Source: Chloroflexota bacterium (lineage in GTDB: Bacteria; Chloroflexota; Chloroflexia; Chloroflexales; Roseiflexaceae). From it: a stretch of DNA of 43,641 nt. Position numbers and translations under genes: made by a program. Shown piece by piece: positions 1 to 43,641 of this stretch. Position 1 is the stretch's first letter, and every line of letters starts with the position of its first letter. The notes under the pieces were generated by a model. That model was not told where the DNA came from, searched no databases, and worked only from the letters and a program-made list of their open reading frames with translations. Location: positions 1 to 43,641 of the forward strand of contig JACAEQ010000132.1 of the NCBI GenBank assembly GCA_013388755.1, written 5' to 3'.

Positions 1-118
1 CGCCGACCCCCTCGGCCAGATCCTTGGCGGGTTGCTCGGGGGCGCCACGCAGGCGCAGCCACCCGCGCGGCAGAGCGCCGACCCCCTCGGCCAGATCCTT
101 GGCGGGTTGCTCGGGGGC
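1..118. repeat. Tandem 75-bp coding repeat, 43-bp identical core
   Basis: Bases 1-43 and 76-118 are identical, giving a period of 75 bp (25 codons). The repeat is in frame with the partial protein and probably continues upstream of the window. Confidence 0.8.
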
Positions 119-196
119 GGCGCGGCGCAAGAAGGGCGACTCGATTTGTCGGACCTCAAGATCGGGATTGAACACGCGCGCAAAGAGAAGGAATAG
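2..196 (+). CDS. Partial hypothetical protein, C-terminal 64 residues with DPLGQILGGLLGG repeats
   Basis: The reading frame is open from the window edge to a TAG at 194-196, so only the C-terminus is present. It contains two identical DPLGQILGGLLGG blocks 25 residues apart, joined by a Gln/Pro/Ala linker, and ends in a charged tail (DLSDLKIGIEHARKEKE). Gly-Leu-rich DPLGxxLGGLLGG blocks occur in YidB/DUF937-like and other low-complexity bacterial proteins, but too little is visible to name a family. The gene converges on the cyclase gene with a 26-bp gap. The real 5' end and total repeat number lie outside the window. I am fairly sure the frame is coding because the repeat is conserved in frame and the stop is immediately followed by a convergent gene. 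Confidence 0.55.
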   Translation, partial: ADPLGQILGGLLGGATQAQPPARQSADPLGQILGGLLGGGAAQEGRLDLSDLKIGIEHARKEKE

Positions 197-222
197 GCAG
201 CGGGTACGAGAAACGGGCACCA

Positions 223-2115
223 TCACCGTCGCGTTGCGGTACTTCCCTGCTCAACATCGGAAAGCAAACCATAGGGTGCTGCGGCCACCGTGTCAGGCAG
301 TGGCGACACCCAGACGCGCGTCAGCAGGAAGCGTTGCGACAGACCACGAAGTTCGCGTTCGAATGGTTCCAGGGTCACGGCTGCACGCGCCAGCACCTCG
401 CGCACCACTGGATCCCCTGTTAGAGCGTCGGTCAGGACCACATCACCGCCGACGCTCTCATTCTGCACACGCGCCGCGATATTGACCGTCGATCCGAAGT
501 AATCGAGCAGATTGTTGGCATTCACCGCAATACACGGCCCACGATGCAGACCCAGCTTGACCCGTAGCGCAGGGTTGCCGCGCGCGATTTCGCCGGCAGT
601 AAACTCGCGCTGGATCTCCAGCGCAGCCTCGACCGCGCCTTCGGCAGAGGCAAAGACCGCCATGACCGCATCGCCGATGGTCTTCACCAGTGACCCATCG
701 TGCTTGCCGATAATCGCACGCATCAGATCGAAATGGTCGCGCACGCGGGCATAGGCGGGCGAATCGCCGATCCGCTCGTAGATTGCCGTTGACCCCTTCA
801 GATCACTGAACAGGAAGGTCAGGCTACGAATGGCGATACCGGTTCCAGGCGAGAGCACTTCCGAAGAAAAGAGCTGGCGAAACTCCGCAAGTGATGTCAC
901 CAGGGCTGCGCTGGTCGCCTGAGCGCTCCAGGCACGGCGTTCCACCACCATGAGGGCTGGCGTATCCGTTGCATTCTCAATGACCAGCGTTGCATCGCCG
1001 GCGGCAATCGTGGGCGTGTCAAGATTGACCGAGGAGTCGCTAAAGGTAATATGGGCCACACGCGTACCGGCATCATCTGTCGCGTCAAGATCGACACGTG
1101 TGGTCATCTGGCGGCTGCGGAGGCGGTAACCATCAGGCGCAAGACGCAGGCGCAACTCACGGCGGCTACGCGCCGCAAGCACGATCTGGGCGGCAATGTG
1201 GGGAGTGTTGGCCGGGCCGCCAACGCAGTAGGAAACATCAACAGCTTCGCGAATTGCTGGATTGACGCTGAACCGCAACTCGATCGACTCATCGAAGTTC
1301 GCGTCGTAGCGTACGTCACACGATGGGCAATAGGTGTCATGCTCCAGTTCCGAAAGGGTTCGGACACGCTGATTGGGACCACGGCAGCTCGGGCAGAGCA
1401 CGTCCCACTCCAGGTCGAGCACACCGGCACGGGTGGCATAGAGGCACATACGCAGTACCTCCATGCGCGGCTCACCCCACTGATCGGCCAGCGCAAACGC
1501 GCGCATTTTGAGCACCTGGGGGTCATCGGCCTGACTCACATGGGCGTAGAGGCGTTCCACAAGTGATGGGCGCACACCGAACTCGCGCAGGCGTTCAGCA
1601 GCAATCTGAAGCCGGTGCGTATTCATTCGCGGCGCGCGCACCGGCGGAAGCGGGGCCTGTGCGGCGGCCATCGCCAGCGCCCCGAGCTCGCGGTAGGCGC
1701 GACGCAGGTTGCGCAGCATCTGCTGGCCGACAATCAGGCGCCCACCGAACCGCCCGACCAGATTGCGCGGCGCCATATGCACTTCGACATCCACGCGCGT
1801 CCGATCGCGCGGTAGCGGCGTAAAACAGGTTGCCGTTTTGAGGCGTTCGACAGGCAGAGGTGGGTCGAACACGCGTTCGACGGTGAACCTTTGTTCGAAG
1901 ATCCATTCGAACGGATATTCGCGCCAGGTTACCGGAACGCCAAGATAGTGTCCATAGATGATCTGCACGAGATCATGGTCGGGGTGGGTACGCTCAAACG
2001 CAGGCAGGCCAACCATGCGGTTGACGCGATCGGTATCCGAGAGGAGTGGCCAGAGGCGATCCAGCGGAGCATCGAGGACGATGGATGAGTGGAGATGAAC
2101 GGTGTACGGCGCCAT
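223..2115 (-). CDS. SRPBCC / zinc-ribbon / class III adenylate-guanylate cyclase protein
   Basis: This 630-residue protein has three parts. Residues 1-150 look like an SRPBCC (polyketide-cyclase/START-like) ligand-binding domain. Residues 160-400 contain a zinc ribbon (CPSC at 241-244 and 263-266) in the type of region (DUF5939) often found before bacterial cyclases. Residues 430-620 are a class III nucleotidyl cyclase catalytic domain with both metal-binding aspartates (FSDLKGST, D438; GDAVMAVF, D482) and the transition-state pair in NIAARVQ (N545, R549). It should make cyclic AMP or GMP, with the N-terminal domain probably sensing a hydrophobic ligand; that last point is inference. No membrane segment is visible, so it is likely cytosolic. 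I chose the ATG at 2115 over one 57 bases upstream because it starts the SRPBCC fold and follows a GGAAAGCAGG stretch. Confidence 0.85.
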   Translation of the reverse strand: MAPYTVHLHSSIVLDAPLDRLWPLLSDTDRVNRMVGLPAFERTHPDHDLVQIIYGHYLGVPVTWREYPFEWIFEQRFTVERVFDPPLPVERLKTATCFTPLPRDRTRVDVEVHMAPRNLVGRFGGRLIVGQQMLRNLRRAYRELGALAMAAAQAPLPPVRAPRMNTHRLQIAAERLREFGVRPSLVERLYAHVSQADDPQVLKMRAFALADQWGEPRMEVLRMCLYATRAGVLDLEWDVLCPSCRGPNQRVRTLSELEHDTYCPSCDVRYDANFDESIELRFSVNPAIREAVDVSYCVGGPANTPHIAAQIVLAARSRRELRLRLAPDGYRLRSRQMTTRVDLDATDDAGTRVAHITFSDSSVNLDTPTIAAGDATLVIENATDTPALMVVERRAWSAQATSAALVTSLAEFRQLFSSEVLSPGTGIAIRSLTFLFSDLKGSTAIYERIGDSPAYARVRDHFDLMRAIIGKHDGSLVKTIGDAVMAVFASAEGAVEAALEIQREFTAGEIARGNPALRVKLGLHRGPCIAVNANNLLDYFGSTVNIAARVQNESVGGDVVLTDALTGDPVVREVLARAAVTLEPFERELRGLSQRFLLTRVWVSPLPDTVAAAPYGLLSDVEQGSTATRR

Positions 2116-2315
2116 AGGCCCTGCTTTCCACAGAACTGATTGCTTTTTTGCAGGGGCCAGAACGCCCTGCATGTTCTGGTGGTGCTACCGCAGGCTGATT
2201 GCAGCCAGGAACGCGAGCACCGCGTCGCGTATGTTCATTACAGGAGTGGATTCGGGAGTACCACGCTGCCGCAGGCGAAAAACGCGGAATCCACGCCACC
2301 GCGTGACTCGCGTTC

Positions 2316-2345
2316 ATTATACAGATCGAAGCGCCGAAAACAGAA
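2316..2345 (-). promoter_or_regulatory. Possible promoter for the cyclase gene
   Basis: A perfect TATAAT reads on the minus strand at 2316-2321. The best -35 match upstream (TTCTGT, 18-bp spacing) is weak. It would give a leader of about 195 nt. The bases just after it (GAACGCGAGT) resemble those after the TATAAT at 19238-19243, so the box may sit in a shared repeat. The rest of 2116-2370 shows no gene. Confidence 0.3.
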
Positions 2346-2360
2346 TGAGGAGATGATTAC

Positions 2361-2399
2361 AAAACAGCGCGCTGCGCCGCGGCATCGTCGCGGCGCAGC
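2361..2399 (-). terminator. Rho-independent-like terminator after ssb
   Basis: A perfect 11-bp stem (GCTGCGCCGCG, 2371-2381, with its complement 2389-2399) and a 7-nt loop lie about 30 nt past the ssb stop on the minus strand. A TTTT run follows the stem after six bases. The T-run is short and offset, so this is a moderate candidate. Confidence 0.55.
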
Positions 2400-2428
2400 A
2401 CGTGCAGTAGATGATCGAGCGGTAGCCG

Positions 2429-2971
2429 TCAGAATGGCAGATCGTCTTCACTGTCGATTGGCTGAGGCGCATTGCGCGATGGGGCGCGTGAACCGGCAGT
2501 GCGCGCCGCACCGTTGGGCGCCGGGGCACGCATCGCAGAACCTCCGGCCGGTGCTGCAACTGGCGCGCGGCGCGGCGGCGCACCGAATTCCTCAGCGTCG
2601 GCGCCGTCATTCTCGGGCATCGCCTGGCGCTCGCCACGGGGCGAGAGGATAATCATATCCTGCGCAATGACCTCGGTCATATAACGCTTCTCGCCCGTAT
2701 TCTTGTCGTCCCAGCTGCGCGTTTGCAGGCGACCCTCGATATAAACCCGTGTCCCCTTCTTCAGATACTCGTTGCAAATCTCCGCCAGCTTCTCCCAGGC
2801 GACGATTCGGAACCACTCGGTATCGTCGTGTTGTGCACCGTCGCCGGATTTCCAGGAGCGATTCGAGGCGACGCGGAACGTCGTCACAGCGCTCCCCTGC
2901 GGCGTAAAGCGCATTTCCGGATCCGCGCCGAGGTGACCGGTCAACATTACCTTGTTCAGATCCTTGGCCAT
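2429..2971 (-). CDS. ssb: Single-stranded DNA-binding protein
   Basis: The 180-residue product begins with the typical SSB start ([19 protein letters not shown]). Its OB fold spans about residues 1-112 and contains the conserved [15 protein letters not shown] and [11 protein letters not shown] segments. A flexible Pro/Ala/Arg-rich linker follows, and the protein ends in the acidic tip DSEDDLPF, through which SSB recruits replication and repair proteins. Length and layout are normal for bacterial SSB. It stands alone as a single gene, read from a minus-strand promoter that overlaps the promoter of the divergent glycosyltransferase gene, and is followed by a hairpin terminator. No LexA-type GAAC-N4-GTTC site is visible upstream. 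Confidence 0.97.
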
Positions 2972-3064
2972 GATGCCCTCCTCTTACCATCGTGTACATC
3001 GTCTTCCCGCCAGGACCTTCGTTCGCTCGAAGCGCCCCGGATGCGGCATATCACCGACGGGTAG

Positions 3065-3093
3065 AGTGTAGCATGTATGTTTCACCCTGTCAA
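3065..3093 (-). promoter_or_regulatory. Sigma-70-type promoter for ssb
   Basis: A perfect -35 TTGACA (3093-3088) and a -10 TACACT (3070-3065) are separated by exactly 17 bp on the minus strand. The predicted start lies about 90 nt upstream of the ssb ATG. Confidence 0.7.
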
Positions 3094-3115
3094 GCAGCCC
3101 GTTTTCTGTTATAAT
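3087..3115 (+). promoter_or_regulatory. Sigma-70-type promoter for the glycosyltransferase gene
   Basis: CTGTCA (3087-3092) and a perfect TATAAT (3110-3115) are separated by 17 bp on the plus strand. The -35 box overlaps five bases of the ssb -35 box on the other strand. The predicted leader of about 170 nt holds a small hairpin (GTCAC/GTGAC) and ends with GAGGG before the ATG at 3292. Confidence 0.65.
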
Positions 3116-3291
3116 AGTGCGCTATGCTGCCCGGTGCCAGCGGTAGCTGCGCTGCTCTGGTCACGCTGTGCTTGTGACAGGCGTCGTTGACGCTCCTCGC
3201 ACTGACCGTTCCGTGAGCGAAGGTACGCCAACCTCGTGAAGCCCGACGCGCAGCATGCGACATCCATCAGTGCGGCAATGACGAGGGCCCG

Positions 3292-5481
3292 ATGAAGATA
3301 CTTGTCGTACTCACCTACTACCATCCGCACTGGACCGGGCTGACTGTCCATGCTGTGCGTGTGGCTGAGCACCTGGCGCAGTGTGGGCACCAGGTGACCG
3401 TTCTCACCAGCCGCCACGCGCACGACCTGCCGCGCGACGAGTTGCTCAATGGCGTGCGCGTCGTCCGCCTGCAGCCGGTCTCACGCTTCAGCCGCGGCAT
3501 GATAACGCCGGCGTTCCCGTGGGCCGCAGCACAGTTGATCGCCGAGCACGACGTGGTGCAGATCCATACCCCTCTCCCGGAGGCGCCGCTGGTCGCCATG
3601 CTCTGCCGTGGCCTTGGCCGCCCGCTTCTGATGACCCACCATGGCGATGTTGTGATGCCAGACAGCCCGATGGAGCAGGTGCTTGAACGTGTTGCGTTTC
3701 ACGTTCTCCGGAGCGCAGCTACCCTGGCTGACGGCATCACATCATACAGCGAGGATTATGCTCGCCATTCGAAGCTCCTCTGGCCGTTTCGCGATAAGCT
3801 GACCTGCATCTACCCACCGGTTGAGTTCCCAGAGCCGGACCAGGCCGCCGCCGCCGCATGGAAGCACGAACTGGGGCTCGATGGCCGGCGGCTGATCGGC
3901 TTTGGCGGGCGCTGGGTGAGTGAGAAAGGGTTTGACGATCTATTGCGCGCCCTGCCGCTCATCCGTGAGGAGCTCCCCGAGGCGCACCTTGTCTTCGCCG
4001 GCGAACGAAACGTTGCCTACGACGATTTCTACCAGGTCTGCAAGCCATTGATCGCGGCCCAGCAGGACCATATTACCTTCCTGGGCCTCATTCAGGATCG
4101 CCGCCGCCTCGCCAGTTTCTACGCGATGCTCGATCTGTTCGCCCTGCCCAGCCATACCGACATGATGGCGCTTACGCAGGTTGAGGCGATGCTGTGCGGC
4201 ACGCCCGTCGTTGCGACCGATATCCCCGGCGCGCGCGTGGTGGTACGTGAGACCGGGTTCGGGCAACTCGCGCCGGCCTGCGATCCGCCTGGTCTCGCGC
4301 GCACCATCCTCGAAACGTTGCGCGACCGCGAGCGTTACCTGCCGACGCGCGACGGTGTGCGCCGGATCTTCGATACCCGGCAAACGATGGATTCCTACGA
4401 GGAGTTGCTCGATCGGCTGGTGCGCACCCGGAGCCGGAGCAGCCTGCGCGCTCGCACCGCGCGCCGGATCGCCCGTAACACGTTGCACGCAATCGCCGCA
4501 GCGCCGGTTACCGCGACAGCCGCTGCCACTACGGCACTTCATGTGCCAGCCGCTCACACCGCCTCCTCGAGCGCACTCCCGGGCAGTGGCCTCTCGCCCG
4601 ACGATCGCGCCATGCTCGAACGCCTGTTGCGCAATGAGGCCGACATGGCCTACCGTCGCCGCGTACCCACCCTGCTGGGGTACCTCGATCTCCACGATGG
4701 TGAGACCGTGCTCGACTGTGGGTGCGGCATGGGTGTGTACCTGATGCTCATGGGGCGATTGCGCCGGTTGAATCTCGTGGGGGTTGACGGGGACCTGGAT
4801 CGCCTGCACTGGGCCGAACGCGAACAGGTTCCAGCCAGCCTTTCAGGGGTTAATATTCACGACCTGCCATTTGCCGATAACAGCTTCGACAAGGTGCTCA
4901 TGAGCGAGGTGCTGGAGCACCTGGCTGATGATCGCGCGGCGCTGCGCGAGATCTATCGCGTGCTCAAACCAGGTGGAATCCTGGCGCTCAGCGTACCGCA
5001 TGCAAACTATCCCTTCTGGTGGGATCCGATCAACAAGACGATCGAAGCGCTGGGAGGCCAGCCGATCAGGAATGCCGGGCCGATCACCGGCTTGTGGAGT
5101 AATCACTGGCGATTGTACCGTCCCGAATCGCTGTGTGATGTCGTGACCGGAGCCGGGTTCGCGGTCGAGGCGCTGGAAGAACAGACCCACCATGCGTTCC
5201 CGTTCATCCATTTCATCGTGTATAGCATCGGCAAGCCACTGATTGAAATGAACCTGCTACCGCGGCGTTTCCGCGACAGCGCCGACCGGTTCCGCGGCGA
5301 GCGCAACAGCGGCAGCCTGCTCAACCCGATCAACCTTGGTATCCGGCTGTTTCGCCTGGTGGATGCGCGGAATGACCACCTGCGCGGCGATGAGAAAACG
5401 TTCGTGAGCCTTGTGCTGAAGGCGCGCAAGCCTGATGCCCCTGACACATCAATGCCCGAGAGGTCGAGCTGTGGCCAGTGA
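3292..5481 (+). CDS. Fused GT4 glycosyltransferase and SAM-dependent methyltransferase
   Basis: The 729-residue protein joins two enzymes. Residues 1-390 are a GT-B-fold family 4 glycosyltransferase: an N-terminal TYYHPHWTG acceptor-side loop, the GRWVSEKGFDDLL donor-site segment near 206, and the E-x7-E region (QVEAMLCGTPVVATD) near 295. An Ala/Thr/Ser-rich linker (about 395-435) leads to a class I methyltransferase with motif I VLDCGCGMG at 473-481, a DLPFADNSFDKV motif and the SEVLEHL/RVLKPGG segments of the Methyltransf_11 type. It probably adds a sugar and methylates the product, or a neighbouring sugar, in cell-surface glycan or glycolipid assembly; the substrate is unknown. Both halves appear intact. 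No membrane segment is obvious. The gene has its own promoter. Confidence 0.87.
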   Translation: MKILVVLTYYHPHWTGLTVHAVRVAEHLAQCGHQVTVLTSRHAHDLPRDELLNGVRVVRLQPVSRFSRGMITPAFPWAAAQLIAEHDVVQIHTPLPEAPLVAMLCRGLGRPLLMTHHGDVVMPDSPMEQVLERVAFHVLRSAATLADGITSYSEDYARHSKLLWPFRDKLTCIYPPVEFPEPDQAAAAAWKHELGLDGRRLIGFGGRWVSEKGFDDLLRALPLIREELPEAHLVFAGERNVAYDDFYQVCKPLIAAQQDHITFLGLIQDRRRLASFYAMLDLFALPSHTDMMALTQVEAMLCGTPVVATDIPGARVVVRETGFGQLAPACDPPGLARTILETLRDRERYLPTRDGVRRIFDTRQTMDSYEELLDRLVRTRSRSSLRARTARRIARNTLHAIAAAPVTATAAATTALHVPAAHTASSSALPGSGLSPDDRAMLERLLRNEADMAYRRRVPTLLGYLDLHDGETVLDCGCGMGVYLMLMGRLRRLNLVGVDGDLDRLHWAEREQVPASLSGVNIHDLPFADNSFDKVLMSEVLEHLADDRAALREIYRVLKPGGILALSVPHANYPFWWDPINKTIEALGGQPIRNAGPITGLWSNHWRLYRPESLCDVVTGAGFAVEALEEQTHHAFPFIHFIVYSIGKPLIEMNLLPRRFRDSADRFRGERNSGSLLNPINLGIRLFRLVDARNDHLRGDEKTFVSLVLKARKPDAPDTSMPERSSCGQ

Positions 5482-5662
5482 GCAACTGTTCAGAGTCGGG
5501 GTAACCGGATTCTGGCGGCGGCACGACATGAGGGTCTGGGGGACGCCTCCAGAATCACGAATCGGCGGCGGGATGGCTGCCACACGCGCCAACGCTGCCG
5601 CCCCGCCGACGGGCGATCTCTGCTACACGGGCAAACTATCCGCGCTCCCGGGAGACGTGTGA
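5471..5662 (+). pseudogene. Possible truncated gene start after the glycosyltransferase
   Basis: A GTG at 5471 overlaps the end of the glycosyltransferase gene by 11 bases, as expected for a co-transcribed next gene. It opens a 63-residue frame starting VASEQLFRVGVTGFWRRHD. The frame runs from about 5529 into a dispersed intergenic repeat and stops at 5660-5662. I infer that this is the 5' end of a lost gene, replaced by repeat sequence. It could equally be a chance frame, and no family is recognisable. Confidence 0.3.
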
Positions 5663-5664
5663 AC
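5529..5664. repeat. Dispersed intergenic repeat, family 1, copy 1 (diverged)
   Basis: The block GGGTCTGGGGGA...AATCGGCGGCGGG at its start and GTGTGAAC at its end match the copies at 15031-15140, 19281-19405 and 29912-30057. The middle is diverged. Confidence 0.55.
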
Positions 5665-5717
5665 AATTGCGCGAATGATGGTCCAGTTGTCGCGTCTGCA
5701 GGTATATTTGTACGCAC

Positions 5718-8672
5718 ATGACCGATCAATTCCCGTCGTTGCCTCTGACTGGTTGTCATTTCTGTGGGGCGCAACTCCAACCAGAAGACGACCACTGCTC
5801 GGATTGTGGGCGGCAATGCAAGCTCCTTGCGCAGTGTCGCATCCTCTACCATGGCGATACGACCGGTGTGGTGACAGAGGGGTATGATGTAGGCCTCGGG
5901 CGCCGCTGCCTCATACGCCGGATTGATGCGCGGCAGGCACACAATGTTCGCCGGATGATCAACATCCGTACGGTGCTCCTCCACCGAAACGATCTCCTCA
6001 CAGACATTTACGCACTGGTTGAGGATGAGACCGATATGTATCTGATAAGTGAGTATGTCGAGGGGCCTACGCTCGCGGAACTGCTGGCGGAGAGCGGCCC
6101 CTGGTCTCCTATCGAGGTTGAGTCTTTGTTGAAGGCGATGCTCCATCAGCTGGCCCAGTTGCATGAAGCGGGCATTGCCGGTTTCGGGTTACATCTTGAT
6201 GGTATCAAGAAGGTTCCTGGCCGAGGTTATGTGCTACTTGGTATAACTGACGTCGCACCCATCGAAGAAGCATCCCCCAGGTCGCGCGACGATCTGCGCG
6301 ACCTGGGCCGGCTGGCGTTATCATTACTGACTGGACGCGCCATAGAAGATGGAAGCGCGCCGGGTATCCCCACCGGCATCCCCCGAAGGCTTGGTGTGCT
6401 GCTCAATCGGCTGCTGGCCGCCGATCCGTCCGACCGGCCCGAGAGTGCTCGCGCGGCGTTACGTGCTCTACAAGGCATAAGCCGTGAGATCTATGTAGCT
6501 TTGCTGTTACTGGCTGCCATTCCTCCATTGCTTGTCGTCCAGGATCGCTGGTTTGATCATGCGATGACGAGTGAAACATTGCAGTCATTGTGGTGCTCGA
6601 ATACGTTCCTCTGTAGCCTCGCGCTCCCCCCCTATTTTCTACTGTCGTTCGTTTGCGTTGCCTGTATGAGCGGCTTGTTCTGGTTGTATTGGCGCGAGAT
6701 GGGTGAGACAGTTACTCTCACCGACACGCCGTCGCTCGTTGCCACAGGCCCATCAACAACCTCTGGTCAACTCCATCATAGTGTAGGAGCGGGTTTGAGC
6801 TGGCTCGGTGGGATCGGTATAGTGGCCAGTCTCGCGTACAGTGTGAGCGTCCAACGGTTGCCAGGGTGGGATCTGATTGTCGTGCTGACAATCTTCGCCG
6901 GTGGGCTGGCGCTCGCCGAGATGGATATGGACGGGTTTCGCAGGAGTGTGCTGGAGCGATGGAGCAGGTTGTTCGATCTTCTCCTGGCGCATATTGCCCT
7001 GCTGGGTTTCCTCGCGAGCTTCTACGCACGCGGTGCATATCTGCCGCTCTTTGTACTGTTACTACTTGTCGCAGGCTACCGCGCTCTCGCCCATCGCCAC
7101 GGTGCTCCCATCTACTGGATTGTCTCACTCGCTATTGTGTTGTTTACGATTGACATTAACGGCTGGTGGTTTGCGGTCATAGGCGACGAGTATAGTTTCT
7201 ACCGCCTCGCGTTCGAGATTGCCAGGCAGCGCAGTATCGGCGAAATCGGTCAGCAGATCTTTGACGGTACGGCGGTGTATGAAACGCACCCGTACTTCTC
7301 CTCGTTCCTTCAAGCAATACCAATGTGGTTCTTTGAGGCGTACAATTTCGGCTGGCGTTTCAGCAATCTGTACTTCAGCGCCGTGACAATCGCGCTCTGT
7401 TTCCTGGCCTTCCGGCAGTTTGTCGGGCGACGGATGGCGCTGCTGGCGGCGCTGTTGCTGGCATCCTCACATTACCTGATGTCATTTGGCAAGATAGGGT
7501 ACAACAATCTCCAGGCGCTGCTCGCGATGGGCCTGGTGCTCTACACTGCATCGCTGGCCATCCGTACCCGCCGCATCGCGCCATTCGTCCTGCATGGCCT
7601 GTCGCTCGCAGTATGTTTCTACGTTTTCCCTGCCGCTCTGTATGTGGTGCCACTGGGAATGCTGTTCATCCTGATGTTTGTGCCCCCCGTCACGCGGAAG
7701 GCGGCTACAGGCTGGCTGGCCATGGCCTTTGCCGGCGGAGCAGCGGTGTTCCCCTTGCTGCTACAGCCGGAATACTGGGCCACTAAAATTGCCGGAACTG
7801 CCTTCTACACGCCTGAGCGCATCGCGACGCCTGCTGCGGTCATCACCCACGTTTTCACGAACCTGATCTATAGCCTTACCTCATTCCTTTACGTTCCCGA
7901 TGAGACACACTTTGTGGCGGTAGCGTACGTGGATCCGCTCACAGCGGCGTTTCTTATGATCGGTGTTGTGGTGATGGTGGTTGCGGCCCGTCGGCAGCGC
8001 TTCGCGCAGTTCGCCCTGCTGGGCTGCGCCGGGTTATTGATCCTGGCCGGTGTGACCCACGACCGTGAAACGCCTTCGACGACGCGTATGTTCCTGTTGT
8101 TGCCTTTTTTTGCATTGTATGCCGCCTACGGGTTGACCTGGTGCGTGGATGAGGCGCAGCGTATCGGACTATGGCCCGGGGGTACGCGACCATTGATCGC
8201 TGCTCTGATCGTTACCATCGTGGGGCTTAATCTCTACCTGGCCTACCCGCTCTCACGTGAACGTATGGCTCGCTATCAGATGATCCAGTCACTCTTTCTG
8301 CGCACAGCCGAACAAACGTTCTCAAAAGAACATGATCCTTTGCTGCGGTTCGTCTTTCTCAACGATCCGAAACGCCTGGATGTTCCTTCATTGAAAGAGC
8401 TACTTACGGTCTACCAGGTGCCGTTTCGTGAAGATCAGTTGATCGACATCAATGCCAGTGAGTTGAGTCCGGAGACCATCGATATGGAGTTGTTACATCG
8501 TGCGGAGTCACTGGTGTTCGTCCATCCTGAACTCGATCCGCAGAAACGAGCGTATTTTGAGCAAGCGCTGCTCGATATGGGGAAGCAACCATGCCCGATA
8601 TTGACCGACTCCGGTGAGGAGCGCTTCAGACTCTGGATGGATACAGGGCTGTTATGGATATGTCATGCATAG
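5718..8672 (+). CDS. Zinc ribbon / pseudokinase / GT-C membrane glycosyltransferase
   Basis: The 984-residue protein starts with a zinc ribbon (C13, C16, C27, C30). Residues 45-255 follow the outline of a Ser/Thr kinase domain, including a hinge-like YLISEYVEGPTLAELL, but the catalytic pieces are missing: the HRD region reads GIAGFGLHLDGI, the DFG position reads GITD, and the usual VAIK lysine is replaced by arginine. It is therefore probably a pseudokinase. From about 258 onward come many hydrophobic helices of a GT39/ArnT/PMT-like glycosyltransferase. GDE at 489-491 fits the acidic motif of the first extracytoplasmic loop, which acts on polyprenyl-phosphate sugars. The likely role is membrane glycosyl transfer controlled by the cytosolic pseudokinase; the control part is inference. 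The ATG has no strong Shine-Dalgarno sequence. Confidence 0.75.
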   Translation: MTDQFPSLPLTGCHFCGAQLQPEDDHCSDCGRQCKLLAQCRILYHGDTTGVVTEGYDVGLGRRCLIRRIDARQAHNVRRMINIRTVLLHRNDLLTDIYALVEDETDMYLISEYVEGPTLAELLAESGPWSPIEVESLLKAMLHQLAQLHEAGIAGFGLHLDGIKKVPGRGYVLLGITDVAPIEEASPRSRDDLRDLGRLALSLLTGRAIEDGSAPGIPTGIPRRLGVLLNRLLAADPSDRPESARAALRALQGISREIYVALLLLAAIPPLLVVQDRWFDHAMTSETLQSLWCSNTFLCSLALPPYFLLSFVCVACMSGLFWLYWREMGETVTLTDTPSLVATGPSTTSGQLHHSVGAGLSWLGGIGIVASLAYSVSVQRLPGWDLIVVLTIFAGGLALAEMDMDGFRRSVLERWSRLFDLLLAHIALLGFLASFYARGAYLPLFVLLLLVAGYRALAHRHGAPIYWIVSLAIVLFTIDINGWWFAVIGDEYSFYRLAFEIARQRSIGEIGQQIFDGTAVYETHPYFSSFLQAIPMWFFEAYNFGWRFSNLYFSAVTIALCFLAFRQFVGRRMALLAALLLASSHYLMSFGKIGYNNLQALLAMGLVLYTASLAIRTRRIAPFVLHGLSLAVCFYVFPAALYVVPLGMLFILMFVPPVTRKAATGWLAMAFAGGAAVFPLLLQPEYWATKIAGTAFYTPERIATPAAVITHVFTNLIYSLTSFLYVPDETHFVAVAYVDPLTAAFLMIGVVVMVVAARRQRFAQFALLGCAGLLILAGVTHDRETPSTTRMFLLLPFFALYAAYGLTWCVDEAQRIGLWPGGTRPLIAALIVTIVGLNLYLAYPLSRERMARYQMIQSLFLRTAEQTFSKEHDPLLRFVFLNDPKRLDVPSLKELLTVYQVPFREDQLIDINASELSPETIDMELLHRAESLVFVHPELDPQKRAYFEQALLDMGKQPCPILTDSGEERFRLWMDTGLLWICHA

Positions 8673-9090
8673 CATGGGCCGTGCCACCGACTGGTGTAGC
8701 AGATCCATTTTCCCTCCCCGTCGCCCGGTACCAGACTCACGATGCAACGCGTTGTCGTTGCTCACGGTACTGCGCTGAGGCGCAGTGGGGCGCCGGTCGG
8801 TCACCCCTGAAGCACGACTGGCACTGGCATCCCGGCAGGTGTCACAGCAGTTACTTATTCTAACGCCGGTCGGTCACCCCTGAAGCACGACTGGCACTGC
8901 TCTCAGCCGCGCCGCTGGCGGGCGTATGGAGCGGTACGGGCCTCGGCACGGTGGAGACGTTGTAGATCGAGCCCAGGTTAGGGACGCGCCAGCGGCGTCG
9001 TGCTGCAAGGCTTGGCTGGACGGCGGTTTACACACCTTCAAATCCCCCCTCATCAGGTTCTTATATTTTGGTTTTGGTTGTCAATGCTTT
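8673..9090. other. Intergenic region with no recognisable gene
   Basis: This stretch lies between the pseudokinase-glycosyltransferase gene and the sigma-factor remnant. Apart from the two-unit direct repeat at 8791-8899 I see no gene, tRNA or terminator. Base composition becomes noticeably more AT-rich after about 9040. Confidence 0.5.
8791..8899. repeat. Two identical 36-bp direct repeats separated by 37 bp (CRISPR-like geometry)
   Basis: Bases 8791-8826 and 8864-8899 are identical over 36 bp, starting CGCCGGTCGGTCACCCC and ending CGACTGGCACTG, with a unique 37-bp stretch between them. Repeat and spacer lengths fit a minimal or relict CRISPR array. No cas gene is in the window and no third unit is visible. 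The repeat does not end in the frequent GAAAC/GAAAG, so a plain duplicated sequence is also possible. Confidence 0.45.
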
Positions 9091-9119
9091 TTCACTCAAC
9101 TCTTGATTAGTTCCATAAT
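9091..9119 (+). promoter_or_regulatory. Possible promoter of the sigma-factor remnant
   Basis: TTCACT (9091-9096) and CATAAT (9114-9119) are separated by 17 bp, within a locally AT-rich stretch upstream of the ribosome-binding sites of the leader ORF and sigma fragment. Confidence 0.4.
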
Positions 9120-9177
9120 GTCCTCAGTCTTTGTCCCCAAGACAGCCTGTCAGGCATTCTCTTTAGTAGGAGGACTC

Positions 9178-9204
9178 GTGTCACTAGAGGAAGAAGGGTT
9201 GTGA
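9178..9204 (+). CDS. Possible 8-residue leader peptide overlapping the sigma-factor start
   Basis: A GTG at 9178, preceded by a strong AGGAGG (9168-9173), encodes MSLEEEGL and a TGA at 9202-9204. The stop overlaps the GTG start of the sigma-factor frame (GTGA), a typical translational-coupling arrangement. No independent function can be read from eight residues, and it may just be the entry site for ribosomes. Confidence 0.3.
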   Translation: MSLEEEGL

Positions 9205-9316
9205 TAGAAAACATTCCTCAACTGAAATTGCCTGAAAGTGAATCAGGGACTTACGATGAGTTCGTGTCCGTGTACTATGCGCCTATCTATCGATACATCT
9301 TTAGACTCGTCAGGGG
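9201..9316 (+). pseudogene. ECF-type RNA polymerase sigma factor, N-terminal fragment
   Basis: From the GTG at 9201 the frame reads about 38 residues, including YDEFVSVYYAPIYRYIFRLVRG. This matches the start of region 2 of ECF (sigma-70 family) sigma factors. The homology then ends abruptly at the IS21-type end sequence starting at 9317, and the rest of sigma regions 2 and 4 is not found after the element. The gene therefore appears truncated by insertion followed by deletion. The identification rests on a short segment, but the Y-x3-IYRY-x-FRLV pattern is characteristic. The gene kept its promoter-like sequence and ribosome-binding site. Confidence 0.6.
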
Positions 9317-9336
9317 TGTCAGTCATCGGGTTATAC

Positions 9337-9406
9337 TGCACAGGTCGTCGTCGGCAATAGTGCACAATCGTCGGCAATGCTGCACAATCGCCGGCAACCC
9401 TGCACA
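9337..9406. repeat. Terminal tandem repeats of the IS21-type element
   Basis: Two 20-bp units (9361-9380 and 9381-9400) and one 24-bp unit (9337-9360) share TGCACA and TCGGCAA/CCGGCAA cores. Such repeats are the transposase-binding sites of IS21-family ends. Confidence 0.75.
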
Positions 9407-9477
9407 CCGCTCGTCACTCCGCCCGGAATCCGGTATCCTCCTGAAAGGCTCTCGCGTTCTGCGGATCAGGAGGAGTT

Positions 9478-10510
9478 ATGGCTGGGAGGAGAACCGCCTT
9501 TATGGATATTCGCAATCTGCTGCGCCATTTGCAGACATCGTCCAATGTGAGCGCGATTCAGCGCGCCACCGGGCTCAATCGCCGCACCATTATGCGCTAC
9601 GGAGGCGCAGGTCGATTTCGGCACCGCCGGCCGGCTGGTGGACCCGACGACCGGCCAGCTGCGGAAGGCCTGGGCGTTTGTCATGACCTTGGCCTATAGC
9701 CGCCATCAGGATGTCGAGTTTGTCTTCGACCAGACGCTCCCAACCTGGATTACCCTCCATCGCAACGCGTTCGCGTTCTTTGGCGACGTGCCGCAGCGCA
9801 TCGTGCTGGATCATCTCAAAGCCGGGATTACCCGCGCCTGTTTTGATGACCCGCTGGTGCAGGCCACCTATCGCGAATGCGCCGAGCATTATGGCTTTCT
9901 CATCGCGCCATGCGCGCCGCGCACTCCCGAACACAACGGCAAAGTCGAACAAGGCGGCGTGCATTACGTCAAACGCAACTTTCTGGCCGGCCGCGCGCTA
10001 ACGACGTCGCTTCAGGCCAATGCGGACGTGCGCACCTGGTGTCATACCGTCGCCGGTATGCGCAACCATGGCACGACCCACGATCCGCCGCTGCTGCGCT
10101 TTCACGCCCATGAGCAGGCCGCGTTGCATCCCTTGCCGGCCAGCCCGTATGACCTGGCCATTTGGAAACGGGCCAAACTCCACCGCGACTGCTACGTCGT
10201 GTTCGAGCAAGCCTATTATTCCGCACCGTTTCGCCTCATCGGCCAGCAGCTCTGGGTGCGCGGCGGCAGTCAGGATGTCCGGCTGTATACGTCCGACTAT
10301 CTGCTGGTAGCGACCCATACGCGCGCCCAGCGCCCAGGCGACCGCCTGAGGCATCCCGACCATTTGCCGCCCGCGAAAGCGCCGGACGTGTTGTGGACGC
10401 GGACGACCTGTCAGGCGCTGGCCGCCGAGGTTGGCCCAGCGACGACCGACCTGGTGCAGACCCTGTTGGCCGACCCGACCATCGACCGCCATGCGATGAT
10501 TGACACCTGA
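9478..10510 (+). pseudogene. istA: istA transposase pseudogene (internal deletion, frameshift, C-terminal loss)
   Basis: The start at 9478 follows AGGAGGAG and encodes the N-terminal HTH of IstA (MDIRNLLRHLQ...GLNRRTIMRY). At about 9600 the frame changes, and the sequence resumes one frame over with EAQVDFGTAGRLVDP. Roughly 100 codons normally between these points are missing. The catalytic-core residues remain: D in VDFG, D in RIVLDH and E in GKVEQGG. The C-terminus stops early at HAMIDT, where IstA proteins usually continue for several dozen residues. The gene cannot make a complete transposase, and the istB ATPase partner is absent. The exact sizes of the losses need alignment to an intact element. 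Confidence 0.85.
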
Positions 10511-10627
10511 ACGTGCCTGACTTGATGCATATGGGTGTTCTCCCCTATCGCCGCGGCTCGGTCTGTGCGATCATGCAGAAGAGTTCCAGTGTGCATTGGC
10601 GCAATCGGCGCCGATTCGAGGTATTCC

Positions 10628-12513
10628 ATGAGCTTTTCCAGCCTGCTGACCGTTGATCAGGCGACGTTTGCCGACGAGTTGCAGTTTGTGATGGAATGTT
10701 TCAGTGAGGTGCTGCACGAATCGGGTGAGCCGGAGCTGGCGCGCGCAATACGCGGGCTTGCCGGCGAGAAGCCGCTGGAACTGGCCGATGGCGCAACCGA
10801 GCGGCTCATCCAGGCGCTTTCTATCGGGTTCCAGCTCCTTGGTATGGTCGAGTAGCGGGCGGCAATCCAGTACCGGCGCAATATCGAGACGAGCCAGGGG
10901 CTTGCCGCAGTGCCTGCGCTCTGGGGAGATACATTGCGCCATCTCGAGTCCCATGGCATCGCAAGCGAAGCGATCGCCGCCGCGCTTCCCGACATCAGGG
11001 TTGAGATTGTGCTGACGGCTCACCCAACCGAGGCGAAGCGAGCGACAGTGCTTGAACACCATCGGGCGCTCTATCTGTTACTCGTGAAACGGGCCGATCC
11101 ACGCCGGACGCCCTATGAGCAGGATGAGATCCGCCGTGAGGTGCTGGCGATTCTCACGGCTCTCTGGCGTACCGGCGAGATATTTCAAGCCTGATATTGC
11201 CTCCGAACGCCGGAATAGTGTTTACTATCTGCGATCGGTCTTTCCCACTGTTCTACCGCTCCTCGACGAGCGGCTCCGCCAGGCATGGCGCACCGCCGGT
11301 GACGATCCGGCCCTGATCGCCGATGCGTCCCGCCTGCCCCGCATTCGGTTCGGCACCCGGGTCGGCGGCGATCGCGACGGCCATCCGCTCGTGACGGCCG
11401 ATGTCACGCGGGAGACGTTTGCCGAATTGCGCCTGCAGGCCCTCCTCTTGCTGCGGGATCAACTCCAGGATCTTGCGCGCTTTCTCAGCCTGTCGGATCA
11501 ACTTCAGACCCCGCCCGCGGCATTCCTCGAGCATATTGCTGATACAGCCGTTCGTCCTGGGCCGGCCGGCGCCGCAGCCGTGAATCGTAACCCGAACGAA
11601 CCCTGGCGGCAGTGGCTCAACCTCATGATCGCGCGCCTCCCCCTCTCACCCGACGATCCCGATCGCTGCTATCGCGATCCCGCTGAATCGCGACCTGTTG
11701 CTCCTCGTCGAGTCGCCGGGGATGATTGGCGCACGGCGGCTTGCCGATCAGGTGGTGCAGCCGGTGATCCGGAGTCTACGCACGTTCGGTTTCCATCTTG
11801 CGGCGCTTGACGTACGGCAGAATAGCCGTTTTCACAATCTTGCCCTCGGCCAGCTGCTCTCCGCCGCTGGTTCTGCCGAGCATAACGTAATCGAATGGAG
11901 CGAGGCGCGTCGCCTGGCGCTACTGGAAGCGGAACTGGACTCGCCGCGGCCATTCACGCGCGCCGAAGCCAGTGTCGGGCCGGAGGCCGATGCCGTGCCT
12001 GGCGCCTGCCGGGCGATTGCTGCAGAAGTGCGGACCAATGGCCCGGCAGGTGTGGGCGCCCTGATTGTCAGTATGACCTGCAGTGTTGCCGATCTCCTGG
12101 TCGTCTACCTGTTTGCCCGTGAAACTGGTCTGCTGATCGATACTTACATTCTCAGCAACGCGGCGACGAGCATTGCCATTGCCGATCCGGAGGTAATGGG
12201 CCGGTACGCAGATCTTGTCGAAGACCCGATTCTGCGTACGGCGATGTTGCAACGTATTCGTGCCGAGTATGAACGCACGGAGCGGATGCTCGAACCTGTG
12301 TACGGCGCTCCCCTTGCTGTGCGACGACCAAACGTTCATGTGATGGTGCAGGCGCGCTCCGCTGGCTTGCGGGTGTTGCACCGGCAGCAGATTGCCCTGC
12401 TGCGACGCTGGCGTGGGAGCGCTGCGAACGATCGCGCGGATGCGGCGACGCTGGTGCCGCAGTTGTTGCTCACAATTAACGCAATTGCCGGCGGGCTCGG
12501 GGCGACCGGCTGA
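10628..12513 (+). pseudogene. ppc: Phosphoenolpyruvate carboxylase pseudogene
   Basis: Segments of PEP carboxylase appear in order: the N-terminus from the ATG at 10628, TAHPTEAKRATVLEHHRAL with its catalytic His near 11020, RIRFGTRVGGDRDGHP near 11350, FGFHLAALDVRQNS near 11800, and the C-terminal GRYADLVEDPILR...AIAGGLGATG. It is broken four ways. A TAG at 10853-10855 stands where MVEERAA would be expected. There is an extra base near 11186, another frame change near 11682, and a large deletion near 12140 that joins GLLID to ILSNAATS. The deletion removes roughly 300 residues with the conserved GYSDSNKDGG and FHGRGGSxGRGGGP active-site loops. The enzyme normally makes oxaloacetate from PEP and bicarbonate, and this copy cannot. 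Confidence 0.93.
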
Positions 12514-12590
12514 TTGAGGCGAGACGCCCTCGCACGCTGCTGAGGGCGGGACGCCCTCACTCCCAGCGTGACGGCATTATGAGAAGACTT

Positions 12591-12816
12591 AGTACCAATA
12601 CCTTTCAAATAAGGCGTTCTGCACCGCACCGCCCCCCACCCGACCTCCCCCTGCTGGGGGGAGGAGTCGGACCTTACTGCGAGGCAGATATGATCATCGC
12701 CGCGCATATCCACCCGACCTCCCCCCGCTGGAGGGAGGAGTCGGACTCCCTCCCCCGGAGGGGGAGGGCCGGGGTGGGGGTGACGGGCGTATGTGAAAGG
12801 TATTGGACTCAGTACC
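12591..12816. repeat. MITE-like element A with 13-bp inverted ends
   Basis: CCAATACCTTTCA (12595-12607) and its exact complement TGAAAGGTATTGG (12794-12806) enclose about 190 bp of C/G-rich internal repeats (CCCGACCTCCCC, GGAGGAGTCGGAC, GGAGGGGGAGGG). No ORF of note is inside. The inverted arms make it a candidate non-autonomous element or a large hairpin. Confidence 0.5.
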
Positions 12817-12966
12817 TATCCGAAAACCCATGGGCATGCTGTCATGGCGAGGAGCGCCAGCGACAGCGTGCAGCGAGCGAAGCGTAGCTGAAGCAATCGA
12901 GCGGCGCGAGAGGAGATTGCTTCGCTCGCGCCCGCCATGACAGTGACCATCTGGTGTTCGGACAGG
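12815..12966. mobile_element. MITE-like element B, copy 1 (152 bp)
   Basis: Ends CCTATCCGAA (12815-12824) and TTCGGACAGG (12957-12966) are near-perfect inverted repeats. Inside lies a palindromic TGTCATGGCGAGGAGCG...GAGATTGCTTCGC...CGCCATGACA arrangement of the type dispersed in many bacterial genomes. A second copy with the same end signature is at 35503-35675. It abuts element A. Confidence 0.6.
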
Positions 12967-12986
12967 CTCGTAGTTGACAGACATAC

Positions 12987-14666
12987 TCAGGGGTTCTGCC
13001 GCAGATCGCCACGGATCTCGCGGGCACTCCGCAGATACCAGCGATTGACCCCCGCGAAACGCCCTTCGCGTCCAATGATCAGTTGTGTGGCAGGCGCTTC
13101 GTCAGGCGCAGGCGTAGCGAGGCCTCCCAGATCGGCAACGGCGACGTGCACAAGCAGCGGCTGGTACAGCACAATGCTTGGCGCGAGCTCGACCCAGCGT
13201 TCCTGGAACTCGGCGTAGGCTGCGGCGCGATCGGCGATATCGCTGGTGCGCCGGGCGCCGGCGAGGAGATCGTCAATGGTGGCATCTTCGAGCCCGGCAT
13301 AGTTGCGCCCACGCGCCGCCTGGCTCGAATGCCACAACTCGTAAATGTCGGGATCGGCGCCGAGACGCTGCCAACCGTGGAGCGCCAGCGTAAAATCATG
13401 CCCCTCCAGGCGGCGCTGCAACTCAGCCGGTTCGACCTGCTCAACATCAATGCGTACGCCGATGGCTCCGAACTGGCGTGCGATCTCTTCAGCTACCGCG
13501 ACCCGGGCAGGCGAGCCGTCGGTGATCAGCGACAGTGCCAGTGGCTGTCCATCGCGGGCACGGATGCCGTCACTCCCGAGCGCATAACCCAGCGAGTCGA
13601 GGGTTGCCGCGGCCCGCTCCGGATCGGCCGGGTACCAGACGACGTCCGGCGCTTCCGCCCACCAGCCATGCAAAACGGGCGTATCGAGCCGCACGACCTG
13701 ATTGTTGAGCGCCTGCGCAATGAGCGCATCTTTGTCAAGCCCCCCGGCAAGCGCCCGGCGCAGGCCAAGATCGGTTAGCGGCCCGCTGCGGAGATTGAAC
13801 GTCAGCACCGTCAGGTTGTCGAGCAGCGCCACATGGCGCGCCAGCCCGCGTGGCAGGTTCATTGAAGCCAGGCTACTGGCGCCGGAGAATGCCATCCCTT
13901 GAATGTCGCCACGGGTCAGCGCGGCAAATGCAGCCTGTTCGGTTTCGAAAAAGCGCAGTTCGATCGTATCGAGGAAGGGACGAGGACCGAAATAGCGCGC
14001 ATTGGCGCGCAGCAAGGCGTGGGTGGCGTCAATTTCCACCAGCTGGTATGGGCCAGCGCCAACCGGAATGCGACTGAATGGAAGAGATGCCCATTGTTCG
14101 GGCGGAATATCGCGCAGCAGGTGGGACGGCAGGATCGGAAAACCGGTCAGGCGCAGAAACGGTGCAAATGGCGCCTCAAGGCGACAGCGCACGCTCCGTT
14201 CCCCGGCACGATCGATCAGCACCGTGCGCCAGACAGCGGCGACATTTTGATCGCCGGCAAAGGCCGGCCCCTGGACGGTACGCAGAGTGAAGAGCACATC
14301 GTCAACGCTGACCGGCGCGCCATCATGCCAGGTCAGGCCACTGCGCAGGGTGAACGTGTACACCGTACCGGTTTCATCGATCGTCCACGACTCGGCGAGT
14401 GCAGGGGCTGGTAAACCATCCGGGCCGGTACGGGTCAGGCCGGCAAAGATCAGCGCCTGAAGATCAGCAGCGACCGGATCGGTTGCCGGATCGGCGATCA
14501 GCGGGTTGAGTTGTTGCGGGATGCCAACGACCCCTTCGATATAGTCGCCACCCGCAAGCGGGCGCGCAACCGAAGCGCGAGTGACCGCCAGGTAACCCAT
14601 CAGGGCCAGCACCAGCAGGGAACTGATGGACGCGATCAGGATCTGCCAGCGAATGCGGCGCGCCAT
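12987..14666 (-). CDS. ABC transporter solute-binding protein, peptide/opine type (SBP_bac_5)
   Basis: The 559-residue protein starts with a membrane anchor or signal segment (WQILIASISSLLVLALMGYLAV, about residues 7-28). It follows the family 5 extracellular solute-binding pattern: LNPLIADPATDPVAADLQALIFAGLT, then LAESWTIDETGTVYTFTLRSGL-TWHDGAPVSVDDVLFTL. Such proteins deliver oligopeptides, nickel or related ligands to ABC permeases on the outer face of the membrane. No lipobox cysteine is obvious, so an N-terminal helix probably anchors it. No permease or ATPase gene is in the window, so it is either an orphan or uses a transporter encoded elsewhere. It starts 7 bp after secG ends and is probably co-transcribed with it. 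Confidence 0.88.
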   Translation of the reverse strand: MARRIRWQILIASISSLLVLALMGYLAVTRASVARPLAGGDYIEGVVGIPQQLNPLIADPATDPVAADLQALIFAGLTRTGPDGLPAPALAESWTIDETGTVYTFTLRSGLTWHDGAPVSVDDVLFTLRTVQGPAFAGDQNVAAVWRTVLIDRAGERSVRCRLEAPFAPFLRLTGFPILPSHLLRDIPPEQWASLPFSRIPVGAGPYQLVEIDATHALLRANARYFGPRPFLDTIELRFFETEQAAFAALTRGDIQGMAFSGASSLASMNLPRGLARHVALLDNLTVLTFNLRSGPLTDLGLRRALAGGLDKDALIAQALNNQVVRLDTPVLHGWWAEAPDVVWYPADPERAAATLDSLGYALGSDGIRARDGQPLALSLITDGSPARVAVAEEIARQFGAIGVRIDVEQVEPAELQRRLEGHDFTLALHGWQRLGADPDIYELWHSSQAARGRNYAGLEDATIDDLLAGARRTSDIADRAAAYAEFQERWVELAPSIVLYQPLLVHVAVADLGGLATPAPDEAPATQLIIGREGRFAGVNRWYLRSAREIRGDLRQNP

Positions 14667-14673
14667 TGGATCG

Positions 14674-14937
14674 TCAGATCAGCCCGACGAGGCCGATCAG
14701 GCCGGCCGGCGTCGTGCTCGAACTCCAGATCGGCAGGCTGGCGATCAGGGCCAGCACCAGAAAAACGACCCCCAGGAGAATGGTCGCCTGGTGAATCGTC
14801 TTTTCGATGCCCCGCCTGGTGCGGTAGATCGATGAGGTGTCGCGCTGCTGCAAACCGGCGGTGCGCCCTTGCAGCACGACGAGGAAGGTGAGGGCTGCGC
14901 TAACAAGAATAAGTGCACTATAGAGAGCAATTTCCAC
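14674..14937 (-). CDS. secG: Protein translocase subunit SecG
   Basis: The 87-residue protein has two hydrophobic helices (about residues 3-21 and 50-69) flanking a short polar loop. That loop holds the conserved LVVLQGRTAGL segment and a Gly/Arg-rich RTRRGIEKTIHQAT stretch, as in SecG. SecG assists the SecYE channel in the inner membrane. The C-terminal tail (TTPAGLIGLVGLI) is unusually hydrophobic. It is the first gene of a two-gene unit with the solute-binding protein, reading from a promoter just upstream. Confidence 0.9.
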   Translation of the reverse strand: MEIALYSALILVSAALTFLVVLQGRTAGLQQRDTSSIYRTRRGIEKTIHQATILLGVVFLVLALIASLPIWSSSTTPAGLIGLVGLI

Positions 14938-14976
14938 GCCAGGTTCCTATCTGTACGAATGTAACCGTGAGGCGGT

Positions 14977-15005
14977 ATTATAGCATTGGCGCAATTACGG
15001 TGCAA
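14977..15005 (-). promoter_or_regulatory. Promoter for secG and the solute-binding protein
   Basis: A perfect TATAAT (14982-14977) with TTGCAC (15005-15000) at 17-bp spacing reads on the minus strand, about 40 bp before the secG start. The -35 box matches only three of six positions. Confidence 0.55.
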
Positions 15006-15030
15006 GGTAACCGTTTACAGGCTCCAGATG

Positions 15031-15140
15031 TACGTGTTCCCGATCGGGGGTCTGGGGAAAGCCCCCGGGTCAACGAATCGGCGGCGGGTCGGGATGCAGC
15101 TTGCGACGTCAAAACCATTCGTTCGAGCAGTGTGAACCGT
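15031..15140. repeat. Dispersed intergenic repeat, family 1, copy 2
   Basis: Shares TACGTGTTC, CGATCGGGGGTCTGGGG, AATCGGCGGCGGGTCGGGA and a terminal AGTGTGAAC with the other copies. The orientation of its first block is opposite to that at 19281-19405. The rest of 15141-15352 shows no gene. Confidence 0.65.
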
Positions 15141-15352
15141 TCCCTGTAGATTGAGTCTTGCGCGAATGTTAAGTCTGTGATAACATCACGCCATCTCCTT
15201 CTCCTCTCTTCTCTTGTTCGGGGCGTCTGGCAGGGCCAGGCGCCTCGAACGATTCATGCGGGCGACGCACGTAACAGCGTTTCTTGCCTCCGGCAGAGCG
15301 GAATTGACGCTACCACGCAACGCGTGTCGCGGAACACAGGGGACGCAGTGCA

Positions 15353-15378
15353 GCGCCCGGCAGGGCGCCCGGGCCCTG
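15353..15378 (-). terminator. Possible hairpin terminator after the esterase gene
   Basis: Two alternative perfect stems overlap here: GCGCCC/GGGCGC (15353-15368) and CAGGGC/GCCCTG (15361-15378). They start 5 nt beyond the esterase stop. No T-run follows, so it may instead act as an mRNA-end hairpin. Confidence 0.35.
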
Positions 15379-15382
15379 CGCA

Positions 15383-16321
15383 TCAATCGGCAGCGCGCAG
15401 CGCTCGATCGTACAGTGGCAGCGTCAACGCGATGAAGCGATCCGCCGTACGCCAGCTATGATCCCCATCTGGCAGCACCGGATCCGCCAGCGCATTCGCG
15501 AGGCCACGCGCCTTCAGGCAGGCCAGCAGATGCTCGCCGCGATAGTAATTCGATTGCCAGGGCTCGTGCTGCTCGGGCCCGTAGCTGATGATCCAGGTGA
15601 CGCGCTGCAGCGCTCTGGTCTCGCCGCGCAAAATCAGGTTGGCGGCATTGTGCCGCGCAACGAATATGGTATCGCGTGGAACGCCATACGCGGGGTCGAA
15701 CATTGGATTACCGACGACGCGATCACGCTTGCGGACGCGCCGTCCATGATCGCATGCATACAGAAAGGTCCCGTCGTAGGCTCCGGCACACGCGAACAGG
15801 TCCGGGCGACGCGCAGCCGCAGACACCGCCATAGCGCCACCCAGAGAAAAGCCGGCGACGCCACGCGCCCGCCCACCTGTGATCACGGGAAAATGCTGAT
15901 CAACATACGGTAGCAGGTCATCAAAGAAAAAATCGGCAAAGCGCCCGCTGCCGAGGCCGGTTGTTCCGTTCGCCAGTGCAGGTGCCCGCATATTGATCAG
16001 CATACCGGGGACGCGATTATCATCGCTCGATGTGCCGGGGAAGACCAGCACCAGCGGCCCGACGCGCCCGGCAGCGCGTTGCTGCTCATAGACATCAATG
16101 ACTGTCGTTCCACCCCGCGAAGCGTCTTCGAAAGGATTGACCCATTCGCGCTCGTGACCACGCAGGAGATAGAGCGCCGGCGCACGCCGGTAGTCATCAA
16201 CATCGGGCGGGATGTAGATATAGAAGCTGCGCGAAATCCCAAGCGCCGGGCTGAAGAACGTGACATGCCGCGCTCGCGGATCATACACTACCGGGAGCGC
16301 GGGCGGATGGACATCTGGCAC
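15383..16321 (-). CDS. Putative esterase, alpha/beta hydrolase (esterase D/mycolyltransferase type)
   Basis: The 312-residue protein matches the Esterase-family layout. An N-terminal beta-rich part (RSFYIYIPPDVDDYRRAPALYLLRG) is followed by the nucleophile elbow GFSLGGAMA (Ser near 155), an oxyanion-type FPGTSSDDN segment, and a C-terminal GDHSW histidine. This is the family of S-formylglutathione hydrolases, feruloyl esterases and enterochelin esterases; the substrate here is unknown. No signal peptide is evident, so it is probably cytosolic. It starts 28 bp after the upstream kinase gene and is likely co-transcribed with it, although a functional link is not obvious. Confidence 0.8.
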   Translation of the reverse strand: MPDVHPPALPVVYDPRARHVTFFSPALGISRSFYIYIPPDVDDYRRAPALYLLRGHEREWVNPFEDASRGGTTVIDVYEQQRAAGRVGPLVLVFPGTSSDDNRVPGMLINMRAPALANGTTGLGSGRFADFFFDDLLPYVDQHFPVITGGRARGVAGFSLGGAMAVSAAARRPDLFACAGAYDGTFLYACDHGRRVRKRDRVVGNPMFDPAYGVPRDTIFVARHNAANLILRGETRALQRVTWIISYGPEQHEPWQSNYYRGEHLLACLKARGLANALADPVLPDGDHSWRTADRFIALTLPLYDRALRAAD

Positions 16322-16349
16322 AATGACACTCTCACGCGGATCAGTCGAG

Positions 16350-19028
16350 TTACTGGCTCAGCCGATCCAGTTCCTGCTGCGCGAACTGGTTGCCCTTCTC
16401 GACCGCGGTACGGTAGGCGTTTCTGGCTTCGTCCACGCGACCAAGTTGTTCCAGGCTCAGGCCGAGCCAGTAGTAATTGCCCCCATCGTTCGGTGCAAGG
16501 TCAATGGCGCGACGAAAACCCGCCTCGGCATCGGCGTAGCGTTCCATGTTGTAATAGGTCCAGCCGAGGCCGAAATGCGCGTCGGCCTGGTCATCTTTAA
16601 TCGAGAGTGAGCGCTGCAGCGTGTCGAGCGCATCGTCGTAGCTTCCCAGGGCGCACTGCGTCCAGCCGAGGCCAGTGATTGCGCTCACGAATCGATCGTT
16701 CTGGTCGAGTGCCTGCTGGAAATGGGTCTCCGCCGCCTGATACGCCGCACTCTGCGCCTCGCTACCGCTTTCCTGGGCAAATGCCTTGTTCATGTGCGCC
16801 CAGCCCAGGCTGGCAAAGATGGTCGGATCATAGGGCGCGACTTCGGCGGCCTGTTCAAGCGCCGCAATCGCACCGTCGTAGTCGGGTGGCGTCTGCGCCT
16901 GCAACGCACGACCCTTGCCGATATACGCATCCGTGTCCTGTGGATTGAGGGCGATCGCCTTATCAAATTCGCCGATGGCGCCGGCATAATCTTCAAGATA
17001 GTAGAGGTTCCAGCCGAGGCCGGCATGGGCGTGACCATACTCCGGATCGGCTTCCTGTGCACGCTCGAACTGCTGGCGCGCCAGTTCGAGCAGCCGCTCC
17101 ATATCCTGCCGGCTGCCGCGTGTGCTGGCGCTGGCCCCCTGGTCGTTGTAGAAATAGCCAAGGTTGGAATGGAACACGGCGATCTGGCCCTGCAACCCGA
17201 TCGCGCGGTTGAACTCGTCGCCGCCGCGCGCGACCATTGACTGGTCATTGCTGAAGAGGTACTGGTACCAGTACACCACGCCACGCGCATTGTGCGCCAG
17301 CGCCTGGAGCAGGTTCTCGCGGCCATTGGCGAGATCGATCGCCTTCTCGGCGTCGCTCACGGCCTCGTCGAGCATGGCTGCGTCGGCATCTTTCAGCGCC
17401 CGGTCCGCCTTGATGACCGACCGCGATGCGTACCCCGAAGGATGTTGCGGATCGGCGGCGACGGCGGCATCGGCGGCATCGAGCGCCTCGTTGTACTTGC
17501 CCTGGTTATGCAACGACTCGGCGAGTACGGCATGCGCCAGCACCGCCCCCTTGTCGGCCCCTATGGCGGTGCGCGCCGCCTCCTCGGCTTCCGTATAACG
17601 GTCGCGCATCTGGTAGATCAGCGCCAGGCGAGTATGCGCCTCGGCATTGTTGGCGTCGAGTTCCAGAACCTCACGGTAGGCGGCGATTGCCTGGTCGACG
17701 TTCCCGTGCTGAGCAAATGCCTGGTGCGCACGCGCGAGCGCAGCATCAGGCGCCTGCCCGCCATTACCAGACGGCCTCAGCGCCATAAAGGCGACGGCAG
17801 CGATCAGGAGCGCCACGGCGACTGCACCGATCACCAGGCCGGAACCGCCACGCTTCTTGGCCGGTGCAGAGGTTGTGGCGACAGCAGGCGTTCCTGCGGC
17901 ATACTGCGTGGCCGGCACGCCCTGTGGCGGCGAACTCGGGGGGGGGGTGGCCGGCGGCAACCCGAAGCCCGGCTGCGATGATACGACCGTCGGAATGCCA
18001 GACGGTGGCGATGCCTGGGGCGGCGCCTGATCACGCTGGGTTGGCATGCCATATGCCGGTGATGGAGGCGGCGTCTGCAAGCGGGGTGCAGGCGTACCCG
18101 CAACGGGTGACGGCGGCGTTGTACGCACATACGACAGCGGGGTCCCGGCTGGTGGCGAGACGGGTCGCGCCACACTGGCAAGGTTTGCCGAACCAAGGCC
18201 GGCCGCATGCTTCAACGCCGTCACCAGTTCGCCGGCGCTCGCGTAGCGCGCCTCAGGCTTACGGGCCAGCGAACGCATGATCACATCCTCGACCGGTAAT
18301 GGTAGATCACCACGATAATCGCGCGGCGGCGTTGGCGCCTGCTGAAGGCGCGCCACCAGCATGGCCAGTGGCGTATCGGCCTTGAACGGCATGTGACCGG
18401 TGAGCATTTCATACAGAACCACGCCGAGCGCATAGATGTCGGTGGCCGGGCCGACATTCGGCAGCCCTTGCGCCTGCTCCGGCGACATATACTCCGGCGT
18501 GCCCATGACCGTGCCGGCGACGGTCAGGCCGCCACCGCCGGCAGTGCCGCGCGCCAGGCCAAAATCGGTCAGGTACACCCAGCCGCCGCGGTCGAGCATC
18601 ATGTTCGATGGCTTGATGTCGCGGTGGATAACGCCGCGGCTATGGGCATAATCAAGCGCTCCGGCAACCTGCTCGATCAGCGCCGCAGCTTCCGCAATCG
18701 GCAGGGCGCCACGCTCGTGAATAATCTCTTTCAGCGTACGCCCGTCGATGAACTTCATCGCGATATAGTGTAGCCCTTCGGCTTCATCAACGACATAGAT
18801 CGGGACGATGTTCGGATGCTCCAGCGCCGCAGCGCTATCGGCTTCCTGGCGGAAACGGGCGATGTAGGTGCGGTCAAGCCCAAGTTCAGGGGGCAGCACC
18901 TTGAGCGCCACAATCCGGTTGGGCGATGTCTGCCGCGCTTTGTAGACCACGGCCATGCCGCCGCGTCCCAGCTCGGCGAGGATCTCGAACCGACCAATGG
19001 TTCGACCGACAAGGTTTAACTCGGGCAT
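16350..19028 (-). CDS. Membrane Ser/Thr protein kinase with extracytoplasmic TPR repeats
   Basis: The 892-residue protein begins with a complete PknB-type kinase domain (about residues 10-275): GRGGMAVVYK P-loop, ALK lysine (K43), HRDIKPSN (D137), DFG (155-157) and SPE (182-184). A long Pro/Ser/Thr linker of TPPPSPxxGxP repeats follows (about 280-385), then one membrane helix (GLVIGAVAVALLIAAVAFMAL, near 393-415), then a C-terminal half made of TPR repeats. By topology the kinase is inside and the TPRs outside, so the TPRs probably bind an envelope ligand or partner; this is inference. The coding strand has a run of ten C within the linker (17938-17947), a possible slippage site. The esterase gene follows. 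Confidence 0.93.
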   Translation of the reverse strand: MPELNLVGRTIGRFEILAELGRGGMAVVYKARQTSPNRIVALKVLPPELGLDRTYIARFRQEADSAAALEHPNIVPIYVVDEAEGLHYIAMKFIDGRTLKEIIHERGALPIAEAAALIEQVAGALDYAHSRGVIHRDIKPSNMMLDRGGWVYLTDFGLARGTAGGGGLTVAGTVMGTPEYMSPEQAQGLPNVGPATDIYALGVVLYEMLTGHMPFKADTPLAMLVARLQQAPTPPRDYRGDLPLPVEDVIMRSLARKPEARYASAGELVTALKHAAGLGSANLASVARPVSPPAGTPLSYVRTTPPSPVAGTPAPRLQTPPPSPAYGMPTQRDQAPPQASPPSGIPTVVSSQPGFGLPPATPPPSSPPQGVPATQYAAGTPAVATTSAPAKKRGGSGLVIGAVAVALLIAAVAFMALRPSGNGGQAPDAALARAHQAFAQHGNVDQAIAAYREVLELDANNAEAHTRLALIYQMRDRYTEAEEAARTAIGADKGAVLAHAVLAESLHNQGKYNEALDAADAAVAADPQHPSGYASRSVIKADRALKDADAAMLDEAVSDAEKAIDLANGRENLLQALAHNARGVVYWYQYLFSNDQSMVARGGDEFNRAIGLQGQIAVFHSNLGYFYNDQGASASTRGSRQDMERLLELARQQFERAQEADPEYGHAHAGLGWNLYYLEDYAGAIGEFDKAIALNPQDTDAYIGKGRALQAQTPPDYDGAIAALEQAAEVAPYDPTIFASLGWAHMNKAFAQESGSEAQSAAYQAAETHFQQALDQNDRFVSAITGLGWTQCALGSYDDALDTLQRSLSIKDDQADAHFGLGWTYYNMERYADAEAGFRRAIDLAPNDGGNYYWLGLSLEQLGRVDEARNAYRTAVEKGNQFAQQELDRLSQ

Positions 19029-19110
19029 CGGCGTATCTTTCGCTCACAGATGCGTAGGTTCTGTTTATGAACCGAATGACGTGGTGGCGCAGATTCCGGG
19101 CCTGTCTACC

Positions 19111-19184
19111 GCGGCGAGCAGCAACCGCGATCCGCGGACGCGCCGCCGTTCCTGCACGCCGCGCGTCCCACCGGGGTGCAGGGC
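19111..19184. repeat. Dispersed repeat, family 2, copy 1
   Basis: Starts GCGGCGAGCAGCAACC and contains GCGCGCC-like, CCGCCGTTCC and CCGGGGTGCAGGG blocks in the same order as the copy at 20753-20825. It lies in the leader region of the kinase gene. Confidence 0.6.
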
Positions 19185-19237
19185 TGAGGAACCATCACGC
19201 GAGTCATCTATGAAGGCGGCCACGTAACTCGTGTTCA

Positions 19238-19265
19238 TTATAGATAACGCCGGCTCCTGACGCAA
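19238..19265 (-). promoter_or_regulatory. Possible promoter for the kinase-esterase unit
   Basis: A perfect TATAAT reads on the minus strand at 19243-19238, with TTGCGT 16 bp upstream (19265-19260). The leader would be about 205 nt and passes through the family 2 repeat. Confidence 0.4.
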
Positions 19266-19280
19266 TTGCACGCCTCGACG

Positions 19281-19405
19281 TACGTGTTCACACTTCTCGC
19301 CAGCATGTTGTTTTGCGTCGGCGGGGCGATGTGCTATAGCGCGTGCGTCCCGACCTGCCGCCGATTCGTTCTCCCGGGAGCTTCCTCCAGACCCCCGATC
19401 GTGAA
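19281..19405. repeat. Dispersed intergenic repeat, family 1, copy 3
   Basis: Contains TACGTGTTCACAC, CATGTTGTTTTGCGTCGGC, CCGCCGATTCGTTCTCC and CCCCCGATCGTGAA. It is one of the two best-preserved copies and has the opposite orientation to the copies at 15031 and 29912. Confidence 0.75.
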
Positions 19406-19584
19406 TAGTTGCGGCGCGACCGGTGGAGACCGCACTAGCCTGACGTATAATACCATCAAGCCGGACCGGACGGCGCCGCATCGTACACTTTCCGGAAGCG
19501 CCGTTCTGTATGACGTTCCGTCACACCCGTCTTTCCTTTACCCCTGCGCGCCACCGGTTTTACGATTCTGATTGGATTGAACTG

Positions 19585-20772
19585 ATGACCATTGAAGCCA
19601 CCCGGCGCTCACCAGCGGCCGGATTATTGATCGCCCCGAAGGCGTTCTATTTCTTCTGGTTTGTCGCACTGGGTACGTTCGGCCCATTTATCGTGCTTTA
19701 TTATCGTAACGTCGGGCTGGACCTGGCGCAGATCGGGTTGCTGCTATCGCTTGGCGGCATCCTGCAGGCGGCCGGCCCGCTGTGGGGTCTCCTGGCAGAT
19801 GCGTTACGCTTGCGGCGCATCCTGTTACCGATCGCGGTTGTGGGAACACTCATCCCGGCCGCGTTACTTGGCCAGGTGAGCGCATTCTGGCAGATCTTCA
19901 CGCTGACGACCATCATCAGTCTGTTCGCCATACCGATCACCCCGCTTGCCGATAGCGCCACGCTGGCTGCGCTCGGAAATGCGCGCGAGCGTTATGGCGC
20001 ACAGCGGGTGTGGGGGGCCGTCGGCTGGGGGCTGAGCACAGTGCTCTCCGGCTGGCTTATCCAACGGCTGGGGTTGAGCCTGATCTTCTGGGCATATCCG
20101 ATCGCTGGCGGCCTGGCGGCGCTGGCGGCTTTGGCAATGCCGCGAGCGGAACTGGCGACCGTCAACGTGGTGCCGGCGGGGCGCACGCTGTTGCGCGACC
20201 GGCGCTGGGCGCGCTTCCTGATCAGTGCGACACTGATTGGTTGTAGTGGGGCGCTGGTGCATGGATTCTTCTCGCTATACATGGAAGACCTGGGTGCCGG
20301 CGGTGAGCAGATTGGCCTGGCGTATACTATCGCCAGCATCAGCGAGTTACCGGTGATGGCACTCTCGGCCCTTGCGTTACGTCGCTGGGGCGCGCGCCCG
20401 CTCATGGTCACGGCCGGCCTGGCCTATGCGCTGCGCATGTTACTCTACTGGGTAGCGCCGTCGCCAGAGTGGGCGCTGGCGATCCAGTTGTTGCATGGCC
20501 TCTGCTTCGCTTCGTTGTGGACCGCGGGTGTGGTGGAGGCGCAACGCCTGGCGCCGCCGGGCCTGGAAGCGACAGCGCAGAGTCTGTTCGGCACGGCGGT
20601 GTTCGGCATCGCCGTCGCGCTGGCAAATGCCATCGGCGGCGTGATCTACCGCGACTACGGCTACGGCGCGCTGTTCGCCGCTGCAGCGTTTGCCGCGCTG
20701 GTTGGCGCCGGCGGCCTGGCGTTCGGCGCGCCTGAGGAGCGCGAACCATACAGCGGCGAGCAGCAACCATGA
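19585..20772 (+). CDS. Major facilitator superfamily transporter
   Basis: The 395-residue protein has about 12 hydrophobic helices. It begins FYFFWFVALGTFGPFIVLYY, with the loop GILQAAGPLWGLLADALRLRR carrying the MFS motif-A-like G-x3-D-x2-R-R pattern between helices 2 and 3. The overall look is of the MFS_1-like/nucleoside-sugar symporter group; the substrate is unknown. I start it at the ATG at 19585, because an upstream extension from 19510 is polar and lacks family character. The last codons and the stop lie inside a family 2 repeat, so the C-terminal tail (REPYSGEQQP) may have been supplied by the repeat. It is followed by a PfkB-type sugar kinase, consistent with sugar or nucleoside uptake and phosphorylation. 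Confidence 0.88.
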   Translation: MTIEATRRSPAAGLLIAPKAFYFFWFVALGTFGPFIVLYYRNVGLDLAQIGLLLSLGGILQAAGPLWGLLADALRLRRILLPIAVVGTLIPAALLGQVSAFWQIFTLTTIISLFAIPITPLADSATLAALGNARERYGAQRVWGAVGWGLSTVLSGWLIQRLGLSLIFWAYPIAGGLAALAALAMPRAELATVNVVPAGRTLLRDRRWARFLISATLIGCSGALVHGFFSLYMEDLGAGGEQIGLAYTIASISELPVMALSALALRRWGARPLMVTAGLAYALRMLLYWVAPSPEWALAIQLLHGLCFASLWTAGVVEAQRLAPPGLEATAQSLFGTAVFGIAVALANAIGGVIYRDYGYGALFAAAAFAALVGAGGLAFGAPEEREPYSGEQQP

Positions 20773-20825
20773 TCCGCAGGCGCGCCGCCGTTCCCGCTCA
20801 CCGCGCGCCCCGGTGGGGCGCAGGG
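20753..20825. repeat. Dispersed repeat, family 2, copy 2, overlapping the MFS gene end
   Basis: Matches 19111-19184 from GCGGCGAGCAGCAACC through CGCGCCGCCGTTCC to GGTGGGGCGCAGGG. Its first 20 bases encode the last residues and stop of the MFS gene. Confidence 0.65.
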
Positions 20826-20920
20826 TTGTTGTACGTTGCACAGGGGGCACCGGCATGGTAGCGACGCCTGCACGTCCAGGAAACGGGTAAACAGTGACAT
20901 GGTCTGCCATGCAACGAGCC

Positions 20921-21835
20921 ATGTATGACGTTCTGGTTCTCGGTGAACTGAATGCCGACCTGATCCTCAGTGGCGATGTTGCGCCGGCGTGGAGCCAGTC
21001 CGAAAAGCTGGTAGACGACGCGACCCTGGTGCTCGGCAGTTCGTCGGCGATCTTTGCATGCGGGGCAGCGCGCCTCGGCCTGAAGGTCGCCTTCGCCGGC
21101 GTGGTGGGTGACGATCCACTGGGGCGCTTCTGCCGCGAGCAACTCGCGGCGCATGGCGTTGACCCGGGAGCGGTAATGGTTGACCCGGCAACGCGCACCG
21201 GTATCACCGTGATATTGCAGCAGCCGGGCGACCGGGCGATGTTGACCTTTCCCGGCGCGATCGCCGCGCTCCATGCCGGCCTGATTGACCCGGCGCTGCT
21301 GCGCGCCGCGCGCCACCTGCATGCCGGCAGCTACTTCCTGCAGACGCGTCTGCAAGCCGATTTGCCCCGGCTGTTCGGCGTGGCGCGGGCGCGCGGCGCG
21401 ACAACCTCACTCGATACGAACTGGGATCCATCCGGGCGATGGGAAGGGCTGGATGCGCTCCTCGCCGTTACCGACATCCTGTTGCCGAACGAGCAGGAAG
21501 CCTGCGCGCTCGCCGGTGCGAACCACTGGGAAGATGCGCTGGCACACCTCGCGGCGCGTGTGCCGCTGGTAGCAATCAAGCGCGGCGCTGCCGGCGCCGT
21601 AGCCATGCGCGGCAGGGAACGCGCCGACGCGCTACCGCCGCGCGTGTCGTTTGTTGATGCGGTCGGCGCAGGCGACAGCTTCGATGCCGGGTTCATCTAT
21701 GGCGTGCTGGCGGGCTGGTCGTTGGAACGAACGTTGCGCCTCGCCACAGCATGCGGCGCGCTTTCGACGCGCGCCGCTGGCGGCACGGCAGCCCAGCCCA
21801 CGCTTGAAGAGGCCATGCGCCATGCAGGCATATGA
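20921..21835 (+). CDS. PfkB-family carbohydrate kinase
   Basis: The product (304 residues from the ATG at 20921) is a ribokinase-like sugar kinase. It starts MYDVLVLGELNADLIL, has the substrate-side GGAARLGL-like segment (FACGAARLGLKVAFAGVVGDD) and ends with the PfkB signature DAVGAGDSFDAGF near residue 246. The aspartate of GAGDSFDAG is the catalytic base, and the glycines form the anion hole for ATP. The sugar is not predictable, though 2-keto-3-deoxygluconate, ribose and fructose kinases share this fold. Starts at 20894 (GTG) and 20909 (ATG) are also possible; I prefer 20921 because family members begin at this MYDV-like strand. It follows the MFS gene on the same strand. Confidence 0.9.
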   Translation: MYDVLVLGELNADLILSGDVAPAWSQSEKLVDDATLVLGSSSAIFACGAARLGLKVAFAGVVGDDPLGRFCREQLAAHGVDPGAVMVDPATRTGITVILQQPGDRAMLTFPGAIAALHAGLIDPALLRAARHLHAGSYFLQTRLQADLPRLFGVARARGATTSLDTNWDPSGRWEGLDALLAVTDILLPNEQEACALAGANHWEDALAHLAARVPLVAIKRGAAGAVAMRGRERADALPPRVSFVDAVGAGDSFDAGFIYGVLAGWSLERTLRLATACGALSTRAAGGTAAQPTLEEAMRHAGI

Positions 21836-21838
21836 TAC

Positions 21839-23911
21839 TCAGCGCCAGGCGCGCGCGCGCGCCAGTTCGTCACCCAGCAATCCGAACAGTACGCCATCCG
21901 CGCCATGATCCTCAAAGCGCGCGCGTTCGAACCACTGGACCAGCAACAGTCTACCGTCGGGCAAGGTTTCAACCATCGGCTCGGAGATGGGCAGGCCGAA
22001 GAGCGCCAGGTTCTCCGCTTCCGATTTACCACGTCGCCGGTCGAACTCCAGCCCGCTGGCGCGCCAGGCGCTCAGGAACGGCTCACAGATACTGTGACCC
22101 GTTTCTGCAAAATAGCGGCAACCAGGCTGTGGTGCACCCTTTGGCAGCGTGAACCACTCGATGCCGCGCTCGCGCAGCATCATGTCGCCCAGGCGCGTCA
22201 ACTGCACATTGTAGGGCGGGCGGTTCCCTGGCCGCAACTCCAGCCGATGGCGCTCGAAATACTGCACGGTAACGTCGCGACCATCTTCGCCGCGTTCCAG
22301 AAACTCCTCACTGATCGGAAAGCCAAAGACGCGCAGGCCGCCCTGAGCGCGCCAGTAGGTCAGAAACGCGCCCCGAAGCGTGTGCCCGGTCTCCGGAAAG
22401 TAGACCACGCCACGCGGTGGCGGCGGTACTGGCACGAAGGCCGTGTTCGCGCCTGTGCCGCCGCCCGGGGCGAAATCAACTCGCGCAATGCTCAGCGCCG
22501 TACCGCTGACCGACGCCTGGCGCGGCTGCAGGTCACCTGCCGGGGTGCGCACAATCACAGTGTACTGGCCGGGTGGCAGGCCATCGAAGCGATAATACCC
22601 CGCGGCGTCTGGACGCGTCTCCTGGCCGCTGCTCAACACGACGGTCGCCTGATCGGGCGCCAGGCCGCCGACAACGCCCTCAATCCGCGAGCGTGCCAGC
22701 AAGCCAGGGTCGGCGGCGACCTGGAGCGCGCGAAACATGTTTAACCGCCCATACCCGTATGCCGGATCTTTTCCCGGTGCGCCACGGTCGTCAGCGCCGA
22801 GCATCAGCACTTCCGCAACCTGTTGTGCGCCCAGCTCTGGTCGTATCGTCCACACCAGTGCGGCGGCACCGGCAACGTGTGGGCACGCCGCCGACGTACC
22901 GTCGGCAGCGCCATAGGTATCGCCGGTGGTACGATTCCAGAGGGTGCTCCAGACGCCGGCTCCTGGCGCGGCAAGGTCAACAAAATCACCGGTGGTTGAA
23001 AAGCCGGTCACCGCATCATCCGGGCCGGTCGCCGACACGGCCAGCACGCCAGGATAGGCAGCCGGATAGTTGGGCAGGTTTCCTTCGGCCTGCCCGTTGC
23101 CCGAGGCGGCCACCAGCAATACGCCACGCTCGACGGCATAGGCTACGGCCTCACGCAGCACACGCGAGTCGTCGGGGCCACCCAGGCTCATGCTGATAAT
23201 GCGCGCACCTCGATCAACGGCGAAGCGGATTCCGGCGGCGATCGTCGCATCATTGCCGCGCCCGCGCCGGTTGAGCACTTTCACAGGCAGGATTCGGCAG
23301 CTCCAGCAGACACCCGCCACGCCGATGCCATTGTCGCCCGCAGCGGCAGCGACGCCGGCGGTATACGTTCCGTGACCATCGTCGTCGCGTGGATCGTCAT
23401 CCATGTTGACAAAATCGTAGCCGGGCAGAAGCCGGTCGCGCAGCTCGGGATGGGTCGGCGACACGCCGGTATCAAGGATCGCGATAACAAGGTCGCTGCC
23501 GGTGGTCACATCCCACGCTTCGAATGCCTGGAGGGTTGCAAGCGCCCACTGGCGCGCGGCGCTTTCATCACCGGGGACGCGCATCAGCCACCGTTCGCGG
23601 TTGGGTTCGGCATAGATCACACCGGGCAGCGCCGCCAGGCGTCTGCTAAGGGCGTGCGGGTCGATTCCTGGAGCAAGTTTGAGTACATAGGCGCCGCCAC
23701 CGATCGTGGTCATGCCACGTATACCGGAGCGCGTCAGGGCCATGCCGAGGGCCGAACCGTGCGTGCCAGAAGCGTATCGCCCGGCGAGACGCGGCCAGCC
23801 ATCGGCCAGGCGTAGCACCAGTTCAGCGGAGACTGCGCCGCCCGGGGCAGCAGCGGCAGGGAACGGCGTAAGCAGGGCGGCAATCAGAAGAACGAACAGA
23901 TAATGAACCAT
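21839..23911 (-). CDS. Secreted subtilisin-family (S8) serine protease with C-terminal repeats
   Basis: The 690-residue protein has a signal peptide (LFVLLIAALLTPFPAAAA, cleavage near residue 22) and a propeptide. Its S8 domain carries the full catalytic set: D147 in AILDTGV, H180 in DDGHGT, N272 in ASGNG and S340 in DGTSAACPHVAG. A carboxypeptidase-regulatory/Cna-B-like beta domain follows (EGVVGGLAPD...YYRFDGLPPGQYTVIV). The C-terminus has two copies of a module with YFPETGHTLRGAFL...GGLRVFGFPISEEF...YFERHRLE character, which recurs in secreted proteins of Chloroflexota and is probably wall- or surface-binding (inference). It is likely exported and self-processing. It converges with the sugar kinase gene, only three bases separating the two stops. 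Confidence 0.95.
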   Translation of the reverse strand: MVHYLFVLLIAALLTPFPAAAAPGGAVSAELVLRLADGWPRLAGRYASGTHGSALGMALTRSGIRGMTTIGGGAYVLKLAPGIDPHALSRRLAALPGVIYAEPNRERWLMRVPGDESAARQWALATLQAFEAWDVTTGSDLVIAILDTGVSPTHPELRDRLLPGYDFVNMDDDPRDDDGHGTYTAGVAAAAGDNGIGVAGVCWSCRILPVKVLNRRGRGNDATIAAGIRFAVDRGARIISMSLGGPDDSRVLREAVAYAVERGVLLVAASGNGQAEGNLPNYPAAYPGVLAVSATGPDDAVTGFSTTGDFVDLAAPGAGVWSTLWNRTTGDTYGAADGTSAACPHVAGAAALVWTIRPELGAQQVAEVLMLGADDRGAPGKDPAYGYGRLNMFRALQVAADPGLLARSRIEGVVGGLAPDQATVVLSSGQETRPDAAGYYRFDGLPPGQYTVIVRTPAGDLQPRQASVSGTALSIARVDFAPGGGTGANTAFVPVPPPPRGVVYFPETGHTLRGAFLTYWRAQGGLRVFGFPISEEFLERGEDGRDVTVQYFERHRLELRPGNRPPYNVQLTRLGDMMLRERGIEWFTLPKGAPQPGCRYFAETGHSICEPFLSAWRASGLEFDRRRGKSEAENLALFGLPISEPMVETLPDGRLLLVQWFERARFEDHGADGVLFGLLGDELARARAWR

Positions 23912-23941
23912 GCAGATCGAGCCTCTCTAGACGCACACTGC

Positions 23942-23947
23942 ATTATA
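23942..23947 (-). promoter_or_regulatory. -10-like box before the protease gene
   Basis: A perfect TATAAT reads on the minus strand about 30 bp before the protease start. No convincing -35 box is present. Confidence 0.3.
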
Positions 23948-24097
23948 CCCGGCAATGCATGGTTGCGGGAGCGTACGGAAACGACATCCTCCCGATCGTT
24001 TGTCGCAGCGTGGTACAATCAGCCGCATGGCATACGAGCAGACCGCGCGGTAACCTTCCGGATGCGCCGGTAAGCATACACACACTCTGGTGTTTTT

Positions 24098-25021
24098 ATG
24101 CGTGACCATACAATCCCGGATCTTTCGATCTATAACATCGACTCGCGCTGGCTGCGTGCCGGGCCATCCGATCGGCGATTACTCGTCGTCTATGCCCATC
24201 CCGACGATGAAAGTTTTGGCAATGCGGGAACGATTCTGCGCTACTCCAGTTCAGGGGTTGCGGTCCATTATGCCTGCGCCACGCGGGGTGAGGTCGGCCA
24301 GGTAGCGCCCGAATTCCTCGCAGGGTACGCCGATATTGGCACACTACGCACCGTTGAGCAGATGTGCGCGGCAGAAACGCTGGGACTGGCAGCGGTTCAC
24401 TTTCTTGGGCACCGCGACTCCGGTATGACCGGTTCACCCGACAATGAACATCCTGACGCGCTTATTCAGCAACCGCCAGCGCGCGTGGCCGGGCAGGTTG
24501 TCGCCATCATCCGGGCCGTGCGCCCGCAGGTTGTGGTCACGTTTGGCCCGTATGGCGGCTACGGCCATCCTGATCATATTGCGTGCCACCGTGCGGCGAC
24601 GGCCGCGTTCGAGGCTGCCGGCAACCACACCCTCTACCGTGAGCATTTCATGCACGGGCTGGAACCGTGGCAGCCACAACGGCTCTATTACGCGACCTTC
24701 AGCCGCCGCTTTCTCGCTGGCGTGATCATACTATTGCGGTTACTGGGGAAGGATCCGGGCCATTTCGGGCGCAATGGCGATATCGATCTGCTGCGTATCG
24801 CGCGAGAAGCGACGCCAGCAACAACGATTATTGAAACAATCGGCCGTGATGAGCAGCGGATACGCGCATGGGAATGCCACCGCAGCCAGAGCAATAGTAT
24901 GCCATGGATGCGTCGTCTGCCCGGGCCGATCCGCCGGCAACTCAATGGCACAGAGCAGTTTACCCGGGTTGTGCCTGCCTGGACGGGCGGCCCGCCAGAG
25001 CGGGACCTCTTTCCTTCGTGA
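24098..25021 (+). CDS. PIG-L/LmbE-family zinc deacetylase
   Basis: The 307-residue protein has the two PIG-L motifs: AHPDDE (H34, D36, D37) near the start and YGHPDH near residue 157. Together they bind zinc and supply the catalytic aspartate for N-deacetylation of an N-acetylglucosaminyl or related group. MshB and BshB (mycothiol and bacillithiol synthesis) and GlcNAc-PI deacetylase are family members; the substrate here cannot be told. No signal peptide is evident. The gene stands between the divergent protease gene and radC. Confidence 0.9.
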
Positions 25022-25152
25022 TTCACTGGCAGCATAGCAGGTCCTCCTGGAAAACAGGACGTATGTTCCTTGCAGGCGCCGAGTCTGTTGCGAATCAGCG
25101 CTACTGGCAGATCGGTAGCACCTGTGGGGTCACAAAGCCACAGGAGCATCCC

Positions 25153-25854
25153 ATGTCTGAGTATCATGTTCGTATTTGTGAACTACCTGTCGCCGACAAG
25201 CCACGCGAACGCTTACGTGCCAGTGGCGCCACGGCGCTCGCCGACGCGGAGTTGCTGGCGATCCTGCTACGTGTCGGCATTGAGGGCCTGAATGCCATTC
25301 AGCTTGCCCAGCAGTTGCTGATCGAGTTCGGTGGGTGGCCCGGGTTGCAACGCGCCGGCTTTGAGGAACTGGCGCGGCGCCGTGGAATGGGCGCGGCAAA
25401 AACTGCGCAACTGAAGGCCGCCATCGAAATCGGCCGGCGCTTACTGCTTACGACCGGCGAGGAACGTTTTCAGATTCGTTCGCCAGGTGATGCCGCACAG
25501 CTCATGCAGATCGAAATGAGCCATCTTGATCAGGAACAACTCCGAGCGATCTGCCTCGATACGAAGAATCGCGTGCAGAAGATCCAGACGGTCTATGTCG
25601 GCAGCCTGAACACATCCATGGTCCGCATTGGGGAGGTCTTCAAAGAAGCCGTCCGGTTAAACTCGGCGGCAATCATCGTGGTGCATAACCATCCAAGCGG
25701 CGACCCTTCCCCGTCACCGGAGGATGTGCTGGTAACGCGCCAGATGATCGAAGCCGGCCGTTTGCTGGACATTGACCTGCTGGATCATCTGGTGATCGGC
25801 GCCGGGCGCTTCGTTTCCATGCGCGAGCGCGGGCTGGGTTTCGCAAAATCTTGA
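25153..25854 (+). CDS. radC: RadC-family JAB-domain protein
   Basis: The 233-residue product starts at an ATG preceded by CAGGAG. Residues 5-80 form the RadC N-terminal helix-hairpin-helix region ([38 protein letters not shown]). The C-terminal JAB/MPN domain has the metal site [16 protein letters not shown] near residue 177. RadC was once thought to be a repair protein; its biochemical role remains unsettled. Length and motifs are normal. Its stop codon sits inside the -35 box of the vanW promoter. Confidence 0.95.
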
Positions 25855-25879
25855 CAGCCACATGGAGACGTGATACGCT
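25851..25879 (+). promoter_or_regulatory. Promoter for vanW
   Basis: A perfect TTGACA (25851-25856), overlapping the radC stop TGA, is followed after 17 bp by TACGCT (25874-25879) with an upstream TGA that makes an extended -10. The predicted leader is about 65 nt. Confidence 0.55.
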
Positions 25880-25950
25880 TTACACGCTTCACCGCCGGAT
25901 CCTGTTCCAATACGAGATTCAGCGTCCATTGCGTCGCCTGAGTTGCTGCC

Positions 25951-27843
25951 ATGTCGGAGAAATACTATCAGGAGTATGGCCCTGTGCGGCGCCGCAAGGC
26001 CGAAGGGCGCCTGTCGCTCGATGAGCCGCCGCCGGAACCACCGCCTGCAAAGCGGCCACGCCGCCCCCCGCCAGTGCGCCCTCGGTGGGGGCCGCTGATC
26101 AGCGCCGTGCTTCTCTTGCTGGCATTCGGCGTTGCTATCTATTTCGCGCAGCCGTTCATTACGGATGTGCTCGCGGCTGACCGGGCGATGCCGGGCGTCA
26201 GCGTGCAGGGCACGCCAGTCGGGGGGATGTCGCGCGACGAGATTCGCGCGCTGCTTGGCACGCGCCACGCCGCGTTCGAACGGGCACCGCTCACACTCAC
26301 GTTTGAGGGGCGCGTCTGGCGACCATCACTTGCCGATCTTGGCGTCACATTCGAGCCTGATCGCACAGCGCTTGCGGCGCTTGAGGTCGGGCGTCGCGGC
26401 GATCCGTTGCGGCGGGTCGCAGATCTGTGGGAACTGCGCCGGAGTGGCGGCGTTGACATTGCGCCGCGCCTGCGCATTGATGGGGTAACGTTGCAGCGCT
26501 ATGTGAGCAGCCTCGCCGCCGAAATCGAACAACCACCGCGCGATGCGGCACTCAGTGTTGCCGCCGGCAAGGTCCTTCCCACCTCGGCGCGCACGGGTCG
26601 CCAGCTTCTGGTCGATGAAACGACGATCGACATCCTGCGTGCACTGCAATCGCTCGAACCACAGACGGTCGCCCTGCGTACACGCATCCTTGACCCGACC
26701 CTCGCCGATGGCGATATTGCCGCAGCAGTTGTTGAGGCCGAATTGCTCCTGAGTCGGCCACTCGAATTACGCCAGGGTGAGCGGCGCTGGACGTGGCCAC
26801 CGGATCGTATTGCGGAAATGCTGGCGATCAGTAGTGCTGATGATCGCATGACGATCGATCTCGACCAGGCGCGACTGGAACGCGCAGTCGAAAAGCTGGC
26901 GCAACTGGTCGACTCGCCGAGCGCCGAACCGCGCGTTGCGTTCCGTGGTGGGAGGCTGCAGATTGTGGAGCCAGGACAGGACGGGTTGCGGCTGAAGCAG
27001 GCGGAGGCTGTCGATGCTATTCGCGCTGCCCTGCGTATCCAGGAGCATAGCCTCGAGCTCCCGGTCGAAGAGATCCGCCCGTTGATTACTGAGGAAACGT
27101 TGCCCACGCTTGGCATCATCGAACTGGTTGCTGAAGGCAAATCGAGCTTTGCAGGTTCTGCCGATTACCGCGTCACGAACATCCGGGCAGGCGCTGCGCG
27201 TATGAATGGCGTGCTCATCCCCCCCGACGCCGAATTCTCGTTCAATACGCAACTCGGCGCCGTCGATGCCGAACATGGTTTCGTTCAAGGGTATGCGGTT
27301 ATTGGTAATCGCACCCGGCTTGAGTGGGGCGGTGGTGTCTGCCAGGTGTCAACTACTGTCTTCCGCGCGGCGTTCTGGGCCGGCCTGCCGATCACCGAGC
27401 GCCACGCGCACCCGTTTTACATCTCCTGGTACGATGAGTACAGCTTCCCACAACAGGCGGCGCCCGGTATGGATGCAACGATTTACACCGGTGTGCAGGA
27501 CCTGAAATTCGTCAACGATACCGGCCACTGGCTGCTGATGGAGTCGACAACCGACACGAGTGCGCAGGTGCTCAGCGTGCGTCTCTATGGCACACGTCCT
27601 GATCGGCGCGTCTCGATCGTTGGCCCGGAGATCGCCAACATTGTGCCCCCGCCTGCGACGCCGGTGTACATTACCGATGCCGCCCTCCCGGCAGGCACCG
27701 TGCGCCAGACCGATCGCGCGCGGCGCGGCATGGATATCTCGGTCTACCGGGTAATGACCGAGAATGGCATCCAGCAACCGCCGGAGCTCTTCTTTACACG
27801 GTTCAAGGCCTGGCCCGACGTCTTTGTGCGTGGGACCCGCTAG
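25951..27843 (+). CDS. VanW family protein with putative peptidoglycan-binding domains
   Basis: The 630-residue protein has a basic/proline-rich cytosolic N-terminus (1-48), one membrane helix (GPLISAVLLLLAFGVAIYFAQ, about 50-70), and two copies of a PG_binding_4-like domain (VSVQGTPVGGMSRDEIRALL near 80; a second near 210-300). The VanW domain spans about residues 385-530 (ITNIRAGAARMNGVLIPPDAEFSFN-type start; GGVCQVSTTVFRAAF). VanW was named from a vancomycin-resistance cluster but is widespread and of unknown activity; the domains suggest work on the cell wall outside the membrane. It is followed by a remnant of fmt. In this lineage it is not evidence of antibiotic resistance. Confidence 0.93.
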   Translation: MSEKYYQEYGPVRRRKAEGRLSLDEPPPEPPPAKRPRRPPPVRPRWGPLISAVLLLLAFGVAIYFAQPFITDVLAADRAMPGVSVQGTPVGGMSRDEIRALLGTRHAAFERAPLTLTFEGRVWRPSLADLGVTFEPDRTALAALEVGRRGDPLRRVADLWELRRSGGVDIAPRLRIDGVTLQRYVSSLAAEIEQPPRDAALSVAAGKVLPTSARTGRQLLVDETTIDILRALQSLEPQTVALRTRILDPTLADGDIAAAVVEAELLLSRPLELRQGERRWTWPPDRIAEMLAISSADDRMTIDLDQARLERAVEKLAQLVDSPSAEPRVAFRGGRLQIVEPGQDGLRLKQAEAVDAIRAALRIQEHSLELPVEEIRPLITEETLPTLGIIELVAEGKSSFAGSADYRVTNIRAGAARMNGVLIPPDAEFSFNTQLGAVDAEHGFVQGYAVIGNRTRLEWGGGVCQVSTTVFRAAFWAGLPITERHAHPFYISWYDEYSFPQQAAPGMDATIYTGVQDLKFVNDTGHWLLMESTTDTSAQVLSVRLYGTRPDRRVSIVGPEIANIVPPPATPVYITDAALPAGTVRQTDRARRGMDISVYRVMTENGIQQPPELFFTRFKAWPDVFVRGTR

Positions 27844-27861
27844 CCGTACACGGAGGGCGTG

Positions 27862-27936
27862 ATGGCGGGAATGCCGCTTGATATCGTCTTTGCCGGTACC
27901 CCCGTACTCGTGGCCCATCTTTGCGTAACTCCATGA
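27862..27936 (+). pseudogene. fmt: N-terminal remnant of methionyl-tRNA formyltransferase
   Basis: The ATG at 27862, preceded by GGAGG, encodes MAGMPLDIVFAGTPVLVAHL and four more residues before a TGA at 27934-27936. MPLxIVFAGTP is the hallmark start of Fmt, which formylates Met-tRNA. The homology then ends, and the stop overlaps the ATG of the next gene (ATGA). I infer a deletion that joined the first 20 or so codons of fmt to the upstream edge of the glycoside-hydrolase-like gene. A full fmt copy should exist elsewhere if formylation is retained. Confidence 0.55.
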
Positions 27937-29207
27937 CCACAGATTCCGCGAACGATAGCTTTTCGCTTGGCGTCACCTACTGGCCGCGTCGTGCCGGACC
28001 GCTCTTCTGGCAACGTTACGATCGCGGCGCCGTACGTGACGAACTGGCACATATTGCGGCGCTGGGCTGCGATACCGTGCGTCTGTGCCTCGTCTGGGAA
28101 GATTTCCAGCCTGCGCCTGAGCGCATCGGTAGCCGGGCGATGCGTTACCTTGAACACGTGCTCGATGCGGCCCACGCCGCGAGCCTGCGCGTTGTCCTCA
28201 CACTCTTCCCGGCGACGATCCTCGGCGCGTTACAGTTACCATCCTGGGCCAACGGCCCTGACATCATCGGCGCACTGCGCCGCGCGTCGCACCGTGGGAC
28301 ATTGCTCATCGTGCGCCCGTCGGGACTGGTTCCGGTGCTGGTTGGTGGGCGGTACCGGCCGGTTCAGTCGGGTGACCTGTTCAGTGAGCCGCTGGTCGTT
28401 GAGGCGCAGCGTTACCTCGTACGCGAGATTGGCGGCTACTTCGGCGCACACCCGTCGATCTGGGCGTGGCAACTCGGTGAGGGATTCGAGCGCATCCACC
28501 GGCCCGCGTCCGATACGGTGGCCCTCCAGTGGTACGCCACGCTGGGCGATGAATTGCGCCGGGTTGTGCCACGCGCGCTCCTGATGGGGGCCGTCTCTGT
28601 ACCCGGGCTGAAGCGCCGATCCGGGCCACGACCCGAGCATGTGGCGCAATGCTGCACACTGGTCGGGGTCGTTGCCGATCCTCCAGAAACGCCTGTCGAA
28701 GGGCAGACACGCCACAGCGACGCTGCGGCGTATCTGCATGCACTGGTTGCCGGGCTGGCCGGTCGCCGCACGATTGTGGCCAGCGTAGGGATGCCGCTGG
28801 CCGGGCCGGGCGAGCCGGCAGGCTGCATTGACGACGACCTGTATGGGCGGACATTGACGCTGTACCACGCCACGGCGGACGAACAGGGAACGTTTGTTGA
28901 CAGCGTGCTGGATCGGCTCTATCGCGAAGGGGCATCGGGCGTATGGCTGGCAAGCTATGCCGATTACCCGGAAGAGTTGTGGCGCATCCCACCACTGGAT
29001 CGCACCCGGCGCTATCGGGCGATGGGCCTGGTGGACGCAACCGGGCGCGAAAAACCGGCGGCCGTGGCGCTACGTGACGCTGCGCGTCGCATACGTGACG
29101 CAAGCGCTGCGCGCCCGCTGCCGCCGGCGCTGGATTCTGAGCGCTACTGGAGTGACCCGGAGCGAATGTTCCGCGACCTGTGGCGCGAGTTCAAGGCCTA
29201 CTCATAG
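27933..29207 (+). CDS. Glycoside-hydrolase-like TIM-barrel protein (GH42/GH5 type), possibly inactive
   Basis: The 424-residue product resembles clan A glycoside hydrolases: FSLGVTYWPRRAG at the start, LGCDTVRLCLVWEDFQP on strand 2, and HPSIWAWQLGEGFER where the acid/base NE motif normally lies. Here the Asn is Gly, although the Glu remains. The later strand expected to carry the nucleophile Glu reads TIVASVGMP, without a Glu. I therefore suspect altered or lost activity, but a shifted alignment is possible. No signal peptide is visible, so it acts inside the cell. Its ATG overlaps the stop of the fmt remnant, and its 3' end overlaps ndk (convergent) by 10 bp. The coding quality is good over the full length. 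Confidence 0.7.
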   Translation: MTTDSANDSFSLGVTYWPRRAGPLFWQRYDRGAVRDELAHIAALGCDTVRLCLVWEDFQPAPERIGSRAMRYLEHVLDAAHAASLRVVLTLFPATILGALQLPSWANGPDIIGALRRASHRGTLLIVRPSGLVPVLVGGRYRPVQSGDLFSEPLVVEAQRYLVREIGGYFGAHPSIWAWQLGEGFERIHRPASDTVALQWYATLGDELRRVVPRALLMGAVSVPGLKRRSGPRPEHVAQCCTLVGVVADPPETPVEGQTRHSDAAAYLHALVAGLAGRRTIVASVGMPLAGPGEPAGCIDDDLYGRTLTLYHATADEQGTFVDSVLDRLYREGASGVWLASYADYPEELWRIPPLDRTRRYRAMGLVDATGREKPAAVALRDAARRIRDASAARPLPPALDSERYWSDPERMFRDLWREFKAYS

Positions 29208-29647
29208 ATCCACGGGTCGGTGCTGCGTTTCAGTTCGACCAGTTCATCCGCGCTGAAGAAGAGGCTCGTCTCCATCTCACCATTCTCCGGCGAATCGGAC
29301 GCATGGATCAGATTGCGCCCGATTTCCAGCGCAAAATCGCCACGAATCGTTCCCGGCGCCGCCTTCACCGGATTGGTGGCCCCCACCATCGCACGCACCA
29401 TTTCGATGACATTCGCTCCGGTCACCACCAGGACGACCACCGGCCCCGATGTGATGTACTCGATCAATCCGTTAAAGAACGGCCTGCCCTCGTGGACGGC
29501 ATAATGTCGGCGTGCCAGAGCTTCATCGATCCGCATCAGCTTCAGACCTGCCAGCCGCAACCCGCGCTGCTCGATGCGAGTAAGGATCGGCCCGATCAGG
29601 CCGCGCTGCACCGCGTCAGGCTTCAGAATGATGAGTGAGCGCTCCAT
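29198..29647 (-). CDS. ndk: Nucleoside diphosphate kinase
   Basis: The 149-residue enzyme transfers phosphate from ATP to other nucleoside diphosphates through a phosphohistidine. It starts MERSLIILKPDAVQRGLIG, has the conserved RPFFNGLIEYITSGPV segment and the active-site histidine in NLIHASDS (H115). Length is normal. The start is set at 29647 because upstream residues are not part of the family and GGAGA-type spacing precedes this ATG. It converges on the glycoside-hydrolase-like gene with a 10-bp overlap. Confidence 0.97.
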   Translation of the reverse strand: MERSLIILKPDAVQRGLIGPILTRIEQRGLRLAGLKLMRIDEALARRHYAVHEGRPFFNGLIEYITSGPVVVLVVTGANVIEMVRAMVGATNPVKAAPGTIRGDFALEIGRNLIHASDSPENGEMETSLFFSADELVELKRSTDPWIYE

Positions 29648-29911
29648 GTCTCCCACTTCTCCTTCATGCAGTACGACGGTAGAGGACAAACATCGCGCCC
29701 TGAGCGAACCGCTCACGGGCGCATGAACAGAGGCGCATACCAGTCGGCGGGTGAGCCGCACGCAATCAGCGCCTCACGACAACATGTAATACCCGGTTGC
29801 ATTCAGGCATACAGCGATTCAGTAGAGCCGGCATACACCCTTCGCCACGGCACGGCTTCTCAGGGTGCCGTCATCCTGTACGTCGAACGCTACCTGGTAT
29901 ACCACGGAACC
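29648..29911. other. Intergenic region upstream of ndk
   Basis: I see no gene here. The stretch 29790-29911 is weakly similar to the flanks of family 1 repeats. No clear promoter for ndk could be identified. Confidence 0.4.
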
Positions 29912-30057
29912 GTTCACGATCGGGATCCGGGGGAAGCCCCCAGGAGAATGGATCGGCGGCGAGTCGGGGTGTAGCACACTGCGTCCACGACGCACGCGCC
30001 ATGGCACGTCGCCTGCCGACGCAAAACAACATACTTGCGAACAGTGTGAACACGTAC
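29912..30057. repeat. Dispersed intergenic repeat, family 1, copy 4
   Basis: Contains GTTCACGATCGGGATCCGG, GAATGGATCGGCGGCGAGTC, GCCGACGCAAAACAACATAC and AGTGTGAACACGTACAA, that is, the same blocks as 19281-19405 read on the other strand. It lies downstream of the Roadblock gene. Confidence 0.75.
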
Positions 30058-30094
30058 AATAACACGTCGAATGGTTCGAATGGACGATACCCGG

Positions 30095-30442
30095 TCAGAT
30101 CGGCACGGCCTCGCTGATACGCTTGGAGGCCCGGCGCATTTCCATCTTGACCAGGCCAAGGTTGACCATGCGCTGCGTAATAACCACCAGGATGAGTTCG
30201 CGCGCTTCAAGCATGAGGATCGAGCCTTGCTCGGCGTCAATGATCGAATCGACCAGCGCGCCGACGCCGATGCGCCTGGTTGCCTTGTCGATCTCACCAA
30301 ACACGGCGGCCGACATCGCGCCCAGAATCTCGGCGTCTTCCTCATCCATCAGCGTGCTGGCGACGACCAGGCCGTCCTTCCCGACGAGCAGGCTGCCAAT
30401 GACTCCCTCGACTCGAATCAGGTCTTCGACGATCCGGCGCAT
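30095..30442 (-). CDS. Roadblock/LC7 domain protein
   Basis: The 115-residue protein is a complete Roadblock/LC7 domain: a helix (MRRIVEDLIRVEGVIGSLLV), strand GKDGLVVASTL, a long helix with AMSAAVFGEIDKATRRIG, then VDSIIDAEQGSILMLEARELILVVIT and a final helix. In bacteria such proteins (for example MglB) act on or bind small Ras-like GTPases such as MglA and often control polarity, motility or gliding. No GTPase gene is in the window. It lies 53 bp downstream of the giant TPR/motif-array gene on the same strand and is very probably co-expressed with it, which suggests a shared complex (inference). Confidence 0.9.
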   Translation of the reverse strand: MRRIVEDLIRVEGVIGSLLVGKDGLVVASTLMDEEDAEILGAMSAAVFGEIDKATRRIGVGALVDSIIDAEQGSILMLEARELILVVITQRMVNLGLVKMEMRRASKRISEAVPI

Positions 30443-30495
30443 GTTCCCAGCCTTTCCTCAGCATTGACGGCCACGCAGCGCGCGCCGACCGATGA

Positions 30496-33400
30496 CTATC
30501 CTCGCCCTGCTATCCAGCTATACTCGCGCATTGCATCGCGGAAGCGACCCTGACGCGAATAGGCGTCACCCAGTGTGCGGTGCAACTGGCGCAGCACGCT
30601 GGTATCTTCGACATCAGCGATGAGATCGCTCAAATCCTCGACAATCTCATCGAGCATCACATTCCGTTTGATAAGATCGCGGTAGTGGCGCACTGCCAGT
30701 TCAGGCATGCCTGCCTGGCCACCAACCCGCGCGATCGAGAGTCGAAGCACATGGTTGTGCGGCTCAGCTTCGAGCATGCGCAGGTATTCGTCGAGCTCCG
30801 GGTTGCCACTCATCGGCTCCGGCTCGCCGTGAGCCGGCACGGACGGAGCAGCCTCAGCCACCGGCGGCGGGCCGGATGGCACGCGCGGCGCCGGCACAGG
30901 CACTTGCGGCGGTGGAGGAGCAGCGCGTTTGATCACCGGCGGTTCAACCGGCGGCGGCGCCTCCTCTGCCGGCGCCTCTGCGACCGGCTCAAGCTCAGGC
31001 AATGCAAACGACTCGCGTTCGGCCTCAGCGGGCGCAGCCGGCGCCATACCGCCAAGATCGAGCATGGCGATCTCATCCGCTGACAGCCCCAGTTCCTCCA
31101 GGGAGAACGGCGTCAGCACAGCTGGCTCTTCCATCGGCGCCTGTTCCGGTTCCTCAGCCGCACCTGCAGCGGCGGCCAGCATATCAATCTCGTCGCTCGT
31201 CAGGCCGAGTTCCTCGAGTGAGAAGGGACGCATGACCTCCTCTTCCGCCACAAGCGCCCCAGGTACCGGTTCAACCCCGATCTCAGCCTCGCCTGACGGG
31301 AGTTCCTCCGCGTATTCGGCTTCGAGATCAATGATCTCGTCGCCATCACGAATCTGAATATGGGCAGCGTGCAGGTTACGCCCGATCTCGTCAATCCGCG
31401 CCGCCTCGGCCTCAGGATCTGCAACAGCCGCGATGATGTCGGCGATGTCGACGTAGCCGCGCTCGCGACCGAGCGCAATCAACTGATCAACAACAGCATC
31501 GCCGCTGCCTGCCTCAACCATGGTTTCAGGCGTCTCGGCAACGACCGGTGCGGTGAAGGTCTCCAGTTCCTCACCCCATTCCACGTCGCCACCGGTGCCA
31601 AGCGCTGCCAGTTCTTCCTCGGTAATGCCAAGCCGGCTCTCGTCGTACTCCTCGACTTCTTCTTCAAATGCACCCACCAGATCAAGCTCAGCCAGTTCCT
31701 CCGCCGAAAGGCCGAGGTCCGTGAGCGAGAACGGCTGCAGATCGCCGAGCGCCAACCCTTCTTCCTCGCCCGCCTGCTGTTCAGGCGCCATTGATGCCGC
31801 CTCCAGGTCACCAGGTTCCAGTGCGAACGTACCGGCGGCTTCGGAGGACATTTCTGGCTCCGCCTCACGGACAGGAGGACTCATATCACCGAGACCAAGC
31901 GCGGCGATTTCTTCCTCGCTCAGCCCCAGATCGGCGAAGGAGAAGGGCTGAATCTCACCGCTGGCGAGGCCGGCCTCGATACTCTCGATCTCAGGCGCTT
32001 GTGCCACCGGCGGGGCCACCGCTTCGCTCACGACCGGCGCTTCTGCCACCGGCGGGGCCACCGCTTCGCTCACGACCGGCGCTTCTGCAGATACACTCAG
32101 ACCGAGCGCGGCGATTTCTTCCTCGCTCAGCCCCAGATCCGCGAAAGAGAAAGGCTGAATCTCACCACTGGCGAGGCCAGCTTCAATACTCTCGATCTCA
32201 ACAGCGGCATGTGGGATGGGGCCAGGCGTGCCGGCAGGAGGCGTCTCCCCCATGGTGGGCGCGAGCTCACCCAGATCAGGCGCGGCAAGTTCCTCGCCAG
32301 GGCCGAGATCAGCCGGTGAGAACGGTTCTAGCACAGCGCCCTGAGCAGTTTCGGCTATCGGGGCGCCAGGGCCCGTCATTTCGGCGGCAAGCTCTGGTTC
32401 CTCGTCCCCGCGCAGTGGCACATCGTCGAGCGAGAACAGACCCAGATGCTCATCAGGCGTTATGGACGGGCTGGAGACCTCTTCCGGCGGTAGTGGAACA
32501 CCTTCGCGCCGTTGTTGAAGCTTGGAAAAGATGGTGCCAGATTCGGCCGGTGCCGCCGGGCGCATTGGCTCAAGGAATCGTGGCTCGGCGCGTTGTGCCG
32601 GTTGCTGCCAGCTGAACCCACGCGGTGGGAGCGGCTCTTCCTCCTCGATGGGGCTCTCAATCGCTTCTTCAGGGGCCAGGCCCGACATACGTGGCCGTTG
32701 CGGCGGCGCTGGTGGCTCATCGAGCGAGAACGGTTGCAGCGAGGGTGGTAGTTCGCCAATCTCGGCGCGCTCAGCCATGCCACCAGTTTCAAGTTCTTCC
32801 ATCGAGAACGGCTGCAGATCGGGTGGCAATTCACCGAAGTCGGTGCCCAGGTCGAAGCCAGCGCCTGGCGCTCGCCCGACACCCTCAAGATCAAGGTCAT
32901 CGAGCGAGAACGGTTGCATTGCGATGTCGATATCCTCGATAGCTGTGTCGGGCGGCACGGGCGCCTCGATACTCTCCAGGCTGGCGATCTCTGCTTCGCT
33001 GAGGCCAAGTTCTTCGAGGGTGAAGGGCTTCATCGCGCCGAGATCGAGCGCCTCCTCCGCAGGCGCGGCAGGTGGCGGCGCCTCGATACCCTCCAGGCTG
33101 GCGATCTCCGCTTCGCTGAGGCCAAGTTCTTCGAGGGTGAAGGGCTGCATCGCGCCGAGATCGAGCACCTCCTCCGCAGGCGCGGCAGGTGGCGGCGCCT
33201 CGATACTCTCCAGGCTGGCGATCTCCGCTTCGCTGAGGCCAAGTTCTTCGAGGGTGAAGGGCTGCATCGCGCCAAGGTCGAGCACCTCCTCCGCAGGCGC
33301 GGCAGGTGGCATTTCGGCAACAGGCTCGCCAGATGGCGGAACAGGTTCAGCCGGAAGCGATTCCGCGAATGCCGGAACACCGAGACCAGCAATTTCCTCA

Positions 33401-34428
33401 TCGCTCAGGCCAAGCTCTTCAAGAGTAAACGGGCGAGTATCAGCGCTGATCTCGATCTCGGTGCCATCAACCGGTTGCGAAACGACAGGGGGCGCCGTAT
33501 CGACCGCCAGCAAGCTGGCAAGAAAATCGTCACTGTCGGCATAGACGGGTGGCGGTGGCGGCGGCGGCTCAAGCACCGCGGCTACGGGAACCGCCGCTTC
33601 CATCGGGCGAGTTGGCGACAACTGCTCGACCTGCTCCACCTCACGCTGGCGCAACCATGCCTCTTCGTCCCATTCCGGCACCATCGGCTCCGGCAACTGC
33701 ACTGGCGGCATCGTATCGAAGAGCGACCGGGCAGTTGTCTGGTATGGATCCATCGCGGCGGCGGCGCGCCAGTACTGCTCACCATCGGGATTGCCAGCCG
33801 CCAGCGTAAGGTATCCGAGAATCAGGTTGGCCTTCAGCGCCTCAGGATGCGTGGCGAGAATATCGCGGCACAGATCTGCGGCCTCTTCTTCCTGTTCGTC
33901 ACGCCAGAGCGCTTCGGCCAGGGCGACCTGCGCATCAAGGCGCTCCGGCTGATCGCCGATAACCTGGCGAAACTCGGAGATTGCCTGCGGCAGCATGTGC
34001 CCTTTGGCATAGAGACGCGCCAGACCCGCGCGACTCAGGCGGAGGTGCGCATACTCGCTCCCCCAGGCTTCGGTATACAGCCGCAACAACTGGCTCCGCA
34101 ACTCAGGCATGTCGGGCTTGATTTCGAGGGCGCGTTCAAATGCCGTCACCGCGCGATCGAGACGGCCAAGCCGTTCACAGGTCATGCCGAGGCCGACATG
34201 CGCTGGAATGTGCTCAGGGTCAAAACGCAGCACCGACTCGAACGCCTCACAGGCCCGGTCATACTGGTGAGCGGCAAGATACGCCTCACCAAGCGCCTGG
34301 TAGGCGTCAATGCTCTGGGGATAACTCTGAAGGATATGCTGCGCCATCCCGATCGCACGATCGAGATCATTGCTTTCGAGCCATTGCCGGGTCTGGTCGA
34401 AGGCCGTCTGCAGGCTCATCCGTGCCAT
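30496..34428 (-). CDS. Giant TPR protein with repeated PF[ST]LEELGLS motifs and a sigma-1.1-like segment
   Basis: The 1310-residue acidic protein has TPR repeats at residues 1-225 and a TPR-like helical C-terminus (about 1205-1310). Between them is a long Pro/Ala/Glu-rich region holding about nine clear copies of a motif like QPFTLEELGLSEAEIASLE and several degenerate ones (QPFSLDDLDL, QPFSMEEL, GLFSLDDV). Residues 973-1028 (VVDQLIALGRERGYVDIADI...) resemble sigma-70 region 1.1. Three motif copies lie in near-identical 39-residue tandem units. The pattern suggests a scaffold presenting many copies of one short docking motif. Start chosen at the ATG 34428, six bases after GGGAGG. The partner and function are unknown, and the downstream Roadblock gene suggests a small-GTPase pathway (inference). 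Confidence 0.85.
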   Translation of the reverse strand: MARMSLQTAFDQTRQWLESNDLDRAIGMAQHILQSYPQSIDAYQALGEAYLAAHQYDRACEAFESVLRFDPEHIPAHVGLGMTCERLGRLDRAVTAFERALEIKPDMPELRSQLLRLYTEAWGSEYAHLRLSRAGLARLYAKGHMLPQAISEFRQVIGDQPERLDAQVALAEALWRDEQEEEAADLCRDILATHPEALKANLILGYLTLAAGNPDGEQYWRAAAAMDPYQTTARSLFDTMPPVQLPEPMVPEWDEEAWLRQREVEQVEQLSPTRPMEAAVPVAAVLEPPPPPPPVYADSDDFLASLLAVDTAPPVVSQPVDGTEIEISADTRPFTLEELGLSDEEIAGLGVPAFAESLPAEPVPPSGEPVAEMPPAAPAEEVLDLGAMQPFTLEELGLSEAEIASLESIEAPPPAAPAEEVLDLGAMQPFTLEELGLSEAEIASLEGIEAPPPAAPAEEALDLGAMKPFTLEELGLSEAEIASLESIEAPVPPDTAIEDIDIAMQPFSLDDLDLEGVGRAPGAGFDLGTDFGELPPDLQPFSMEELETGGMAERAEIGELPPSLQPFSLDEPPAPPQRPRMSGLAPEEAIESPIEEEEPLPPRGFSWQQPAQRAEPRFLEPMRPAAPAESGTIFSKLQQRREGVPLPPEEVSSPSITPDEHLGLFSLDDVPLRGDEEPELAAEMTGPGAPIAETAQGAVLEPFSPADLGPGEELAAPDLGELAPTMGETPPAGTPGPIPHAAVEIESIEAGLASGEIQPFSFADLGLSEEEIAALGLSVSAEAPVVSEAVAPPVAEAPVVSEAVAPPVAQAPEIESIEAGLASGEIQPFSFADLGLSEEEIAALGLGDMSPPVREAEPEMSSEAAGTFALEPGDLEAASMAPEQQAGEEEGLALGDLQPFSLTDLGLSAEELAELDLVGAFEEEVEEYDESRLGITEEELAALGTGGDVEWGEELETFTAPVVAETPETMVEAGSGDAVVDQLIALGRERGYVDIADIIAAVADPEAEAARIDEIGRNLHAAHIQIRDGDEIIDLEAEYAEELPSGEAEIGVEPVPGALVAEEEVMRPFSLEELGLTSDEIDMLAAAAGAAEEPEQAPMEEPAVLTPFSLEELGLSADEIAMLDLGGMAPAAPAEAERESFALPELEPVAEAPAEEAPPPVEPPVIKRAAPPPPQVPVPAPRVPSGPPPVAEAAPSVPAHGEPEPMSGNPELDEYLRMLEAEPHNHVLRLSIARVGGQAGMPELAVRHYRDLIKRNVMLDEIVEDLSDLIADVEDTSVLRQLHRTLGDAYSRQGRFRDAMREYSWIAGRG
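31346..31510 (-). other. Segment resembling sigma-70 region 1.1 inside the motif-array protein
   Basis: The segment VVDQLIALGRERGYVDIADI, followed by VADPEAEAARIDEIGRNLHA and AHIQIRDGDE, follows the pattern of sigma region 1.1 (L-x2-GKE-x-GYLT-x-E-I...D-x-I-x-I...LGI-x-V). No other sigma region is present in this protein. The match is by pattern only. Confidence 0.5.
31897..32199. repeat. Duplicated coding blocks within the motif-array gene
   Basis: Two near-identical stretches (31897-31991 and 32102-32199) each encode EIQPFSFADLGLSEEEIAAL with its flank. Between them a 42-bp unit (VVSEAVAPPVAEAP) is repeated from 32003 and 32045. Confidence 0.75.
32961..33311. repeat. Three tandem 117-bp coding repeats in the motif-array gene
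   Basis: Identical phase points at 33001, 33118 and 33235 give a 117-bp (39-codon) period. Each unit holds one PFTLEELGLSEAEIASLE copy and an APPPAAPAEE linker. Near-identity at DNA level points to recent duplication or gene conversion. Confidence 0.9.
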
Positions 34429-34509
34429 CACGATCCTCCCGGTGTCCGAACTGCATCGACAGCAGTGTCGTGTAATCTTTTACGCCATGAATGGGAACTA
34501 CACGTGCCA

Positions 34510-34525
34510 GGGCGCAGCAGCGCCC
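34510..34525 (-). promoter_or_regulatory. Hairpin in the leader of the motif-array gene
   Basis: GGGCGC and GCGCCC (34510-34515, 34520-34525) form a perfect stem with a 4-nt loop in the predicted 5' leader. Its role, if any, is unknown. Confidence 0.35.
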
Positions 34526-34547
34526 GGTCATGCGTAAAACTAGGGGC

Positions 34548-34576
34548 ATTATAGCGCAAGCGTCAAGGCGATGCAA
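34548..34576 (-). promoter_or_regulatory. Promoter for the motif-array/Roadblock operon
   Basis: A perfect TATAAT (34553-34548) with TTGCAT (34576-34571) at 17-bp spacing reads on the minus strand, giving a leader of about 110 nt. Confidence 0.55.
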
Positions 34577-34659
34577 GGGGTTGAGAAGTCGCACAAAGAG
34601 ACAATAGCGCCACGTACCGCCGTGGGCCTGAGGCGGCGCTACGAAACCACGAAGAGACA

Positions 34660-34736
34660 TGGTCGGGGCGACTGGATTCGAACCAGCGACCTCCTGAACC
34701 CCATTCAGGTGCGCTACCAGGCTGCGCCACGCCCCG
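34660..34736 (-). tRNA. tRNA-Pro, anticodon GGG
   Basis: The minus strand folds as a standard 77-nt tRNA: acceptor stem CGGGGCG/CGCCCCG, D arm with AGCCTGGTAGC, anticodon stem CCTGA/TCAGG around loop ATGGGGT (anticodon GGG, reading CCC/CCU proline codons), a T arm with GGTTCGAATCC, discriminator A and an encoded CCA end. Confidence 0.96.
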
Positions 34737-34748
34737 TTGACGCCAGGT

Positions 34749-34777
34749 ATTGTAGCCCTGAGTGGTCGTTCTGTCAA
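34749..34777 (-). promoter_or_regulatory. Promoter for tRNA-Pro
   Basis: A perfect TTGACA (34777-34772), a 17-bp spacer and TACAAT (34754-34749) read on the minus strand, placing the start about 6-8 bp before the mature tRNA 5' end. Confidence 0.8.
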
Positions 34778-34785
34778 TGGAAGCG

Positions 34786-34824
34786 TTCACACGTCTCGAA
34801 CGCATGTTGTTTTGCGTCGGTGGG
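34786..34824. repeat. Dispersed repeat, family 1, fragment
   Basis: Contains GTTCACACGTCTCGAACGC and CATGTTGTTTTGCGTCGGTG, the same block found at 19286-19322. Only this half of the repeat is present. Confidence 0.65.
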
Positions 34825-34849
34825 CACCGTGACGTGGCCGGCACGGCAC

Positions 34850-35185
34850 TCAGAACGGTTCGACGCCCGCTTCGGCAAGCGTATCGGCATACTTTTCGAA
34901 GTCGCGATTGCTCTTGAGCGTGTCGATCATGCGTAGCAACGCCTGACGGTTGGCGTCACTCGCCATGACGGCACGTTCGACATACTGGCGTAAATAGGCA
35001 TGCAGTAAGCGTCGATCGTCGGAAGACAGGGGCTCGCCGCTGAAGTAGCGCTCGACCGCCGCCGCCAGTTTGCCGGTTTGCTCGGTCATCCAGAAATGCG
35101 GCGGTTTTGGCGTCGGAAACGGGTAAGGGTAATCCTGATTCGGCAGATAGATCAGGTCGTCAATCTGTTCAGGTGTATCGGGCAT
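34850..35185 (-). CDS. Small hypothetical protein
   Basis: The 111-residue product begins MPDTPEQIDDLIYLPNQDYP, followed by a Pro/Phe/Tyr-rich segment (YPFPTPKPPHFWMTEQTG) and then mostly helical sequence with LSSDDRRLLHAYLRQYVERA, ending GVEPF. I do not recognise a family. It has no membrane segment or signal peptide. The ATG at 35185 has AGGAAGGG upstream with suitable spacing, and coding character is good, so I take it as a real gene. It lies upstream of tRNA-Pro on the same strand but is separated by a strong tRNA promoter and a repeat fragment. Confidence 0.7.
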   Translation of the reverse strand: MPDTPEQIDDLIYLPNQDYPYPFPTPKPPHFWMTEQTGKLAAAVERYFSGEPLSSDDRRLLHAYLRQYVERAVMASDANRQALLRMIDTLKSNRDFEKYADTLAEAGVEPF

Positions 35186-35943
35186 CGCTGGTCCCTTCCT
35201 GAAAACACGTACACTGCCATCCGCTGGAGGTTCCGGCATCGTGCACCACTCGTGTGGATCCACCCGCGATCCGGCTGCGCCGTAACCGGCGCGCGGCGCG
35301 CGGCGATGCGCTATGACGGCGCATTGCGGGATGAGATGCTTTGGAGTATGATACCAGACGTTGGATGCCCCGGAGAGGTGATGTGATGGGTGGTTAGTTG
35401 TTGTCAGAAACACGGTTCCGGCGGTAGTACGACATGGAGATGCGAGGAAAGCCCTCGATCAAGGCGTCCCACCGCGGCATCGCACCATGCGCGGGCCCGG
35501 TGCCTGTCCGAACAACATTACGCTACGTGTCATTGCGCGGAGCGCGAACGGCAGCGTGCAGTGTGCGACGCATGGTTGCAGCACGCTCCGCTCGCGCCGG
35601 TCGATTGCGTCACTTCGGGCGCAATGCCATCCAACCATACCATACCATCCGTTATTCGGCCATTATTCGGATAGACACTTCATGACCACACTCCCGGGCG
35701 AAACGTGAACGGTCGTGGCAACTGAAAGGAGGAGCATTGCAGGCGGCATCACCCGCCTGGAGCGGCGAAGAGAGAAATTGCATGCCTGTTGCAGACCGCC
35801 GGTTGTTACGTTATGCCAGGCGACAACGGCCCTGAGCTTCGGCGGCACTCTGGCGCAGGCCTGCCAGCGCGATTAGATTGAGGTTGGCGCATGGCGGGCA
35901 GTCAAAAGGTATTTGAACCAGATGTATTGGAGCATCCTCTACT
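35186..35943. other. Long intergenic region holding a MITE-like element
   Basis: Apart from the MITE-like element at 35503-35675 I see no clear gene. A 64-codon minus-strand frame (35811-36005) overlaps the start of the next gene and shows no family. No convincing promoter for the PHP gene was found. Confidence 0.5.
35503..35675. mobile_element. MITE-like element B, copy 2 (173 bp)
   Basis: Ends CCTGTCCGAA (35503-35512) and TTCGGATAGA (35666-35675) match the inverted ends of the copy at 12815-12966. The interior again has TGTCATTGCGCGGAGCG and an opposed CGCTCGCGCC...GCGCAATG arm, but is diverged. Confidence 0.55.
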
Positions 35944-38277
35944 ATGTCACAGAATGAAAATGGCGTACGTGACGGGATGCGGTGGTTTCGAGTAGATTTA
36001 CACATTCACACTCCTGCTTCAGAAGACTATGCAGAGCCGGACGCGACATTGCTGGATATTCTGCAGGAGGCCGAACGGCGTGGTCTCGATATCATCGCCT
36101 TTACTGATCACAATACGGTTCATGGCTATGAGCTTATGCGCCAGGAGATTGACTTTCTCATGGCGCTCGAACGCCAGCAGCGCATTACTGATGAAGAACG
36201 GGTTCGCCTTGATGAATACCGGCGTTTGCTGGCGCGCATCACGGTCCTGCCGGGGTTCGAGTTCACCTCGCACTATGGTGCACACATTCTCGCCATATTC
36301 GCACCCGATCGGCCGATCAGTCTCATCGAGGCGACGCTGCTCCAGCTCGGTGTTCCGCCCGAGTTGCTGAAGAAAGGTGCCTGCTCGATCGCCGACACAC
36401 GTCACGTTACCGACGCCTACGAGATCATCAATCGTGCCGGCGGGATCGTGATCGCGCCGCATGCCAATGGCCCGAACGGCGTCATTACCGAGACGTTGCG
36501 CATGGGAACCAGTGGGCAGGCGCGTGTTGCTGCAACGCAACATCCGGCATTGCATGCCCTTGAATTTGTGAACTTCTACACGGATCACGAAAAATTCACG
36601 TCACCCGCCTTCTACAATGGTAAGACCGATCACTATGAGCGGCGGATGTTCTGCATCCAGGGGTCGGATGCGCACCGGTTGCGCCGCGCGAGCGCCGGGG
36701 AAGGCAATGGCTGGCACCGGCATGGAGTTGGCGACCGGTATATCGAGGCGCTTCTGCCGGCAACGACATTTGCCGCGTTGAAGGAGTTGTTCACGTCGCA
36801 GGAGTTCGATCGGGTGCGCGTGCCGAAACGCGATCAGAAACAGTGGGAAGTGGATACGCTGCGATCTGGCGCATCGAGCGAGCGTCAGGCATTGCGCCCG
36901 GAGTCATCCGCTGCAACGTTGTGGCGCGATATTGCGGCGCTGGCCAATGTCGGGGGTGGTACCTTGATCGTCGGCGGCGCCGATGCCGGTACCAGCATCT
37001 CCGGCGTCAGCAACCCGGAACAGTTGAGCGAGACGTTGCGCCGGAGCGTGCAGGAGCATCTGACGCCCCGGCCGTATCTCACCTTCGAGTTGATCAATTA
37101 CGAGGGACGCGATCTGTTACGTGTCGAGGTGCGCGCCAGCGAACCGCCGCCGTATCTGGGGAATGACGGCGTGATCTACACGCGGCACGATGGTGAGACG
37201 GTCAGTGCCGATCGCAGCGAAATCATCCAGCTCTGCCGGCGCGCGCTGGCCGAGGGCGCGGTATCACCGCTTGACAATGGTCAGGAGCTCGATTTACCGC
37301 GGAGCGGCGTCGAAATTGTTGATGCCCAGAAACGCGCCGGTACCTGGCTCTATGAGGTGCGCGACCTGCGCACGACGGCCGGAGTGACGCGCGATCGCGC
37401 CCAGGGCCTCTGGGCATATGCCATCGGCCGTTACGAGGATCTCCGCGATGGTCGTGTTGATCTTCAGAGCCAGGTGAAATGGAAGGGCCGCCTCGGCCTG
37501 TGGCGCGCCTATCGCCAGGGAAATCGCACCAAATACGATCTTGTGCATCGTGACGCCAATGGCGTGATTGACCATGTCTTCTTTGGCGTCTCCGACTGGG
37601 GGCTCAGCACGAGCTGGCAGGCGTTGATTGGCGATCGGGCCACGGACTCGATCGAACACGAACCGCGATCGTTTGGTGATGAAACGCTGGCGGATGACCA
37701 CGACGCCTTTGAAGAGCCCGCTGGCGATCCGGCACCGGCATGGGGCGACCGGCGCCATCGCTGGCGTGGTCGCGGCGGCTTATGGCGTATCAGCCGCGAT
37801 GCACAGGGCCAGGTACGCTTCGATCTGGTGATGCGGTCCAAAGAAGGAGACGGGATCAAGGAATATCCCGGCGTGTCGCGCGACAGACTGACCGAGGCGT
37901 GGATGAACCTGATTCGCGTGCCGCGACCGCGCACCGGTATTGAGGTGGTCGAAATCATAACCGATGATCACGGCGAGCGGCGCTTTGTGTTCCGTAACCT
38001 GCGTACCGGTGAGACCAGCAACTCGCCATGGCGCCTGCAGGATATCGAAGAGGGAACCGTTCGCCAGTATGCTGCACGGATGGCGCTGCAAGATACGCCA
38101 CTCGACGAGAGTAAGGTGCGCTGGTGGGGGAACCTGGGATATCTGCGTCCGATGCGCAGCCAGATCGATCTGGTCTATCGCGACGAAGATGGTGTGGATC
38201 ATATCTACTATGCGGCCCGACGCGATGAACTCGCCTTCGAGTGGCGCGAGTTGCTTGAGGAGTATGGTGAGTTGTGA
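35944..38277 (+). CDS. PHP-domain phosphoesterase with AlbA_2-like domain and C-terminal repeats
   Basis: The 777-residue protein starts with a PHP metallo-phosphoesterase domain (residues 14-275): DLHIHTP (H20, H22), FTDHN (D55, H56), GFEFTS, IAPHANG and QGSDAHRL supply the metal ligands. Residues 300-430 resemble the AlbA_2 (Schlafen-type) ATP/nucleic-acid-binding domain: IAALANVGGGTLIVGGADAGTSI-like core, then LRVEV and VIYTRHDGETVSA. The C-terminal third has two full copies and one partial copy of an unnamed module (GVEIVDAQKRAGTWLYEVRDLRT... and GIEVVEIITDDHGERRFVFRNLRT...). I suggest a nucleic-acid- or nucleotide-processing role; function is unproven. The next gene overlaps by 4 bp (GTGA). 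Confidence 0.8.
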   Translation: MSQNENGVRDGMRWFRVDLHIHTPASEDYAEPDATLLDILQEAERRGLDIIAFTDHNTVHGYELMRQEIDFLMALERQQRITDEERVRLDEYRRLLARITVLPGFEFTSHYGAHILAIFAPDRPISLIEATLLQLGVPPELLKKGACSIADTRHVTDAYEIINRAGGIVIAPHANGPNGVITETLRMGTSGQARVAATQHPALHALEFVNFYTDHEKFTSPAFYNGKTDHYERRMFCIQGSDAHRLRRASAGEGNGWHRHGVGDRYIEALLPATTFAALKELFTSQEFDRVRVPKRDQKQWEVDTLRSGASSERQALRPESSAATLWRDIAALANVGGGTLIVGGADAGTSISGVSNPEQLSETLRRSVQEHLTPRPYLTFELINYEGRDLLRVEVRASEPPPYLGNDGVIYTRHDGETVSADRSEIIQLCRRALAEGAVSPLDNGQELDLPRSGVEIVDAQKRAGTWLYEVRDLRTTAGVTRDRAQGLWAYAIGRYEDLRDGRVDLQSQVKWKGRLGLWRAYRQGNRTKYDLVHRDANGVIDHVFFGVSDWGLSTSWQALIGDRATDSIEHEPRSFGDETLADDHDAFEEPAGDPAPAWGDRRHRWRGRGGLWRISRDAQGQVRFDLVMRSKEGDGIKEYPGVSRDRLTEAWMNLIRVPRPRTGIEVVEIITDDHGERRFVFRNLRTGETSNSPWRLQDIEEGTVRQYAARMALQDTPLDESKVRWWGNLGYLRPMRSQIDLVYRDEDGVDHIYYAARRDELAFEWRELLEEYGEL

Positions 38278-39209
38278 AACAATTCGTTATTGCTGTGGCG
38301 GCACTGTGGGGGTTCCTGGCGCTCTGCCTGCCGGTGGGCGTCCGGGCGCAGGCGCCGGTCACTGTTCATCCGCCATCGGGCCAGGCCGGAACACGCTTTA
38401 GCTTTCTGGCCGATGGGTTTCGCGGTGGCGAACGGATTGATATCTGGCTCAATCTGCCTGATGGCCGCGCGATCCCTGCTCGCCCCGACTCCGAGGCGCA
38501 GCGCCGCGCTGCCCCTGATGGTCGTGCTGCGTGGAGCTGGACCGCGCCCGACGATGCGCCGCCGGGCGCCTGGTCGCTCGTGGCGCGCGGCCAGCGCAGT
38601 GGCGTGGTGCGCGTCGCGCTGTTGACGATCGTTTCGCCCCCGTCGCCAGATGCTCCGGCTGCTGGCGTGTATCCTGCAACCGGCGCCCCTGGCACGCGGT
38701 TTGTCTTCTTCGCCGCCGGTTTCGATCCTGCCGATCCGCTGGCATTCTTCCTGGCATCGCCCGACGGTCGTGAGACACTCGTGTCGGTTGACCAGCCACG
38801 AGCGTCGAATGGCCGCGTTGACTGGAACTGGACCGCGCCTGACAATGCACCGCCAGGCACCTGGCGTTTCCGCGTCGTCGGCAGCACCAGCAAGTTCGAG
38901 CAGACGATCGCCATCTCGATCAACCAGCGGAGAGCAGCGCCCGTCGGTGTAACACCGGGAACGGGCCGTCCAGGATCACTGTTTCACTTCTATGCCGATG
39001 GGTTGAGCGACCGTGAACCGGTGATCTTCTGGCTCAACCGCCCGGATGGGCGCGTCGAGCCGGCGGAGGCTGAACGTTTCAGCGTCGGCGGTGGGCGTGT
39101 CGACTGGTCATGGCTCGCTCCCGACGATGCGCTGCGCGGTCGCTGGTCAATGGTCGTGCGTGGCACCGATAGCGGCGTTGAGCGACTGATTGCTTTTGAG
39201 ATCCGGTAG
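38274..39209 (+). CDS. Secreted protein with three Ig-like repeats
   Basis: The 311-residue product has a signal peptide (MKQFVIAVAALWGFLALCLPVGVRAQA, cleavage near residue 26). Three repeats of about 90 residues follow, each with a GxPGTRFxFxADGF start, a WLNxPDGR centre and a RVDWSWTAPDDAPPGxW end. The repeats look like beta-sandwich modules of the IPT/Ig type and are probably extracellular; the binding partner is unknown. Its GTG start overlaps the PHP-gene stop by four bases, so translation is likely coupled, and selA begins four bases after its stop. Confidence 0.75.
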   Translation: MKQFVIAVAALWGFLALCLPVGVRAQAPVTVHPPSGQAGTRFSFLADGFRGGERIDIWLNLPDGRAIPARPDSEAQRRAAPDGRAAWSWTAPDDAPPGAWSLVARGQRSGVVRVALLTIVSPPSPDAPAAGVYPATGAPGTRFVFFAAGFDPADPLAFFLASPDGRETLVSVDQPRASNGRVDWNWTAPDNAPPGTWRFRVVGSTSKFEQTIAISINQRRAAPVGVTPGTGRPGSLFHFYADGLSDREPVIFWLNRPDGRVEPAEAERFSVGGGRVDWSWLAPDDALRGRWSMVVRGTDSGVERLIAFEIR

Positions 39210-39213
39210 CGGC

Positions 39214-40569
39214 GTGTCATCACCATATCGCCAGCTTCCCTCGGTTGATGCGCTTCTGCGAACCGTCGAGCAGCGCGCAAATGGCGATGCCTTGCCACGC
39301 GATCTGCTGGTTGAAGCGGCGCGGGCCACACTCGATCAGGCGCGTGCTGCTGTCGCTGCCGGTGACGTGACGCAGCCGTTGGAGCGCCTTGCCGATGAGG
39401 CGCTCGCATACGCACGCCAGGCGCTCCGACCATCGCTCCGTCCGGTCATCAACGCAACCGGCGTCATCATTCAGACGAACCTGGGACGCGCGCCGTTGAG
39501 CGACGCGGCAGTGCGCGCCATGCACGCCATCGGCGCGGGGTATTCGAACCTGGAGTATGACCTTGAAGCAGGGGAACGCGGCTCGCGCACCATCCATCTG
39601 ACCAGGTTGCTCTGCCGTCTCAGCGGCGCCGAAGACGCGCTGGCAGTCAACAACAATGCCGCTGCCATCTACCTGGCATTGATCACGCTGGCCGCCGGTC
39701 GCGAGGTGATCATCTCACGTGGGCAGGCGGTCGAGATCGGCGGTGGATTTCGTATTCCGGACGTCCTGCGCCAGAGTGGCGCGACCCTGGTCGAGGTTGG
39801 CACAACCAATCGCACCTACACCCGCGACTATGCTGCAGCGATTGGCGAACGCACCGCCCTGCTGATGCGCATTCATACGAGCAACTTCCGGTTGCTGGGT
39901 TTTGTGCACGAGACGCCGCTCGCCGAACTGGCGGCGCTTGGGCGCGAACGTGGCATACCGACGCTCGACGACCTGGGGAGCGGTACCCTGTTGCCCACGG
40001 CGCCATACGGCCTGGCACCTGAGCCGACCGTGCAGGAGAGTGTCGCTGCCGGCGCCGACCTTGTGACCTTCAGTGGTGACAAGTTACTCGGCGGGCCACA
40101 GGCCGGGTTGATTGTCGGGCGGGCCGGCCTGATCGCGCAATTGCGGCGCCACCCGCTGGCGCGGGCCCTGCGGGTGGACAAGACAACCATCGCCGGACTC
40201 GAGGCAACGCTGCTGGCGTATGTGCGCGGCACGGCGATCGAGGACATACCGGTATGGCGCATGATTGCCGCGCGACCGGAGCATGTGCGTGACCGCGCGC
40301 TTCGCCTGGTGGGGCGCATTCCGGGCGCCACGGTTGAGCCGTGCGAAAGCGCGGTTGGCGGCGGGTCGTTGCCTGGCGAGACCCTGCCGAGCTTTGCGCT
40401 GATGCTCCGTTCCGAGCACCCGGATGAACTGGCGCGCGCCCTGCGGCTGAGCGATCCGGCGGTGGCGGGGCGCATTGTTGCGGGGCAACTGGCGCTGGAT
40501 ATGCGTACCGTGCTCGTCGAACAGGAGGATGCGCTGGTTGCAGCCGTGTGCCGCCAGATGGCCGGATAG
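39214..40569 (+). CDS. selA: L-seryl-tRNA(Sec) selenium transferase
   Basis: The 451-residue PLP enzyme converts Ser-tRNA(Sec) to Sec-tRNA(Sec) using selenophosphate. The family signature is clear: RQLPSVDALLR at the start, RPVINATGVIIQTNLGRAPL, YSNLEYDLEAGERGSR, and the PLP lysine in FSGDKLLGGPQAG (K290). Length is normal. I start at the GTG at 39214, four bases after the previous gene; a TTG at 39190 in the same frame would overlap it. Its presence implies that the organism makes selenocysteine, although selB, selD and tRNA-Sec are not in the window. It is the third gene of the PHP/secreted-protein/selA unit. Confidence 0.95.
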   Translation: MSSPYRQLPSVDALLRTVEQRANGDALPRDLLVEAARATLDQARAAVAAGDVTQPLERLADEALAYARQALRPSLRPVINATGVIIQTNLGRAPLSDAAVRAMHAIGAGYSNLEYDLEAGERGSRTIHLTRLLCRLSGAEDALAVNNNAAAIYLALITLAAGREVIISRGQAVEIGGGFRIPDVLRQSGATLVEVGTTNRTYTRDYAAAIGERTALLMRIHTSNFRLLGFVHETPLAELAALGRERGIPTLDDLGSGTLLPTAPYGLAPEPTVQESVAAGADLVTFSGDKLLGGPQAGLIVGRAGLIAQLRRHPLARALRVDKTTIAGLEATLLAYVRGTAIEDIPVWRMIAARPEHVRDRALRLVGRIPGATVEPCESAVGGGSLPGETLPSFALMLRSEHPDELARALRLSDPAVAGRIVAGQLALDMRTVLVEQEDALVAAVCRQMAG

Positions 40570-40615
40570 GCACGGCTCCAGCGAATGAAGCTGTTCCTCG
40601 CGACCAGGGTGGTGT

Positions 40616-40652
40616 GGTGGTACGGCGGGTGAAGCCGCCGCACCGTACCACC
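40616..40652 (+). promoter_or_regulatory. Perfect hairpin between selA and the TPR/zinc-ribbon gene
   Basis: GGTGGTACGG (40616-40625) and CCGTACCACC (40643-40652) form a perfect 10-bp stem whose loop can form an inner GGCGG/CCGCC helix. No T-run follows. It ends 15 nt before the next ATG, so it could shape that gene's translation or mark the end of the selA message. Confidence 0.45.
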
Positions 40653-40667
40653 AGAGAAGACCAGTAC

Positions 40668-41225
40668 ATGAAAGAAAAGCGTATGAGTGAACATGAACTT
40701 GCGCGCTGGTTGTACCAAGGAGCGCTGGCATTATCGGAAGGGCGACGCGACGAAGCGCAGCGGCTCCTGCTGCAGGTCATTGAACAGGACGACCAGAACG
40801 AACAGGCCTGGCTCTGGTTGAGCGGCGCAGTTGATGACCCGGCTGATCAGCAGGTGGCACTGGAAAACGTGCTGGCGATCAACCCCCGCAATGCCGCCGC
40901 GCACGCAGGGCTCACCTGGTTGCTCGAGCACGCACAGCCAGCGGGTTCGCCTGTGGCGCCCGCGCCCCTTGTCGATCCGGAAGGGCCATGGGTGCCACCG
41001 CCGCCCTATGACGAGAATGATGTCGTCGAGATCATGTGCTGGCAGTGCCAGGCCACGCTCTATAGTGTCGCACCCTTCTGCTGGCAGTGCCACACCCCGG
41101 TGCACTCCTGCAACAATTGTGTCTTCCGTGACGACATGCGCTGCAAACCCTTGCAGGGGCTCACCAGCACACTTGCCCAGACGGCGATCAATGAGTGCCC
41201 GTGGTGGCGCCCGGTGCAGCGATAA
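40668..41225 (+). CDS. TPR and zinc-ribbon protein of unknown function
   Basis: The 185-residue protein has TPR-like helices at residues 8-85 (LYQGALALSEGRRDEAQRLL, NEQAWLWLSGAVDDP, NVLAINPRNAAAHAGLTWLL). A Pro-rich linker leads to a cysteine-rich tail with CWQC...CWQC (12 residues between) and SCNNC...C, suggesting one or two zinc sites. I do not recognise a named family; similar TPR/zinc-ribbon proteins occur in Chloroflexota. The start could also be the ATG at 40683. Its 3' end overlaps the convergent small minus-strand gene by 38 bp. Confidence 0.75.
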   Translation: MKEKRMSEHELARWLYQGALALSEGRRDEAQRLLLQVIEQDDQNEQAWLWLSGAVDDPADQQVALENVLAINPRNAAAHAGLTWLLEHAQPAGSPVAPAPLVDPEGPWVPPPPYDENDVVEIMCWQCQATLYSVAPFCWQCHTPVHSCNNCVFRDDMRCKPLQGLTSTLAQTAINECPWWRPVQR

Positions 41226-41442
41226 GGCGCGCATCGGCCTCCTCCCAGCCAACCCAGAAGTTGTCGCGCCGTACATACTGCTCGGCTCTGACCTGCACGC
41301 CGGGAACGTCGGCCTGGTCGAGCTGGTTGACCAGGACGACATTTGGCCTGGTCTTGAAATGGCGAATGTATGCAGCGATCGCTTCTTCGATCTTGGTGGC
41401 TGCCGCCTTCCTGGCGTTGTCATCAAACCACATCATGTACAT
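41188..41442 (-). CDS. Small protein of unknown function, possibly SOS-regulated
   Basis: The 84-residue product starts MYMMWFDDNARKAAATKIEE. It reads as a helix (ATKIEEAIAAYIRHFKTRP), a strand (NVVLVNQ), then VRAEQYVRRDNFWVGWEE. I do not recognise a family. The ATG at 41442 follows GGGAGG with 7-nt spacing. About 264 nt upstream, on the same strand, a near-consensus promoter has a perfect TCGAAC-N4-GTTCGA palindrome filling its spacer, so the gene may be under LexA (SOS) control; this is inference. Its last 38 bp overlap the end of the convergent TPR/zinc-ribbon gene. Confidence 0.65.
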   Translation of the reverse strand: MYMMWFDDNARKAAATKIEEAIAAYIRHFKTRPNVVLVNQLDQADVPGVQVRAEQYVRRDNFWVGWEEADARLIAAPGATTGTH

Positions 41443-41712
41443 GCTGTTCCTCCCGGCATGGTCACTGTTCTTGCTGCTCCTGCAATGCCGTTTTCCATCG
41501 GTGGGGCGACGTGAACCGGCGCCTGCACACGCCTTCTCGCCACCAGTGTGCCGACGCATCGGCAGGCGCCGCTACCGGGGACCGCCCGTGAACCCCGACG
41601 ATGACCGGTCACCTGAGATGCACGAACCGGCACCCGGCACCTGACGGCAGGCACCCCTCAAACAGCGCGGCACCCGCCCCTGTTCCTCGCGCAACGCACC
41701 GCCTGCAATTTC

Positions 41713-41741
41713 AGTATAATCGAACATATGTTCGAAGTCAA
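41713..41741 (-). promoter_or_regulatory. Minus-strand promoter with a LexA-type operator in its spacer
   Basis: TTGACT (41741-41736), 17 bp and TATACT (41718-41713) make a strong sigma-70 promoter. The spacer contains the perfect 16-bp palindrome TCGAACATATGTTCGA (41720-41735), which matches the SOS-box form CGAAC-N4-GTTCG used by Bacillus and mycobacterial LexA. A repressor bound there would block RNA polymerase. A plus-strand TATAAT (41715-41720) abuts the palindrome but lacks a good -35 box. Confidence 0.7.
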
Positions 41742-41801
41742 GCATCGGTTCCCACGTTCACACCTCTGATGACGGTGAACAGTTCCACATCAAGCCTGCT
41801 C

Positions 41802-41830
41802 TTGACAAACCACGATTGTTGGCATATCAT
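41802..41830 (+). promoter_or_regulatory. Promoter for the nicotinate phosphoribosyltransferase gene
   Basis: A perfect TTGACA (41802-41807), a 17-bp spacer and TATCAT (41825-41830) lie 40 bp before the ATG. ATTGTT (41815-41820) and AACAAT (41845-41850), an inverted pair, and TGGCAT/ATGCCA (41820-41825, 41853-41858) flank the start site and could be operator half-sites, with low confidence. Confidence 0.75.
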
Positions 41831-41869
41831 AATAGTGTCAATATAACAATAAATGCCAGAGGGTGAAAC

Positions 41870-43225
41870 ATGAGTATCTTTGACAACCGCCGTCTCACCA
41901 ACGACACCTTCAAACTTGACGCCGAGCGCATGCGAGCCGGCTGGTACTCCGACAAGTATTTCGAGAATATTGTCGGTATGTTGAGCGCACTGGCGCGACG
42001 CGGCTATCGCTTTGGTGGCGAGTCGCCGCGTCTGGCGGCCGCAGGCGTTGTTCCGCGCGACCTCGATATTGGCAACATCGAAGTTGAGATGCAATGGTTC
42101 ACCCGTCGCCGCCCCTTTTCCGTTGTTGCCGGGGTTGATAAAGCGCTCGCCATGTTGCAGCTCTGTACCGGCCATTTCGACGAGCAGGGTCATTTCGTTC
42201 ATACCTACGATCAACTCGAGGTCGAAGCCGTCCATGACGGGGTCATCGTGCGCTACGACGGTGATCCGCTCAATGTTCAGCCCGTGCTGCGCGTACGCGG
42301 GCGTTACCGCGACTTCGCGCTGCTTGAGACGCCGACCCTGGGCACGCTCACGCGCGCGACCCGTATCGCCACGAACGTTTATAATGTGCTGGTTGCTGCG
42401 CGCGGTAAGCCCGTGCTGTTCTTCCCGGCGCGCTTCGATGCTCACGAGGTGCAGGCCGCCGACGGTTATGCCTACAATATTGCCGTCCAGCGATTCAACC
42501 TGGACTATGGTCACCGGCTCGGCGCATTCATTTCGACCGATGCACAGGGCGACTGGTGGGGGGGGCTTGGCGGCGGTACGGTTGCACACGCGGCGATCGC
42601 AGCATTCCTTGGCGATACGGTCGAATGTATGCTGGCGTTTGCCGAGACGCGACCGGTTGAGATTCCGCGCATCGCGCTGATTGATTTCGACAACGATTGC
42701 GTCGGCACAACGCTTGCGGTCATGGACGCCCTGTTTCACCGTTATCGCGAGTTGATGGACGGCGGGCATGTTGATGCAGCTCGCTGCTACAAGCTCTATG
42801 GCGTGCGGCCCGATACCAGCGGCTCCGTGCGGGATGTCAGCGTGCCACCGCTGGGTAATCGCAAGCTCGATATGGGTGTCAATCCGCGGCTGGTGTTCTA
42901 CTTGCGGCAGGCGATTGACGAGGCCTGGAAGCGCTGGACATTGACGCCGGAGTGGGTGCAACCTGCCCAGCAGTGGTGCCGCGATGTGAAGATTGTCGTG
43001 ACCGGCGGCTTTGGCCCGAAGAAGATACGCCGCTTCGAAGAACTGGGCGTGCCGGTTGACATTTATGGCGTCGGTTCATCGCTTTTCTCCAACAGCGATG
43101 AGGAAGGTACCAATAACGATTTCACAGCCGATGTTGTGCGCGTCAAAATTGGTGATGTCTGGTATGACATGGCGAAGGTGGGCCGGCGCGCCTGCGATAA
43201 CCCCGACCTGGTGCGTGTTCAGTGA
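41870..43225 (+). CDS. pncB: Nicotinate phosphoribosyltransferase family protein
   Basis: The 451-residue protein fits the nicotinate/quinolinate phosphoribosyltransferase superfamily. Its N-terminal part has YFxNIVGMLSALARRGYRFGG and GNIEVEMQWFTRRRPFSVVAGVDKAL; its barrel has LIDFDNDCVGTTLA; and the late VVTGGFGPKKIRRFEELGVP and VDIYGVGSSLFSN segments form the phosphate-binding site. The reaction makes nicotinate mononucleotide from nicotinate and PRPP in NAD salvage. Among the family it looks like the longer form seen in Chloroflexota. It has its own strong promoter and a GAGGGTG ribosome-binding site. Confidence 0.88.
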   Translation: MSIFDNRRLTNDTFKLDAERMRAGWYSDKYFENIVGMLSALARRGYRFGGESPRLAAAGVVPRDLDIGNIEVEMQWFTRRRPFSVVAGVDKALAMLQLCTGHFDEQGHFVHTYDQLEVEAVHDGVIVRYDGDPLNVQPVLRVRGRYRDFALLETPTLGTLTRATRIATNVYNVLVAARGKPVLFFPARFDAHEVQAADGYAYNIAVQRFNLDYGHRLGAFISTDAQGDWWGGLGGGTVAHAAIAAFLGDTVECMLAFAETRPVEIPRIALIDFDNDCVGTTLAVMDALFHRYRELMDGGHVDAARCYKLYGVRPDTSGSVRDVSVPPLGNRKLDMGVNPRLVFYLRQAIDEAWKRWTLTPEWVQPAQQWCRDVKIVVTGGFGPKKIRRFEELGVPVDIYGVGSSLFSNSDEEGTNNDFTADVVRVKIGDVWYDMAKVGRRACDNPDLVRVQ

Positions 43226-43249
43226 CCCTGCACGTGGTACCATGGCGGC

Positions 43250-43641
43250 ATGAATGTCCATTCTCTGCATCGTGCTCTGCCGTGCACACGGCACGCCGCT
43301 GGCGTGGTGCGCAGCGCCCTGTTCGACTGGCGTCCGCTGGCGCTGGTTGCGGTCTATGTGTTGCTGACGTTACTGTTCACCCAGCTTCCCTTCAGCTATG
43401 GCTTCCGGCCCGGGATTGAGCGCGGCCCGGGGAGCGACGCGCCGTTCTTACAGAGCTTCTATCCGCACGAAGGTGTCTGGCCCGATGGCATGTTTCGCTG
43501 GTCGAAAGGTGACGCGCCGCTCATTGTCATACCCGGCACTGGCCGGCGCCCGGTGATTCTCGATCTGATGATCGTCTCGCACCGCGCACAATGGATTCCT
43601 GACGCGCCCCCCCCGCCGCTCACCCAGCACCCAGCCGGGGC
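43250..43641 (+). CDS. Membrane protein, N-terminal part (runs off the window)
   Basis: The frame is open from the ATG at 43250 to the window end (130 codons). After a basic N-terminus (MNVHSLHRALPCTRHAAG) comes a membrane helix (LALVAVYVLLTLLFTQLPF, about residues 31-50). A polar region follows (SDAPFLQSFYPHEGVWPDGMFRWSKGDA-type sequence, then PLIVIPGTGRRPVILDLMI). This pattern is reminiscent of the start of large membrane glycosyltransferase-like proteins in Chloroflexota, but the diagnostic part is missing. It begins 24 bp after the nicotinate phosphoribosyltransferase gene. Confidence 0.55.
   Translation, partial: MNVHSLHRALPCTRHAAGVVRSALFDWRPLALVAVYVLLTLLFTQLPFSYGFRPGIERGPGSDAPFLQSFYPHEGVWPDGMFRWSKGDAPLIVIPGTGRRPVILDLMIVSHRAQWIPDAPPPPLTQHPAG

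Follow-up and report, generated by a model that had tools for sequence, protein, structure and literature searches.

One gene in the window (the whole 43,641-nucleotide stretch analyzed here) encodes a zinc ribbon and a protein kinase domain stripped of its catalytic motifs, fused to an apparently intact polytopic GT-C glycosyltransferase (Table 1). The fusion is a real combination, seen so far in one genome. The best explanation, to which we give about an even chance, is that the dead kinase domain acts as a cytoplasmic handle that would tie the GT-C enzyme to a Ser/Thr phosphorylation network.

Table 1. Positions in the window of the fusion gene, its features, and two other genes
Feature	Positions	Strand	Evidence or remark
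Whole gene: zinc ribbon, pseudokinase, and GT-C glycosyltransferase	5718..8672	+	984 aa
Zinc ribbon, residues 12-35	5751..5822	+	Cys 13, 16, 27, 30
Pseudokinase domain, residues 36-252	5823..6473	+	hhalign 99.9%; AlphaFold2 model; PknB match Z 21.5
VAIK lysine position, here Arg67	5916..5918	+	Alignment with active relatives
HRD position, here Gly155-Phe156-Gly157	6180..6188	+	Alignment with active relatives
DFG position, here Gly175-Ile176-Thr177	6240..6248	+	Alignment; followed by activation-loop deletion of ~20 residues
Seven predicted membrane helices, residues 257-480	6486..7157	+	Ahead of catalytic loop; family homology begins
Gly489-Asp490-Glu491, first large extracytoplasmic loop	7182..7190	+	Asp490 invariant, 25/25
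PMT_2 domain (PF13231), residues 524-679	7287..7754	+	Pfam match
C-terminal soluble part, residues 846-984	8253..8669	+	Aligned across family
Upstream neighbor: GT4 glycosyltransferase and class I methyltransferase, 729 aa	3292..5481	+	Glycan-type context
Ser/Thr kinase with TPR repeats	16350..19028	-	Pfam; same window, one possible partner kinase

The protein is read from a single open frame with an ATG start and no internal stop codons. The join is in frame and lies exactly between two complete domains, with similar third-position G+C on either side (0.62 and 0.63). Homology to stand-alone transferases starts at residue 257, and the codons ATG, GTG, and TTG are absent between residues 228 and 261; with no start codon there, a separate transferase with an intact first helix is unlikely to be made. 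The place of the join, the similar G+C, and the missing start codon argue against an assembly artifact, in which a contig misjoin would have put a kinase fragment ahead of a transferase, and so does the degenerate state of the kinase domain, which would not be expected had an active kinase gene been newly misjoined. A misjoin would fit with the appearance of the fusion in a single assembly and with the division of that genome into 145 contigs; on balance, we regard it as very improbable.

Residues 12 to 252 belong to the protein kinase superfamily, with a Hanks-type fold, as judged from profile homology and a structure model. Along its whole length, this region matched five active zinc-ribbon kinases (hhalign probability 99.9%, E 1.2e-31), and the Pfam Pkinase match was partial (residues 69 to 153, E 7e-6) and under the gathering score. 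An AlphaFold2 model of residues 1 to 262 predicted a kinase fold (pLDDT 74, pTM 0.70) that matched PknB (5u94) with a Z score of 21.5 and 2.9 Å over 219 residues; the input alignment included active kinases, and the model is therefore not independent of the homology. The earlier note had described the N-terminal part as kinase-like, and both the full-length hhalign homology and the modeled fold bear this out. The zinc ribbon follows the pattern C13-x2-C16 ... C27-x2-C30, and each of the four Cys positions that the active relatives conserve is retained in the 984-residue protein.

These relatives are zinc-ribbon Ser/Thr kinases (L002-L010, L013, and L021) that whole-genome searches recovered within the same order, in families other than that of the host; they carry two CxxC knuckles followed by a kinase. 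They share the same two N-terminal domains with the fusion protein, at 27 to 37% identity, but they retain the Lys, HRDxKPxN, DFG, and the activation loop, and no GT-C enzyme follows. The C-terminal modules of five of them (L002, L003, L007, L008, and L010) are very diverse and by eye include WD40-like, solute-binding, and CAP-like parts.

All three residues by which an active protein kinase is recognized (the VAIK Lys, the HRD Asp, and the DFG Asp) are replaced or absent, as the earlier note had read from the sequence. In the alignment, Arg67 stands at the VAIK Lys; the HRDxKPxN position reads G-F-G-L-H-L-D-G, with the catalytic-loop Lys and Asn gone; and the DFG site is G-I-T, with Asp and Phe missing. 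The αC Glu is replaced by Met80, two of the three glycines of the glycine loop are lost, and most of the activation loop is gone through a deletion of about 20 residues. With conservation in 90% or more of the active relatives as the cutoff, 2 of 13 catalytic positions were kept, versus 33 of 57 other conserved positions (Fisher p = 0.012; a small test, with classes chosen by the authors). Judged from this alignment, the loss targets catalysis and spares the zinc cysteines and the kinase core.

This pattern of loss bears on the nucleotide sensing suggested in the earlier note. A pocket that still bound a nucleotide or a phosphoprotein could switch the transferase upon binding, and the kinase fold is kept in the model. 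Nucleotide binding also occurs in some pseudokinases that have no canonical motifs, which likewise favors such a sensor. Against it, nearly every ATP- or metal-binding residue checked is gone (the β3 Lys, the αC Glu, two of the three glycine-loop glycines, the HRD Asp, the catalytic-loop Asn, and the DFG Asp), and the ActPs3 pseudokinase of MviN, a polytopic cell-wall membrane protein of Mycobacterium tuberculosis with similar losses, is reported to bind neither ATP nor Mg (PMC12599244). Nucleotide sensing is thus disfavored, and we consider a sensor of either kind improbable.

The transferase part, in turn, is apparently intact, with its catalytic residues kept. The PMT_2 match (PF13231) scored 29.6 bits against a cutoff of 26.1, and the same domain was matched by all seven aligned family members. 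Six residues (D490 of the GDE motif, W546, G594, Y595, Y635, and H731) are the same in all 25 family members, and E491 is found in 23 of 25, with D in the other two. The acidic residue of the GDE motif in the first loop is the expected catalytic/metal site of GT-C enzymes. Hydropathy places seven helices ahead of the GDE loop, so that the pseudokinase would be cytoplasmic if this loop lies outside. A sequence search of solved structures with the transferase gave no real relative (the single match, E 1.1, is chance), and a model of residues 257 to 984, built from an alignment of two sequences, reached a pLDDT of 39, too low to show a fold. The joining of a pseudokinase to a GT-C transferase, as first noted, is supported.

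A contig scan and profile searches together found 24 stand-alone relatives of the transferase part in other Chloroflexota, where the family mainly occurs (L035, L037, L047-L050, L098-L106, and L110-L118). The homologue from the contig scan was an 815-residue stand-alone protein from an Anaerolineales MAG with 38% identity over residues 257 to 984; in a seven-row alignment, identity between the GT part and stand-alone relatives was 35 to 40% over about 730 residues. The stand-alone proteins have the same GDE loop and are homologous throughout the membrane part, but they are without a kinase domain and their N-termini are short and variable. A profile of the pseudokinase and its active relatives matched the 984-residue protein only and none of the 24. 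In a midpoint-rooted tree, the 984-residue protein fell within the stand-alone clade (clade support, 100/99), a placement to be read at the level of the clade. Residues 331 to 347, a Thr-rich segment of the loop that follows the second helix, were weighed as a phosphosite and set aside, since the corresponding loop of a relative is Ser rich.

Inspection by eye revealed short coiled-coil-like N-termini in seven stand-alone relatives (L048, L049, L106, L110, L112, L113, and L115) and an extra N-terminal membrane helix in three (L035, L104, and L112), and some carry a longer N-terminal extension. Because the N-termini vary across the family, the N-terminal slot appears to tolerate docking modules. 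Since the stand-alone relatives are also kinase free, the pseudokinase appears to have been added later, plugged in at this variable slot. Neighborhoods compared by eye around five stand-alone relatives and L035 held no common partner gene.

The search for a second fusion amounted to 1,725 genome searches, repeats included, with large groups sampled. None was found in 158 genomes of the class (full-protein search) or, with transferase profiles, in samples spread evenly across the phylum, class, and order. Coverage outside the phylum consisted of a single pattern scan seeded from the 984-residue protein itself, with a reach of close relatives. In viral contigs, no pseudokinase relative turned up. 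The earlier note would have counted a combination unique to this assembly against its proposal. In part this applies, as the genomes searched yielded no other case.

The lack of a second genome that keeps the fusion fits an alternative in which an active zinc-ribbon kinase was fused to the transferase by rearrangement and decayed since nothing depended on its activity, leaving at most a passive folding or oligomerizing cap. The joint loss of all catalytic motifs, and a family that copes with short N-termini, point the same way. A passive remnant is harder to reconcile with zinc cysteines and many core positions that are kept where catalytic ones are lost, and with a frame that is open through 256 codons, though this is partly forced by the frame shared with the transferase. 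We hold such decay to be a real possibility, at somewhat less than an even chance; it would be a clean case of kinase decay after gene fusion.

A cytoplasmic handle, the explanation preferred here, would consist of the zinc ribbon and dead kinase domain tethered at the N-terminus of the polytopic GT-C glycosyltransferase. From what is known of the family, the transferase would take a lipid-linked sugar donor and act at the extracytoplasmic side of the membrane. Less surely, and by analogy with the recruitment of FhaA by MviN, the pseudokinase may be a protein-docking or oligomerizing handle, a role proposed in place of a nucleotide sensor. It is a more tentative proposal, held at below even confidence, that the pseudokinase regulates the GT-C enzyme in cis and, via the N-terminal slot, couples surface glycosylation to Ser/Thr phosphorylation signaling. 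If it does, one protein would connect bacterial Ser/Thr signaling with cell-surface glycosylation, and the idea drawn from MviN, a flippase-type protein of Actinobacteria, would then also cover a sugar-transferring enzyme in Chloroflexota. Natural kinase-free controls are available in the 24 stand-alone relatives.

A literature search found no paper describing a kinase-GT-C fusion or a pseudokinase that directly gates a membrane glycosyltransferase, in agreement with the earlier note, which knew of no described case of such gating; MviN, however, is a close precedent (PMC12599244). Like the fusion protein, MviN is an envelope-glycan membrane protein whose pseudokinase motifs are all degraded and whose activation loop is shortened; PknB phosphorylates its tail, and the FHA protein FhaA is recruited (PMC12599244). 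The two differ in that the MviN pseudokinase (residues 710 to 942) comes after the membrane part, whereas the one described here is N-terminal, and in that no N-terminal zinc ribbon is described for MviN, whose structure is solved and whose partner FhaA has been tested. They differ also in the membrane part, which in MviN is a MurJ-type protein, of the peptidoglycan-precursor flippase type, and not a GT-C enzyme. EssB/YukC of Firmicutes secretion systems is likewise a membrane protein with a degraded pseudokinase, in both motifs and activation loop (PMC12599244), but it is a monotopic secretion-system component and not an enzyme.

The host genome encodes 22 kinases above the cutoff and has 25 FHA matches. 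These form a background that would allow docking wiring and do not themselves speak for a link; nothing among partner genes, phosphosites, or FHA neighbors points to the 984-residue protein. Elsewhere in the same genome, one contig bears a cluster (C93:2692-14212) of three matches to kinases and several to FHA domains.

Several other genes of the window were observed in passing. A phosphoenolpyruvate carboxylase is spread across several frames at 10535-12513 (+), with PF00311 matches in 11115-11807 and 11698-12510, and reflects either a broken gene or indel errors; a transposase (rve and Mu-transpos_C_2, 9638-10507) lies just upstream of it. A TPR protein of 1311 aa at 30499-34431 (-) has a Sigma70_r1_1 match at residues 980 to 1035 (E 1.6e-6). 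The gene at 223-2172 (-) encodes an adenylate/guanylate cyclase domain together with DUF5939; a polyketide-cyclase-like match there is weak.

What the first reader, a model, noticed from the sequence alone, without database searches (positions are those of the whole stretch)
30496..34428. Protein with a long array of one short motif (PF[ST]LEELGLS...)
About nine clear and several degenerate copies of the same roughly 19-residue motif are strung along a disordered-looking Pro/Ala/Glu linker between TPR domains. This looks like a multivalent scaffold where each copy binds the same partner, or a phase-separating polymer. The motif does not match a domain I know. What is seen is the array; the scaffold role is inference.
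Basis: partly seen in the sequence, partly recalled or inferred. Interest (0 to 1): 0.78.

Follow-up and report, generated by a model that had tools for sequence, protein, structure and literature searches.

The report
Repeated docking motif on Roadblock-linked scaffold
A long bacterial scaffold protein carries nine or more copies of one small helical motif that is kept by selection across an order of gliding bacteria and was lost, at least twice, together with a Ras-like switch (MglA) and its Roadblock partners, so it is probably a multi-copy docking array for that polarity/motility switch.

Summary
Window 30496-34428 (-) encodes a ~1310-aa protein: N-terminal TPR block, a 965-aa acidic Pro/Ala/Glu linker, C-terminal TPR block. 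The linker carries nine full copies of [LMV]xPF[ST][LF]x[DE]LGL[ST]xxEIAxL plus shorter PFSL(D/E)(D/E) variants (chance ~0). The stated refutation fails: the F, L and acidic positions are conserved across Chloroflexales, with pN/pS 0.3 in the motif against 0.8 in the spacers; copy number runs from 1 to ~23. AlphaFold gives every modelled copy a helix-turn-helix of pLDDT ~72-86 in a linker of 30-50. The gene lies directly upstream of a Roadblock gene and Ndk across the class. In two independent lineages (genus g2; G141) motif array, Roadblock genes and the MglA GTPase are all absent while both TPR blocks remain; in G148 all three have degenerated together. Best reading: a multivalent docking scaffold for the MglA/Roadblock module, the adjacent Roadblock being the likeliest direct ligand (not shown). 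No description was found in the papers searched. A functional link is well supported; the binding itself is inference.

The parts
30496..34431 (-). scaffold gene: N-TPR, acidic linker with motif array and sigma-1.1-like domain, C-TPR (ATG 34428 likely start)
33709..34428 (-). N-terminal TPR block (aa 2-240)
   Evidence: Pfam; AlphaFold pLDDT ~98; most conserved part
33376..33432 (-). motif copy 1 PFTLEELGLSDEEIAGLGV
   Evidence: helix-turn-helix
33205..33261 (-). motif copy 2 PFTLEELGLSEAEIASLES
   Evidence: tandem unit
33088..33144 (-). motif copy 3 PFTLEELGLSEAEIASLEG
   Evidence: tandem unit
32971..33027 (-). motif copy 4 PFTLEELGLSEAEIASLES
   Evidence: tandem unit
32887..32913 (-). short motif PFSLDDLDL (no helical tail)
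32785..32811 (-). short motif PFSMEELET (no helical tail)
32098..32154 (-). motif copy 5 PFSFADLGLSEEEIAALGL
31891..31947 (-). motif copy 6 PFSFADLGLSEEEIAALGL
31678..31734 (-). motif copy 7 PFSLTDLGLSAEELAELDL
31327..31494 (-). sigma-70 region-1.1-like domain (aa 980-1035)
   Evidence: Pfam PF03979 28.4 bits vs cut-off 22.5; 33.1 bits; folded, pLDDT ~95 in the Roseiflexus orthologue
31171..31227 (-). motif copy 8 PFSLEELGLTSDEIDMLAA
31054..31110 (-). motif copy 9 PFSLEELGLSADEIAMLDL
30508..30813 (-). C-terminal TPR-like block (aa 1207-1308)
   Evidence: conserved in all complete orthologues; helical, pLDDT ~97 in orthologue
30095..30442 (-). Roadblock/LC7 protein, 115 aa, directly downstream; 77-99% identical across the motif-bearing lineages
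29198..29761 (-). nucleoside diphosphate kinase (Ndk), third gene of the conserved cluster

Best explanation
The protein is a cytoplasmic scaffold made of two TPR blocks joined by a long acidic disordered linker. The repeated ~19-residue motif is a small docking element (PF anchor, short helix SLxEL, GLS turn, short helix xxEIAxL) present in many copies, so that one scaffold gathers many molecules of one partner. The partner belongs to the MglA GTPase/Roadblock module; the product of the adjacent Roadblock gene is the likeliest direct ligand. Shown: the array, its conservation and selection, the conserved TPR-Roadblock-Ndk gene order, co-loss of the array with Roadblock and MglA genes, a predicted local helix-turn-helix. 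Inferred: direct binding, its stoichiometry, and a role in polarity or surface motility.
For: Array confined to one orthologous gene; PF-anchored profile conserves F, L, acidic and GLS positions over 48 proteins, spacers at background; pN/pS 0.30 motif vs 0.81 spacer in the window, lower in the PF-anchored stretch in 46 of 46 proteins; every modelled copy folds to helix-turn-helix; scaffold-Roadblock-Ndk order in almost all complete loci; two independent losses of array + all Roadblocks + MglA with TPR blocks kept; joint degeneration in G148; full motif elsewhere only where the adjacent Roadblock is >=77% identical to the window's. [quoted passage not shown] TPR protein SgmX binds MglA-GTP (PMC7519303).
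Against: No binding was computed or measured: no multimer prediction is available, and the models return neither coordinates nor PAE. Only two independent co-losses, too few for a sign test. G094 has lost the adjacent Roadblock (a 3' remnant is left) yet keeps the motifs, with MglA and an MglB-like protein retained, which points to MglA or is a recent deletion or MAG artefact. Thermomicrobiales have MglA but no such motif. The co-losing genus g2 has reduced genomes, so many genes went at once.
Confidence: 0.55

Rival explanations
1. The motif binds the MglA GTPase itself (or its MglB-like GAP), not the adjacent Roadblock; the scaffold is an MglA effector with many switch-dependent sites, like a multivalent SgmX.
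For: MglA is absent wherever the array was lost (G141 and 5 of 5 g2 genomes tested) and diverged in G148; G094 keeps motifs with MglA though the adjacent Roadblock is deleted; SgmX precedent.
Against: Thermomicrobiales G029 has a 75%-identical MglA but no motif, whereas conservation of the adjacent Roadblock follows the motif more closely; mglA is not in the operon.
Confidence: 0.2
2. The motif is a sticker that binds the scaffold's own TPR blocks or itself, making an oligomer or condensate; Roadblock and MglA act on the condensate through other parts.
For: Stickers-and-spacers anatomy, 1-23 copies, linker net charge about -80 to -310; TPR grooves commonly bind short peptides (established knowledge).
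Against: Both TPR blocks persist without any motif in g2 and G141, so they have another job; helix-turn-helix confidence is the same with either TPR block in the model.
Confidence: 0.15
3. The scaffold works on transcription: the sigma-1.1-like domain and the acidic motifs contact RNA polymerase or sigma.
For: Sigma70_r1_1 hit above cut-off; acidic-aromatic motifs are common in transcription factors (established knowledge).
Against: The sigma-1.1-like domain is kept in G141 where all motifs are gone and is not detected in L100-L103 where motifs remain, so they are separable; gene context is Roadblock/Ndk.
Confidence: 0.06
4. The array is a neutral low-complexity expansion by slippage.
For: A 97% identical 117-bp tandem triplication exists; copy number differs greatly between species.
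Against: Codon-level purifying selection and conservation over several families.
Confidence: 0.03

Closest known systems
SgmX (Myxococcus xanthus), TPR effector of MglA-GTP
   Same: Cytoplasmic protein of >1000 aa with N- and C-terminal TPR blocks; here the scaffold's motif array is co-inherited with MglA
   Different: SgmX has 14 TPRs by the later count; no motif array, sigma-1.1-like domain or operonic Roadblock is described for it in the papers read; homology beyond TPR not testable here
RomR-MglC/MglB polarity complex (M. xanthus)
   Same: A short helix on a Pro-rich/acidic disordered protein docks on a Roadblock dimer (PMC12719032)
   Different: RomR has one such helix behind a REC domain, not an array; no sequence relation tested
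MglB/CvnB and Asgard Roadblock proteins
   Same: The adjacent protein has the Roadblock fold (Z 18-19 to 9jue, 3kye, 6hjm)
   Different: Not the MglB equivalent: a separate MglB-like gene sits beside mglA; this one sits beside scaffold and Ndk
Sigma-70 region 1.1
   Same: Domain in the linker matches PF03979
   Different: In a protein with no other sigma region

Membership tests
Roadblock/LC7 (downstream gene) | Robl_LC7 profile over cut-off and Roadblock fold | tested here: met
   60 bits vs 23; Z 19.4 to 9jue_B on the orthologue's model
MglB (GAP of MglA) | NCBIfam MglB equivalog cut-off | tested here: not met
   downstream gene 16 bits vs 200; the other Roadblock, on C118, is closer at 64 bits
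MglA (GTPase elsewhere in the genome) | close full-length sequence match to solved MglA | tested here: met
   C118 GTPase vs M. xanthus MglA E 8e-72
TPR protein | TPR profiles over cut-off | tested here: met
SgmX effector family | direct MglA-GTP binding by TPRs | not testable with these tools
   no assay; SgmX sequence not fetched
Sigma-70 factor | regions 2-4 besides 1.1 | tested here: not met
   only PF03979 found in the protein
Multivalent short-linear-motif scaffold | conserved short motif repeated in a fast-evolving disordered linker | tested here: met
Multivalent short-linear-motif scaffold | each copy binds the same partner | not testable with these tools
   needs binding assay or multimer prediction

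The most novel reading that the evidence does not exclude
A previously undescribed helical docking motif and a scaffold that gathers many Roadblock/MglA molecules on one chain: a bacterial Ras-type polarity hub built on multivalency (possibly a condensate), with an Ndk in the same cluster to supply GTP and a sigma-1.1-like domain that may tie it to transcription.
Probability: 0.3. Interest if true: 0.8.

Novelty: new variant of a known kind. Interest (0 to 1): 0.62.

Why it matters
MglA-type Ras switches set polarity and motility in bacteria, but outside a few model organisms (Myxococcus, Thermus, Bdellovibrio) little is known of how they are organised. This cluster is conserved across Chloroflexia, including the filamentous gliders of Chloroflexales; a multivalent scaffold there would give a clean system for asking how avidity and copy number tune a bacterial Ras switch, and the motif gives a ready peptide to test.

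Tried and rejected
Low-complexity expansion: rejected. Motif used by other proteins of the genome: not found. Motif elsewhere in the phylum: only single scattered hits outside Chloroflexales. Docking inside the models: motif and Roadblock were put in one chain by reading through the stop codons of L060, but neither PAE nor coordinates are returned, so nothing is claimed about contacts. In one search row L066 was coded 'no Roadblock' wrongly: its contig ends there and the same genome has the gene on another contig. The apparent sigma-1.1 hit in L046 is circular, since its twin L104 was in the training alignment. phmmer of the sigma-1.1-like part against PDB gave only implausible weak hits. Foldseek/VIA lists were filled by the Roadblock and TPR parts, so the sigma-1.1-like and C-terminal folds were not tested separately. 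Literature searches found no paper on this protein.

Full report
The observation. The minus strand of window 30496-34431 encodes one 1311-codon protein. Pfam finds TPR repeats in aa 8-210; a second TPR-like block, aa 1207-1308, is conserved in all complete orthologues and helical at pLDDT ~97 in the modelled Roseiflexus orthologue. Between them lie 965 residues with net charge -182, 70% P/A/E/D/S/G/T/Q. Nine full copies of the motif and two shorter PFS[LM](D/E)(D/E)L copies lie there. In shuffled linkers the expected number of core matches is 0.0-0.025. In the own genome the core pattern falls on this gene seven times and on six other places once each; the strict pattern falls only here. Copies 2-4 are a recent 117-bp triplication.

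Conservation and selection. About 49 orthologues with names were found, all Chloroflexota apart from one MAG whose title reads Gracilibacteria, probably mislabelled (Roseiflexus, Kouleothrix, Chloroflexus, Oscillochloris, Chloroploca, Viridilinea, Herpetosiphon and unnamed MAGs). Anchoring only on the dipeptide PF in 48 proteins, the flanks give [LMV]-x-PF-[ST]-[LF]-[DEA]-[DE]-L-G-L-[ST]-x-[ED]-E-I-A-x-L with about 1-3 bits at core positions and background (about 0.1 bit) beyond position 19. Within the window gene, copies differ at 72% of synonymous but 21% of non-synonymous sites (ratio 0.30), against 0.81 in the adjacent spacer (copies were picked by regex, so biased towards low pN). With the PF-only anchor the stretch inside the motif has a lower ratio than the spacer in 46 of 46 proteins. 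Full copies number 0-23 per orthologue. Outside Chloroflexales the strict DNA pattern gives only isolated single hits in the phylum sample. Deeper relatives (f6, f9) keep only the core PFSFDD(L/F).

Structure. Two AlphaFold runs with alignments of orthologues give TPR blocks and the sigma-1.1-like domain at pLDDT 90-98 and most of the linker at 30-50, but each modelled full motif copy as a 4-residue helix, a GLS turn and a 6-14-residue helix at about 72-86. In the first run the chain was read through the stop codon of L060 so that motif copies, C-TPR and Roadblock sat on one chain; no PAE or coordinates were available and no contact is claimed.

Neighbours. Directly downstream is a 115-aa Roadblock/LC7 protein and then nucleoside diphosphate kinase. 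The order scaffold-Roadblock-Ndk is seen in nearly every complete Chloroflexales locus and in deeper Chloroflexia, with a diverged Roadblock in Thermomicrobiales-like families. The Roadblock is 77-99% identical where the full motif is present, while the scaffold's N-TPR is mostly near 50-75%. Its predicted fold matches Asgard Roadblocks, MglB and LAMTOR2. A true MglA (E 8e-72 to M. xanthus MglA) lies elsewhere, on contig 118, beside an MglB-like Roadblock and a DUF4388 protein.

Co-inheritance. Genus g2 of the same family (10 genomes) has no Roadblock protein over the cut-off; six scaffold proteins read have no motif copy, and the five complete ones keep both TPR blocks; MglA is absent in all 5 tested. 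G141 (genus g7) has a 687-aa scaffold with both TPR blocks and the sigma-1.1-like domain, no motif, Ndk directly after it, no Roadblock of any kind and no MglA. The tree joins G141 with G142 (SH-aLRT 96), which has 10 motif copies, the Roadblock, Ndk and MglA, so G141's loss is separate from g2's. In G148 the scaffold Roadblock is ~49% identical (relatives ~90%), MglA 48% (80% in the relative G040), and the motifs are degenerate. Contrary case: G094 lost the adjacent Roadblock by a deletion that leaves its last ~20 codons, but keeps motifs, MglA and the MglB-like protein. Full motif count and Roadblock identity correlate (Spearman 0.54 over 47 loci, not corrected for relatedness). Two co-losses are too few for a formal test. 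The sigma-1.1-like domain is separable from the motif: kept in G141, not detected in L100-L103, which have motifs.

Interpretation. Selection on a short motif repeated in an otherwise free linker, with free copy number, is the signature of multivalent docking sites. The partner should vanish when the motif does: the only candidates tested here that do so are the Roadblock/MglA module. [quoted passage not shown] PMC11580455). Which member of the module is bound is open: the adjacent Roadblock fits gene order and co-conservation, MglA fits G094. A role in gliding or pili is inferred from MglA's known role only.

Novelty. No Pfam family covers the motif and no paper found describes the protein (the library is incomplete). 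It is a new variant of a known kind: a motif-array scaffold attached to the MglA/Roadblock switch.

Noticed in passing
window 31327-31494 (-): Sigma-70 region-1.1-like domain inside a non-sigma scaffold; kept in G141 without MglA/Roadblock, lost or undetected in g2 and L100-L103.
   Followed up: partly
window 32412-32751 (-): Other short linker elements conserved in fixed order: LPxSLQPFSLD, GFSWQxPxxR, SIFxKL, FSxDDVxLR, plus wDExaW and DDFLASLLA after the N-TPR.
   Followed up: no
L046 and L050, scaffold linkers: Deep-branching orthologues carry other repeated motifs in the same linker (GLPSWL repeats in L046; GYTxxLRSLExxGIEPF in L050), as if the linker were a platform for different motif arrays.
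   Followed up: no
L103:10940-11020: Roadblock gene deleted between scaffold and Ndk, leaving an in-place 3' remnant ending ...KRISEAVPI; recent deletion or MAG artefact.
   Followed up: partly
window 29198-29761 (-): Ndk is the third gene of the conserved cluster across Chloroflexia; its link to a Roadblock/GTPase system is unexplained.
   Followed up: partly
L141:2011-2582: MglA (E 8e-72 to M. xanthus MglA) beside an MglB-like Roadblock and a DUF4388 protein in the own genome.
   Followed up: yes
window 34660-34736 (-): tRNA-Pro(ggg) directly upstream of the scaffold gene.
   Followed up: no
window 35944-38277 (+): Gene with a Schlafen/AlbA_2 domain and a PHP-like N-terminus just below its cut-off; possible defence or nucleic-acid protein.
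   Followed up: no
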